From a virus: a stretch of DNA of 43,341 bases. How positions within the stretch are numbered: position 1 is the first letter of the stretch; the number at the start of each line of letters is the position of its first letter. The position numbers and the translations under genes are program-made. Positions 1 through 43,341 of this stretch are shown one piece after another. The notes below the pieces were generated by a model that saw nothing but the letters and a program-made list of their open reading frames with translations, was not told the origin of the DNA and did no database searches. The stretch spans positions 1 to 43,341 of IMG/VR virus record IMGVR_UViG_3300044684_000066; one strand, 5' to 3'.

Positions 1-365
1 AGGGCTCCTACACCGTTGGAACCGGCGGGGACATCAACATTGCGCGTCCGCTGAAGATCACCGGCGGGTACACCCGGATCACGAACGCGAACTCCAACGT
101 TGACTATCCCTGCACTGAGATCGCGTTCGACCAGTACGCAGCGATTGGCCTGAAGAACCAGCCCGGTCCGTGGCCCAAGGCCATGTACTACAACACCAAC
201 TATCCACTGGCGCAATTGGTGTTCTGGCCTGTTCCCTCTTCGGGGTATGAGTTCCATCTCTGGACGGACATGGTGTTCAGCCAGTTCTCGGGGCTCACCT
301 CGACGGTTTCGATGCCCCAAGGCTACATCCTGGCCCTTGAGACGAATCTGGCGTGTCTCATCGCT
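1..365. repeat. Terminal redundancy, left copy
   Basis: These 365 bases align without gaps to 42977-43341 with 10 substitutions (positions 29, 41, 44, 131, 170, 199, 215, 230, 257, 260), about 97% identity. Both copies lie in the same reading frame of the gp4-like gene, so this is the overlap of a circular map rather than two genes. The differences mean the two ends came from two closely related genomes. Confidence 0.95.
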
Positions 366-536
366 CCGGAATATGGCGTTCAGCCTTCTCCGGAGCTGAA
401 AGAACAGGCGCGTGCGTTTAAACGGCTCATCAAGGACCTGAACCAGACTCCTCAAAACCCGTCTACCTATGACGGGGCGATTGCCGGCAGGCCGGCGAAC
501 GATGCCGGCTGGATCCTTCACGGTGGGTTCAACTGA
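1..536 (+). CDS. P22 gp4-like head-to-tail adaptor, 3' part
   Basis: This is the C-terminal part of the tail accessory factor that sits under the portal and begins tail assembly. The first base is the second position of a codon, so codons start at position 3, and the stop is TGA at 534-536. Joined to the matching gene at 42787-43341 it gives a protein of about 241 residues. It contains a Pro- and aromatic-rich stretch (WPVPSSGYEFHLWTDM) typical of the family. The stop overlaps the ATG of the gp10-like gene by one base. The start is missing only because the window was cut here. Confidence 0.88.
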   Translation, partial: GSYTVGTGGDINIARPLKITGGYTRITNANSNVDYPCTEIAFDQYAAIGLKNQPGPWPKAMYYNTNYPLAQLVFWPVPSSGYEFHLWTDMVFSQFSGLTSTVSMPQGYILALETNLACLIAPEYGVQPSPELKEQARAFKRLIKDLNQTPQNPSTYDGAIAGRPANDAGWILHGGFN

Positions 537-2014
537 TGGGCGCCTTTGCGTTCGTTGGCAGCTCCTACACAGCGGCAGATCCGCTGCAGGACAACCAGGA
601 ATCGATCAACTGGTTTGTTGAGATCGACCGGGATTCCGACGCGAAGTCACCTGTTGCGCTCCTGGGAGCTCCCGGTTGTGTCTCAGCCGTCACGAGCGCT
701 TATAGCGGCGAGGTGAGAGGGGCCTGGGTTCTTCCCGGCAATACTCAATGTCTTTGGGTCATCGGGAACAAGGCGGTTCTGATGACGATCACAACCCCCG
801 CAACGGGGACCTCTCTCGCCGCCTTTTCGCTTCAGACGGTAGGAACGCTTTCGACCTCCACGGGTCAGGTTTGCATCAGGGACAACGGCGTCGGTGGCGT
901 GACTTTGATCGTGGACGGCCCCAATGGGTATGTCTACACCATCGCCACCAAGACCTTCAAGCAGATAGCCGACGCCGCATGGCTGGGCGCTGATCGGGTT
1001 GCCTTCATTGATGGTTGGTTGGTATTCAACCAGCCCGGAACGCAGAAGTTCTACACCTCTCCCTTGTACTGGAACGGATCGGGTGGGTTTGATGCGACGT
1101 ACTTCGCGCTGAAGGACTCCAGCTCCGACAACCTGGTGACGCTGATCGAGAACCAACGAGAGCTCTGGTTGATCGGCGAGAGGACAACCGAAGTCTGGTA
1201 CGACGCTGGGGGGCAGTATTTCCCGTTCTCCCGGCTTCAGGGCGCGACACTTCAAGTGGGTTGCGAAGCGAAGCACACCATTGTTCGTACTGGGCAAGGT
1301 CTGGTGTGGCTGGCGAGGTCTGAACGCGGAGAGAACGTTGTTGTCATGACCGAGGGTTATCAGTACGGCCAGATCTCTTCTCCGGCGGTTGCGTATGCCA
1401 TCAGTCAATACGACTACGTAGCCGATGCCTTTGCCTATATCTACAGCGAAGAGGGCCACGAGTTCTACGTGCTGACCTTCCCAACTGCTGGAGTGACGTG
1501 GACCTATGACTTCACGACTCAGCAGTGGCACAAGCGCGCAAGGTTCAACACGTCAACAGGCCTGTTCGAGCGGCATCGTTCGAATTGCTGCGTGAACTTC
1601 GCCGGGCAGAGGCTAGTAGGGGACTACTCCAACGGCCAGATCTATCGCATGTCCCGCAAGATCTATGCAGACGGCCCCGATCCTCTGGTGAGTCTCAGGC
1701 GGACCCCTCACGTTTGGGACAAGGGAGAGAGAAATCGGGTCTCACAGAGCAGGCTTCAGGTCGAGTTTCGCCCAGGAGTTGACACCGATCCTTCGTTGAA
1801 CCCTCAGATGATGCTGCGGTGGTCGAATGACGGTGGTTCGAATTGGTCGAACACTGATTACATCCCGATGGGGAAGATCGGTGAGACGACGCGGCGCGCA
1901 ATCCGCAGGAGGCTTGGAGCCGCGCGGGATCGCGTCTACGAGGTTCGAGTCTCGGATGCGGTGAACCGTGATGTTGTGGGCGCCACGCTGCGGGGCGAGG
2001 CGACGCAGGCATGA
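536..2014 (+). CDS. P22 gp10-like tail hub (packaged DNA stabilisation protein)
   Basis: A 492-residue protein in the size range of P22 gp10 (about 470), which forms the hexameric hub below the adaptor ring and closes the portal after packaging. The N-terminus (NWFVEID, then LLGAPGC) matches the opening of this family. The middle has the 'GERTTEVWYDAGG' segment and the C-terminus an Arg-rich RRRLGAARDRVYEVRV stretch that ends in beta strands. The ATG overlaps the stop of the adaptor gene, and its own stop overlaps the next ATG, so translation is coupled. Gene order (4, 10, then a fibre/needle) supports the call. Confidence 0.9.
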   Translation: MGAFAFVGSSYTAADPLQDNQESINWFVEIDRDSDAKSPVALLGAPGCVSAVTSAYSGEVRGAWVLPGNTQCLWVIGNKAVLMTITTPATGTSLAAFSLQTVGTLSTSTGQVCIRDNGVGGVTLIVDGPNGYVYTIATKTFKQIADAAWLGADRVAFIDGWLVFNQPGTQKFYTSPLYWNGSGGFDATYFALKDSSSDNLVTLIENQRELWLIGERTTEVWYDAGGQYFPFSRLQGATLQVGCEAKHTIVRTGQGLVWLARSERGENVVVMTEGYQYGQISSPAVAYAISQYDYVADAFAYIYSEEGHEFYVLTFPTAGVTWTYDFTTQQWHKRARFNTSTGLFERHRSNCCVNFAGQRLVGDYSNGQIYRMSRKIYADGPDPLVSLRRTPHVWDKGERNRVSQSRLQVEFRPGVDTDPSLNPQMMLRWSNDGGSNWSNTDYIPMGKIGETTRRAIRRRLGAARDRVYEVRVSDAVNRDVVGATLRGEATQA

Positions 2015-3177
2015 GCAACATCGGATTTCCTCAAACTGGCCTGGTCTTCACTGACCAACAGGGCCGACTGACGAGAGATGCGCTGTACTTCCTTCAGTTG
2101 CTCTGGCAGAGATCCGGTGGAAGCAATGGGACCAGCACTCCCGAGCTTGTCGCTTCAATGCCGGAAGACGGCGGCACCGAAGAAATACGCGCTCAGGTCT
2201 ATTCCCTAAAGGACGCGGCCGAACAATCCCCCATTCCGCAAGGTCTTTCGGTGGCCGATGTGGAGGGCATCGTGTTCTCGATGCTTCCCGGGCCTGTGAA
2301 CAAAGCTGATCTCGGTCTGGCGAACGTCCAGAACACGGACCTTTCGACATGGCCAGGGACAACGAACCTCACCACCCTTGGGACGGTGACAACGGGGACG
2401 TGGCAGGCCACCACGGTGGGCGCTGCTTATGGCGGGACAGGGCTTACGACATACGCAGTCGGCGATCTTCTCTATGCCAACACCACAAGTTCTCTTGCGA
2501 GACTGGCTGATGTCGCGACAGGAAGTGTTCTCACCAGCGGCGGTGTCGGAGTAGCTCCAGGATGGTCAACGCTTTCTTCACTGACGGCCAATCCTTCGGC
2601 CTCTGTTGGTCTTTCGGCCGTCAATGGTTCTGCGGCGACCTTCATGCGCTCAGATGCCGCGCCAGCGTTGAGCCAGTCCATCGCTCCTACCTGGACGGGT
2701 GACCACGCTTGGTCAAACGCCAAGATCACGCCAGACCAGTTGAAGGGCATCGTCGGCACGACCACGAACAACAGCGCGAATGCGGGCAGTGTGGGCGAGT
2801 ACATGACCGCCTCGGCAACGGCCTCGTCAACTGGCACAGGCAAGTACTTCGACATCGCATCGCTCAATCTGACGGCCGGCGACTGGGACGTGTCTGGAGT
2901 GGTGCAGTTCTCCTCTGCCGGCGCGACATGGAGCCGCGCCACGGCCGGCATCGGCACCGCAACCGGCGACAACGGCGCCGGCATGGTGTCGGGCGACACG
3001 CAGACGGACGAGATCTTCGCCAGTTCATCGACCACGCCGACCGCGGTTTCGATGTCGCTGCCGGCGGTTCGCAAGAGCCTAAGCGGCACCACAACGATCT
3101 ACCTCAAGGGCTACTCGGTGTTCTCTGCCGGGACGCCGAGTGCTACTGGGCGCATATCCGCCAGACGAGTTCGATAA
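2011..3177 (+). CDS. Tail fibre/needle-like virion protein
   Basis: A 388-residue protein in the place of the P22 tail needle (gp26), but not visibly related to it. Residues 1-40 form a short helix-rich cap (LTRDALYFLQLLWQRSGG). Then comes a fibre-like Gly/Thr/Ser-rich region with motifs common in phage fibres: LANVQNTDLSTWPGTTNLTTLG, GTWQATTV and GGTGLTTYAVGDLLYA. The last 130 residues are a beta-rich domain of small residues. The start overlaps the gp10-like stop by four bases. It probably plugs or decorates the tail tip; whether it acts as needle or fibre is inferred from position. Confidence 0.7.
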   Translation: MSNIGFPQTGLVFTDQQGRLTRDALYFLQLLWQRSGGSNGTSTPELVASMPEDGGTEEIRAQVYSLKDAAEQSPIPQGLSVADVEGIVFSMLPGPVNKADLGLANVQNTDLSTWPGTTNLTTLGTVTTGTWQATTVGAAYGGTGLTTYAVGDLLYANTTSSLARLADVATGSVLTSGGVGVAPGWSTLSSLTANPSASVGLSAVNGSAATFMRSDAAPALSQSIAPTWTGDHAWSNAKITPDQLKGIVGTTTNNSANAGSVGEYMTASATASSTGTGKYFDIASLNLTAGDWDVSGVVQFSSAGATWSRATAGIGTATGDNGAGMVSGDTQTDEIFASSSTTPTAVSMSLPAVRKSLSGTTTIYLKGYSVFSAGTPSATGRISARRVR

Positions 3178-3180
3178 GCC

Positions 3181-3522
3181 ATGACCACCATTTCGAAATG
3201 TCTGTTCGAGGCGCAGGCCGCCCCGAACACTGAGACGACGGTCTACACCGCGCCCGCGGGGACCCGGACGATCCTCGACAAGATCACCGCGACCAACACG
3301 TCGGGCGGGAACATTACGGTCACTTGGAAGATCATCCCTAGCGGCGGAACGCCCGCGGCTTCAAACGCAGTCACCTATCAAAAGACAGTGGCGACAGGTG
3401 GTCCGGCCGAGACCTTCCCGGAAATGGTGGGTCAGGTTCTGAATGCTGGTGACTTCCTGTCTGTCTTGGCGAGCGCAGCAACAGGCCTGACGATTCGCGG
3501 CAGCGGCCGGGAGATGACCTGA
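3181..3522 (+). CDS. Small beta-rich phage structural protein
   Basis: A 113-residue protein rich in Thr, Ala and Gly, with alternating hydrophobic residues that suggest a beta sandwich (ETTVYTAPAGTRTILDKIT). It starts three bases after the fibre-like gene and its stop overlaps the next ATG. Similar small proteins of the form 'vYTapagtrtilkkI' occur beside phage tail genes. It is probably a minor virion component; the exact role is not visible. Confidence 0.6.
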   Translation: MTTISKCLFEAQAAPNTETTVYTAPAGTRTILDKITATNTSGGNITVTWKIIPSGGTPAASNAVTYQKTVATGGPAETFPEMVGQVLNAGDFLSVLASAATGLTIRGSGREMT

Positions 3523-4118
3523 TGCAGCACTTCCAGAAGTTGAGTCAGGGGATTGATGTACTTCCTCTGCTGCTGGCGATCAAGAGGCGCCCAGAACTGT
3601 GGCAAGAGGATTCGTACCTTCGCCACTACCCTCAAGGCCCATTTGGCGAAGTCGAGAGCATCATGCTCCGCTTTCCCAAGAAGGTGGTCTTTGAAGGGCA
3701 TGACGCCGAAGAGAAGGTTGCTCAGTACAAGGCGAACCAGCTTCCGGGGTTCGATCAACACGAGAGCATCGATTACCCGGCGTTCAAACTGCTTCCTGAA
3801 GCTCGTCCGATCATTTTTCCGCTGATGGGATACGTCCAAGGCGAGAGGCTCGGGCGGGTGATGATCAACAAGATCAAGCCTGGCGGTTCGATCTTTCCGC
3901 ACGCAGATACGCCGGAACACACCGCCTACTACTCCCGCTTCCATGTGGTACTTCAAAGCTCGCCTGGTGTGATCTTCAGGGCGGGTAGTGAAAAGGTCTA
4001 CATGGAGACCGGATCCATCTGGTGGTTTGACAATTCCCAAGAGCACGAAGTCATCAACAACTCGGCGGAGGATCGGATCCACATGGTGATCGACATCCGT
4101 TGCTCGAAGAGAGACTGA
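3522..4118 (+). CDS. Aspartyl/asparaginyl beta-hydroxylase-like 2-oxoglutarate/Fe(II) oxygenase
   Basis: A 198-residue enzyme of the AspH family, which hydroxylates Asp or Asn side chains of proteins using Fe(II), oxygen and 2-oxoglutarate. The facial triad is visible as H127-x-D129 (FPHADTPEH) and H175 (EHEVIN), with R185 (EDRIH) in the place of the 2-oxoglutarate-binding basic residue, and the strand FHVVLQ between them. The catalytic set looks intact. It lies between fibre and ejection genes, overlaps the previous stop and abuts a GNAT gene, so it is made late with virion proteins. The substrate is unknown; a virion or host protein is possible. Confidence 0.85.
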   Translation: MQHFQKLSQGIDVLPLLLAIKRRPELWQEDSYLRHYPQGPFGEVESIMLRFPKKVVFEGHDAEEKVAQYKANQLPGFDQHESIDYPAFKLLPEARPIIFPLMGYVQGERLGRVMINKIKPGGSIFPHADTPEHTAYYSRFHVVLQSSPGVIFRAGSEKVYMETGSIWWFDNSQEHEVINNSAEDRIHMVIDIRCSKRD

Positions 4119-4577
4119 ATGCTCACCTGTCATATCGAATCTTTCGCCGAGCGTCTGCCAGAGCTTCAGACGCTGCTTCCTGAGCACTACAAGGAACTAG
4201 CGCTGAACCAGGACAAGGTTCCCCTGTCCCCGATGTACGAGATCTATATCGACCGGGAGAAGAAGGGCGAACTCCTGTTCATGACGATGCGGGAGAAGGG
4301 CGATCTGGTCGGGTACTTCATTGGATTCATTGCCCCGGGGCTTCATTACTCCACGTGCCTGACTTGCACGATGGACATCTTCTACATCCGCAAGGACAAA
4401 AGAGGACAAGCCCTCCCCGGGGTCCGGCTGTTCCGAGCCGTCGAAGAGGAACTTCGCCGCCGTGGCGTTAACCGGTGGTTCGTCGGCTCAAAAGTGAAGG
4501 CCGACGCAAGCGCGTTGTTCGAGTTCCTCGATTTCGAGCGCGTCGAGATCTACTATTCGAAATGGCTAGGTGACTGA
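4119..4577 (+). CDS. GNAT-family acetyltransferase-like protein
   Basis: A 152-residue single-domain protein. The central strand pair (DLVGYFIGFIAPGLHYSTCLTCTMDIFYI) is followed by a CoA-binding-like segment (KDKRGQALPGVRLFRAVEEELRRRGV) and a final strand-helix (ALFEFLDFERVEIYYSKWLG). Proteins with this fold occur at the same genome position, between tail and ejection genes, in several podoviruses, including the T7 gp13 slot. It may therefore be an internal virion or assembly protein rather than a free enzyme. It starts immediately after the AspH gene and stops just before the first ejection gene. Confidence 0.78.
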   Translation: MLTCHIESFAERLPELQTLLPEHYKELALNQDKVPLSPMYEIYIDREKKGELLFMTMREKGDLVGYFIGFIAPGLHYSTCLTCTMDIFYIRKDKRGQALPGVRLFRAVEEELRRRGVNRWFVGSKVKADASALFEFLDFERVEIYYSKWLGD

Positions 4578-5333
4578 ATGGTCGCAGCAGCAATGGTGGC
4601 GACGGCGGTGGTTGGCGCCGCCGTCTCGTCAGATGCATCCCGCAAGTCCGCCAACACCCAGGCCGATGCCGCGCGCAACGCGAATCAACTGGCGCAGAAC
4701 CAGAACGACACGATGCGTTCGGACCTGGCGCCGTATGTCCAGGGCGGTTACGGTGCTCAGTCCCGGCTGAACAACCTCCTAGGCATTGGAAGCCCAACGG
4801 ATCAAACTACCTACGGGCAGTTGACCCGCGGCTTCACCGCCCAGGACTACTTGAACAACCAAGACCCTGGGTATCAGTTCCAGCTTCAACAGGGCCAACA
4901 AGCTCTCCAGAACTCCCAGGCCGCCCAAGGTGGCGTCTTGTCTGGGGCGGCCTTGAAAGACCTGATCAAGTTCAACCAAGGCGTGGCCTCCACCGGCTAC
5001 ACGGATGCCTTCAACCGTTTTCAGACCCAGAACCAGAACACGTATGCGCGCCTGGCGGGGCTCCTTCAAGTCGGTGAAGCTGGGGCGGCCCAACAAGGTG
5101 TCACGGGCGCGAATCTGGCGAACACCAGCACCAACGCCCTCATGAGCCAAGGTAACGCTCTTGCTGCGGGTCAAGTGGGGCAGGCCAACGCCATCTCGGG
5201 CGGCCTCAACAGTGCGGCCGGGTACTACTACCTGAACAACATGGGCAAGGCCAACACCGGCGGCACGTTCACTGGCAATACTGGCTTGGAGGGCATGAGC
5301 CCGGACGAGCTGTCGCAGTTCTACGGCGGTTGA
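4578..5333 (+). CDS. Ejection (DNA transfer) protein, gp7 position
   Basis: A 251-residue Ala/Gln/Asn-rich protein. The N-terminus is a small hydrophobic segment (residues 1-18, Ala/Val), followed by a helical Gln/Asn-rich body with repeated NQ motifs and the 'APYVQGGYGAQSRLNNLLG' segment seen in podoviral internal proteins. Its length (P22 gp7 is about 229) and order before two larger ejection proteins fit the gp7 slot. Such proteins are packed in the head or portal and enter the cell envelope with the DNA. The start is the ATG directly after the GNAT stop. Confidence 0.75.
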   Translation: MVAAAMVATAVVGAAVSSDASRKSANTQADAARNANQLAQNQNDTMRSDLAPYVQGGYGAQSRLNNLLGIGSPTDQTTYGQLTRGFTAQDYLNNQDPGYQFQLQQGQQALQNSQAAQGGVLSGAALKDLIKFNQGVASTGYTDAFNRFQTQNQNTYARLAGLLQVGEAGAAQQGVTGANLANTSTNALMSQGNALAAGQVGQANAISGGLNSAAGYYYLNNMGKANTGGTFTGNTGLEGMSPDELSQFYGG

Positions 5334-5334
5334 G

Positions 5335-6831
5335 ATGCCATTCGATCCTTCCATCCCGCTCCAAGCCACGCCCCCGAGCCTGGATTCGGCGCTCAAGCCG
5401 ATCTCGTCTCTTCTGGGGATCCAGGCCGCTCAACAGCAACTGCAGACCGGCCAACTCCAACAACAGCAACTTGGGGCTCAGCTTCAGGAGCGCCAGAACC
5501 TCTCCCGCATCGACTGGAACCAGTTCCGCGACAAGGACGGCGTTCTAGATCCTGTTGCAGCCGGGAATGCGGCCCTGCGCGCCTCTCCTGCCTTCTATGG
5601 TCCCCAATTGGCGAAGCAGTTCAATGATGTAGCCAAGGATCAGATCACGATCCAGCAGGGCCTTCAGAACTTGAACCGCAGCCAGCGAGAAGACATCGGG
5701 TCTGGTCTTGGTGCCCTGGCGATGGATCCGAACCTGAATCCTCAGAAGCTGATCGACTGGGTTTCGACCTATTCGGAGCAGAACCCCGCAGCTACGAAGG
5801 TGCTGTTGACGGGTCTGAAGCATGTCCCGATGGACGACCCCGAGAAGATGCGGCAAGCCCTCATTACCGCCCGAAACAGCATCCTCCCAGCCACGAGTCA
5901 AGGTGTTAACAACACGCAGATCAACACCGGCAGCCAAACGCTCATCGGTCAAAACAGCCCCTACCAGCCGGGTCCGCTTCAACAGGTCGGGGCGGTGCAG
6001 AACACCATCACCCCCGGTCAGGGGGAAGAGGTTCAAACCGACCAGCTCGGGAACCGCTTCATCGTTCAGCGCGCCCCCAATGGGGCGATTCTGAACACGC
6101 GACCGGTCCCCGGTTCGTACAACGCCGCACAACCCGGCGCCCCCGGTTCCGGTCCGGCAAACCTGCCTCCTGGCGGAAAGGAGCAGATTGGCGCGCTGTC
6201 CGACGAAGTGAATGCAGCCCACGCTGCTGCGAATCAAGCGCCTGTGATGCACGACATCAACCGCACGATCCTCCAACAACTGGACAAGGGCGTGACTACG
6301 GGTATGGCGGGCGGCATCATTGCCCGCATCAAGAGCGCCTATGGTGGCGTGGTGCCTGAAGCTCTTGGCGGCAAGGCAGCGGAGACCGGGGCGTCGGATT
6401 ACGACATCCTCGGCAAGATGCTGGAGCGCTCGGCCCTCACCGCCGCCCAGAGCATGGGTCCTCACACCAATGCGGGACTCGAATCGCAGATCCGCGCGAA
6501 TGGCTCGACTCAGTACAACCCGGACGCCCTAAAGACCATCGCCAAGCTCAACGACGCCCTCACCACCGGATCAGAGCTGTACCGGTCAGGCATGCAGGCC
6601 GCTATTGACAACGCGGGTGGAAGCGTTGCCGCGAAACGGCAGTTCGATCAGGACTGGTCGAAGAACTTCGACGTTCGGGTGATGCGACTTCATAACGCCG
6701 TGGAAGCCAACGACCAGGGCGAGATCAAGTCCATCCTCAATGAGGTTGGCGGGCAAGGCTCCAAGGGCGCCAACGCTCTGATGATGAAGAACCAGGCCCT
6801 TGAGCGGCTGACCAAGACCGGGCACCTGTAA
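5335..6831 (+). CDS. Ejection (DNA transfer) protein, gp20 position
   Basis: A 498-residue protein, close to P22 gp20 (471), in the second ejection slot. Residues 20-60 are a Gln-rich probable coiled coil (QQQLQTGQLQQQQLGAQLQ). The centre (about 190-280) is low-complexity Gly/Pro/Asn/Gln, and the C-terminal 200 residues are helical. It starts one base after the previous stop, and its stop overlaps the ATG of the third ejection gene, so the three are translated together. Confidence 0.75.
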   Translation: MPFDPSIPLQATPPSLDSALKPISSLLGIQAAQQQLQTGQLQQQQLGAQLQERQNLSRIDWNQFRDKDGVLDPVAAGNAALRASPAFYGPQLAKQFNDVAKDQITIQQGLQNLNRSQREDIGSGLGALAMDPNLNPQKLIDWVSTYSEQNPAATKVLLTGLKHVPMDDPEKMRQALITARNSILPATSQGVNNTQINTGSQTLIGQNSPYQPGPLQQVGAVQNTITPGQGEEVQTDQLGNRFIVQRAPNGAILNTRPVPGSYNAAQPGAPGSGPANLPPGGKEQIGALSDEVNAAHAAANQAPVMHDINRTILQQLDKGVTTGMAGGIIARIKSAYGGVVPEALGGKAAETGASDYDILGKMLERSALTAAQSMGPHTNAGLESQIRANGSTQYNPDALKTIAKLNDALTTGSELYRSGMQAAIDNAGGSVAAKRQFDQDWSKNFDVRVMRLHNAVEANDQGEIKSILNEVGGQGSKGANALMMKNQALERLTKTGHL

Positions 6832-9014
6832 TGGCCGACTTCGATGCTGTCAGCGCCCTTTTGTCGGGGCGCGGATCAGACACGCGCGTCTCCCCTGATG
6901 TCCAGGCACAGAGGGACGCGGAACGTGTCCAGATCCTCCGCCAAGAGAGGGCGCAAGCGCTCTCCAGTGGACAGAAGGATGTCGCCGCTGCGGTTGATCG
7001 TGAGATCTCCAGGGTAGGCCCGACTGCTCCTCAGCCTCAACAAGAGGACCCGTTCAGCAAGGTCAACGCGTTGTTATCTGCCTCACCTTCTGGTCCGCAG
7101 CCAACCCAGACTCCGCAGACGGTAGACGGCACCCATCGCTTCACGCCAGCTCAGGAGCGAGAGGGCGAAAGGGAAGTCGCCGCCAACGCGGTCACGGGGC
7201 TGGGCTCATCGATCTACGGCGGATTGAAAGGGCTGCTGAAGGTCGGCACCTCTCTGGCTTCTGGTCAGGGCCTAGACGCCGCACTGAACGCCGGGGCTAA
7301 CACTGTCACGCAGACTCAGCAGGACTACACCTACCAACCCAGGACGGCAGCAGGACAGGACAAGCTGGCAGGGTTCAACTCTGCCTGGAACCCTTTGTCT
7401 CTGCCCGCTCACGTCGGGAATTACCTTGGTGAGAAGACCGCCGACGCGACCGGTAGCCCAGGTCTCGGCGCTGCGGTGAACGCGGGTGTACAGGTTTTTG
7501 GTCCGGCGGCGATGGTCAAGGGTGCAAGGTCGATTGGGGCCAAAGGCATTGAAGCGGCGTCCACTCCTAAAGCTCCGCCGAGGGTTGAGCCGGTGATGGA
7601 AGGTCAACCAAGTCAACTTCCCAACAATCCCTCCCCGACGCTCAACACGACTAGCCCGGCGCAACCTGTCGTCCAAAAGGCAGGGCCTTCCTCACCGGTC
7701 AAGCCTCCCGCGGACAACAGTGTTGTTGTTTCTCCCCAGGAGCAGACGCAGCGGGCGCAAGTCCTGCAACAGATCGGGCTCGACAACGTTCGACGCAGCG
7801 CCATCACCGGCGATGCGAAGGCAGCCGCTACTGACTTCCAGACCTCCAAGCTCGATACGCCTGCAGGCAACTACATGCGGGCGACCCTTGATTCAGAGCG
7901 TCAGGCCCTGGAGAACCATGCCGACAGCATCGTTCAGGGCACCGGCGGCAGCGTGGGGATGGATCAGTCCACCCTCGTCTCCAGAGGCAATGCCATCGTG
8001 GCGCCTTTGGATGCCTACAAAAGCTGGTTCGACAACAACATCAAGACTCTTTACAAGGCGGCAGACGAACGCGCCCAGGGCGTCCCCGCCCCGATGGAGA
8101 ACACGAAGGCTCTGTTGGGTGGGGATCAGGCTGATTTCCTGGGGACGGTTGAGGGCGAGCAGCTTCTAAAAGGGGTTACGGCCCGAATGAAGTCGCTGGG
8201 GATTCTGGGAGATGAGGGAACTTCGGCAACGGTTCAACAAGCCGAGCAGTTGAAGCAGTACCTCAATGACCAATGGACCCCGAGGACTGCGCGTCTCATC
8301 GGCCGGATGAAAGACGCCATTGACGATGACGTGACTTCCGCCGCTGGAGAAGACATCTACCAACAAGCTCGGCAGATGCGGGCTCAGCGGGCGCGAGTTC
8401 TTGATGATCCGGAAGGCGTCTCCAAGGTCATGGACGCCGATCCCAACAATCCGATGAATCGGGCTGTTTCCGTGGAGAAGATTCCCGCTACTGTGGCCGG
8501 GATGTCCTCCGCCCAGCTTCAACATCTGGTGAAAACGCTGCAAGAAGCCCCCCCGGAGATTCAGCCTCAAGCGCAGACGGCCTTGGCTGAGATCAAGGCG
8601 CAGTTTGCGAACAAGCTCGCAGAGACGGGGAAGTCTCAAGCCGGGCAATGGAACGCCAAAGGAGTTCGTTCCTACATTCAGAACAACAACGAACGCCTGT
8701 CCACCGTGTTCTCTCCCGAAGAAATGGGGAAGATCAACACGCTACGCCAGGCGGGGGACATTCTGGTGAAGGACCAGAGCTACCCGGGAGCTGCGATTCA
8801 GGAACACAACCTTGTGCGGGCTGGTGCTATGGGCGCTATCCGCACCGGGGCGGCGGCTGCTGGGGGCGCTGTTGCCGGGCCTCTTGGGTCTGGGGTGGGG
8901 GCGTTCATCGGAGACCGAGCCGCGACGGCCCTGGGAGACAAGGCCTCACTCAATGCGGCGAAGCGGCGTACCGTCCCCATCAGTGACTTCCTCAAGCTCA
9001 ACGAGGGGAAGTGA
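6831..9014 (+). CDS. Ejection (DNA transfer) protein, gp16 position
   Basis: A 727-residue protein in the third and largest ejection slot (P22 gp16 is 609). The N-terminus is disordered (Pro/Gln/Ser to about residue 100). It has a Gly/Ala-rich segment near 120-150 and helical middle regions. Near the C-terminus is a hydrophobic Gly/Ala stretch (AAAAGGAVAGPLGSGVGAF) that could insert into a membrane. The function, helping DNA cross the envelope, is inferred from order and composition. It is the last gene before a terminator and the tailspike, and its 3' end is overlapped by a small antisense reading frame. Confidence 0.75.
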   Translation: MADFDAVSALLSGRGSDTRVSPDVQAQRDAERVQILRQERAQALSSGQKDVAAAVDREISRVGPTAPQPQQEDPFSKVNALLSASPSGPQPTQTPQTVDGTHRFTPAQEREGEREVAANAVTGLGSSIYGGLKGLLKVGTSLASGQGLDAALNAGANTVTQTQQDYTYQPRTAAGQDKLAGFNSAWNPLSLPAHVGNYLGEKTADATGSPGLGAAVNAGVQVFGPAAMVKGARSIGAKGIEAASTPKAPPRVEPVMEGQPSQLPNNPSPTLNTTSPAQPVVQKAGPSSPVKPPADNSVVVSPQEQTQRAQVLQQIGLDNVRRSAITGDAKAAATDFQTSKLDTPAGNYMRATLDSERQALENHADSIVQGTGGSVGMDQSTLVSRGNAIVAPLDAYKSWFDNNIKTLYKAADERAQGVPAPMENTKALLGGDQADFLGTVEGEQLLKGVTARMKSLGILGDEGTSATVQQAEQLKQYLNDQWTPRTARLIGRMKDAIDDDVTSAAGEDIYQQARQMRAQRARVLDDPEGVSKVMDADPNNPMNRAVSVEKIPATVAGMSSAQLQHLVKTLQEAPPEIQPQAQTALAEIKAQFANKLAETGKSQAGQWNAKGVRSYIQNNNERLSTVFSPEEMGKINTLRQAGDILVKDQSYPGAAIQEHNLVRAGAMGAIRTGAAAAGGAVAGPLGSGVGAFIGDRAATALGDKASLNAAKRRTVPISDFLKLNEGK

Positions 9015-9110
9015 CTTCGCCTTCAACTCTTCGAACTCGCGCTTTGAGTAGGTCTTCGGCTTGTCTCTGAAGAGATAGCCAAACGCCCATAGCAGAAACA
9101 AGAACTCCAT
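8946..9110 (-). CDS. Candidate antisense small membrane protein (54 aa)
   Basis: A 54-residue reading frame on the opposite strand between the last ejection gene and the tailspike. The start (ATG at 9110) is preceded by AGGAAGG at a five-base gap, a strong ribosome-binding site. The protein begins with a hydrophobic segment (MEFLFLLWAFGYLF) and continues charged and helical (KREFEELKAK). It fills the otherwise empty 9015-9110 stretch. In P22 the minus-oriented immI/lysogenic-conversion genes sit at this same point (between 16 and 9). I do not recognise a family, and part of the frame overlaps the gp16-like gene. Confidence 0.45.
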   Translation of the reverse strand: MEFLFLLWAFGYLFRDKPKTYSKREFEELKAKSLPLVELEEVTDGDGTPLRRIE

Positions 9111-9124
9111 CTTGACCTTCCTAG

Positions 9125-9149
9125 GCCGCCTCCGGGCGGCTTTTCGTTT
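9125..9149 (+). terminator. Intrinsic terminator after ejection genes
   Basis: GCCGCC (9125-9130) pairs with GGCGGC (9135-9140) around a TCCG loop, followed by TTTTCGTTT. It closes the ejection-gene unit just before the tailspike. Confidence 0.8.
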
Positions 9150-9160
9150 CCGGAGCCCGC

Positions 9161-10939
9161 ATGTTCCAGTTCAACGGCAAGTTTCGAGCCGTCAACGACG
9201 ACAACACGCCCCTGGTGGGGGGACTACTTTACACCTACGTCTCCACCACCACGACCCCGAAGGCCACCTATGTAGATGCTGGGCTGGTAACGCCAAACGC
9301 CAATCCCGTCGTTCTTGACGCTCGGGGCGAGGCTAATGTCTGGCTGGGGACGGGCCCGTACACGATGACCCTGAAGCGGTCGGATGGCACGACGGTCTGG
9401 AGCCAGGACGGGGTCGAAGACCCATCGGATGCTGCGACCAGCATCAACACCACGCTTCGATCCGATCTCGCAAGCCAGTCCGATGGAACGAAGGGCGCTG
9501 GCCTTTCCGGGTTCAGTCACGCCAACACTTATGCTGCCGGCACTGTAGGGCTTGCCCTTCAGGGCTACATCAACGTCAAGAACGCTCCATATAACGCCAA
9601 GGGCGACGGAGCCACGGACGATACAGCAGCGTTCTCGGCTGCTCTGGCGACAGGGAAGGACATCTTCGTTCCAGACGGAACGTACCTGATCACCTCGTCA
9701 CTCACGATGTCCACGACCCAGCAGAGGCTTGTAGGCGCTGGGCGATTGGCGGTGCTTCAGTTCACGATGACCGTCGCGAACCCGGCGCTTATCTTCAGCG
9801 GTTCTTCTGGCAGGCAGTGGGTCAGCGGACTAACGCTGAACGCTTCGAATTGCCCCAAGCTCTTCGACATCAAGTCGCCTCAGGTCCAGATCTTCTTCAA
9901 CTGGATCACAAACACAACGTCAAGCGGTATTTGCATTTACGGTGAGAACGAGAACGTCGGCTCTGGGATCTACGAGTTCGGCACGCTGATTGGGTACAAC
10001 TTCATCCATGGTTCGTTTACCACGGGCTCGCGCGGCATCCGCCTCGGCCTGAACAGCCAGACAACGCAGATCTTCGGCAACGTCATCGACAACTTCGAAA
10101 CGGCGATCGCGGTCGAGAACGCAACCGACAGCCTGGTGATCGAAGGAAACGTGCTGGAGACGCTGATGTCTACCGGCTACGGCGTGGACATGCGAGGCAC
10201 CTCTGGGTCTCCGACCTATCACAACGTCTCAATTCGCAAGAATCACTTCGAAGATGTGTATGTGGGCATCGCCTGGGGCACCAATGGCGCCTCGGGTTCG
10301 ACTTACACCAGCAACGTCTACGAGAACAATTACTTCCTCGGGCACTTGGGCGGCACGAACTACTTCCTATCCGCTCTGGCGACCGTGGGAGCCGGGTCAG
10401 CGAACAACCGCGTCGAATACAACGACGTGTCGGGGAATCTGACGAGCTTCTTCAATCTCGCGGATCAGAACGGCGCCCAGAGCTTGACCGGCACGAAGGG
10501 GAACACCCTCGCTGCCGGCACCTTCGCCACCGGCGCCTATTCCAGCTACGCCTACACGATCCGCGAGCACAACGGCTACTTCGGCGCGGTCACCACTTCA
10601 GGCTCGTTCACGTCGCAATCGGTGACGCGCCAGGAATGCGGCACGGTCACCTGGCGCATGTTCTTCAAGTGGGATCCACACGAGTACCTGGAGTCGATCC
10701 AGTTCAAATACCTGCCCACCGGGGCGACGCCGAACGTCACCCTCAATCTGCACCAGTGCACGGTCGATACCGACACCGTTGCGTTCACAACCGGCAGCAT
10801 CACCGCAAGCGGCATCGTGACGCTGAACGTGAACACGATTGCTCTGCCGGGCTACCACTACTACCTCGAATTCGTCTGTGCGCTGGGGGGCGGCACGACG
10901 GCATACATCTACCCGGCGCAAGCCTACTTGAGGCAGTGA
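9161..10939 (+). CDS. Tailspike with head-binding domain and pectate-lyase-like beta-helix
   Basis: A 592-residue receptor-binding and probable polysaccharide-degrading spike. Residues 1-90 are a head-binding domain of a type shared by many podoviral spikes (FQFNGKFRAVNDDNTPLVGG, then VLDARGEANVWL). From about residue 138 the 'YNAKGDGATDDTAAFSAAL' motif marks the start of a right-handed parallel beta-helix, continuing with NosD-like turns to about 440. The C-terminal 150 residues form a different beta domain. A GGAG lies ahead of the ATG. The catalytic residues and the glycan target cannot be read from sequence. Confidence 0.88.
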   Translation: MFQFNGKFRAVNDDNTPLVGGLLYTYVSTTTTPKATYVDAGLVTPNANPVVLDARGEANVWLGTGPYTMTLKRSDGTTVWSQDGVEDPSDAATSINTTLRSDLASQSDGTKGAGLSGFSHANTYAAGTVGLALQGYINVKNAPYNAKGDGATDDTAAFSAALATGKDIFVPDGTYLITSSLTMSTTQQRLVGAGRLAVLQFTMTVANPALIFSGSSGRQWVSGLTLNASNCPKLFDIKSPQVQIFFNWITNTTSSGICIYGENENVGSGIYEFGTLIGYNFIHGSFTTGSRGIRLGLNSQTTQIFGNVIDNFETAIAVENATDSLVIEGNVLETLMSTGYGVDMRGTSGSPTYHNVSIRKNHFEDVYVGIAWGTNGASGSTYTSNVYENNYFLGHLGGTNYFLSALATVGAGSANNRVEYNDVSGNLTSFFNLADQNGAQSLTGTKGNTLAAGTFATGAYSSYAYTIREHNGYFGAVTTSGSFTSQSVTRQECGTVTWRMFFKWDPHEYLESIQFKYLPTGATPNVTLNLHQCTVDTDTVAFTTGSITASGIVTLNVNTIALPGYHYYLEFVCALGGGTTAYIYPAQAYLRQ

Positions 10940-11097
10940 TGAAAGATCATCACCACTGGTGGGACTGGGCTCTGGCTGGAGCGGCTTGGGCGGTCTCCCA
11001 CTTCGACGCCCCCGCGGTCGTTCAGCTTCTGACGATCCTGGTCCTGATCGTCAGACTGGCTCTCAGCATTCGAGAGTGGTTCAAAGGGCGCAAATGA
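10939..11097 (+). CDS. Small single-helix membrane protein (52 aa)
   Basis: A 52-residue protein whose ATG overlaps the tailspike stop (ATGA). A His/Trp-rich N-terminus (MKDHHHWWDW) leads into one or two hydrophobic segments (about 12-44, ending LLTILVLIVRLAL) and a basic tail (REWFKGRK). It is not recognised as a known family. Its position before the lysis genes allows a lysis-related role such as holin partner, but this is only inference. Confidence 0.65.
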   Translation: MKDHHHWWDWALAGAAWAVSHFDAPAVVQLLTILVLIVRLALSIREWFKGRK

Positions 11098-11294
11098 GAA
11101 AGAAGCACCCCCAAGACCGAGGCCCGCAATGCGGGTCTTGTGCTTTCTTCAGGAGAGAAGACGGTACGGACTTCGGGGAGTGTTATGCGCTTCCTCCGAG
11201 AACCGAGATAGACGAGGAAGACACGCCGTACAACGTAAGACCAATCGTCGCTGTTGACGATCTTGGGTGCGTTCACTTTCGAGGGAAGCAGTAA
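11094..11294 (+). CDS. Small Cys-rich protein (66 aa)
   Basis: A 66-residue protein starting at the ATG that overlaps the previous stop. It has a CGSCAFF motif, a third Cys in FGECYALPP and a fourth in GCVHF. The C-x2-C ... C ... C spacing suggests binding of one metal ion (Zn or Fe-S). Small proteins of this shape are frequent in phages and have no defined function. Its stop overlaps the ATG of the phosphoesterase gene. Confidence 0.65.
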   Translation: MRKKHPQDRGPQCGSCAFFRREDGTDFGECYALPPRTEIDEEDTPYNVRPIVAVDDLGCVHFRGKQ

Positions 11295-12253
11295 TGGCTG
11301 TCCCGAAAGTCTCAGACGCTGAGTTCATCGAACTCTGGCGAACCCATCAAAGCGTCGCTGCAGTGGCGAAGATCCTTGGTCTGTCGGATCGTGATGTCGG
11401 AGCGAGGCGACGAAGGATTGAGGACCGCATGAACCTTCGGCTTGAGACAGACGACCCAAGAGGGCAGAAGTACGACTACCGAAGGCCCGTTGAGTACAAG
11501 GCTACTCATCATCTCGGCATCGAGAACGGAACAATCCTGTGCGGGTCGGATGCCCATTTCTGGCCCGGCATCAGGACAGCGGCTTTCCGAGGCTTCCTCA
11601 AGCTCATCAAGGAGCTTCAGCCGAAGGCCATCATTCTGAACGGGGATGTCTTTGACGGCGCCTCCATCTCTCGTCATCCCCGGATCGGCTGGGAGCATGT
11701 ACCTACGGTCATAGACGAACTCAAGGCCGCTCAAGCAAGACTGCACGAGATAGAGGCGGTCGCAGGTAAAGCGAAGCTCATTTGGCCTCTAGGGAATCAC
11801 TGCGCGCGGTTCTCTTCGAGGCTCGCCGCGAATGCTCCTGAGTTCGCTGGGGTTCACGGCTTCCAACTGAAGGACCACTTCCCCGCTTGGACTCCCTGTT
11901 GGGCGGCGTGGGTGAATGACCGGTTCGTGGTGAAGCACAGGATGCGCTCTGGAATCCACGCCACGCACAACAACACGGTCAACTCCGGCGTCTCCATCGC
12001 CACGGGGCACCTCCACAGCCTGAAGGTCACCCCATTCTCCGACTACACCGGTACACGGTTCGGCATCGACACCGGGACGCTCGCGGACACGGACGGTCCT
12101 CAGTTCGTGAACTATTTGGAATCAGGCCCAGTTAACTGGAGGTCAGGCTTCGCGGTATTCACGATCTATAAAGGTCGCTTGCTTTGGCCGGAGCTTGCCC
12201 ACAAGCTAACAGATGGCGAAATTGAGTTCCGTGGAACTGTAGTCAAGGTCTAA
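11294..12253 (+). CDS. Calcineurin-like metallophosphoesterase with N-terminal HTH
   Basis: A 319-residue protein. The first 45 residues look like a helix-turn-helix (THQSVAAVAKILGLSDRDVGARRRRI). The rest carries the metal-binding motifs of calcineurin-like phosphoesterases in order: D86-x-H88 (SDAHFWPG), NGD (116-118), GNH (167-169) and GHLH (238-241). The core is complete, so a two-metal phosphodiesterase or phosphatase is likely; a nucleic-acid substrate is suggested by the HTH. The start was chosen at 11294 because this ATG overlaps the previous stop. It lies between the tailspike and the lysis genes. Confidence 0.85.
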   Translation: MAVPKVSDAEFIELWRTHQSVAAVAKILGLSDRDVGARRRRIEDRMNLRLETDDPRGQKYDYRRPVEYKATHHLGIENGTILCGSDAHFWPGIRTAAFRGFLKLIKELQPKAIILNGDVFDGASISRHPRIGWEHVPTVIDELKAAQARLHEIEAVAGKAKLIWPLGNHCARFSSRLAANAPEFAGVHGFQLKDHFPAWTPCWAAWVNDRFVVKHRMRSGIHATHNNTVNSGVSIATGHLHSLKVTPFSDYTGTRFGIDTGTLADTDGPQFVNYLESGPVNWRSGFAVFTIYKGRLLWPELAHKLTDGEIEFRGTVVKV

Positions 12254-12261
12254 AATAAAGC

Positions 12262-12294
12262 GGCCCGAACAAGCGCGCCAACGCTTGCCGGGCC
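12262..12294. other. Strong stem-loop before HNH gene
   Basis: GGCCCG (12262-12267) pairs with CGGGCC (12289-12294), and inside it CAAGCG pairs with CGCTTG around a CGCCAA loop. There is no T run after it on the plus strand, but the minus-strand reading is followed by CTTTATTTT. It lies eight bases after the phosphoesterase stop and could be a terminator, an RNA-processing site or part of an insertion boundary. Confidence 0.6.
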
Positions 12295-12329
12295 TAACCA
12301 TTAACCAACCTGTAGCGGAGGTTCGGCCA

Positions 12330-12914
12330 ATGGCTGATTGCCATTTTAAGCGCTGCAAGAAGTGCGGCGAGACGAAGCCAGTTCAAGAGTTTCCGCTCAA
12401 TGGCGGCAAGCCGCGCGCTCGCTGCAAGCCGTGTCATACGCAGGACGCGAGACGGTGGGCCATAGAGAACCACGACAGATACACGCAGAGGCTGCGCGGA
12501 TGGCATCAGAAGAATAAGCCGCCGCGGTTCATGGGGGCGCCGATGCCGGATCACATTCGGAAGATTCGGGAACGCGAACGACGAGAAGCATGGAAGAAGG
12601 CCCATCCGGAAGAGTTCAAGGCATCCCAGGAAAAGTGGGCCGCCAACAACAAGCACGTTTCGATGGAAGTTGTGCGCCGCCGCCAAGCGGCGAAGCTGCA
12701 AGCGACGCCACATTGGGCAGATCACAAAGTTATGCAGGCGTTCTACAAGCTAGCGAAGCAATTGTCGGCCTCCGGAATTCCGCATGACGTTGACCACATT
12801 GTTCCGCTGAAGCACCCGCTTGTGTGCGGCCTTCATTGCCCAGCAAATCTCCAGGTGATTCCGCGCAAAGAGAACCGGGCCAAATGGAACAGGTGGTGGC
12901 CCGACATGCCATAA
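12330..12914 (+). CDS. HNH endonuclease with N-terminal zinc ribbon
   Basis: A 194-residue protein starting at the ATG preceded by GGAGG. The N-terminus has CKKCG and CKPCH pairs, a zinc ribbon (residues 8-30). A basic helical middle follows. The C-terminal HNH core is DVDHIVPLKHP, then NLQVIPRKEN with the final Asn. It would cut double-stranded DNA and is probably a homing-type enzyme. Unlike its neighbours it does not overlap other genes: 76 bases with a strong hairpin lie before it and 84 bases after, as expected for an inserted free-standing endonuclease. Confidence 0.85.
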   Translation: MADCHFKRCKKCGETKPVQEFPLNGGKPRARCKPCHTQDARRWAIENHDRYTQRLRGWHQKNKPPRFMGAPMPDHIRKIRERERREAWKKAHPEEFKASQEKWAANNKHVSMEVVRRRQAAKLQATPHWADHKVMQAFYKLAKQLSASGIPHDVDHIVPLKHPLVCGLHCPANLQVIPRKENRAKWNRWWPDMP

Positions 12915-12998
12915 GTGCTGACGGTCTAACGCCAACTTGACCACAAACGCCAGTTTGCTTGCATCTATGTGAGATCCAAGAATGGATTTGGAATCGCC

Positions 12999-13226
12999 AT
13001 GAAAGAGATCCTGCGCCAGATGTTCACCGAGACCGACAACGAAACCCACGATGGGGGCAAGTGGGCGGCTGCGCTGATGACTCTTACAGGCCTGGGTCTT
13101 CAGATCTACGCCGTTGTCGGGAATAAGCAAGCCTTCGACATGCAGGCGTTTGGGGTCGGGTGTGGGGCGTTGGCTGCTGGTGTTGGCGCGATGTTGAAGC
13201 TCAAGCCAGAAGCGAAGAAGGAGTAG
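12999..13226 (+). CDS. Holin-like two-helix membrane protein
   Basis: A 75-residue protein with a charged N-terminus (MKEILRQMFTETDNETHDGGKW), two hydrophobic helices (about 23-42 and 47-67) and a basic tail (KLKPEAKKE), the usual class II holin plan. It directly precedes the lysozyme gene; its last codons (AAG GAG TAG) also form the lysozyme ribosome-binding site. An upstream in-frame ATG at 12969 is possible, but 12999 gives the normal length. The holin would time inner-membrane opening. Confidence 0.78.
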   Translation: MKEILRQMFTETDNETHDGGKWAAALMTLTGLGLQIYAVVGNKQAFDMQAFGVGCGALAAGVGAMLKLKPEAKKE

Positions 13227-13228
13227 TA

Positions 13229-13660
13229 ATGGACCGCCGTCAGCAGCTCATCAGCATGGAGGGGTGGTGCCACAAGGCCTACCCGGATCCCAAGACCGGA
13301 GGCGCCCCCATCACCATCGGCGTCGGGCACACCGGCCCAGAAGTGAAGCTGGGACTCGTGTGGGATGATGATCAGATCCTCGCCGCGCTTGAGCAAGACG
13401 AGGCCGAAGCCGAACGTGATGCGCGGGCCGTCTGTCCCTCCTATGACTCGCTTGACGAGTGCAGGCGGGCCGTGGTTTGGAACATGGCGTTCAACATGGG
13501 ACGTGATCGGCTTTCGCACTTCAAGGGCATGTTGTCGGCCATCGCTTCTCAGAACTGGGCCGACGCCGCGAACGCTATGCGAGACAGCCTCTGGTATCAC
13601 CAAGTGCCCAAGCGCGTCTCCAGGCTAGCCCTTCAACTTGAGCTGGGGACCTGGCAGTGA
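13229..13660 (+). CDS. Endolysin, GH24 (T4-type) lysozyme
   Basis: A 143-residue muramidase. The catalytic triad is readable as E11, D20 and T29 in EGWCHKAYPD...PITIGVGHT, with the usual spacing plus three residues. The C-terminal half has the conserved 'RAVVWNMAFNMG' helix and a final 'LWYHQVPKRVSRLALQLELG' segment. No signal peptide or SAR segment is present, so it should need the holin for release. The ATG follows AAGGAG, and the gene overlaps the Rz gene by four bases. Confidence 0.92.
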   Translation: MDRRQQLISMEGWCHKAYPDPKTGGAPITIGVGHTGPEVKLGLVWDDDQILAALEQDEAEAERDARAVCPSYDSLDECRRAVVWNMAFNMGRDRLSHFKGMLSAIASQNWADAANAMRDSLWYHQVPKRVSRLALQLELGTWQ

Positions 13661-14160
13661 TTTCCCTCCTGAGCGGCTTCATCGCCGGAAACATTCCCTG
13701 GCGCCTGATCGGCATCCTGTCTCTCGTCCTCGGCTCTTTTTATGGCGGCTGGTGGGTCAACGGCAACCGCTGGGAAGCCAAGGTCAACGCCGAGAAAGCG
13801 GAGCAACAGGCCCAAGCTCTAGAAGCTGACAAGGAAGCCAGAAAGCTCGAAACCAAGCGCGCCAGCGTGGCGCAGGAAGTGCAGACCGACTATGCCCAGA
13901 AACAGACACACATGGCCGCTGTCAACGTTGCTGCTCGCTCTGAGCTTGACGGGCTGCGCCAGCAACTCGATGCCGTCAGTCTCGCCGCCAGCTCTGCCGA
14001 AACCACCTCAAGAGCTAATGCAGAGCGAGTCCGAGTCCTCGGAAGCCTTCTCGCAGAAAGTCTTGAGCTTTCAGAAGAAGGTAGAGAGCACCTTGCAGGA
14101 GCTGTTGCCAAACTCGAAGGCCTGCAAGCCTGGGCCGCAAAAGTGTGCGTGAATGACTGA
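13657..14160 (+). CDS. Rz: Rz-like inner-membrane spanin (i-spanin)
   Basis: A 167-residue protein starting with GTG that overlaps the lysozyme stop. It has one N-terminal membrane helix (about 14-34, IPWRLIGILSLVLGSFYGGWW) and then a long charged, Ala/Glu/Gln-rich periplasmic coiled coil. With Rz1 it would fuse inner and outer membranes at the last step of lysis. The Rz1 gene is nested in another frame inside it. Confidence 0.85.
   Translation: MISLLSGFIAGNIPWRLIGILSLVLGSFYGGWWVNGNRWEAKVNAEKAEQQAQALEADKEARKLETKRASVAQEVQTDYAQKQTHMAAVNVAARSELDGLRQQLDAVSLAASSAETTSRANAERVRVLGSLLAESLELSEEGREHLAGAVAKLEGLQAWAAKVCVND
13892..14152 (+). CDS. Rz1: Rz1-like outer-membrane lipoprotein spanin, nested in Rz
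   Basis: An 86-residue frame lying wholly inside Rz. It has a short basic start, a hydrophobic signal (TWPLSTLLLALSLT) and a lipobox with Cys22 (LTGC-A), followed by a Pro-rich stretch (SPPALPKPPQEL) typical of o-spanins. It is longer than lambda Rz1, with a C-terminal helical extension ending in two Cys. The nested layout is classic. Confidence 0.85.
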   Translation: MPRNRHTWPLSTLLLALSLTGCASNSMPSVSPPALPKPPQELMQSESESSEAFSQKVLSFQKKVESTLQELLPNSKACKPGPQKCA

Positions 14161-14182
14161 TCCAGCGTAGGCTCGTAGTTGC

Positions 14183-14773
14183 ATGACGCTCCCGTTTTCT
14201 CTGCGGGCGCTTAGGAAGGCGCGCGGCCTATCGCAAGACGAGCTTGGCCAGCTTTTGGGGCTCAGCCAGAGTCGCGTGGCCAGGATAGAGACAGACCAAG
14301 ACTCGGTCGCCTTCAGCCAAATATGTCAAGTTCTGGAGGCGTTAGGCGCCGAAGTCTCATGCCACTTAGCGGCAGATTGGGCGCCCCAGCAGACGGCGCT
14401 CGATCTTGGCTCAGTATATGTTTTGCCTCATCGCGAACTGCCCTTCATCAAGGTCGGGAAGGCGCGAGATGTGAGATTGAGAGCTGAGCAGATCGGCGCG
14501 GTTGACCTTTCAAGGGGCTATTGCCTGATCGCCGATTCCGAACGAGGCGCATTGCGCGCTGAGAAGATTCTCCATCGGGCGTTTTCCAGGTGGCGACTCC
14601 AGCCAAATGCAGCGCTGGCCGCAGGACTGCCTATCGACGGGCATACCGAATGGTTCTCGTCGGAGTGTTTGAGGCGTCTTCTCGAATTCGCTCAGCAGAA
14701 CAAGGACCTGCTTGGGGTCGCGATTGACCGCGTCTGGGACCCGTCAGAGCTTATGGCTGTGGCCATACCATGA
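14183..14773 (+). CDS. HTH (XRE/HipB-like) protein fused to a GIY-YIG/T5orf172-like domain
   Basis: A 196-residue protein with two parts. Residues 1-65 form an XRE-type helix-turn-helix (LRALRKARGLSQDELGQLLGLSQSRVARIET) close to HipB-like repressors. From about residue 76 the sequence VYVLPHRELPFIKVGKARDVRLRAEQIG resembles the T5orf172/MUG113 branch of GIY-YIG nucleases, with a later RAEKILHRAF helix and a Glu in HTEWFSSECL. It follows the lysis genes and faces the leftward operon tail to tail. Regulator, nuclease or DNA-bound effector are all possible. Both domain calls are by eye. Confidence 0.72.
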   Translation: MTLPFSLRALRKARGLSQDELGQLLGLSQSRVARIETDQDSVAFSQICQVLEALGAEVSCHLAADWAPQQTALDLGSVYVLPHRELPFIKVGKARDVRLRAEQIGAVDLSRGYCLIADSERGALRAEKILHRAFSRWRLQPNAALAAGLPIDGHTEWFSSECLRRLLEFAQQNKDLLGVAIDRVWDPSELMAVAIP

Positions 14774-14787
14774 TGCTGGATTGAGCA

Positions 14788-15036
14788 TCAAGCCTTGAAC
14801 CGCTCGCGGATGGCGGCTATGACATCGGCCTTTGCCTGCTGGCCGAGCCAGTGCGGGTATTCCTGCACCACCTTCGCCGCTTCCTCTGCTGCATGAGCCA
14901 TGGCGAGACGGCAAAGAGCGCGCAATTCAGCCTCGATGCATGGCCTTCCCTTGCAGACGGGCGTCGTGATATATCCGGGGCCGACCTCGAAGCCGGCTTG
15001 CTCGGCCCACGCTTCGACCAGCTTCTCTAGTTCCAT
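14788..15036 (-). CDS. Small accessory phage protein (82 aa)
   Basis: An 82-residue helical protein (MELEKLVEAWAEQAGF ... AKVVQEYPHWLGQQAKADVIAAIRERFKA), the last gene of the leftward operon. The ATG is preceded by AAGGAGTAGGA, where the AAGGAG and TAG are also the end of the upstream gene. It is not recognised as a known family and is probably a non-essential accessory protein. Confidence 0.65.
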   Translation of the reverse strand: MELEKLVEAWAEQAGFEVGPGYITTPVCKGRPCIEAELRALCRLAMAHAAEEAAKVVQEYPHWLGQQAKADVIAAIRERFKA

Positions 15037-15038
15037 TC

Positions 15039-15227
15039 CTACTCCTTCGGCGGTTCAGGAAGTGGCATCCAATGGGTGGGCCAACAGTCAGCGTCTTCCG
15101 CGTAAGCGCCCGTTTGAACAAGGTCCCACCGACGACCAACCCAATAGCAGACCGACATACCGTCACCATCCCAGAAGAGGATATGGGTGCCATCCTTCGG
15201 CGCAGTCTCAATCGGTTGCCAATCCAT
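15039..15227 (-). CDS. DUF551-like small protein
   Basis: A 62-residue protein that opens with the DUF551 signature MDWQPIETAPKDGTHILFWD and ends WPTHWMPLPEPPKE. The family is widespread in phages and has no known function. The start at 15227 was chosen over upstream ATGs because AAGGAG sits six bases before it and the signature begins there. The final codons provide the ribosome-binding site of the next gene. Confidence 0.82.
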   Translation of the reverse strand: MDWQPIETAPKDGTHILFWDGDGMSVCYWVGRRWDLVQTGAYAEDADCWPTHWMPLPEPPKE

Positions 15228-15229
15228 TC

Positions 15230-15403
15230 CTACTCCTTCACCAGCGGCACGTCTTGCCATTCGGTCCACCGCTGAAGACCGTACTCATCGCGCTCCAACT
15301 TGCGCGACTGGAGGATTTTCCGCGGCACGTAGCGGGCATCCCGCGGGTCTGCGGCAGGCACCATGCGCTCCACGAAGCGCAGTTCAACGTCAACGATCAC
15401 CAT
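15230..15403 (-). CDS. Small phage protein (57 aa), operon member
   Basis: A 57-residue frame that exactly fills the gap between its neighbours: the stop is TAG at 15230 and the ATG at 15403 has GGAG five bases upstream. The sequence starts MVIVDVELRFVERMV and ends LQRWTEWQDVPLVKE, a C-terminal pattern seen in small phage proteins. Its last three codons (AAG GAG TAG) serve as the ribosome-binding site for the DUF551 gene. Function unknown. Confidence 0.72.
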   Translation of the reverse strand: MVIVDVELRFVERMVPAADPRDARYVPRKILQSRKLERDEYGLQRWTEWQDVPLVKE

Positions 15404-15405
15404 TC

Positions 15406-15723
15406 CTACTCCTGTTGAGCAAGGGCCGCAGCACAGCGCACAATCGCGCGACGCGTGGCGGCGCAGGGGTCGCCGTTGTAGTCCGCCTCAGCCATGATGC
15501 TGCGCTCGTCTGTGTCGCAGTAGACGACTCCGTTGCGGCGCTCTTGAGCCACGCTTATGCCCAACTTCACCGCAAGGCGCAGTGCGTCGCCGTCGTCGGT
15601 TAGAGGCGACCACCATCCGCAGTCAAGCCCATCGCTTCCGACATGAACGAAGCCAGCGATGTACCACCTTACGCGGATCCCCGCCGCCTTGGCCGCCAGT
15701 TCCAACAGCGTTCTATCGTCCAT
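15406..15723 (-). CDS. Small accessory phage protein (105 aa)
   Basis: A 105-residue protein starting MDDRTLLELAAKAAG with an ATAGGAGCAGGA leader. The body has the phage motif 'GLDCGWWSPLTDDGDALRLAVKL', found in small accessory proteins that carry a 'W-x-P-x-x-DDGDALRLA' core. It ends LAQQE with CAG GAG TAG forming the next ribosome-binding site. Function unknown. Confidence 0.72.
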   Translation of the reverse strand: MDDRTLLELAAKAAGIRVRWYIAGFVHVGSDGLDCGWWSPLTDDGDALRLAVKLGISVAQERRNGVVYCDTDERSIMAEADYNGDPCAATRRAIVRCAAALAQQE

Positions 15724-15961
15724 TCCTGCTCCTATCGGGCATGTGGCGCCCGCATGTCCTGCGGTAGCCTTCTGGCGTCGGCGTGCCGCAAGTCGATTCT
15801 TGCCAGCACCCAAGCTCATCGCAGGCCACGAGCAAGCTATCGACGGCCTTGCAGCCCGGGCAGCCGCACACTTGGTCCTCGGGGTCGAACGGGTTCGGCG
15901 CCAGCAGCATCTCCGACTCCTGCCCGCGCCAGCCGCATTCCTTGCAGATCAGCTTGTGCAT
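15713..15961 (-). CDS. Small zinc-finger-like protein (82 aa)
   Basis: An 82-residue protein with a CKECGW pair, then CGCPGC, then single Cys residues up to RTCGRH, enough for one or two zinc sites. It begins the short leftward cluster downstream of attP, with the ATG at 15961 and AGGA before it. It overlaps the following gene by 11 bases. Function unknown; nucleic-acid binding is possible. Confidence 0.65.
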   Translation of the reverse strand: MHKLICKECGWRGQESEMLLAPNPFDPEDQVCGCPGCKAVDSLLVACDELGCWQESTCGTPTPEGYRRTCGRHMPDRSRNGR

Positions 15962-16004
15962 TCCTGTATCTCCGAATTAGCCGGGCTCTCGGTCCGAGAT
16001 GGCC

Positions 16005-16024
16005 GGTGTAATTTTGGGTGTAAA
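16005..16024 (+). repeat. int arm sites: Left pair of GGTGTAA(A) arm-type repeats
   Basis: GGTGTAAT at 16005-16012 and GGTGTAAA at 16017-16024 are direct repeats 12 bases apart. They lie about 100 bases from the tRNA-like core, on the side away from int. The same 12-base pair occurs on the other side of the core at 16193-16212. They are likely integrase arm-binding sites. Confidence 0.6.
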
Positions 16025-16103
16025 CCGCTGGCTGACAACGGCTGTTTTCACCCGCCAATGGCATCGCGCTCCCTCGTAAGCGATTGCCCCTAATGTCCGT
16101 CAC

Positions 16104-16153
16104 TTGCGTTCACACGGCAGGGGTCGCAGGTTCGAACCCTGCACCGCCCACCA
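16104..16153 (+). other. attP: attP: 3' half of a tRNA gene (CAC anticodon, Val-like)
   Basis: The segment folds as the 3' half of a tRNA. It has a TTCACAC anticodon loop (16109-16115, anticodon CAC), variable bases GGGTC, a perfect T arm (GCAGG 16126-16130, loop TTCGAAC, CCTGC 16138-16142), acceptor strand ACCGCCC, discriminator A and CCA (16151-16153). No D arm or 5' acceptor strand is upstream, so it is not a working tRNA. It ends seven bases before the int stop codon, the standard layout of an attP that restores the host tRNA on integration. Confidence 0.85.
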
Positions 16154-16160
16154 GTGAAAC

Positions 16161-17168
16161 TCAAGCGGCCCTCCGGGGCCGTTTGCCTTTCTGGTGTAAA
16201 TCCTGGTGTAAACCGGCCAGCACATTCAGGCCCTGGCGCACCTGATCGTCGGCCAGATGGGCGTACACCCGCTCGGTCACGCTGGTGGTGCTGTGCCCCA
16301 GGATCTGGGCCACCACTTGGAGAGACACCCCGTTGCGGATCAGCAGCGTCCCGCAGGAGCGCCGCAAGTCGTGGAAGGTGACATCGGGCATGCCGGCCGC
16401 TTCGCGGGCGCGCCTGAAGCCGGATTTCAGCCCCTCGAAGTTGATCGAGAGCGGGATCGCCTTGAGCCAGGGGCGCACCGGGGCAATGATTGGCACGGTC
16501 CGTGTCCGCAGGGTTTTGGTGTTCCCGGCCTGGATGGTGATCGTGTCGTCGCCGATGTCGGCCTTCGCTAGCTTCAGGATCTCGCCGCGGCGGCAGCCGG
16601 TGTAGAGGCTGATCCAGATGGCGGCCCGTACCGGTTCGCTGGCGTGGTCGGCGAGGTGCGCCACCTGCTCGATGGTCAGCGTGGTGGTGCGGGCGTTGTT
16701 CTCCGGCAGGCGCCGGATCAAGCCGCTGTAGTCGGTGGTGGTTTGCCCGCGCTCCCAAGCCATGCGCAGCGCCTTCTTCAGCGCTCCAAGGCTGCGGTTG
16801 ATCGTGGCGGGGGCGTAGTGCCCGGCCATGTCCTCGCGGATGGCCGCGGCCACCTCCTTCGCCTCTGAGGCCCGACGCCCATCCAGCCACTGACCGATCC
16901 GGTAGGCGTGGAACTTGGCCGTCTCCGGGCTGCGGAGCGTCTCGGCGTGGCGTTCGGTGTAGTCGGCCATGAGTTGGGCTAGCGGCGGGTCGCCAGGGAT
17001 AACGACATCACGCTTCGGCTTCGCGCTGTGGAGCGCCCGGACTAGCTCTGCTTCGACGCGTTTGGCATCACGCGCAGTTGCACCTTCCGGGAGGCGGCGG
17101 TGAAGGCGTTGACGGCGGACGCAAGCTTCGGCATGCCAACGGCCGTCGGCGTCTTGTCTGATGGGCAT
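16161..17168 (-). CDS. int: Tyrosine-family site-specific integrase
   Basis: A protein of about 335 residues. The start at 17168 (MPIRQDADGRWHAEACV) was preferred because this is the normal beginning of the small arm-binding domain. A SAM-like core-binding domain follows, then the catalytic domain with Arg in TGCRRGEIL, HDLRR, LGHSTT and the nucleophile Tyr in TERVYAH. All key residues are present. It overlaps the xis gene by 127 bases and sits beside the tRNA-derived attP. Its C-terminus contains LHQDLHQ, encoded by the right pair of arm repeats. It should integrate the phage at a host tRNA gene. Confidence 0.92.
   Translation of the reverse strand: MPIRQDADGRWHAEACVRRQRLHRRLPEGATARDAKRVEAELVRALHSAKPKRDVVIPGDPPLAQLMADYTERHAETLRSPETAKFHAYRIGQWLDGRRASEAKEVAAAIREDMAGHYAPATINRSLGALKKALRMAWERGQTTTDYSGLIRRLPENNARTTTLTIEQVAHLADHASEPVRAAIWISLYTGCRRGEILKLAKADIGDDTITIQAGNTKTLRTRTVPIIAPVRPWLKAIPLSINFEGLKSGFRRAREAAGMPDVTFHDLRRSCGTLLIRNGVSLQVVAQILGHSTTSVTERVYAHLADDQVRQGLNVLAGLHQDLHQKGKRPRRAA
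16193..16212 (+). repeat. int arm sites: Right pair of GGTGTAAA arm-type repeats, inside int
   Basis: Two exact GGTGTAAA copies at 16193-16200 and 16205-16212, again 12 bases apart and in the same orientation as the left pair. They start 40 bases beyond the tRNA CCA end and are translated on the minus strand as the int peptide LHQDLHQ. Confidence 0.65.
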
Positions 17169-17323
17169 TGCTGCGCTCTGTGTTGGGTCCAGGCGGTCAC
17201 GGCGGCCAGGTCGAACCGGCGCCGGGAGCCGACAAGCATACTCGGGCAACCATCGGCCACCATCCGAGCGACGGTGCGCTCACTGACGCGTAGGTGCGCG
17301 GCGAGTTCAGCGGGGGTCAGCAT
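17042..17323 (-). CDS. xis: Excisionase-like HTH protein
   Basis: A 93-residue protein starting MLTPAELAAHLRVSERTVARMVADGCPSMLVGSRRRFDLAAVTAW, a winged-helix/MerR-type 'helix_turn_helix 17' domain common to phage excisionases. It lies directly upstream of int, overlaps it, and overlaps the stop of the gene before it. It would bind attachment-site DNA and direct Int toward excision. The C-terminal 40 residues are the part shared with the int 5' end and look less conserved. Confidence 0.82.
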   Translation of the reverse strand: MLTPAELAAHLRVSERTVARMVADGCPSMLVGSRRRFDLAAVTAWTQHRAQQCPSDKTPTAVGMPKLASAVNAFTAASRKVQLRVMPNASKQS

Positions 17324-17745
17324 GTGCGCTCCAGGATCATCAATCCGCCCTTGGTCATGCCGCACCTTTGCCATCCGGCCTTGAGGAAGCAAAATCCAGG
17401 GTTGCTTGACCGCACTGCTTCGCGACGGACGTAGGTGTAATGCCTGCGATCAGTCCAGACTGCATCAGCGATTGCATCCGCCTGGCGAATGAGTAGTGAC
17501 GATAGGTGCTCGCTCTCGTTGCGGAAGATCGCGCAGTTGACTCCCTGCTGTCCGCTGTCGTCGGTGAACTTGCGCCAGACGAAGACGGCGTCGGCGGTTT
17601 CAGTTCGAAGCACGAGCTTGTCGCCCGGGCCGACGAAGAGTGCGGTGTCTCGCCACATGACCCGCTTGCCGCTGGAATAGTGGCGCAGGTACATGGCGAG
17701 GCAGTCAAGGTCTCCGTCGCGCGTGACCCACCACAAAGGGCGCAT
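17317..17745 (-). CDS. Conserved phage protein with GNAT-like C-terminal motif (142 aa)
   Basis: A 142-residue protein starting MRPLWWVTRDGDLDCLAMYLRHY, with GAGGGG upstream of the ATG. The segments FVGPGDKLVLRTETADAVFVWRKF and SSNPGFCFLKAGWQRCGMTKGGLMILE are typical of a conserved phage group; the second resembles the end of a GNAT fold (Asn-Pro-Gly...aGW). I would call it a probable acetyltransferase-fold protein of unknown substrate. Its stop overlaps the xis start. Confidence 0.65.
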   Translation of the reverse strand: MRPLWWVTRDGDLDCLAMYLRHYSSGKRVMWRDTALFVGPGDKLVLRTETADAVFVWRKFTDDSGQQGVNCAIFRNESEHLSSLLIRQADAIADAVWTDRRHYTYVRREAVRSSNPGFCFLKAGWQRCGMTKGGLMILERTC

Positions 17746-17752
17746 CGGCTCA

Positions 17753-17965
17753 TCACCCCTCTCCACCCACACCACGAGCGGCCCGAATCGTTCCTTGGAT
17801 TCGCTCGATTGGCTTGTGAGAGTTGAACTTGACCGTGACGGATCCATCCATCATGTATTGCGTCGCGTAGTGGATTGCCTCGCGCTCGCAGTCTTCTGCC
17901 GTGGGGGCATCGACGCTGGCGACCATCACGTTGTCTTGCCAGATTTCGGCGGTGTAGCGCATCAT
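17753..17965 (-). CDS. Small accessory phage protein (70 aa)
   Basis: A 70-residue protein starting MMRYTAEIWQDNVMVASVDAPTAEDCEREAIHYATQYMMDG, with a GGAGGAGAA leader. The 'apTaedceREAiHYa.qY.qDG' style is common in small phage proteins. It overlaps the upstream stop by four bases. Function unknown. Confidence 0.7.
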   Translation of the reverse strand: MMRYTAEIWQDNVMVASVDAPTAEDCEREAIHYATQYMMDGSVTVKFNSHKPIERIQGTIRAARGVGGEG

Positions 17966-18222
17966 TTCTCCTCCACACCACGAGCTGAATCGATTGCGCC
18001 GATAGACGCAAGAGCCGATTCCCAGCCCTTGAGCAAGGCGTCCCGCTCCGCTTCCAGCTCCCGCACCCGCTGCTCTAGAGCGGAGATAAGAGCCAACATC
18101 TCTAGCTCGGTGTCGTTTGCAGGTCGGCAGCCTTTGCCGCCTTTGAGGGACCAGTCGATGACGAGAAAGCCCGCGCGCTTCTCGACCGCGAAGGAGAGTT
18201 CGGGCAGCTTCTCAGTGCTCAT
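17962..18222 (-). CDS. Small coiled-coil phage protein (86 aa)
   Basis: An 86-residue protein starting MSTEKLPELSFAVEKRAGFLVIDWSLKG, with AAGGAG eight bases before the ATG. Residues 35-70 form a clear coiled coil (LEMLALISALEQRVRELEAERDALL). Function unknown; an oligomerising accessory protein. Confidence 0.68.
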   Translation of the reverse strand: MSTEKLPELSFAVEKRAGFLVIDWSLKGGKGCRPANDTELEMLALISALEQRVRELEAERDALLKGWESALASIGAIDSARGVEEK

Positions 18223-18445
18223 CGGTGGTCTCCTTGATGGGCCAGTCTTCGATGATTGGCGCACCGAACGAGCAGGGCTGCCGATAGGCAGGCCACTGCC
18301 TAGCAGGGTTGTTGGACATGGGGAGCCACATTGCCGTGCCGCAGATGTCGATCCAGTGGTACTCCCATCGGCCCCCATACCAGCGGCGATACCACTGAAA
18401 TCGCTTCAGCAGGTACTCGAACCAGAACATGCGGAAGATGCTCAT
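18212..18445 (-). CDS. Small aromatic-rich protein (77 aa)
   Basis: A 77-residue protein very rich in Trp, Tyr and Phe (MSIFRMFWFEYLLKRFQWYRRWYGGRWEYHWIDICGTAMWLPM), basic at the N-terminus. Its ATG overlaps the upstream stop and a GGGAGG run precedes it. No family recognised; the aromatic-basic start could lie on a membrane. Confidence 0.62.
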   Translation of the reverse strand: MSIFRMFWFEYLLKRFQWYRRWYGGRWEYHWIDICGTAMWLPMSNNPARQWPAYRQPCSFGAPIIEDWPIKETTDEH

Positions 18446-19677
18446 CCCCGCCCTCCCGGCTGCTGGGCAGCGGCGAGCCTGTCGGCCTCAGGAGCGACGA
18501 GGCCAAGATAGGCTCCGGCCGGCACGGATGCGAGCCATTCAACCTGCATTGGGTAGCCGTTGATCGAGCGCGTTTGCACGATGCCCACCACCTGCGCTGC
18601 CTGCTGATCGGCCTGGGGGTGGGTGGAGCGTTCCAGTTCGCGAGCGGCTTCGAGCAGGTCGTCTTCGATGTACAGGCTGCCGTGTCGAGACGACTTCGGC
18701 ACCCACCACCGCAGGCGTGTCAGCAACGGCGCGTCTGGGTCATAGGGGCCGTGATCCTTCTCGCAGGCTTGCTTGTGCTTCTCGTACCAGTCGTCCCCCT
18801 GCGCCGCTGGCGGCTGGTGCGAGGGGTGGGCGGGTGCGGCGGCAGCGATTAATTCCTTCGCGTGCTCGAAGCCCATGCGATACCACTCTTGGGCTTTGGC
18901 ATCCTGCATCGCCAGCGCCTCCGGTGCAGCTGGCTTGATTGAAGCTACATCCACCATCTGCAAGGGGCGTGCGGGTGCGGCGGCGAGCGCCGCCTTGTAG
19001 GCGTCGCGCTGATGCTGCAGGCTGTCGATGGTGAGGTTGAGCGCCTGGAAGCCGGACGCTTGCGATAGCGCCAACAGGTCGTCCAGTTGGTCCGTCAGCT
19101 CAGCCGCCGCGCAGGCACTGGGGCCATCAGGCGTATCCGACCAGAACGCGATGAAACGCTGTCGGGCCTCTGCGAGCCCAGGCGCCACCGCTTGCTGCGC
19201 GGGCTGTGCATCTGATGGGGCGGCGGGGTGGGCGTAGAGCGTTCGAAACTCCCATTCGTCGGGGACCGATTCGCGGTTGACGATCTCTTGCGCGTCGGCT
19301 GTCACCGTCTGCCACGGCCACCACTCGCCGGTGAAGCGATTCTTGCGGCGCGCCTGATACATGACCGGCTCCTCCGTCAGCGCCACGGGTTGCTGCGCGG
19401 GGGCTGCGAGGGCTCGCACGATGACCCGTTGCTTGATTGGGGAATTCACCCACGCATGCCAGTCAGCACAGCCTTCCGGCGGGGGACCTTCGAACACACA
19501 TGCTCTCCAGACTTGCTGCGCGGGGGCTGCGAGAGCGGCAACGATCTTGCGTGCGACCCAGCCTTCCCAGTGCTCCTCGTGGTTCGGGGGTGCCTCATCT
19601 GCGCACAGCATCTGGTAGACCATCTGCACGCGCGGGTCTTCCCAGTCAGCCAGCGCCTCTCGTGCATCGATGCTCAT
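18442..19677 (-). CDS. Modular phage protein with Ala-Pro-Gln linkers (411 aa)
   Basis: A 411-residue protein built as short globular pieces joined by low-complexity linkers (AALAAPAQQ at about 47-55, ALAAPAQQP at about 89-97, DAQPAQQAVAPG at about 155, AAAPAHPSHQPPAAQ near 285). One piece (YQARRKNRFTGEWWPWQTV ... EWEFRTLYAHP) is a module often seen alone in phage accessory proteins; another is LRWWVPKSSRHGSLYIEDDLLEAAREL. It looks like several small accessory proteins fused into one chain. Function unknown. It is coupled to both neighbours by four-base overlaps. Confidence 0.75.
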   Translation of the reverse strand: MSIDAREALADWEDPRVQMVYQMLCADEAPPNHEEHWEGWVARKIVAALAAPAQQVWRACVFEGPPPEGCADWHAWVNSPIKQRVIVRALAAPAQQPVALTEEPVMYQARRKNRFTGEWWPWQTVTADAQEIVNRESVPDEWEFRTLYAHPAAPSDAQPAQQAVAPGLAEARQRFIAFWSDTPDGPSACAAAELTDQLDDLLALSQASGFQALNLTIDSLQHQRDAYKAALAAAPARPLQMVDVASIKPAAPEALAMQDAKAQEWYRMGFEHAKELIAAAAPAHPSHQPPAAQGDDWYEKHKQACEKDHGPYDPDAPLLTRLRWWVPKSSRHGSLYIEDDLLEAARELERSTHPQADQQAAQVVGIVQTRSINGYPMQVEWLASVPAGAYLGLVAPEADRLAAAQQPGGRG

Positions 19678-19958
19678 TCGCTCTCCTTCGGGTTGGTGCC
19701 GCTGACTTGGTGCTGATCGGTGGCTTCGACCACCTCGTATTCACCGCCATCGACGTAGAACGAGCGGTCAGTGATGCCCTCGTGTGAGACGTAGATGCGG
19801 TGCTCGCTGTAGGGGCTGTGTCCGCGCACGATCAGTTCTTCGCCCCTTCTTGCGCACAGTTCGATGCCCATCCCCGCGTCCCGCAGGTCGCTTTCGCAAT
19901 TCACCGTGACGCGAATCCGAGATCCGATTGCTGGGCGGGAGTCTTGCGTGCTGCTCAC
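19674..19958 (-). CDS. Small accessory phage protein (94 aa)
   Basis: A 94-residue protein with a beta-rich core (SRIRVTVNCESDLRDAG, then GEELIVRGHSPYSEHRIYVSH and SFYVDGGEYEVVE). The C-terminal NPKESE is encoded by a stretch that includes the AAGGAG ribosome-binding site of the next gene. Function unknown. Confidence 0.68.
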   Translation of the reverse strand: MSSTQDSRPAIGSRIRVTVNCESDLRDAGMGIELCARRGEELIVRGHSPYSEHRIYVSHEGITDRSFYVDGGEYEVVEATDQHQVSGTNPKESE

Positions 19959-20356
19959 TGCACACCCCCACCCGTCACGAACCAGAACGTCTGCACGCGC
20001 CCGGCGTAGCGGCCCGACACGACGCGCGTCTGCTTGAACTCAAACGTCGCAGTGAACGCCTTGCAGTTGACTCCAGCACACAACGAAGCATTCGCATCCT
20101 GGTAGTAGCTGTATCCGTTCGAGAACTGGACATAGCCGTAGGGAGCGCTGTAGTTGCACTGGCCCGAGTAGGTGATGCCGGCCAGGGTGACACTGCAAGC
20201 TGGAGCCGCCTTGTCACTGGCGTTGATGCTGCCCGCGGTGCCGTCATCGAGGGGCACAGCAGCACACACGCGATCCGAGCTGCACTGCGCGGGCTCGAAG
20301 GTCTGGGCTTGGGCTGAGGCTGCGAAGACAAGGGCGAGGAGGGAGAGGTAGCGCAT
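19955..20356 (-). CDS. Exported Cys-rich protein with signal peptide (133 aa)
   Basis: A 133-residue protein with a clear Sec signal peptide (MRYLSLLALVFAASAQA, cut before QTF). The mature part has six Cys and is rich in Tyr, Ser and Asn (GYVQFSNGYSYYQDANASLC), suggesting a disulfide-bonded periplasmic beta domain. Exported soluble proteins are unusual in a phage early operon. Envelope modification or superinfection exclusion is a possible role, but no family is recognised. Confidence 0.75.
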   Translation of the reverse strand: MRYLSLLALVFAASAQAQTFEPAQCSSDRVCAAVPLDDGTAGSINASDKAAPACSVTLAGITYSGQCNYSAPYGYVQFSNGYSYYQDANASLCAGVNCKAFTATFEFKQTRVVSGRYAGRVQTFWFVTGGGVQ

Positions 20357-20368
20357 GGGGGTCTCCGG

Positions 20369-20656
20369 TTAGGGCATGGTGGCGGCGGCGATGGCAGCGC
20401 TCGCCTTGGCGGTTTCGAAGTCGGCTTCCCCGTACTGCTCGCAGAAGGCCTTGACCTGACCAAGTAGGTCTTCCAGCGCCTCTAGAAGCTGCGGCGCCGT
20501 TGCGATCAGGCGTGCGTCGGCCTCCGGCTCGCCAACCTCGGCGCCACCGGATTCCGGGTGGCGTGAATAGATGCCGAATAGTTCAACGGTTGCGACCTGA
20601 AAGCGGGCCGGGTCGCGACGAGAGACAACCCAAGGACCGGGCGTGTACTTGCTCAC
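20369..20656 (-). CDS. Small phage protein of the 'HTPGPW' type (95 aa)
   Basis: A 95-residue protein starting with GTG (20656) after GGGAGG. The first residues, SKYTPGPWVV, and the later ADARLIATAPQLLEALEDLL are the two marks of a very common phage accessory family of unknown function. The GTG was chosen because the TPGPW motif normally follows the start within a few residues. Confidence 0.8.
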   Translation of the reverse strand: MSKYTPGPWVVSRRDPARFQVATVELFGIYSRHPESGGAEVGEPEADARLIATAPQLLEALEDLLGQVKAFCEQYGEADFETAKASAAIAAATMP

Positions 20657-20705
20657 ATCACCCTCCCTTCGAGGATTGCGGAATGCATGGTGGGGGTCAT
20701 TGGGG

Positions 20706-20975
20706 TTAGGTCTGTTGTTCTGGGCGCGCAGATTCTTTCTTCGCTCGCCATTCTTCAAACTCGGCTCGATACTTGGCCGTCTCTTCGTCAGAACACGGTT
20801 CAATGGTCACGCGGACAAGGCGCATCTCCCCGTACCGCATGCGACGCTTACCGAGCGTGCTTTCGGTTCGGTGCGTCGCGTAGCCTTCGGTTGCCGCCCA
20901 AGCCTCATCCCACACCATTCCGGTGATAGGGCAGACCCACGCCCACAGAAGCCGCGGTTCTTTGGTGGTAAGCAC
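20706..20975 (-). CDS. Small accessory phage protein (89 aa)
   Basis: A protein of 89 residues if it starts at GTG 20975 (GGAG nine bases upstream); a TTG at 20990 would add five residues. The core reads LLWAWVCPITGMVWDEAWAATEGYATHR ... MRLVRVTIEPCSDEETAKYRAEFEEWRAKK, a compact domain with a helical, charged tail. Function unknown. Confidence 0.62.
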   Translation of the reverse strand: MLTTKEPRLLWAWVCPITGMVWDEAWAATEGYATHRTESTLGKRRMRYGEMRLVRVTIEPCSDEETAKYRAEFEEWRAKKESARPEQQT

Positions 20976-21000
20976 AGGACGTGTCTCCAAACTAAAGAAT

Positions 21001-21357
21001 TCACAGGGCCGCTTCTGGTGTATCCGTCAGCTTGCGCAGGTAAAGTGTGTGCGGGCGCCCGAAGGACATAGTTGTGCCAAACGGCTCGTCGGTTTCTTTT
21101 TCTAGCCATGGGCAAACTTTTTCGCAGCAGATCCAAAGCGGGCCGAGCATCTCATCCATAACTACGCCTCCCATAGAGATCCTTCCGCAGTCGCCGAAGC
21201 AGTGCTTGTCGATCAGCGGCTTTTGACTAGGTGCTTCGAAGACCAACCCATAGATCACCTCTGGCGCGCGCCTGATGAGGTTGCACGCCTTGCGCCTTTC
21301 GCTGTCAGTGCCACAGGAGCAACGCTCACCCGCCGCGCAGGACTCGGTGTCGCTCAT
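21001..21357 (-). CDS. Cys-rich accessory protein (118 aa)
   Basis: A 118-residue protein starting MSDTESCAAGERCSCGTDSERRKACNLI after GGGAG. Nine Cys residues occur, arranged as CSCG, an isolated Cys, HCFGDCG and CCEKVC, so metal binding is likely. It ends with a beta-like tail (MSFGRPHTLYLRKLTDTP). No family recognised. Confidence 0.66.
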   Translation of the reverse strand: MSDTESCAAGERCSCGTDSERRKACNLIRRAPEVIYGLVFEAPSQKPLIDKHCFGDCGRISMGGVVMDEMLGPLWICCEKVCPWLEKETDEPFGTTMSFGRPHTLYLRKLTDTPEAAL

Positions 21358-21410
21358 CTGATATCTCCCAGGTAGTGGGGTGGTTGAGGGGATTTGATTT
21401 CCAGAGGGAG

Positions 21411-21827
21411 CTAACTCGCGCTCTGGAACGCCACGCCGCGCTCTGCGCCCCAAGCGTGAACAAAGTCGATCAGCTCGGCGCATTCGGCTTTCGAGAGCTT
21501 CGAGGTGCGTTGAAACACCAAATCCACGCCTTGACCATCGATAGCGGGAACCATCAGCAAAGCTTCTCCGCGAGACCGACACCAGGCCGCGACCATCAGC
21601 CGCTTCCAGGTCTCGACATCCCACTTCCGCCCGGCCCAATCGACTTGCTTCGAGATCTCGGTCAGAGAGGCATGAAGAAGCGCGTTCTGCTCCAGATTCC
21701 GCTTCTCCTCGCTGACGCTGAGAGAGACGCGGCGGCCAGCAGTGACGCGAGCCATGGCCCAGCGCTGGAAGCTCTGGAGAACAGTCCCGAGCTGCTGCGC
21801 GTTGTGGATCGTGATCGAGTGAGTCAT
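21411..21827 (-). CDS. ninB: NinB/Orf-type recombination protein
   Basis: A 138-residue protein of the NinB (lambda Orf) family, which helps load strand-exchange proteins on SSB-coated DNA and can stand in for host RecFOR. The conserved body is readable: EQNALLHASLTEISKQVDWAGRKWDVETWKRLMVAAWCRSRG, then FQRTSKLSKAECAELIDFVHAWGAERGV. Its ATG overlaps the stop of the nuclease gene by four bases. It works with the Erf and SSB-like proteins upstream in the same operon. Confidence 0.92.
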   Translation of the reverse strand: MTHSITIHNAQQLGTVLQSFQRWAMARVTAGRRVSLSVSEEKRNLEQNALLHASLTEISKQVDWAGRKWDVETWKRLMVAAWCRSRGEALLMVPAIDGQGVDLVFQRTSKLSKAECAELIDFVHAWGAERGVAFQSAS

Positions 21828-22117
21828 GCTTTCACCAGTCCGTTAGCCGCGAGCGCCCGAATGGTCAGAACAATCCATTCGTCCATCAGCTCGCGCTTCT
21901 CCTGCTTGCTCCAGCGCTTGCCCTGATCGAATTCGCGGTGGCAATCGACGCACAAAGGCACGCACCAGCAGTCGTCCGACTTCGAGCCCATGCCCTTGTT
22001 GCGATGGTTCGGGTGAGCGGCCTGCGTCATTCCCTCCCGCATACAGCAGGCACAGGGCAGGGAGGCCACGGCTCTGCGCCACGCCTCGCTGCGGAACGTT
22101 TGCTGCTTGGCGTACAT
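21824..22117 (-). CDS. YbcO/Ref-like HNH-type nuclease (97 aa)
   Basis: A 97-residue protein with CACCMREG near the N-terminus, then AHPNHRNKGMGSKSDD and VPLCVDCHREFDQG. The pattern (His, 'GMG-K-x-D', C-x2-CH) is that of the small phage HNH-type nucleases YbcO (DUF1364) and Ref. It probably cuts DNA during recombination and lies between NinB and the SSB-like gene. Which of the two subfamilies fits best is uncertain. Confidence 0.78.
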   Translation of the reverse strand: MYAKQQTFRSEAWRRAVASLPCACCMREGMTQAAHPNHRNKGMGSKSDDCWCVPLCVDCHREFDQGKRWSKQEKRELMDEWIVLTIRALAANGLVKA

Positions 22118-22398
22118 CAGAAGGGCGGATCAGAGTCCTCCATCGGAGGACGACGGGTGTTTGCAGTTCGGTAGACCTCGCCCTGCTTTCCGGCGCCCCG
22201 GACCGGAGCACGGTCCTCCTTGAGCTTGATGGATAGGCTCATGTAGGTCCTGCCGTTGCGGTCCTTCTTGAGCCACGCGGACAGCCAGAAATCGACGCCG
22301 CCGACGTTGAGTTGGCCGGTGTAGTCCGGGTGCTTGTCCGTCTCCTTGCGCTCGTTCTTGAAGAGGGCGCCGGTGTCGGTGTTGTCGTACTGGGTCAT
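22117..22398 (-). CDS. SSB-like small phage protein with acidic C-terminal tip
   Basis: A 93-residue protein starting MTQYDNTDTGALFKNERKETDKHPDYTGQLNVGGVDFWLSAWLKK, a conserved phage family with an OB-like strand pattern. The end, MEDSDPPF, resembles the acidic tip of bacterial SSB (DDDIPF) that recruits recombination proteins. It is coupled to the erf gene by a four-base overlap. Single-strand DNA binding or partner recruitment is inferred. Confidence 0.72.
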   Translation of the reverse strand: MTQYDNTDTGALFKNERKETDKHPDYTGQLNVGGVDFWLSAWLKKDRNGRTYMSLSIKLKEDRAPVRGAGKQGEVYRTANTRRPPMEDSDPPF

Positions 22399-23096
22399 GC
22401 TGCTTTCTCGTGGCTACGTTCTTGCTCTGAAAGGCGCTTGAGTGCGCTCCTGAGTGCAGGATGAGGGCCGAAGATCGACCACAGCGCCATGCGGGCGTTG
22501 TTGGCCAAGTCAACGTCTCCGCCGCCTACCTTATCGACGCAGGAGGTGACCTCTTCGTAGGCGCCGAACTCGTTGCCCTCATTGAAGGCCTGGATGGCTG
22601 CCTGAGCGGTGGCGCGGATCAGCTTGGCCTTCTGAGGCGTGAACAAGCTCATTGGATCCGGGCGAGCGTCAACCTCATGCGAGGTAGCGTCTGCGTCGTT
22701 GTCGCCCTCGGTCGGGATGGCGAAGGCTTGGAAGGCCGCGTACTTGTAAGCGGCGCTCATGGCCTTGTTCGTAGCCTTGTCGCCACGGTCCATCGCCTCA
22801 CCGAACGTCCGGACGGTGTGCTTGGAGCCATCCTCGGCGCTGACGAAATCGAATTCGGCTTCGACGGTCACGTAGAAGAGGGCGCCACCCTTTTGGCTCT
22901 GACGCTCCTCACAGGACCGTGAGACCATCCGAGGCAGGATGCACAGGCCGTGCTTTGCGAGCAGCGGCGCCAGTGCGTTGTAAACGGCGTCGATGCCTCG
23001 AAACTTGTAGCCGTCGAACTTGTTTTCGCTGTCCTTGCCGATCCCGCTCTTCGAGAGTTCCGCCTGAACCGCTGCAATCGCTTTGTAGACTTTCAT
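22395..23096 (-). CDS. erf: Erf-family single-strand annealing protein
   Basis: A 233-residue annealing protein of the P22 Erf family, used to circularise and recombine phage DNA. The core is KFDGYKFRGIDAVYNALAPLLAKHGLCILPRM, followed by FYVTVEAEFDFVSAEDGSKHTVRTFGEAMDRGDKATNKAMSAAYKYAAFQAFAIPTEGD. The C-terminal 80 residues are a separate helical part. It heads the recombination cluster (Erf, SSB-like, nuclease, NinB). Confidence 0.92.
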   Translation of the reverse strand: MKVYKAIAAVQAELSKSGIGKDSENKFDGYKFRGIDAVYNALAPLLAKHGLCILPRMVSRSCEERQSQKGGALFYVTVEAEFDFVSAEDGSKHTVRTFGEAMDRGDKATNKAMSAAYKYAAFQAFAIPTEGDNDADATSHEVDARPDPMSLFTPQKAKLIRATAQAAIQAFNEGNEFGAYEEVTSCVDKVGGGDVDLANNARMALWSIFGPHPALRSALKRLSEQERSHEKAA

Positions 23097-23141
23097 ATTC
23101 CTCTGTCCAATCTGGTCCGAGATTTCCTGCGGGTCCGGGCT

Positions 23142-23348
23142 TCACCGCCACGTCTCCACATCAGCCACGAACCGCAGAAACCACCGCTTGACCTTCCCGA
23201 ACAACCCAAGAGGCGTTTCCTCGACAGGAAGCTGACAAGCGTCTCGGTTGGGGTAACGGCGAGAGTCCTGCCCGCAGTTCCCGGTGCAAGCAGGAACGAT
23301 GTTGCGAAGGGCGTCGTCGTGAACCTGGCGGAATGGATGAACGCTCAT
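23142..23348 (-). CDS. Small phage protein (68 aa)
   Basis: A 68-residue protein (MSVHPFRQVHDDALRNIVPACTGNCGQDSRRYPNRDACQLP...) with three Cys and a basic-aromatic C-terminus (VKRWFLRFVADVETW). Its ATG overlaps the previous stop. No family recognised. Confidence 0.58.
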   Translation of the reverse strand: MSVHPFRQVHDDALRNIVPACTGNCGQDSRRYPNRDACQLPVEETPLGLFGKVKRWFLRFVADVETWR

Positions 23349-23488
23349 GAGAACCTCGCCACAACACAGGCGCCAACCGCCAGAGCTACCGTGATGCCGT
23401 AGAGAAGCCAGCCGACTCGGTTCCGTGTGTAGGAAGGCCGGTAGTAGCCGCCGTTTTCAGTTGCGAAGTCGTACGGGTAGTGCTTCAT
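23345..23488 (-). CDS. Small single-helix membrane protein (47 aa)
   Basis: A 47-residue frame with the ATG at 23488. Its stop (TGA at 23345-23347) overlaps the next ATG. The N-terminus is polar and Tyr-rich (MKHYPYDFATENGGYYRPSY), followed by one membrane helix (about 26-45, VGWLLYGITVALAVGACVVA). It fills the gap between its neighbours exactly. Function unknown. Confidence 0.62.
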   Translation of the reverse strand: MKHYPYDFATENGGYYRPSYTRNRVGWLLYGITVALAVGACVVARFS

Positions 23489-23718
23489 TGCGTGATCGTG
23501 ATGTCGATTCGAGTACCGTCTTTGCAGATAGCTCGTGCGGTGTTTCCTGACCCACTAAAGTCGGCTAGAAATGCCACGCCGCCAGCTTTCTCGCAAAGCT
23601 CTTCGGCGCGCTTCCATACCTCCGGCTTTACAGCGCAGGCAGCCAAAAGTCCGGCCACCGCGCAGGCTACGAAGATCACGACGAAGATCCGGTGATCTGG
23701 AGGCAGAGCGAATTTCAT
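23485..23718 (-). CDS. Membrane protein or lipoprotein (77 aa)
   Basis: A 77-residue protein starting MKFALPPDHRIFVVIFVACAVAGLLAACAVKP, with AGAGGA before the ATG. The hydrophobic segment ends in LLAAC, a possible lipobox with the lipidated Cys near residue 28. The rest is a small soluble domain with two more Cys. It is coupled to both neighbours by four-base overlaps. Probably envelope-located. Confidence 0.66.
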   Translation of the reverse strand: MKFALPPDHRIFVVIFVACAVAGLLAACAVKPEVWKRAEELCEKAGGVAFLADFSGSGNTARAICKDGTRIDITITQ

Positions 23719-23855
23719 TTCGTGCAGTCCTCTTGGTCGCAATTCAACGGAAGGCGGTTCTTCGTCCCCTCGTCAGGATTGCCACCACAGCCGAACACCA
23801 TCGCCACGATCAAACCGATCAAGATGCACATCGCGACTTTGAACAACGGTGTCAT
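23715..23855 (-). CDS. Small lipoprotein (46 aa)
   Basis: A 46-residue frame starting MTPLFKVAMCILIGLIVAMVFGC, a lipoprotein signal with the lipobox VFGC-G, followed by a short polar tail with two Cys (LNCDQEDC). The TGA overlaps the ATG of the next gene. Together with the two genes after it, it forms a run of tiny envelope proteins in the early operon. Confidence 0.62.
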   Translation of the reverse strand: MTPLFKVAMCILIGLIVAMVFGCGGNPDEGTKNRLPLNCDQEDCTK

Positions 23856-24058
23856 AGCGTTCCCCAGTTGGTCCGACGCTCCGGCCGCTGCCAGTGCATG
23901 ACGACTGGCACGTACATGGTTCGAGTGCCCGTCTCGCGATGGATGGGGCAGTGGCTCATGTGCATAGCATCGAGTTCTGCTGTCTCGACGGCGGCGTAGT
24001 TCTGGCAGGTGCGGCGAAGCTCACACCCAACTCCGTAACACGCGATTAGTTCAGTCAT
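23852..24058 (-). CDS. Small Cys-containing protein (68 aa)
   Basis: A 68-residue protein starting MTELIACYGVGCELRRTCQNY, then MHMSHCPIHR, so four Cys and several His that could hold a metal ion. It overlaps both neighbours by four bases. Function unknown. Confidence 0.64.
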   Translation of the reverse strand: MTELIACYGVGCELRRTCQNYAAVETAELDAMHMSHCPIHRETGTRTMYVPVVMHWQRPERRTNWGTL

Positions 24059-24597
24059 TTGTTCCTCACTGTTGGTTGGAACTTATGGAGATTCGCTTTT
24101 GCCTTGCAATACGCATCGTGCGCTTCTTGGGCGGTATTGAAATAGCCCAAGTGGACGCTGCTTATCGTGGCGACCCATTTTTTGTTTCGCTTATGCCAAG
24201 TGGCACCCATAAGCCCCGATGTGTTTGATTTCGGGAGTTTCTTGTTTTGGGCGTTCTCAGCGTCCGAGGCCTCTCGAAGATTCAGCAGTCGGTTGTCGCT
24301 GGGATTCCCGTTGATGTGGTCGAGCTGCGACTCCGGCCAGCGACCATGGACATAAAGCCAAGCAAGGCGGTGCGCTTTGTAGAGTCGAAAATCGACCTTG
24401 ATAACCACGTAGCCGTACGAATCCACTGCGCCCGCCTCATCGCCAGCGCGCGCCCTGGGGCCTCTTGAGTGCTTCCAGGTAAAGATCCCGGAATCGGCGT
24501 TGTAATGAAGCAAACGGTGCAGGCGCTCTTGCGATACAACAGGCGCAACGTCAGGCTTTGATGGAAGGGGGCTCTTGCACGGAATCAGCTCGTTCAT
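24055..24597 (-). CDS. HNH endonuclease with AP2-type DNA-binding domain
   Basis: A 180-residue protein with the standard HNH-AP2 plan. The HNH core is YKAHRLAWLYVHGRWPESQLDHINGNPSDNRLLNLREAS, and the C-terminal AP2 domain (about 125-178) reads SGLMGATWHKRNKKWVATISSVHLGYFNTAQEAHDAYCKAK. Enzymes of this type are usually homing endonucleases. Here it is joined to both neighbours by exact ATGA overlaps, as if it has become a settled operon member. Confidence 0.9.
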   Translation of the reverse strand: MNELIPCKSPLPSKPDVAPVVSQERLHRLLHYNADSGIFTWKHSRGPRARAGDEAGAVDSYGYVVIKVDFRLYKAHRLAWLYVHGRWPESQLDHINGNPSDNRLLNLREASDAENAQNKKLPKSNTSGLMGATWHKRNKKWVATISSVHLGYFNTAQEAHDAYCKAKANLHKFQPTVRNK

Positions 24598-24818
24598 ACG
24601 GCCTCCCCGCAGAACTCAGCCACCCAGGCCAGCTCTTCCGCGATGTCTCGATGCGACTTCAGGTGCTTGTTTTTCAGAACACCCTCTCGCAGCGCATCCA
24701 GCACAGCAGCGACTTCCTCTGGATCCACATCAAGCCGAGCCAGCCTGTTCGCCATCTCCACCACTTCATAGCGGACGGTTGACCTGGCGTCGTTCGCTGC
24801 TTCGAGGATTGCGCTCAT
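24594..24818 (-). CDS. First gene of the leftward operon (74 aa)
   Basis: A 74-residue helical protein (MSAILEAANDARSTVRYEVVEMANRLARLDVDPEEVAAVLDALREGVLKNKHLKSHRDIAEELAWVAEF), with AGGAGA before the ATG. It is the first product of the pL transcript, the slot of antiterminator N in lambdoid phages. It lacks the Arg-rich N-terminus of N proteins, so antitermination is not indicated. Function unknown. Confidence 0.65.
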   Translation of the reverse strand: MSAILEAANDARSTVRYEVVEMANRLARLDVDPEEVAAVLDALREGVLKNKHLKSHRDIAEELAWVAEFCGEAV

Positions 24819-24854
24819 CTCGATCTCCTGCGGGGTGGTGTTGTCGTTGGAGAT

Positions 24855-24883
24855 ACTGTAGCAAACGCTACCGACATGAGCAA
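24855..24883 (-). promoter_or_regulatory. pL: leftward early promoter
   Basis: On the minus strand TTGCTC (24878-24883) and TACAGT (24855-24860) are separated by 17 bases, a good sigma-70 promoter. It points into the leftward operon starting at 24818. Two repressor operators overlap it: one covers the -10 (24858-24871) and one touches the -35 (24883-24896). Confidence 0.72.
24858..24871. promoter_or_regulatory. Operator OL1: GTAGC-N4-GCTAC
   Basis: GTAGCAAACGCTAC is a perfect inverted repeat with a four-base spacer. It overlaps the pL -10 box. It matches the three sites between cI and cro. Confidence 0.75.
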
Positions 24884-24896
24884 GAGCAAATGCTAC
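24883..24896. promoter_or_regulatory. Operator OL2 (one half-site weaker)
   Basis: AGAGCAAATGCTAC keeps the GCTAC half and a partly matching left half. Its centre is 25 bases from OL1. It shares the core AGCAAATGCTACT with the middle site of the right operator (25919-25932). Confidence 0.65.
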
Positions 24897-24924
24897 TGCG
24901 GCACTAGGGATTAACACCTAGGCG

Positions 24925-24949
24925 CAAAAAAGCCCGCTCGCGGCGGGCT
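24925..24949 (-). terminator. Intrinsic terminator of the cI transcript
   Basis: On the minus strand AGCCCGC (24943-24949) pairs with GCGGGCT (24931-24937) around a five-base loop, followed by TTTTTT (24925-24930). It ends the cI-membrane protein transcript just before pL, keeping immunity and early transcripts apart. Confidence 0.88.
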
Positions 24950-24967
24950 GATGTGGGGTGGGATTGG

Positions 24968-25141
24968 CTAGGCTCGGCCGAGTAGAGCGCGGATCACGCG
25001 CAGGATCAGCCAGCCAGTGCCGTTGATGGTTGCAAGGAACAGGATGGCGATGCCCAGACCCGTGGCGCCGCCTTCACCCGCTCCGATGAGCAGGACGGCC
25101 ATGCAGACCGCGAACCAGAACCAGGACAGTGCTTTCGCCAT
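24968..25141 (-). CDS. Small two-helix membrane protein downstream of cI (57 aa)
   Basis: A 57-residue frame with the ATG at 25141 preceded by AGGAGG, a very strong ribosome-binding site. Two hydrophobic helices (about 5-22 and 28-50) are joined by a Gly-rich turn (GAGEGGATGLG), and the C-terminus is basic (RVIRALLGRA). It starts nine bases after the cI stop and is followed by a terminator, so it should be made together with the repressor in lysogens. That expression pattern suggests lysogenic conversion, for example superinfection exclusion. Family not recognised. Confidence 0.72.
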   Translation of the reverse strand: MAKALSWFWFAVCMAVLLIGAGEGGATGLGIAILFLATINGTGWLILRVIRALLGRA

Positions 25142-25150
25142 GGATCCCTC

Positions 25151-25894
25151 CTAGATGCGCTCGCTCTGCTTGTGGACAACCCGGCCGATGATGAATGTCC
25201 CCTCGTGGACGCGCTTGCGGGGGAATCGACGCTGGTCGGGGTTGTCGCTGACCAGCCACCAGGCGCCCTCGTCTCGCACCAGGCGCTTGATGACCAGCTC
25301 GCCCTCGTAGTTCACAGCGTAGACCGTGGCATCGATAGGCGCGGTGTCAGCGGTGTTGACCACCACCGCATCACCCCCGTACAGACCCGGCTCCATGCTC
25401 TCTCCCGAGACCATGACGGCGAACATCTTGCGCGGGTCGTAGCCGTTGACCGCATACCAGTCTCGGTGAAAGACCATCGGCTTTGCGGTGTTGTCGAGGT
25501 ATTCCACCCCGAAGCCCGACGCGCCAGCGGCGAGCTTGAACTTCACGAGAGGCACGGTTGGATACTCTTGGTTATCTTCCAGCGGGACTTCTGCTGGACT
25601 CCCATTTGTACCCATTGCAGCACGATCTACAAAATCCTGCTGTGCAGAACTGACGAGCTTAAGCTGCGCTTTTGCCGTGATCGGGAGAGAGAACCATCCG
25701 TTGAGCCCCGTCAAGGACTCGATCTTCAGGATCGTGTCTTCCTTCACGGGGCGCTCGCCTCTGAGCATCTGCCCGACGAAGGCGCCGTCTTTGTAACCCA
25801 AGGCGCGGCCCAGGGCGGCCTTGTTCCCCTCGTACTTCTGATTGACGGCGTCTAGTAGTCGCTGGCGACGCCAATCCTGGGTTGGATCCGACAT
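25151..25894 (-). CDS. cI: CI-type phage repressor (HTH + S24 LexA-like peptidase)
   Basis: A 247-residue repressor. The N-terminus carries an HTH (NKAALGRALGYKDGAFVGQMLRGERPV, about 24-50). The C-terminal half is a LexA-type S24 domain with the Ala123-Gly124 cleavage site (KLAAGASG), the nucleophile S166 (SGESMEPG) and K203 (ELVIKRL). Self-cleavage after DNA damage is therefore expected, so the prophage should be SOS-inducible. No ribosome-binding site precedes ATG 25894, and the message may be leaderless. It would bind the GTAGC-N4-GCTAC operators. Confidence 0.93.
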   Translation of the reverse strand: MSDPTQDWRRQRLLDAVNQKYEGNKAALGRALGYKDGAFVGQMLRGERPVKEDTILKIESLTGLNGWFSLPITAKAQLKLVSSAQQDFVDRAAMGTNGSPAEVPLEDNQEYPTVPLVKFKLAAGASGFGVEYLDNTAKPMVFHRDWYAVNGYDPRKMFAVMVSGESMEPGLYGGDAVVVNTADTAPIDATVYAVNYEGELVIKRLVRDEGAWWLVSDNPDQRRFPRKRVHEGTFIIGRVVHKQSERI

Positions 25895-25903
25895 GGCTAT
25901 AGC

Positions 25904-25917
25904 GTAGCAGCCGCTAC
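25904..25917. promoter_or_regulatory. Operator OR, cI-proximal: GTAGC-N4-GCTAC
   Basis: GTAGCAGCCGCTAC is a perfect inverted repeat 10 bases upstream of the cI start. It is well placed to control cI itself. Its centre is 15 bases from the middle operator. Confidence 0.75.
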
Positions 25918-25918
25918 G

Positions 25919-25932
25919 CGAGCAAATGCTAC
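25919..25932. promoter_or_regulatory. Operator OR, middle site
   Basis: CGAGCAAATGCTAC has one full half-site (GCTAC) and one partial half-site. It lies just upstream of the pR -35 box. Its centre is 25 bases from the cro-proximal site. Confidence 0.66.
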
Positions 25933-25960
25933 TTGCAAAGTCGGTAGCAACTGCTACCAT
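25933..25960 (+). promoter_or_regulatory. pR: rightward early promoter
   Basis: TTGCAA (25933-25938), a 16-base spacer and TACCAT (25955-25960) with a TGC extension in front. The predicted start of transcription (about 25967) lies only two or so bases before the cro ATG at 25969. The cro-proximal operator sits across the spacer and -10. Confidence 0.68.
25944..25957. promoter_or_regulatory. Operator OR, cro-proximal: GTAGC-N4-GCTAC
   Basis: GTAGCAACTGCTAC is a perfect inverted repeat (extended to GGTAGC...GCTACC) overlapping the pR -10 box. Binding here would block pR directly. Confidence 0.75.
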
Positions 25961-25968
25961 TGCGGCAA

Positions 25969-26304
25969 ATGGAACTGAACAAGTACCTGCTACAGCCTGG
26001 GTCACTGTCAGTCTCCGAGCTGCGGGAGCGGATCGGGGCCAAGAGTGACGCACAGATACGCCAGTGGCGCCACGCGTACGGCAAGCGTAAGCCGGACCCA
26101 GTGTACGCCGTCCGCATCGAGGCGGCGACCGAGGGCAAGGTAGCTCGCTGGGACCTTCGCAGCGGCGACTGGTTCGAGATCTGGCCGGAACTGATCGGTC
26201 TTCAAGACGCACCCCGTGAGCACAAGGGCAAGGCAATCACTGCGCCTGAAGGTCTTGTCACGTCGAAGCGTCGTCGCCGTTCCACCCACCCCAACAAGGA
26301 GTAG
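25969..26304 (+). CDS. cro: Cro/YdaS-like repressor
   Basis: A 111-residue protein facing away from cI. The N-terminal 70 residues are HTH-like and match the YdaS/Cro group (SVSELRERIGAKSDAQIRQWRHAYGKRKPDPVYAVRIEAATEGKVARWDLRSGDWFEIWPELIG). The tail is basic (TSKRRRRSTHPNKE). No ribosome-binding site precedes the ATG, which lies eight bases after the pR -10 box, so the message is probably leaderless. A TTG at 25960 would add three residues. The last codons (AAG GAG TAG) form the ribosome-binding site of the next gene. Confidence 0.85.
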   Translation: MELNKYLLQPGSLSVSELRERIGAKSDAQIRQWRHAYGKRKPDPVYAVRIEAATEGKVARWDLRSGDWFEIWPELIGLQDAPREHKGKAITAPEGLVTSKRRRRSTHPNKE

Positions 26305-26308
26305 CGCC

Positions 26309-26737
26309 ATGCGCACGCCGAATTCCTTTGATTCGCTGGACCCCATTCCCTCGAAGCTGGGTTGCAAATTGGAAGCGCCGCGATCAATTAGCAAGGAACG
26401 TAGGAGGCTCGTTGACAACTGGATTTTCGAAACCGCCGACCATCGGTTGGTCGTTGATCTGCCGACGCTCACCTGCCAGGAAGTGACCGAATCCGACTGC
26501 CGCCAGATCAAGACCAAGTCTGAATACAACACCTTCATCGAAAGACAGAAGGAGTTGGTGAAGGAGGCGGCGCAAACGACCGTTGTCGGCTTGCAAGTCG
26601 TCACTACGGCCTCGCTCGATGGGCTGAACGTTGCCCCATTGGTCGGCACCACGATCACCGTTCGCCTGCCGAAGAGGTACGTACGTACGACGCTCGGTGA
26701 TCTGCTCCCCTCTGTCGTCCAAAGCGGCGACGAGTAA
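26309..26737 (+). CDS. Unrecognised protein after cro (142 aa)
   Basis: A 142-residue protein starting MRTPNSFDSLDPIPSKLGCKLEAPRSISKERRRLVDNWIFETADHRLVVDL, with AAGGAG before the ATG. Residues 70-95 are helical and charged; the C-terminal part alternates hydrophobic residues (VVGLQVVTTASLDGLNVAPLVGTTITVRLP). It occupies the place where lambdoid phages carry cII or, in YdaS-YdaT pairs, ydaT, but I see no similarity to either. Being the second product of pR it is expressed very early. Confidence 0.68.
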   Translation: MRTPNSFDSLDPIPSKLGCKLEAPRSISKERRRLVDNWIFETADHRLVVDLPTLTCQEVTESDCRQIKTKSEYNTFIERQKELVKEAAQTTVVGLQVVTTASLDGLNVAPLVGTTITVRLPKRYVRTTLGDLLPSVVQSGDE

Positions 26738-26757
26738 CCCTCAAAGGGCCGGCCAAC

Positions 26758-27003
26758 ATGACGACGCCACGTTCCCGGAAGTTCCGTGGAGTCGCCACGG
26801 CTGTGGAAGGCAGCCGGCCCACCCAATCCCCTTTGACACGCGCTCCGCAGTTCGTCGGGCGCCGCTCTTTCGTTAATGTCTCCCACGCACGTCCCTCCCT
26901 CCCGTGCGTTCGGCCCAGCGCCGTTAGGTCCGACGAGAGCGCGTGTCTTTTCTTCTTTCGTGGCGTGCTTGTTCATGACGCTCATTTTTTTCCATCCCAT
27001 TGA
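26758..27003 (+). CDS. Doubtful small frame (81 aa)
   Basis: An 81-residue frame in the 292-base space between two clear genes. The ATG has only a weak AGGGCC stretch before it. The predicted protein is basic and Ser/Pro/Arg-rich with no visible domain, and the DNA under it includes a hairpin and T-rich runs that look regulatory. I list it as a weak candidate; the region may be an untranslated control leader. Confidence 0.25.
   Translation: MTTPRSRKFRGVATAVEGSRPTQSPLTRAPQFVGRRSFVNVSHARPSLPCVRPSAVRSDESACLFFFRGVLVHDAHFFPSH
26885..26909 (+). other. Stem-loop with pyrimidine loop in early leader
   Basis: ACGCACG (26885-26891) pairs perfectly with CGTGCGT (26903-26909) around a TCCCTCCCTCC loop. 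Downstream are T-rich stretches (around 26946-26958 and seven T at 26987-26993). The stretch lies between the first pR genes and the CII-like gene, where lambdoid phages carry nutR/tR1. It could be an early termination or antitermination region. Confidence 0.45.
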
Positions 27004-27029
27004 TAACGACCGAGAAAGGCCGATACGAG

Positions 27030-27419
27030 ATGGGTACGCGTGTTATCAAGCAACCCGAAGCCAAGCCGTCGAGCGCCCAGCTCATGCTTGACTTTGACCC
27101 CGCCATGCATGAGCGCTTCCGCTGCCTGCGGGAGTGCGTGGCTCAGGGCGTGTACCAGCGTGGGCTAAGCCGGGTCGCGATTGATCTGGATCTGGCGCCC
27201 TCAAATCTGAGTGTCCAACTCAGTGAGGACCCCTCCCGCCGCTTCAGCGTGGACTCGCTGGAAACGTACATCGAGAAGACCGGCGACACCACGCCGATCT
27301 ACTACCTGATCTCCAAGTTCCTGGCCGACGAGCGCGACGTTGAGGCGGAAGCCCACGCCGAGCTGATGGCCGCGTTCAAAGCCATGGCGCCGAAGCTCAA
27401 GCGCGCCGGACTGATCTAG
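27030..27419 (+). CDS. CII-like phage regulatory protein
   Basis: A 130-residue protein. The central part reads CLRECVAQGVYQRGLSRVAIDLDLAPSNLSVQLSEDPSRRFSVDSLETYIEKTGDTTPIYYLISKFLADE, an HTH followed by a helical segment, the pattern of CII-type regulators in phages of beta- and gamma-proteobacteria. The ATG at 27030 has AAAGG ten bases ahead. It probably acts in the lysis-lysogeny choice. Promoter targets were not identified. Confidence 0.7.
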   Translation: MGTRVIKQPEAKPSSAQLMLDFDPAMHERFRCLRECVAQGVYQRGLSRVAIDLDLAPSNLSVQLSEDPSRRFSVDSLETYIEKTGDTTPIYYLISKFLADERDVEAEAHAELMAAFKAMAPKLKRAGLI

Positions 27420-27428
27420 GAGGACCGC

Positions 27429-27740
27429 ATGAACTGCAAGCCTGGTGATCTGGCTGTGATTGTGTATGGGCCGAGTTCGGGGAAGGTCGTCCGCTGCTTG
27501 CGAATCATTGGCAGGTTCCGAACCGTCTACCCAGGGCGCTCCGAGTGGACGGATTGGTGGTGGGCCATTGACCGCCCGCTGCCCGCCGTGGATGGGTCCG
27601 AGGTGTCATGCGAATGCAATGACTCAATCTTGCGCCCCATCCGAGACCAAGACGGAGACGAGTCCTTCATCCGCAAGGTCAGCGTAGACGACCAGATCAA
27701 CGTCCTGCGCAAGATCAATCAACGCAAGGTGAAAGCATGA
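27429..27740 (+). CDS. Conserved small phage protein (103 aa)
   Basis: A 103-residue protein starting MNCKPGDLAVIVYGPSSGKVVRCLRIIGRF, followed by RSEWTDWWWAIDRPLP and SILRPIRDQDGDES. Small SH3-like beta proteins with this 'kpGDLAviv' start and 'LRPIRD' end are frequent in phage early regions. AGGAGG precedes the ATG (27419-27424). The role is unknown. Confidence 0.74.
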   Translation: MNCKPGDLAVIVYGPSSGKVVRCLRIIGRFRTVYPGRSEWTDWWWAIDRPLPAVDGSEVSCECNDSILRPIRDQDGDESFIRKVSVDDQINVLRKINQRKVKA

Positions 27741-27943
27741 AAGACACGCAAGGCCGCCGTCTCATTGCCGTCCTCAAGCGCAAGAGCATGACAACGATGG
27801 AGATGCTGTCCCTCGGCATCAGCGTTGCGCCGTGGAAGCGCATTGCGGAGCAACTTAGGCCCGACGAGCACTTGGTCAAGCGCAAGAATGAGCGCGGGCT
27901 GACCGTATATCGCGTGGTTCAGGCAACGCGCTGGACAGTTTGA
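27737..27943 (+). CDS. Small winged-HTH-like phage protein (68 aa)
   Basis: A 68-residue protein (RRLIAVLKRKSMTTMEMLSLGISVAPWKRIAEQLRPDEHLVKRKNERGLTVYRVV) with the outline of a winged helix: three helices and a beta hairpin. Its ATG overlaps the upstream stop. Small proteins of this kind are common in phage replication regions; DNA binding is likely, target unknown. Confidence 0.72.
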   Translation: MKDTQGRRLIAVLKRKSMTTMEMLSLGISVAPWKRIAEQLRPDEHLVKRKNERGLTVYRVVQATRWTV

Positions 27944-27945
27944 GC

Positions 27946-28515
27946 ATGGAAAAGATGCCCATCGAGCAGCAGCTGATTCTCCACTTCGAAAGACAGGAGA
28001 AGGTCAAGCCACTGGCGACGGCCATCCTTCGCGCTCCCGATTGGAGATCGCGACTGGCCGCCATCCAGAGCTATTACGCGTTCGTTCGCCTGGACTTCTA
28101 TCAAGTAGAGCCTTGGCAATGGGCTTACGACCCCTACGAGGTTGACTGGCCGATGCTTTTCACCCCCATAGAGTCCGCTCTCTGGTCAGATATCCGAGCG
28201 CTCGGCATACCGATGTACCCCCAATACCCTATGGAGGTGGAGGGCGGGAAACACTTCTTCGCTGACTTCGCCAACCCCCGGAGGCGAATTTCCTTCGAAT
28301 GCGACGGTAAGGCTTTCCATGATGCGACGCGCGACCGCGAACGTGACCGGCTTCTAGGTGAAGCTGGGTGGAAGGTCTTTCGCTTTAGCGGGACCGAATG
28401 CCGGGGAGATGAGGTGGCTCGCCAGCTGGAGAAGCTGGCGCGGGCGTACCTGCTGCCGGAGACAGAGCAGCCGAAGCCAAAGCGCGAATGGCTCCGCGGT
28501 GGGTTTGACGAATAG
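27946..28515 (+). CDS. DUF559/Vsr-like PD-(D/E)XK endonuclease
   Basis: A 189-residue protein. The C-terminal half has ADFANPRRRISFECDGKAFHDATRDRERDRLLGEAGWKVFRFSG, the Vsr/DUF559 nuclease core with the catalytic Asp, Glu and Lys in the expected order, and the typical 'R-D-x-x-R-D-x-x-L-x-x-x-GW-x-V-x-R' helix-strand. The N-terminal 90 residues are helical and aromatic-rich. The start was placed at ATG 27946, three bases after the previous stop. It would cut DNA; a role in recombination or in attack on other DNA is open. Confidence 0.8.
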   Translation: MEKMPIEQQLILHFERQEKVKPLATAILRAPDWRSRLAAIQSYYAFVRLDFYQVEPWQWAYDPYEVDWPMLFTPIESALWSDIRALGIPMYPQYPMEVEGGKHFFADFANPRRRISFECDGKAFHDATRDRERDRLLGEAGWKVFRFSGTECRGDEVARQLEKLARAYLLPETEQPKPKREWLRGGFDE

Positions 28516-28540
28516 CCAGACGCGAACCCACGGGTTATCT

Positions 28541-29392
28541 GTGATCGTAGATCCCGACTTCCTCGACCACTGGCGCACGGGCATGGTGATCTCGACGCTG
28601 AAGGATCCCTTCGCGCCGTTCTACATCCTGCGCATCTGGGGTCATTGCCAGCATCGCAAGAAGGATCGCTTCGAGGGCATGCCCGCCGAAGGCCTCGCGT
28701 CACTGTGCAAGTACCAGGGCGAGGATCCTGCGGCGCTCGAAGCTGCGCTCGTGAAGTCCAAGTTCATCGCCAGAGAGGGCGACGACATCCTCGTGCTCGA
28801 CTGGGCCGAGAAGAATGCATCCCTCTTGGCGGCTTGGGAGAACGGCAAGCTCGGCGGCAGGCCTCCAAAACCCAGAGGAAACCCAGAGGAAACCCACGGG
28901 GAACCCAGAGCGAACCGGATCGAAACCGATATAGATAGAGAGATAGATATCTCTACCTCTCTTCGTTCGGTAGAGAAGCCGCGCAAGCGCGGCGCGCGGA
29001 CATGCCCAGAAGACTTCGATGTCACGGACGAAATGATCCTATGGGCAGCCAAGGAAGCTCCGTTCGCTGATCTCGACCGCGAGACGGCCAAGTTCCGGGA
29101 CTGGGAGTTCAAGGACTCAAAGACCGACTGGCCCCGCGCATGGCGGCGGTGGATGCGAAAGGCATCCGACGACGCGTCAAAGGCTCGCGCTCAGCCGCCC
29201 CCGGCCGAGACCTTCCGCGAGCGAGACCAGCGCATAGCGGCTGAGAGGGTGGCGCAACTAGGCGGCGGTGTGGCTGCCAAACCGAAGCAAGAGGTGATCG
29301 ATGTCTTTGCCAGACGCCTGGATCGGGAAGATCTTCGACAAGATGACCGTGACCTACGGATCGGCATGGATTCGGATGTGGGAAGGGGTTGA
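28541..29392 (+). CDS. Replication initiator (O/DnaT-like)
   Basis: A protein of about 283 residues starting at GTG 28541 (VIVDPDFLDHWRTGMVISTLKD), the usual beginning of this phage family. GTG 28499 and TTG 28505 are alternatives overlapping the nuclease gene. The N-terminal 110 residues form a winged-helix region, followed by a basic Pro/Asn linker. The C-terminal part has the DnaT-like motif FRDWEFKDSKTDWPRAWRRWMRKA. It probably binds the phage origin and recruits the helicase with the next gene product. Confidence 0.76.
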   Translation: MIVDPDFLDHWRTGMVISTLKDPFAPFYILRIWGHCQHRKKDRFEGMPAEGLASLCKYQGEDPAALEAALVKSKFIAREGDDILVLDWAEKNASLLAAWENGKLGGRPPKPRGNPEETHGEPRANRIETDIDREIDISTSLRSVEKPRKRGARTCPEDFDVTDEMILWAAKEAPFADLDRETAKFRDWEFKDSKTDWPRAWRRWMRKASDDASKARAQPPPAETFRERDQRIAAERVAQLGGGVAAKPKQEVIDVFARRLDREDLRQDDRDLRIGMDSDVGRG

Positions 29393-29639
29393 CCCTGCTG
29401 CGGTCCGCGCGGATTGGGCACATGAGCTTTCGGGCTTTCAGCAGAACCCGGACGCCATCAAGCATGGCTTGGCCCATCTTCCGCCGTCTAAGCCGCCCAC
29501 GGTGCGCGAGTTTCGCGAGCTGTGCCGTAAGGCTCCTCCTCCGGTGTGGAAGCAGCTTCCGGCGCCAGAGGCCAACCCAGAAGTCGTCGGCCCGATCATC
29601 GAGAAGCTCAAGCGCAACTTCCTCGGGGGCAAGGCATGA
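29301..29639 (+). CDS. Replication protein P-like helicase loader
   Basis: A 112-residue protein (MSLPDAWIGKIFDKMTVTYGSAWIRMWEGVDPAAVRADWAHELSGFQQNPDAIKHGLAHLPPSKPPTVREFRELCRKAP) with the layout of short phage P proteins: 'W-I-x-KIF-x-K-x-x-x-TYG' then 'PPTVREFRELCR'. It overlaps the initiator gene by 92 bases in another frame. It would bring host DnaB to the origin. Confidence 0.78.
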   Translation: MSLPDAWIGKIFDKMTVTYGSAWIRMWEGVDPAAVRADWAHELSGFQQNPDAIKHGLAHLPPSKPPTVREFRELCRKAPPPVWKQLPAPEANPEVVGPIIEKLKRNFLGGKA

Positions 29640-29809
29640 CCCCGCAGCATCGCGTCGCCTGTATGGGCGGCTGGTGCACCCAGCGCGATCACTGCAGCGC
29701 CTACCACTCGATTGATCGCCGTTTTGTGGCAGAACGGCTATGCCCGAGGGGCATGGAAACGCCGTCTCAGGTGCGTCCTGTATTTGTCGTGAAGAGGGCG
29801 GCTGCATGA
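29636..29809 (+). CDS. Small Cys-rich phage protein (57 aa)
   Basis: A 57-residue protein starting MTPQHRVACMGGWCTQRDHCSAYHS and ending with AERLCPRG and a short basic tail. Four Cys (C-x4-C-x5-C ... C) could bind zinc. It overlaps both neighbours by four bases. Similar short proteins accompany replication genes in phages; function unknown. Confidence 0.68.
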   Translation: MTPQHRVACMGGWCTQRDHCSAYHSIDRRFVAERLCPRGMETPSQVRPVFVVKRAAA

Positions 29810-30321
29810 AAGGCACGCTCAAGGCGGTTCGCGACCGCTGCACGGATGACGGTGATTGCTGGATATGGACTCAGGGTGTGCACCCGAAATCACTCCAGCC
29901 TCAGGCAACCATCGACGGGAAGGGCGGCCAGCTCGTGCGGCGCTGGATCTACGCCCAGCATCACCGAGTGAACGCGCAGACCCGCGTGGTGACGACATGC
30001 GGCCACCGCTTATGCCTGAACCCGATGCACCTCAAGGCGATGACATTTTCTGAGGTGCTGCAGCGGTCATACAGCCAAGGCGCCAGATCGACTCAAGCCG
30101 AATACGTCGCTCGCTTCAAGGCCGCTGAAGCGGCAGGGATGGTCAAGCTCACCCGCGAGCAGGTGAATGAGATTCGTCAACGCATTCGCAACGGCGAAAC
30201 CATCGTCGCCCTCTCGCGCGAGTTCGATGTCTACGAGACAACCCTGCGCAAGATCAAGTACGGCCGCTCGTGGCGTGAAGAGGCGCCGAACGCGAGCGTT
30301 TTCTCATGGAGGCCCGCATGA
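29806..30321 (+). CDS. HNH-type endonuclease with C-terminal HTH
   Basis: A 171-residue protein. Residues 1-80 hold an HNH core of the phage type: VRDRCTDDGDCWIWTQG, then VVTTCGHRLCLNPMHLKAMT with the C-x-H...LC-x-NP-x-HL ligand set. Residues 110-165 look like an HTH (LTREQVNEIRQRIRNGETIVALSREFDVYETTLRKIKYGRSW). It is joined to both neighbours by exact four-base overlaps. Probably a DNA nuclease of homing origin. Confidence 0.82.
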   Translation: MKGTLKAVRDRCTDDGDCWIWTQGVHPKSLQPQATIDGKGGQLVRRWIYAQHHRVNAQTRVVTTCGHRLCLNPMHLKAMTFSEVLQRSYSQGARSTQAEYVARFKAAEAAGMVKLTREQVNEIRQRIRNGETIVALSREFDVYETTLRKIKYGRSWREEAPNASVFSWRPA

Positions 30322-30416
30322 ACGAACACATCTATCCCGAGCGCTGGACATTCCTCGTGACAGGTGGAGTGCTGGGATTTTTTATCGGCTTCATCTTCGC
30401 GACGGTGATTCTGTGA
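30318..30416 (+). CDS. Tiny membrane protein (32 aa)
   Basis: A 32-residue frame (MNEHIYPERWTFLVTGGVLGFFIGFIFATVIL) with one membrane helix, and GGAGG ahead of the ATG. It overlaps the HNH gene and the next gene by four bases each, which supports it in spite of its length. Function unknown. Confidence 0.55.
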   Translation: MNEHIYPERWTFLVTGGVLGFFIGFIFATVIL

Positions 30417-30628
30417 GCTGCCAATACTGCATCGAAGCCCACAAAGACCCGATGTACCCCGCATACGACCTCGGATGTTTCGAGTGCATGGCTCGAAGAC
30501 TCGCCATCAGGATGAAGCGCGGGGAAGTGACCGAGAAGCACGCAGAGCTTGCCATGGAAGGGTTCTTCCGGCAGCGAGTAAGTGAGGCGAAGCAGGAAAT
30601 GCAATTCTGGAAAGAGAGGATCAGATGA
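30413..30628 (+). CDS. Small zinc-ribbon-like protein (71 aa)
   Basis: A 71-residue protein starting at GTG 30413 with CQYC and, 20 residues on, CFEC, a C-x2-C pair of pairs suited to one zinc ion. The remainder is a charged helix (RRLAIRMKRGEVTEKHAELAMEGFFRQRVSEAKQEMQFWKERI). The GTG was chosen because it overlaps the previous stop and keeps the first Cys pair. Function unknown. Confidence 0.68.
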   Translation: MSCQYCIEAHKDPMYPAYDLGCFECMARRLAIRMKRGEVTEKHAELAMEGFFRQRVSEAKQEMQFWKERIR

Positions 30629-31062
30629 TGGAGACGCCGACTATCACGAAATCGGCTTACGCAAGTACGTCCACGGCCGGCAATCAGCTATTCATGGACG
30701 CCGCGGCCCAACTAAGGGCGGCACCATTTCTCAACCAAGCCCTGGCGCAACAGCAGCAGGCAGCCCAACCCAAGGAGCAAAAAGTGGCAGCACGTATCGT
30801 CAAAGTCTTCATCGCCGATCCGAACGAGAACATTCCTCTGGAAAAGCGCGTTCTTTACTCCGGCGACGAGAAACTGACCGACCTCACGGATCAAGAGCTG
30901 TTCTTTGAAGTCCCCATCGCCGACTTGCTCGGCAGGCACAACGACTATCGCAAGACGGTGATGGACAAGAAGCAGGCGGAGAAGTTTGGGCGCGACATCT
31001 TCCTGGAGCCCGCCCGCATTCGCGATCTCAAGATGGTGGTTGTGGACGTCGCCCAATTCTGA
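30625..31062 (+). CDS. Unrecognised phage protein (145 aa)
   Basis: A 145-residue protein. Residues 1-55 are Ala/Gln-rich and probably disordered (SAYASTSTAGNQLFMDAAAQLRAAPFLNQALAQQQQAA). From 56 on there is a compact beta-alpha domain (ARIVKVFIADPNENIPLEKRVLYSGDEKLTDLTDQELFFEVPIADLL) ending in strands (IRDLKMVVVDVAQF). It overlaps the previous stop. No family recognised. Confidence 0.65.
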   Translation: MMETPTITKSAYASTSTAGNQLFMDAAAQLRAAPFLNQALAQQQQAAQPKEQKVAARIVKVFIADPNENIPLEKRVLYSGDEKLTDLTDQELFFEVPIADLLGRHNDYRKTVMDKKQAEKFGRDIFLEPARIRDLKMVVVDVAQF

Positions 31063-31065
31063 GCT

Positions 31066-31344
31066 GTGCGCTGGGCTGCTCGCTCCGACGCCAACTCGCA
31101 GGAGATCGTGGATGCTCTGCGCGAGGCCGGGGCTGTCGTCTGGCACATCAAGTGGCCGTTTGACATCTTGGCCGGATACCGAGGGCAGACGATCTGCATC
31201 GAGATCAAGAACCCCAAGGGCAAGAACCGCCACACCGACGACCAGAAGAAGTTCATGAGCACATGGACAGGCGGCCCAGTCGCAACAGTTCGGGATGTAG
31301 AAGGCGCTCTAAGGGTGCTTCGAGTAGTGGAGAAGGCCGAATGA
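31066..31344 (+). CDS. VRR-NUC-like small nuclease (92 aa)
   Basis: A 92-residue protein starting at GTG 31066. The sequence DANSQEIVDALREAGAVVWHIKWPFDILAGYRGQTICIEIKNPKGK has the PD-(D/E)XK order: a helix, the Asp of FDIL, and the E-x-K of IEIKNP, as in VRR-NUC or Holliday-junction-resolvase-like nucleases. It may resolve replication or packaging junctions; this phage has no visible RusA or NinG. Its stop overlaps the next start. Confidence 0.74.
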   Translation: MRWAARSDANSQEIVDALREAGAVVWHIKWPFDILAGYRGQTICIEIKNPKGKNRHTDDQKKFMSTWTGGPVATVRDVEGALRVLRVVEKAE

Positions 31345-31526
31345 AGAAACTGCAGCGAATCAACATCGAGGCATATACCGGTGTGCATTGGGTTGGATGC
31401 AATGGCTGGTGGGACTTCACGTTTTGCATTCTTGGATTCGGATTCTCCGTGGGGCGCCCAGGTGCGGGCGACCGCGTTCATTGGATCAGGTGGAAGCCAC
31501 GCATGGAGGTTCAATTTGAAGCGTGA
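31341..31526 (+). CDS. Small aromatic phage protein (61 aa)
   Basis: A 61-residue protein (MKKLQRINIEAYTGVHWVGCNGWWDFTFCILGFGFSVGRPGAGDRVHWIRW) starting at the ATG that overlaps the previous stop. It is rich in Trp and Gly. It contains the ribosome-binding site of the next gene near its 3' end. No family recognised. Confidence 0.6.
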   Translation: MKKLQRINIEAYTGVHWVGCNGWWDFTFCILGFGFSVGRPGAGDRVHWIRWKPRMEVQFEA

Positions 31527-31881
31527 CGCACTAGATTTCTTCGAGATTCGCCCAGCCCATGCCGAGATCCACACTCGACTGCTGAACTGGGCGCTCTGGT
31601 GCCGTGGAGGCGGTAGGCGCTCCGAGGTGCTATCCATGTTCCGCGAGTACCGGCACGGCTATGAAGAGCCTCAACCCGGCTCCAACGTGGACAGCCTGGA
31701 CGGGCACACGGTCGAGAAGATGGTTGTGAGGCTGCCGGAGAAGCACAGGACCGTGCTCCAGTGGTGGTACGTGAGGCCGTACATCCCAGTTCAACGGGTC
31801 AGAAAAGCTCTAGGGCTGACCACACCAGCGCTGTACGAGCTGGTGCATGACGCTAGGGCGATGCTGAGGAACAGAGGCTAG
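31516..31881 (+). CDS. Q-like late regulator with sigma-region-4-like HTH
   Basis: A 121-residue protein starting at TTG 31516, which is set by a perfect GGAGG six bases upstream (31505-31509). The C-terminal half (TVEKMVVRLPEKHRTVLQWWYVRPYIPVQRVRKALGLTTPALYELVHDARAML) has the shape of a sigma-70 region 4 HTH, as in phage Q-type antiterminators and late activators. It lies a kilobase before a strong promoter with a downstream terminator, the place of gene Q. The role, letting RNA polymerase pass that terminator, is inferred. Confidence 0.7.
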   Translation: MKRDALDFFEIRPAHAEIHTRLLNWALWCRGGGRRSEVLSMFREYRHGYEEPQPGSNVDSLDGHTVEKMVVRLPEKHRTVLQWWYVRPYIPVQRVRKALGLTTPALYELVHDARAMLRNRG

Positions 31882-31918
31882 GCAACTGCCCGAGAAGAGG
31901 GCAATCAAGGAGAGCGAA

Positions 31919-32185
31919 ATGGTAGATCCGGTACAAGTTATGTCCTTCGGCGACCTGCGCCGCTCGATCATCAATGACATTGCAGCAATTCGTGACGGGC
32001 GCCTAGAGGTATCCCGAGGGGGCGTGATGGTCGGCCTCTACAAAGAGTTGAACAACAATATTCAGGTCGAGATCAACGCGACCAAGATGTCACTGGCTAC
32101 GGAAGACCGGGCGCACAAGTTCGGTCGTGTTGTCAGCATGGGGCGCCGTTTGATCGGCAACGACTCAGGGCAGGAATCGTCGTGA
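31919..32185 (+). CDS. Conserved small phage protein (88 aa)
   Basis: An 88-residue protein starting MVDPVQVMSFGDLRRSIINDIAAIRDGRLEVSRGGVMVGLYKELNNNIQVEINATKMSLATEDRAHKFGRVVSMG, with AAGGAG before the ATG. The 'KELN-x-NIQVEINA-x-KM' block is a recurring signature in phage late-leader regions. Function unknown. Confidence 0.72.
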   Translation: MVDPVQVMSFGDLRRSIINDIAAIRDGRLEVSRGGVMVGLYKELNNNIQVEINATKMSLATEDRAHKFGRVVSMGRRLIGNDSGQESS

Positions 32186-32559
32186 GGCTGCGGTACGAGT
32201 TGCCTTGCGAGATGCGCCCTGCTGCCCGCATCCGGAAGTTCATGCGCAGGTTGAGTCGGGAGCACTGGGTAAGCCCGGAGGAATACTCGCGCCTACTTGA
32301 TCTACTTTGCGCCAAGTGGTCCGGCAACCCAGATTTGACCTGGCGCAGGGCCGTGATACCGGAGTGCCTGAAGCTCGGGATGATCGCGGGCCGCCCGCCC
32401 ATCTGGAGTTTTGAGAGTAACGGAACCTATGCGCGCATCGCGAGACGAGAAGTTGCACGTTGGTCCTTGAGCAGTCTCCCCGAAGCCGACATCATGCACT
32501 TCCTCGTCCGAGCCAGGAACTATGAGAATTGGCGGACTCGTTTTCAACCAAGGGAGTAG
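32182..32559 (+). CDS. Small basic phage protein (125 aa)
   Basis: A 125-residue protein starting at GTG 32182, overlapping the previous stop; an ATG at 32212 is an alternative. It is Arg-rich and helical (RIRKFMRRLSREHWVSPEEYSRLLDLLCAKW), with a middle beta part. Its last codons (AGG GAG TAG) also make the next ribosome-binding site. No family recognised. Confidence 0.6.
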   Translation: MRLRYELPCEMRPAARIRKFMRRLSREHWVSPEEYSRLLDLLCAKWSGNPDLTWRRAVIPECLKLGMIAGRPPIWSFESNGTYARIARREVARWSLSSLPEADIMHFLVRARNYENWRTRFQPRE

Positions 32560-32561
32560 CT

Positions 32562-32828
32562 ATGCCAGCACCAAACCATTTCATGTTCGCCATCACTTCA
32601 GGACGGAACCCTGGAAACGACTGTCAGATAGGGGTCTGGAGCGAAGCAGACCAGGGCTATCTATTTGGAGACGGTGACATCATCCCGTACCACGAAGACG
32701 GCATACACGACGCCAAGACGACGATGTACTACACGCTCCATCAGTTCGAGCAGGTGTTGAACGAACTGCTGATCCGAGGCGAGACCCTCTCATCAAAGGG
32801 CTGGAAGCCGATATGGATCAACGCTTGA
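32562..32828 (+). CDS. Small phage protein (88 aa), last gene before the late promoter
   Basis: An 88-residue protein starting MPAPNHFMFAITSGRNPGNDCQIGVWSEADQGYLFGDGDIIPYHEDGIHDAKTTMYYTLHQFEQVLNELLI after GGGAG. The -35 box of the late promoter overlaps its stop codon. Function unknown. Confidence 0.66.
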   Translation: MPAPNHFMFAITSGRNPGNDCQIGVWSEADQGYLFGDGDIIPYHEDGIHDAKTTMYYTLHQFEQVLNELLIRGETLSSKGWKPIWINA

Positions 32829-32853
32829 CAACGCCATAAAGACCCTTTACAGT
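32825..32853 (+). promoter_or_regulatory. Late promoter pR'
   Basis: TTGACA (32825-32830), a 17-base spacer and TACAGT (32848-32853): a consensus -35, optimal spacing and a good -10 (the same hexamer as pL). It faces the late genes. The first gene after it begins 300 bases downstream, leaving room for a regulated leader. Confidence 0.82.
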
Positions 32854-33157
32854 CGCGCGCAACCGACGCGGAGTCCGGCCTTACTGCTAGCCTGATGGCT
32901 GGCAGCGGCGTCTCCAAGTGGTTCGGCCGCCCGGCCCGACAGCAGAGGCGGACAGCCGGAAAGACGGCGCCTACACAGCCCCTCGTCAGCAATGGCGCGG
33001 GGCTTTCTCATTTGCGCTTTATGGCCTGGGAACGGGCGATGAAGGGTCGGAATCGGCCGAGGCGCAAACCAGTCGCCGCCCGGTGAGCAATGCGCCCATC
33101 TACGCAGTTGCCCACGCGCTAACGCAATACCCGGGCGGCACCCTAAAGGAAGCATCC
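32854..33157 (+). promoter_or_regulatory. Late leader (about 300 bases without a gene)
   Basis: No convincing coding frame lies here; the open frames present lack ribosome-binding sites and domains. It contains the probable tR' terminator at 32977-33012 and GC-rich stem-forming sequence before it. By analogy with lambda, the promoter-proximal part would hold the site where the Q-like protein loads. The exact loading sequence cannot be picked out by eye. Confidence 0.6.
32977..33012 (+). terminator. tR'-like terminator in the late leader
   Basis: AGCCCC (32977-32982) pairs with GGGGCT (32999-33004), followed by a T-rich tail (TTCTCATTT). It lies about 120 bases after the predicted pR' start, so unmodified transcription should stop before the late genes. 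Confidence 0.62.
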
Positions 33158-33331
33158 ATGACGCTTGCAGACATCCGCTCCGCCATGGAGCGCGAATACA
33201 GCCAGATCTTCGGTACGGTTCACGAGGAAGTTCACCGCTTCGTGTCCTGGCTGGAACAGCGGCAGAACGCCATTGACGCGGCAGTGAAGCTGCTGCAGGA
33301 CAACGGCTACACCGTTTCCAAGGCTCAGTAA
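33158..33331 (+). CDS. Small helical phage protein (57 aa)
   Basis: A 57-residue protein (MTLADIRSAMEREYSQIFGTVHEEVHRFVSWLEQRQNAIDAAVKLLQDNGYTV) starting at ATG 33158 after AAAGGAAG. It is all-helical with a heptad-like pattern. It is the first product of the late operon. Function unknown. Confidence 0.66.
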   Translation: MTLADIRSAMEREYSQIFGTVHEEVHRFVSWLEQRQNAIDAAVKLLQDNGYTVSKAQ

Positions 33332-33384
33332 GAGCCAACCGCTCACCCGCACGTCACGCGGGGCAAATCCTCTACGGAGTTCCC

Positions 33385-33714
33385 ATGTTCAAGCCTCTAG
33401 GCGACCGCTTGGTCGTCCGTCTCGACGCGTCCATCCCTTCCGCAGCGAAGTTCGGGCTGTACCTGCCGCCGAAGACCGACAAGTGGCGAGCTAAAGACGG
33501 ATCCATCGAAGGCGAGAACAGGGGAACGGTTGTCCGGGTAGGTCCTGGAACCAAGATGGAAACCACGGGCGAATACCTGCCGGTAACGGTTCAGGTGGGT
33601 GACATCGTTCGGTTCGGAGAACTCGAATACCCGACCGAGACCATCGACGGTGAGAAGTACGTGCTCATCAGCGAGCAGGACGTGCTGTGGGTGGAAGAGC
33701 CGGAGGCGGCATGA
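33385..33714 (+). CDS. Phage GroES-like co-chaperonin
   Basis: A 109-residue protein with the co-chaperonin fold: MFKPLGDRLVVRLD, a mobile-loop region (ASIPSAAKFGLYLPPKT), NRGTVVRVGPGTK, VQVGDIVRFGELEYPTETIDGEKYVLISEQDVLWVEE. Phages carry such proteins (as T4 gp31) to adapt host GroEL for folding their coat protein. It stands at the head of the late structural genes, overlapping the next gene by four bases, which fits that task. Confidence 0.9.
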   Translation: MFKPLGDRLVVRLDASIPSAAKFGLYLPPKTDKWRAKDGSIEGENRGTVVRVGPGTKMETTGEYLPVTVQVGDIVRFGELEYPTETIDGEKYVLISEQDVLWVEEPEAA

Positions 33715-33935
33715 CCTCGTTCAACGACGAGTTCCCGCACAGCCCGTACGCCCAGCTAGAACGTCAAGAGCTGAAGGCCCTACGAGCGTTCTACATGGCC
33801 TGGCTCGGCTTCCACGCAGCCAACCAAGAGACAGGCTCAACCGAGTTCAAGCGCACCCGCCTACAGCGCGCCGCACAAAAGCTCGCTGATGCAGTGGCGG
33901 AGGTGCGCAAGTTCGACCCGAAGGTGGTGCAGTGA
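33711..33935 (+). CDS. Small phage protein (74 aa) before terminase
   Basis: A 74-residue helical protein (MTSFNDEFPHSPYAQLERQELKALRAFYMAWLGFHAANQETGSTEFKRTRLQRAAQKLADAVAEVRKF). It overlaps both the GroES-like and TerS genes by four bases. No family recognised; an assembly or packaging accessory is plausible. Confidence 0.66.
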   Translation: MTSFNDEFPHSPYAQLERQELKALRAFYMAWLGFHAANQETGSTEFKRTRLQRAAQKLADAVAEVRKFDPKVVQ

Positions 33936-34351
33936 CCTACCCGAAGGAAGTGGCGGATGTCATCTGCGCCCGACTGGCCGAAGGTGAAAGCCTGCTGAGC
34001 ATCTGCCGGGATGAGGGTATGCCCAGCTACGCGACGGTGAAGCGCTGGGAGATCGAGGACGAAGAGTTTCGAGCCAATTCCACGCGCGCGCGGGAAATCG
34101 GTTGCCACGCACTAGCGGACGAGTGCCTGGAGATTGCCGACAAGAAGGACGGCGACTTCGTCAACGGTGACGACGGGCCAACCTACGTTCCCGAGGCCGT
34201 GCAGCGCTCCAAGCTGAGAATCGAGACGCGCCTGAGGCTGTTGGGGAAGTGGCTGCCCAGGGTCTACGGCGACAAGCTGCAGACCGAGCTCACTGGCGCC
34301 AACGGCGGCCCGGTGCAGATCACGGCCAGCTCGCACGACGAGGCGCTGTGA
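33932..34351 (+). CDS. terS: Terminase small subunit (Sf6 gp1-like)
   Basis: A 139-residue protein starting at GTG. The N-terminal HTH (PKEVADVICARLAEGESLLSICRDEGMPSYATVKRWEIEDEEFRANSTRARE) and the C-terminal part (RLRLLGKWLPRVYGDKLQTELTGANGGPVQI) match the Sf6-type small terminase, which binds the pac site and starts packaging. The helical middle would form the oligomer ring. It is followed directly by the large subunit. Confidence 0.88.
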   Translation: MTYPKEVADVICARLAEGESLLSICRDEGMPSYATVKRWEIEDEEFRANSTRAREIGCHALADECLEIADKKDGDFVNGDDGPTYVPEAVQRSKLRIETRLRLLGKWLPRVYGDKLQTELTGANGGPVQITASSHDEAL

Positions 34352-35707
34352 GTGCAGCTCACCGCCCGACAACTCCAGGCCCAATCGATTCTGAGCGGGC
34401 CGGCAACTCACTGCATGCTCTTCGGGGGCAGCCGCTCCGGTAAGACGTTCCTGCACTGCCGGAACATCGCGTTTCGAGCGCTCAAAGCTCCAGGCAGCCG
34501 ACACGGCATCTTCCGATTCCGGGCGCTCCACGTTCACGAATCCATCGTCCTGGACACGTGGCCCAAGGTGATGAAGTTGGCGTTCCCTGGGGTGCGGTGG
34601 ACGATGCACAAAGGCGATGGATACGCCACGATTCACACGGGGTCAGAGGATTCCGAAATCTGGTTCTCCGGGCTCGATGACAAAGAGCGCGTAGAGAAGG
34701 TGCTGGGCAAAGAGTTCGCCACGCTGTATTTCAACGAGTGTTCGCAGATCCCGATGGGCTCGGTGGACATCGCAGTGACCCGACTGGCGCAACTGGTCAA
34801 CACAAAGATCCAGGGCAAACCAGAAACGCCGCTGAAGGTCAGGGCGTATTACGACTGCAACCCGCCGTCAAAAGCCCACTGGACCTACAAGCGGTTCATC
34901 GAGAAGCGAGACCCGGAGACGGGTAGGCCGCTCTCGAATCCAGGCGATTACGCATCGTTCCAGATCAACCCGCAGGACAACGCGGAGAACCTGAGCGCGA
35001 ACTACCTCGCGACCCTTCAAGGGATGAGCGCGAGGCTTCAGAAGCGCTTTCTCAAAGGCGAGTTCGCGGATGCGACGCCGAACCAGTTGTTCCCGCCCGA
35101 GACCGTGGACCGTTGGCGAACAGATTCGCTGCCTGACATGGTGCGTGTGGTGGTCGGTGTTGACCCGTCCGGGTCGGGGGATGTGGACAACGCGGACAAC
35201 GATGCGATTGGCATTGTGGTGGGCGGTCTTGGCACTGACGGCAACGCGTATCTGTTGGAAGACTGCACGGCCAAGGCTGGCCCAGCTACTTGGGGCCGAA
35301 TCGCGGTGAACGCCTGGCAGCGACACGACGGTGATTGCATCGTCGGTGAAACGAACTACGGGGGCGAGATGGTGCTTCAGACCATCCGTTCCGCAGCATC
35401 GGCCGAGAGTGTTCGGCCATCGGTCAAGAAAGTCACCGCATCGAGGGGCAAGGTTCAGCGAGCCGAGCCCTTCAGTGCTTTGTACGAGCAAGGAAAGATC
35501 CGCCACGCAGGTGAGTTCAGAGAGTTGGAAGACGAGATGACCGCATTCAGCACCTACGGCTATTTGGGCGAGAACAGCCCGAACCGGGCCGACGCATGGT
35601 TCTGGGTGCTGGCGGAGCTGTTCCCGGGTCTCGTGAAGTCCGCCCCTCAAGAAAAGAAGCCGCCCAAGCCTCGGGTTGTGACCAGCACTTCGGGCTGGAT
35701 GGGTTGA
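34352..35707 (+). CDS. terL: Terminase large subunit (ATPase-nuclease)
   Basis: A 451-residue motor protein starting at GTG 34352. Walker A is GGSRSGKT (25-32), Walker B lies at TLYFNE (about 124-129), and the RNase-H-like nuclease has D271 in VVVGVDPSGSG with further acidic residues in AIGIVVGG... and NRADAWFWVLAELF. Size and motifs fit Sf6/P22-type headful terminases. It couples ATP hydrolysis to DNA entry through the portal and cuts the filled genome. Confidence 0.93.
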   Translation: MQLTARQLQAQSILSGPATHCMLFGGSRSGKTFLHCRNIAFRALKAPGSRHGIFRFRALHVHESIVLDTWPKVMKLAFPGVRWTMHKGDGYATIHTGSEDSEIWFSGLDDKERVEKVLGKEFATLYFNECSQIPMGSVDIAVTRLAQLVNTKIQGKPETPLKVRAYYDCNPPSKAHWTYKRFIEKRDPETGRPLSNPGDYASFQINPQDNAENLSANYLATLQGMSARLQKRFLKGEFADATPNQLFPPETVDRWRTDSLPDMVRVVVGVDPSGSGDVDNADNDAIGIVVGGLGTDGNAYLLEDCTAKAGPATWGRIAVNAWQRHDGDCIVGETNYGGEMVLQTIRSAASAESVRPSVKKVTASRGKVQRAEPFSALYEQGKIRHAGEFRELEDEMTAFSTYGYLGENSPNRADAWFWVLAELFPGLVKSAPQEKKPPKPRVVTSTSGWMG

Positions 35708-35708
35708 G

Positions 35709-37805
35709 ATGAACGTCATCGAAGAAGCCCGCAAGCGCCTGAAGCTCTCGGTCGATGCGGACGGGGAGAATCGCGCCCTCGCGATTGAAGACCTGAAGTT
35801 CGCTTCGGGTGAGCAGTGGCCCGATGAGATTCGGATGCAGCGGCAGCTTGACAAGCGCCCCTGCCTGACGATCAACAAGACGGACACGTTCATTCGTGCG
35901 GTCGTCAACAACATGCGTCAGCAGCGCCCCCGGATCAAGGTGCATCCGGTATCTGATGGCGCTGACGAGAAGGTCGCGGATGTCATTCAAGGCCTGATCC
36001 GACACATAGAGATCAACTCGAACGCGGATCTCGCTTACGACACCGCCGCGGACTATCAGGTGCGGATGGGCTGGGGCTACATCCTCGTCCGCTCCGACTA
36101 CATCTCACCCGACAGCTTCGACCAAGAGCTGTACATCGACCGGATCCGAAACCCGTTCTCGGTGTACTTTGACCCAAGCTCGATCTCTCCTGACGGTTCC
36201 GATGCTGAGTGGTGCATCATCACCGAGCGGATGAAGCGGGAGGCTTTCAAGCAGCAATATCCCCAAGCGGATCCTGTTGACTTCAAGGCCATGGGGGAGG
36301 GCGACGACATTCCTCTGTGGGCGACGAAGGAAGAGATCACCGTCGCCCAGTATTACCGGGTGGTCGAGACCCCCGACATGCTGTGCATGACCACGGACGG
36401 GCGGAAATACTGGAAGAGCCAGTTCCAGGCATACCAGGAATACAAGAACGCCGGCCTGATCGCTGCGGAGCGTGAGTCCATGCGCCGGGCTATCAAGTGG
36501 TCCAAGATCACCGCCAAGGAAGAGCTCGAATCCATCGACCTGAAGGGGAAGTACATCCCCGTGGTCCCGGTGTACGGGGCCGAGCTGGTCATTGATGGGA
36601 AGGTCCAGCGCTTCGGCATGACCCGGCAGTTGAAGGATCCGCAGAAGATGTACAACTTCTGGCGGACCTCCGAGACGGAGGTTGTTGCGCTCGCCCCTAA
36701 GGCCCCCTGGCTTATGGCTGAGGGTCAAGACGAGGGAATGGAAGACGAGTGGGAGACCGCGAACAACCGTTCGTTCTCTCGCCTCAAATACAAGCCCATC
36801 GTTGACGATCAGGGGAATGCTCTTCCGCCTCCGATTCGACAGCAGCCCCAGCAGATCCCGGCGGCCCAGGTGAATGCGGCGATGGCCGCCAGCGAGGACC
36901 TGAAGGCCGTTGCGGGCATGTTCGACCCCGCGCTTGGCGCTGAGGGGAACGAGACCTCCGGGCGGATGGTGGACAGCCGTCAACGGCAGTCGGACCTCTC
37001 CAACTTTCACTTCTACGACAACCTCACCCGCTCGATCCGGCACATCGGAAAGATCCTGCTGGACCTGATCCCCTACTACTACGACACCCAGCGGGTCGTT
37101 CGGATCATCGGTGAGGATGGAGAGCCCGAGTCCGTCACCTTGAACCAACGCCAACTTGATGAGATGGGCGCCGTTCAGAAGGTCCTGAACGACGTTCGGG
37201 TGGGTCTCTATGACGTGGTGATGGACACCGGCCCGGGATATCAGACCCGCAGACAAGAGGCCGCTGCTGGAATGCTCGAAATGCTCAAGACCGAGCTTGG
37301 CAAGCAGATCGGGGCGGTTGCGGGTGATCTGGTGGTGAAGCAGTTCGACATCCCCGGTATTGAGGCTGTGGCAGATCGACTCGCAGCGGCCAATCCCATG
37401 GCGCAGATGGAAAAGCAGCTTCCGAAGGACCTCCCGGACGAGGCCAAGCACGTCATCATGGCCCTCATGGCGCAGCTCAAGCAGGCCCAACAACAGGCCC
37501 AACAGCTCGCGATGGAGAAGCAGGCCCACGTCTTCGGTGAACAGGTCAAACAGCAGGGTAAGTTGGCCTCCGATCAACTGTGGGGCCATGTGGAGCTTCA
37601 GAAGACCCAGATCCAGCAGGACGGCGAGAACCGCCGGACTCTGGCGAAGGAGCATGCGGCCAACGAGCGGAACACCGACGACAACCGCACATGGTTGACG
37701 GTGGACTCGATGAAGGTCCGGGAGGATCGATTCGAGGCCATCTTGGACGCCCACACCGATATCAAGTTGGCGAAGGATCGTCCTCCGCACAACGAACCCG
37801 CCTAG
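35709..37805 (+). CDS. P22-type portal protein
   Basis: A 698-residue protein (P22 gp1 is 725). The N-terminus ALAIEDLKFASGEQWPDE...RPCLTINKTDTFIRAVVNNMRQQRPRIKVHPV is the portal signature of this group. The C-terminal region is Gln-rich and helical (MALMAQLKQAQQQAQQLAMEKQAHVFGEQVKQQGKL), like the barrel of P22 portal. It forms the dodecameric ring for DNA entry and tail attachment. It begins one base after terL and is followed by a terminator. Confidence 0.92.
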   Translation: MNVIEEARKRLKLSVDADGENRALAIEDLKFASGEQWPDEIRMQRQLDKRPCLTINKTDTFIRAVVNNMRQQRPRIKVHPVSDGADEKVADVIQGLIRHIEINSNADLAYDTAADYQVRMGWGYILVRSDYISPDSFDQELYIDRIRNPFSVYFDPSSISPDGSDAEWCIITERMKREAFKQQYPQADPVDFKAMGEGDDIPLWATKEEITVAQYYRVVETPDMLCMTTDGRKYWKSQFQAYQEYKNAGLIAAERESMRRAIKWSKITAKEELESIDLKGKYIPVVPVYGAELVIDGKVQRFGMTRQLKDPQKMYNFWRTSETEVVALAPKAPWLMAEGQDEGMEDEWETANNRSFSRLKYKPIVDDQGNALPPPIRQQPQQIPAAQVNAAMAASEDLKAVAGMFDPALGAEGNETSGRMVDSRQRQSDLSNFHFYDNLTRSIRHIGKILLDLIPYYYDTQRVVRIIGEDGEPESVTLNQRQLDEMGAVQKVLNDVRVGLYDVVMDTGPGYQTRRQEAAAGMLEMLKTELGKQIGAVAGDLVVKQFDIPGIEAVADRLAAANPMAQMEKQLPKDLPDEAKHVIMALMAQLKQAQQQAQQLAMEKQAHVFGEQVKQQGKLASDQLWGHVELQKTQIQQDGENRRTLAKEHAANERNTDDNRTWLTVDSMKVREDRFEAILDAHTDIKLAKDRPPHNEPA

Positions 37806-37826
37806 CTCGCGTTAAGAGCCACGCAC

Positions 37827-37848
37827 AGGCCCTACGGGGCCTTTTTTC
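37827..37848 (+). terminator. Intrinsic terminator after portal
   Basis: AGGCCC (37827-37832) pairs with GGGCCT (37837-37842) around TACG, followed by TTTTTT. It separates portal from scaffold. Confidence 0.88.
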
Positions 37849-37872
37849 ATTTCGACGGAGCACGTTACGCCC

Positions 37873-38748
37873 ATGTCTGAAGCCAGCAAATCGGCTGAAT
37901 CGACCCCTGCACGAAACGCAGGTCGCAACATCGTGACAACGACTAGCGAAACCATTGCGGCCATGTACTCGCCGCCCGCTCCCGCGTCAGAGGGGGCCTC
38001 GAAGGAGGCGCCGAAGGAAGAGGTGAAAACCGAATCCCAGGCCGAGGACAACCGCAAAGACGGCAAGAAAAAGGGTTTCCAAGAGCGCATTTCTGAGCTT
38101 GTGAACCAGCGCAACGAGTCAAAGGCGAAAGCCGATGCCGCGGAGCGCCGGGCCGCAGAGCTGGAAACGCGCATCAAGGAGCTTCAAGCCCGCCCGGATC
38201 CCATCAAGGAAGAGCCTCGGCCCTCCCGCGACAAGTTTGCATCGGATGACCAATATCTCGATGCGCTTGCCGAGTGGAAGGCCAACCAGGTGATCGCCAA
38301 GCGGGAGAAGGAGAAGGCTGAAGCCGAAGCCAAGGAAGCGCAGGAAGCGCTCGCCAAGGCATGGGTTCGCCGCCAGAAGCAGGCCATGGCAGAGATTGAC
38401 GACTATTCCGAAGTCATCGGGAAGTCGGAAATCGCTCTTCCTGGGCATCTGCATCAGGCGATCCTCGAAAGCGATATTGGTCCGCACCTCGCGTACTACT
38501 TCGCCAAGCACCCCGACGAGGCCAAGCGGTTTGCGTCCATGACGCCGACCACGGCCCTTCGTCAGCTTGGGAAGTTGGAAGACCAGTTGACCGACATCGA
38601 GGAAGACCCCAAGGAATCCAAGACTGCCGTCGAAGTAAGCAAAGCGCCCCCGCCGGTGAAGCCGGTCAAGACGGAAGGGCCGGTCACTTCGACTCCCAAG
38701 AGCTTTGAAGAGTACCGGGCCAAACGTCAGGCCGAGCGAAAACGATAG
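37873..38748 (+). CDS. Scaffolding protein (gp8-like)
   Basis: A 291-residue protein (P22 scaffold is 303). It is highly charged and helical, with a long Glu/Lys/Arg/Ala coiled coil at about 60-175 (RISELVNQRNESKAKADAAERRAAELETRIKELQ) and a basic C-terminus (EEYRAKRQAERKR) suited to binding the coat subunit. It stands between portal and coat as in P22. It directs procapsid assembly and leaves before packaging. Confidence 0.88.
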   Translation: MSEASKSAESTPARNAGRNIVTTTSETIAAMYSPPAPASEGASKEAPKEEVKTESQAEDNRKDGKKKGFQERISELVNQRNESKAKADAAERRAAELETRIKELQARPDPIKEEPRPSRDKFASDDQYLDALAEWKANQVIAKREKEKAEAEAKEAQEALAKAWVRRQKQAMAEIDDYSEVIGKSEIALPGHLHQAILESDIGPHLAYYFAKHPDEAKRFASMTPTTALRQLGKLEDQLTDIEEDPKESKTAVEVSKAPPPVKPVKTEGPVTSTPKSFEEYRAKRQAERKR

Positions 38749-38767
38749 GAGCGCTTCAACCGAAACG

Positions 38768-38795
38768 AGCCCGCCACTGAGCGGGCTTTTTGTTT
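38768..38795 (+). terminator. Intrinsic terminator after scaffold
   Basis: AGCCCGC (38768-38774) pairs with GCGGGCT (38781-38787) around a six-base loop, followed by TTTTTGTTT. It lies directly ahead of the coat gene. Confidence 0.88.
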
Positions 38796-38804
38796 GGAGC
38801 AGTC

Positions 38805-40118
38805 ATGGCAAATACCTTGCTGACCATCAGCGACATTACCAACGAAGCGCTGATGATCCTTGAGAACGAACTCGTTCTCGCCGACAAGATCAATCGAGAG
38901 TACGACGACAAGTTCGGCATCGATGGCGCGAAGATCGGCTACACGATCAACGTCCGTCGTCCGGCCCGCTTCCGCGGTACGGCAGGCCCGAACCTGAACG
39001 TCGAAGACTTCGTTGAAAGCTCGGTCCCGCTGACCCTTTCGACGCAGTTCCACGTTGACACGCAGTTCATCACCAGCGACCTCCTGCTGTCGATGGACAT
39101 GTTCTCTCAGCGCGTCCTGAAGCCCCAGGTGGCGACCATCGCCAACCGCGTGGACTACGACCTCTCGGTGGCGATGCGCAACAGCGCGTTCAATATCACC
39201 GGCACCCCGGGCACGGCCCCCACCACGGTGACCCCGTTCCTCCAGGCTGGCGCTTGGCTGGACTCGGAATCGGTCCCCCGTGATGGCAACCGCTACATGG
39301 TGCTGGACCAGTGGACGCAGGCCTCCATGGCCGGCAACCTGACGGGCCTCTTCAACCCGCAGGTCACCATCAGCGAACAGTACAAGAAGGGCCTGCTGGG
39401 CAAGGCGACGCTTGGTTTTGATTTCTACATGGATCAGAACATCGTCGCGAAGTCCTTCGGTGCGCTGGGCGGTACTCCGCAGTTCGACAACACGCAAACC
39501 TCGTCGGCGGTCATCTCCACCGGCTGGGTGCAGCGTGGCACGTTCGGCACCAAGGGTTGGACGAACTCCACCGCCGTGGTGAAGGTTGGCGACGTCTTCT
39601 CGTGCGCCAACGTCAACGCGGTCAACCCGCAGAACCGTCAAAGTGTGGGCAAGGCCCGCTTCTTCGTTGTGGTTGCCCCCACGGGCACCCCGTCGAACGG
39701 CACCTATTCGCCCAACCTGGACCCGGTGACCGGCGTGGACATGGGCGGCACCTACACCTCTGATGGTTCGGGCAAGCTGCAACTGACCGTTCAGAACGCC
39801 TGCATCTCCGGTGGTCAGTTCCAGAACGTGGATGCCGCTCCGGCGAACTCGGCCAACCTGACCTTCGTGGCCTCTGGCTCTGCCTCTGGCCCGCAGAACC
39901 TCGCGTTCCACCGCGACGGCTTCTCGCTGGTCTCGGCCGACCTCCCGCTGCCGGGTGGTGTGGACATGGCGGCTCGTGCTGCTGCCAAAGACATCGGCAT
40001 GTCGATTCGCGTGGTGCGTCAGTACACCATCAACAACGACGCTCTGCCGACCCGTCTCGATGTCCTGTACGGCTACGGCGCTCTCTACCCCGAGATGATC
40101 GCCCGCGTGTCCGGCTGA
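38805..40118 (+). CDS. P22-type major coat protein (gp5-like)
   Basis: A 437-residue protein (P22 gp5 is 430). The start ATG 38805 follows GGAG. The N-terminus MANTLLTISDITNEALMILENELVLADKINREYDDKF and the ITSDLLLSMDMFSQRVLKP segment are typical of the group. The middle (about 220-345) should hold the inserted I-domain on the HK97 fold. It builds the capsid, with scaffold and probably the GroES-like helper. Confidence 0.93.
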   Translation: MANTLLTISDITNEALMILENELVLADKINREYDDKFGIDGAKIGYTINVRRPARFRGTAGPNLNVEDFVESSVPLTLSTQFHVDTQFITSDLLLSMDMFSQRVLKPQVATIANRVDYDLSVAMRNSAFNITGTPGTAPTTVTPFLQAGAWLDSESVPRDGNRYMVLDQWTQASMAGNLTGLFNPQVTISEQYKKGLLGKATLGFDFYMDQNIVAKSFGALGGTPQFDNTQTSSAVISTGWVQRGTFGTKGWTNSTAVVKVGDVFSCANVNAVNPQNRQSVGKARFFVVVAPTGTPSNGTYSPNLDPVTGVDMGGTYTSDGSGKLQLTVQNACISGGQFQNVDAAPANSANLTFVASGSASGPQNLAFHRDGFSLVSADLPLPGGVDMAARAAAKDIGMSIRVVRQYTINNDALPTRLDVLYGYGALYPEMIARVSG

Positions 40119-40124
40119 TGAACG

Positions 40125-40147
40125 AAGGCCCTTCGGGGCCTTTCTCT
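40125..40147 (+). terminator. Intrinsic terminator after coat
   Basis: AAGGCCC (40125-40131) pairs with GGGCCTT (40136-40142) around a TTCG tetraloop, then TTTCTCTTT. It separates coat from the decoration-like gene. Confidence 0.85.
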
Positions 40148-40163
40148 TTGAAAGGAACAAACC

Positions 40164-40598
40164 ATGTCTTCGACCAATCCGGGTCCGGCTACCACCAGCA
40201 CGGCCAACACGATGTTGGCGACGACCCCGCCGAATGGGGTCAACAACTACACCGCCAACACCGCCACCTCGGCCACGACCCTCGCAGCGTCGTCGCTCGT
40301 CGTTGGTGATCTGGTGGTGGTGAACATGACCGGCACCCTCGGCGCTGGCGCCAACCTCACGACCGACACCGCGGCGAACTGGATCGCTGCTCAGGGCGTC
40401 CCCACTGGGGATTACATCCTGCGCATCATCAACTCGTCCTCGGGTGCTTTCTCGTGGACCGTGGTGGCCGGTACTGGCGTGACCCTCAACGGCACCGCAA
40501 CCATCGCCCAGAACACCTGGCGCGAGTTCCGTGTGCAGTTGAACCAGTCGGCCGGCACCGTGACGATGCAATCCATCGGCACTGGCACCTACAGCTGA
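40164..40598 (+). CDS. Probable head decoration protein (144 aa)
   Basis: A 144-residue Thr/Ala/Gly-rich beta protein (TANTATSATTLAASSLVVGDLVVVNMTGTLGAGANLTTDTAANWIAA ... YILRIINSSSGAFSWTVV). It is flanked by terminators on both sides and directly follows the coat gene, the usual place of decoration or head-fibre proteins. P22 itself has none here. Function by position only. Confidence 0.68.
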   Translation: MSSTNPGPATTSTANTMLATTPPNGVNNYTANTATSATTLAASSLVVGDLVVVNMTGTLGAGANLTTDTAANWIAAQGVPTGDYILRIINSSSGAFSWTVVAGTGVTLNGTATIAQNTWREFRVQLNQSAGTVTMQSIGTGTYS

Positions 40599-40605
40599 GA
40601 TCACG

Positions 40606-40631
40606 GGCCGCCTTCGGGCGGCTCTTCTTTT
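40606..40631 (+). terminator. Intrinsic terminator after decoration-like gene
   Basis: GCCGCC (40607-40612) pairs with GGCGGC (40617-40622) around a TTCG loop, followed by TCTTCTTTT. Confidence 0.82.
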
Positions 40632-40641
40632 GGGGTGATGT

Positions 40642-40944
40642 ATGGCCCTTCAGGTCTCCGAAGTCTCGATTGCGATGGACTTCGGCGGGCGGTCCCAAGT
40701 GGTGTCCGTTTCGTCGTCGGCAACGCAATCGAACCCCATCAACGCTGCCAACGTGGTGGTCACGCCCACGGTTCCCTGTTTCGTCAGACAGGGAACGAAC
40801 CCAACGGCCGTCAATGACGGCACGGACATCTTCCTTCTCGCGGCTCAGTACCGCGTGATCGGAGTCAGCCCGGGCAACAAGCTCTCCTTCATCGCGCTTT
40901 CGGGTGGATCCACGGGATCCGTCTACATCACCCCGGAGGCGTGA
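40642..40944 (+). CDS. Small virion-like protein (100 aa)
   Basis: A 100-residue beta-rich protein (MALQVSEVSIAMDFGGRSQVVSVSSSATQSNPINAANVVVTPTVPCFVRQGTNPTAVNDGTDIFLLAAQYRV). The pattern 'aT-x-S-x-P-I...V-x-V-x-P...c-FVR-x-G-x-x-P-x-A' is common in small phage head proteins. It follows a terminator and precedes the 614-residue gene. Probably structural. Confidence 0.65.
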   Translation: MALQVSEVSIAMDFGGRSQVVSVSSSATQSNPINAANVVVTPTVPCFVRQGTNPTAVNDGTDIFLLAAQYRVIGVSPGNKLSFIALSGGSTGSVYITPEA

Positions 40945-40945
40945 G

Positions 40946-42790
40946 ATGTTCGCGAAGTCCTCGACCTTCCCTCTTGGCGGGAATCAGTTCGGCATCCAAA
41001 GCCCCGTCCTCCCTTATCGGGAAAAGCCGCTGGCAGCCCTGCCTACGGTTTCACAACCCATCATCAACTTCATCACGACGTTCGCGAGTGATGGAGACGG
41101 GACGGGGAATATCCATCAGGACTGGGGTGGCATGCAGAAGGAACTCGCCGTCATGATGGGCGACGGGACTGTCTTCTGCGCGTACATCCAGAACAACGCG
41201 GGGACCGATCGTTTGGTCCTGATGCGGTCTCCGACGGGTGGCCCTACGAGCGGGGGGTCGTGGACCCAGGTGGCTACGGTGGCCACGGACTTCTACAAAT
41301 CCATCGTTCTTCGGGACAACACCCGGGATCACCTGATCTGGGCGACGATGGAAGGCACGAGCGGAAGCTATGTCTGCAACCTCCGGGTCTACGACAGCAC
41401 CGGGGCTCAGGTGGGTTCGACATTCCCCGTATGTCAGGCGGGGAAGGGTATCGCTGAGGGCCTGCTGAATACGGGCTTTTATTTCAACGGCGGGATTGGT
41501 GCGGGCGGGACGGTGATCCTCACCGGCTGGGTTCTGCCTCAACCTGTCGCCCTCCAGAACAACACGACCCTTCAGTGCCGGAAGAAGGTCCAGCGAGTCA
41601 AGTGGAACGGAAGCACCTGGACGGCTGACCCCTGCAAGCTCGGCCCTCCTGGGGTGCGGGCGGACTACGACGCAGTGTTGGTTGGGGCGAATGGAGATCC
41701 AGACCAGGTGCTGGGTCTTTGTCAGGGCAACGTGGCGATGTGGGAGGCGGTCAGCTACTTCACGCCTGAACGCCTGTCTCCGGCGCGCCTGTCAGGCTTT
41801 TATGCCTTTGATCGCATCGGGACGTGGGGCTACAACTTCCGCACGGGCGACTGGCTGCCCCCGAAGTGGATTTCTCCGAACATTCCGTGGCAGATCAGGC
41901 CTTGGGATGGAGACGGAAGCTCCTACAACGCCTCCAACGACATCCCTGAATGCCGATTCAAGCAGGCCACCATGAACCCTATTACGGGCGACTGGTGGGT
42001 CCCGTATCACTGCATCGTCCCCAAGCCTTACGCGGCTGGGTTCACGTGCACTGGATCGATCAGCGGCAACACGCTGACCGTCACCGCGGTCACTGGAACT
42101 CCGCTGTCGGTGGGAACAACGCTGACAGCACATTCGCTGGCCGGCACGGGGATGCTCCCCACCAAGATCATCGCGTTGGGCACCGGTACTGGTGGCACTG
42201 GAACGTACATCCTCGACACGCACCAGACGATTGCGAGCGGAACAGTCTCCGGCTGCAATCCCGCCAACCCTTCGACCACTCAAACGCCGACCTCTTCATG
42301 GCGAATCATGATCGTCACCCAGAAGGGTGACGTGAAGTGGGATGGGGATGTCTTGAATGTCGGGTACGGGCAATTGGGCCTGTACTCCATGTCCACCGGA
42401 AAGATGATCGCCGTCTTCCTGGCGTTGGGCAGCGACACCACCAACACCAACTGCCATATGTGGGCGCTGTCTCAGGCCGCTGACGGCAGCATCAACACGA
42501 TCAATCTGGACCTCGCGAGCCAACGGAACTCCGACAACAACCCGACCGGCAACGCCGGATTTGGGTGTGTGAATGCTTATCTCGGGGGCGCCGCGACTTC
42601 TCCGGCTCGCTCATCGAATCAAGGCCCGATTTTCCCGGACCCGCTGTTCGGCAGCCAACAACGAGACGGGATGGTGCCGCTGATCATTTCTCGGCGAGCC
42701 ACTGACCACAACGCGGGGGCGACCCCCACGACAACGAACGATTCGACGGGTCACAAGATGGACTTCGCCCAGGTCTCCGCACCGCTATGA
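40946..42790 (+). CDS. Large virion protein with sialidase-like body and inserted Ig-like module (614 aa)
   Basis: A 614-residue protein starting MFAKSSTFPLGGNQFGIQ. The body has repeated 'DGTVFCAYI', 'RDHLIWATM' and 'GDWWVPYH' blade-like strands, which suggest a beta-propeller of the sialidase or BNR type. At about 370-440 a module (GSISGNTLTVTAVTGTPLSVGTTL ... GTGTGGTGTYILDTHQTIASGTV) matches an insert often seen in phage fibres. It sits between head decoration and the gp4-like adaptor and overlaps the latter by four bases. Host- or surface-binding is inferred; P22 has no gene here. Confidence 0.66.
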   Translation: MFAKSSTFPLGGNQFGIQSPVLPYREKPLAALPTVSQPIINFITTFASDGDGTGNIHQDWGGMQKELAVMMGDGTVFCAYIQNNAGTDRLVLMRSPTGGPTSGGSWTQVATVATDFYKSIVLRDNTRDHLIWATMEGTSGSYVCNLRVYDSTGAQVGSTFPVCQAGKGIAEGLLNTGFYFNGGIGAGGTVILTGWVLPQPVALQNNTTLQCRKKVQRVKWNGSTWTADPCKLGPPGVRADYDAVLVGANGDPDQVLGLCQGNVAMWEAVSYFTPERLSPARLSGFYAFDRIGTWGYNFRTGDWLPPKWISPNIPWQIRPWDGDGSSYNASNDIPECRFKQATMNPITGDWWVPYHCIVPKPYAAGFTCTGSISGNTLTVTAVTGTPLSVGTTLTAHSLAGTGMLPTKIIALGTGTGGTGTYILDTHQTIASGTVSGCNPANPSTTQTPTSSWRIMIVTQKGDVKWDGDVLNVGYGQLGLYSMSTGKMIAVFLALGSDTTNTNCHMWALSQAADGSINTINLDLASQRNSDNNPTGNAGFGCVNAYLGGAATSPARSSNQGPIFPDPLFGSQQRDGMVPLIISRRATDHNAGATPTTTNDSTGHKMDFAQVSAPL

Positions 42791-43341
42791 CCACTGCACT
42801 GGACATCATCAAGGGCGCCCTTCGAAAGATCGGCCAATACGCCCCAGGCGAAACCATCGCAGCGGCCGATTCAACCGATGCTCTGGACCAGCTCAACGCG
42901 ATGTTGGACCTCTGGAGCACGGAACATCTCGCGATCTACAACAACGTCGAGACCGTTTTCAACTTCACGTCTGGGAAGGGCTCCTACACCGTTGGAACCG
43001 GCGGAGACATCAACATCGCCCGTCCGCTGAAGATCACCGGCGGGTACACCCGGATCACGAACGCGAACTCCAACGTTGACTATCCCTGCACTGAGATCGC
43101 GTTCGATCAGTACGCAGCGATTGGCCTGAAGAACCAGCCCGGTCCATGGCCCAAGGCCATGTACTACAACACCAGCTATCCACTGGCGCAGTTGGTGTTC
43201 TGGCCCGTTCCCTCTTCGGGGTATGAGTTCCACCTGTGGACGGACATGGTGTTCAGCCAGTTCTCGGGGCTCACCTCGACGGTTTCGATGCCCCAAGGCT
43301 ACATCCTGGCCCTTGAGACGAATCTGGCGTGTCTCATCGCT
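42787..43341 (+). CDS. P22 gp4-like head-to-tail adaptor, 5' part
   Basis: The first 185 residues of the adaptor (MTTALDIIKGALRKIGQYAPGETIAAADSTDALDQLNAMLDLWSTEHL), the helical start that marks P22 gp4 and its relatives. It runs off the window edge in frame with positions 1-536, completing a protein of about 241 residues. The ATG overlaps the stop of the previous gene. It attaches to the portal and in P22 also has peptidoglycan-hydrolysing activity; that activity cannot be judged here. Confidence 0.88.
   Translation, partial: MTTALDIIKGALRKIGQYAPGETIAAADSTDALDQLNAMLDLWSTEHLAIYNNVETVFNFTSGKGSYTVGTGGDINIARPLKITGGYTRITNANSNVDYPCTEIAFDQYAAIGLKNQPGPWPKAMYYNTSYPLAQLVFWPVPSSGYEFHLWTDMVFSQFSGLTSTVSMPQGYILALETNLACLIA
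42977..43341. repeat. Terminal redundancy, right copy
   Basis: The counterpart of 1-365. Nine of the ten differences are at third codon positions and silent; the one at 199/43175 changes Asn to Ser. The two copies come from related but distinct phage genomes. Confidence 0.95.

Follow-up and report, generated by a model that had tools for sequence, protein, structure and literature searches.

The window, i.e. the entire 43,341 nt of viral DNA analyzed here (IMG/VR record IMGVR_UViG_3300044684_000066), carries an immunity region in which a short open reading frame, ORF57, directly follows a repressor gene. The following features were assigned to this region:

24594 to 24818, minus strand: gene that opens the leftward early operon past the left operators, with a start common to the related contig L133 (94% nucleotide identity)
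24858 to 24896: left operator cluster, a pair of GTAGCANNTGCTAC-type sites (24858 and 24883) that overlaps PL, the putative leftward early promoter
24949 to 24931, minus strand: intrinsic terminator downstream of ORF57, 7-bp stem (6 G-C) followed by U6
24968 to 25141, minus strand: ORF57, 57 aa, ATG start, Shine-Dalgarno (SD) sequence AGGAGG, predicted two-helix membrane protein
25151 to 25894, minus strand: CI-type repressor (cI), 247 aa, helix-turn-helix and S24/LexA-like C-terminus, first gene of the lysogenic transcript
25904 to 25957: right operator cluster between cI and cro, three sites at 25904, 25919 and 25944
25969 to 26304, plus strand: Cro-like regulator, divergent from cI (phrog_35, transcriptional repressor, E-value 2.1e-10)

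The 57 codons of ORF57 are translated as MAKALSWFWFAVCMAVLLIGAGEGGATGLGIAILFLATINGTGWLILRVIRALLGRA. The stop codon TAG of cI ends at 25151 and is followed, after a gap of 9 nt, by the ATG of ORF57, while a perfect AGGAGG overlaps the TAG and is located 5 nt upstream of the ATG. Using a codon model trained on the long genes of the same phage, a log-odds of +9.3 was obtained in the frame of ORF57 and negative values in all five others, and the GC content by codon position (0.63/0.53/0.79) is similar to that of other phage genes. It is very improbable that ORF57 is a chance or decaying frame without function. This explanation draws on the lack of a homologue and on the finding that 16% of random sequences would contain a frame of at least 57 codons starting no more than 24 nt away, but this chance falls to 0.0002 when the perfect SD at its ideal spacing is added, and both the in-frame codon signal and a product type fitting the bias described below speak against it. 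The sequence thus confirms ORF57 as a coding gene after cI, and the distance of nine bases and the AGGAGG site given in the initial annotation were both recovered. The terminator that had been proposed to close the gene is likewise convincing in its form and its stem is conserved in the heteroimmune relative L133, with the 56-nt fold being just 1.3 sd below shuffled sequences.

The assignment of cI was supported by profile matches to phrog_4 (transcriptional repressor, 1.8e-30) and to phrog_6201 (CI-like repressor). Allowing no more than 2 mismatches, five copies of the palindrome GTAGCANNTGCTAC were found in the 43 kb, all of them located in the two clusters, three upstream of cI and two just beyond the terminator; none of 100 shuffled sequences contained five or more. 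Promoter-like sequences overlap the operators, namely TTGCAAAGTCGGTAGCAACTGCTACCAT (rightward) and TTGCTCATGTCGGTAGCGTTTGCTACAGT (leftward). These are alike and were tentatively assigned as PR and PL on that basis; a promoter scan detected no consensus sigma-70 promoter. The plain reading of this arrangement is an OL/PL-OR/PR immunity region with predicted operators that encloses cI and ORF57. Since the GTAGCANNTGCTAC clusters flank the two genes, ORF57 has a predicted operator cluster on either side, which is the arrangement of rexAB in lambda. That ORF57 is on the repressor transcript, as initially annotated, and outside the two predicted lytic transcripts is well supported by its orientation on the same strand directly after cI, ahead of the terminator and between the predicted clusters. 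Together with the comparison of related loci, the operator clusters strengthen the case that ORF57 would be expressed in lysogens.

Three further small genes of the leftward early operon (23345-23855, minus strand) look exported or membrane-bound:

23345 to 23488, minus strand: small gene, one transmembrane (TM) segment
23485 to 23718, minus strand: small gene, lipobox LLAAC
23715 to 23855, minus strand: small gene, lipobox VFGC

For the ORF57 protein, two hydrophobic stretches were found in the hydropathy profile, and AlphaFold, run on the single sequence, predicts a helical hairpin of helices 2-23 and 25-56 (mean pLDDT 83.5), so that the two-helix membrane protein of the initial annotation is retained as a prediction. 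K3 at the N-terminus and R48, R51 and R56 at the C-terminus are positively charged and E23 is located in the turn; by the positive-inside rule, both termini are therefore predicted to be cytoplasmic, with the short E23 loop outside.

No usable homologue of ORF57 was detected in phage records, plasmids, IMG/VR viral contigs or GTDB genome contigs, and matches in the genomes or records of four relatives were at chance level. Neither PHROG nor Pfam gave a match, a Foldseek search with the hairpin returned nothing below an E-value of 1, and none of the known exclusion or defence families match, so by the searches made ORF57 is an orphan. Two viral contig matches with 43% identity (L002/L003) were rejected due to large gaps, an internal stop codon and a filamentous-phage contig, the alignments being driven by the word IGAGEGGA. 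The profile phrog_10328 (E-value 0.061) was discarded as well, as it matches 10 of 14 unrelated control genomes.

The short hydrophobic peptide with its basic tail would also suit a small membrane toxin of an addiction pair stabilizing the prophage. This is the least probable of the functions considered, as an antitoxin gene is not apparent and a toxin would hardly be expressed constitutively together with the repressor from a strong SD. A role as an aid to lysis or lysogeny maintenance, either as an antiholin against a leaky holin or as a Hex-like helper of the repressor, is quite improbable. ORF57 is holin-sized and has two helices, and a precedent exists in Hex of phage 434, a protein of the repressor transcript that blocks RecA-driven cleavage of the repressor (PMC3564112). 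Against an antiholin, ORF57 lies outside the lysis cassette and has no PHROG or Pfam holin match, and the slots of the relatives hold unrelated envelope proteins instead of holin-like ones. The phage has a holin candidate of its own, which is located with the endolysin gene and shows no likeness to ORF57 by eye:

12999 to 13226, plus strand: holin candidate, 75 aa, directly ahead of the endolysin gene
13229 to 13660: endolysin gene, after the holin candidate

Repressor relatives were found at 92 loci in viral and bacterial contigs, plus one in the Variovorax phage VarioGold. The named hosts belong to the Burkholderiales (Rhizobacter, Aquabacterium, Janthinobacterium, Massilia, Duganella and Hydrogenophaga). 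A further 31 loci were obtained from Cro relatives, and cI adjoins in most of them. Across the 92 repressor loci, the position after cI is variable or empty. A closer relative, the contig 3300044765_000070 (L133/L135, one contig), was found through the flanking genes. L133 matches the window at the start of the left operon (94% nucleotide identity), in the terminator (91%) and in the right flank from 26288 (89%). Between these conserved flanks, cro and the repressor both differ from those of the window, and they are accompanied by an ORF of 81 aa and a lipoprotein gene of 91 aa that stops just ahead of the conserved terminator. Since flanks and terminator are kept and the sequence between them differs, the block from the repressor to the terminator has been swapped as a unit, including the gene in the slot after cI. 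The lipoprotein of this heteroimmune module (L133:2608-3686) looks by eye like the slot lipoprotein of L016. Among the other flank relatives, the contig of L134 is broken off before cI, and L136 and L137 have different repressors and no ORF57. L101, the single contig found when phages sharing the operator array were sought, was rejected due to its different immunity region.

For a comparison across loci, the slot gene was defined as the gene that comes next after cI on the same strand, at a distance of -30 to +75 nt, and N-terminal export or membrane signals were predicted by Kyte-Doolittle and lipobox rules on genes from a simple codon-model caller. Slot genes fell into 29 sequence families, and such a signal is present in 23 of these, compared to 39 of 407 other adjacent downstream genes at the same loci (p=1.5e-16), a contrast that is large even for crude gene calls and signal predictions on a non-random sample of loci. 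Lipoproteins account for 9 of the 29 families and 5 of the 407 background genes. With a length-matched, confidently called background, the ratio was 22/28 versus 21/321, and significance was kept under four threshold sets. For the second gene after cI, only 5 of 35 are exported or membrane-bound, and for the divergent neighbour 2 of 20. In many loci, e.g., the Rhizobacter prophages, the slot is empty. From this envelope bias and the swap in L133, ORF57 is one of the genes that occupy a repressor-transcript slot in which envelope genes are exchanged. Such a slot next to cI is known from lambdoid phages, and its strong envelope bias in these Burkholderiales-type phages is a more interesting result than ORF57 by itself.

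Few Pfam domains were found among the slot cargo, namely Rap1a (four proteins) and surface-adhesin E (Adhesin_E, two proteins); the remainder belongs mostly to unnamed PHROGs or has no match. Members of the Rap1a (T6SS immunity) family appear to recur in the slots of L043, L049, L073 and L107, with the loci assigned from their sequences. A search of the other slot genes for defence or exclusion families gave one weak PADLOC match and no others. Many small bacterial membrane proteins tune an envelope protein of the cell, and ORF57 might act in this way in lysogenic conversion, on a host sensor, transporter or protease, to the benefit of the lysogen and without a direct effect on other phages. 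The Rap1a-family and adhesin-E-like proteins and the many lipoproteins in the slots of relatives fit such a broad envelope role. It ranks second after exclusion and is nonetheless rather unlikely, as the characterized genes found in this position are exclusion systems and nothing specific indicates a host target.

In lambdoid prophages, the region between the repressor and N is a site of accessory genes; there, lambda rexAB are lysogen-expressed exclusion genes beside the repressor, and bstA of BTP1, downstream of cI, is transcribed with it from the cI promoter in lysogens (PMC7067206). Like ORF57, rexAB follow cI on the repressor transcript, end before the left operators and include a membrane protein, but they are two genes encoding the four-TM protein RexB and the sensor RexA, and no sequence similarity exists. 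The BTP1 BstA protein is much larger than the ORF57 product and unrelated to it. The genes for gp43 and gp44 of Gordonia phage CarolAnn are cotranscribed with the repressor, include a membrane protein and are a proven phage defence (PMC6426606). These differ from ORF57 as a two-gene system with a four-TM protein, in their hosts and in the lack of a sequence match. In the Streptococcus thermophilus phage TP-J34, the exclusion gene ltp follows the repressor gene downstream and in the same orientation (PMC3952083). Its product is envelope-anchored, but as a lipoprotein rather than a hairpin and in a Gram-positive host; the layout of L133 with repressor, small ORF and lipoprotein resembles this phage. 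ORF57 shares with the cI-linked morons of the lambda type the same-strand location before a terminator, the position between predicted operator clusters and the variability among relatives, and by this comparison it is a new orphan member of an already known kind of gene.

An abortive infection mechanism like that of RexB or CarolAnn gp43, in which an oligomeric channel depolarizes the membrane on sensing another phage, would agree with the membrane product and with a location that corresponds to that of rexAB with respect to cI and the left operators. It ranks third and is clearly unlikely, as ORF57 stands alone between cI and the terminator without a RexA-like sensor, and this single gene with two helices departs from the two-gene, four-TM organization of RexAB and CarolAnn.

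Elsewhere in the window (4578-9014 and 34352-37805), a phrog_598 DNA-ejection protein, a phrog_156 portal protein and a large terminase are encoded, which suggests a virion of the podovirus type. Two large proteins of 498 and 727 aa come next; they have no PHROG match and may be further ejection proteins.

SieA of P22 is an inner-membrane prophage protein that stops DNA entry at the ejection-protein conduit (PMC10883804). It blocks phages with ejection proteins and has the location proposed for the ORF57 product, but with 162-164 aa and three TM segments it differs from the 57 aa and two helices of the latter, and the two show no similarity. Being on the repressor transcript in a slot where envelope genes are swapped, ORF57 probably alters the membrane of the lysogen, most likely by excluding other phages. 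Superinfection exclusion at the inner membrane, as reasonably inferred from the position, is the likeliest reading of ORF57, with a rough probability of 45%, and the exclusion role suggested in the initial annotation is partly supported. It was preferred because rexAB, the CarolAnn genes and ltp are all exclusion genes with expression in lysogens and a corresponding position beside the repressor, because SieA provides a precedent and because the phage of the window encodes its own phrog_598 ejection protein. Against exclusion count the lack of an ORF57 homologue in the collections searched and of a match to an exclusion or defence family, the larger size and three TM segments of known proteins such as SieA, and the Rap1a and Adhesin_E slot families, which are equally consistent with general envelope functions.

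For exclusion, ORF57 would be an accessory gene (moron) occupying the slot that separates cI from the left operator/PL, expressed in lysogens from the transcript of cI itself and separated by the terminator from the repressed leftward operon. Its product, a helical hairpin with both ends cytoplasmic, would be inserted into the inner membrane of the lysogen and could interfere there with the genome entry of another phage, comparable to the action of SieA on ejection proteins. As a tentative extension, the position after cI may, in this group of Burkholderiales-type temperate phages, be a dedicated slot for swappable envelope cargo (lipoproteins, signal-peptide proteins and small membrane proteins) consisting mostly of uncharacterized exclusion factors, in which ORF57 would be among the smallest and would found an unrelated two-helix exclusion family.

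Genes transcribed together with the repressor are expressed for as long as lysogeny lasts and thus shape the contribution of a prophage to its host. A simple rule is suggested by the slot data, namely that the first gene after cI is a source of new envelope-acting prophage genes, probably exclusion proteins. About two dozen unrelated and mostly unnamed families are listed by this rule, and ORF57, if confirmed, would act in exclusion as a single and very small protein.

In many related phages, a member of a soluble protein family (about 91 aa, MLHSIQRLRGVRMAVVLVERRQL...) is encoded directly after cI, often with overlapping start and stop codons (L013, L019, L021, L025-L032, L036, L037, L041, L042, L045, L048, L050 and L057). 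The one member scanned, from L025, had no PHROG match. The tight coupling to cI suggests that this family is a partner of the repressor.
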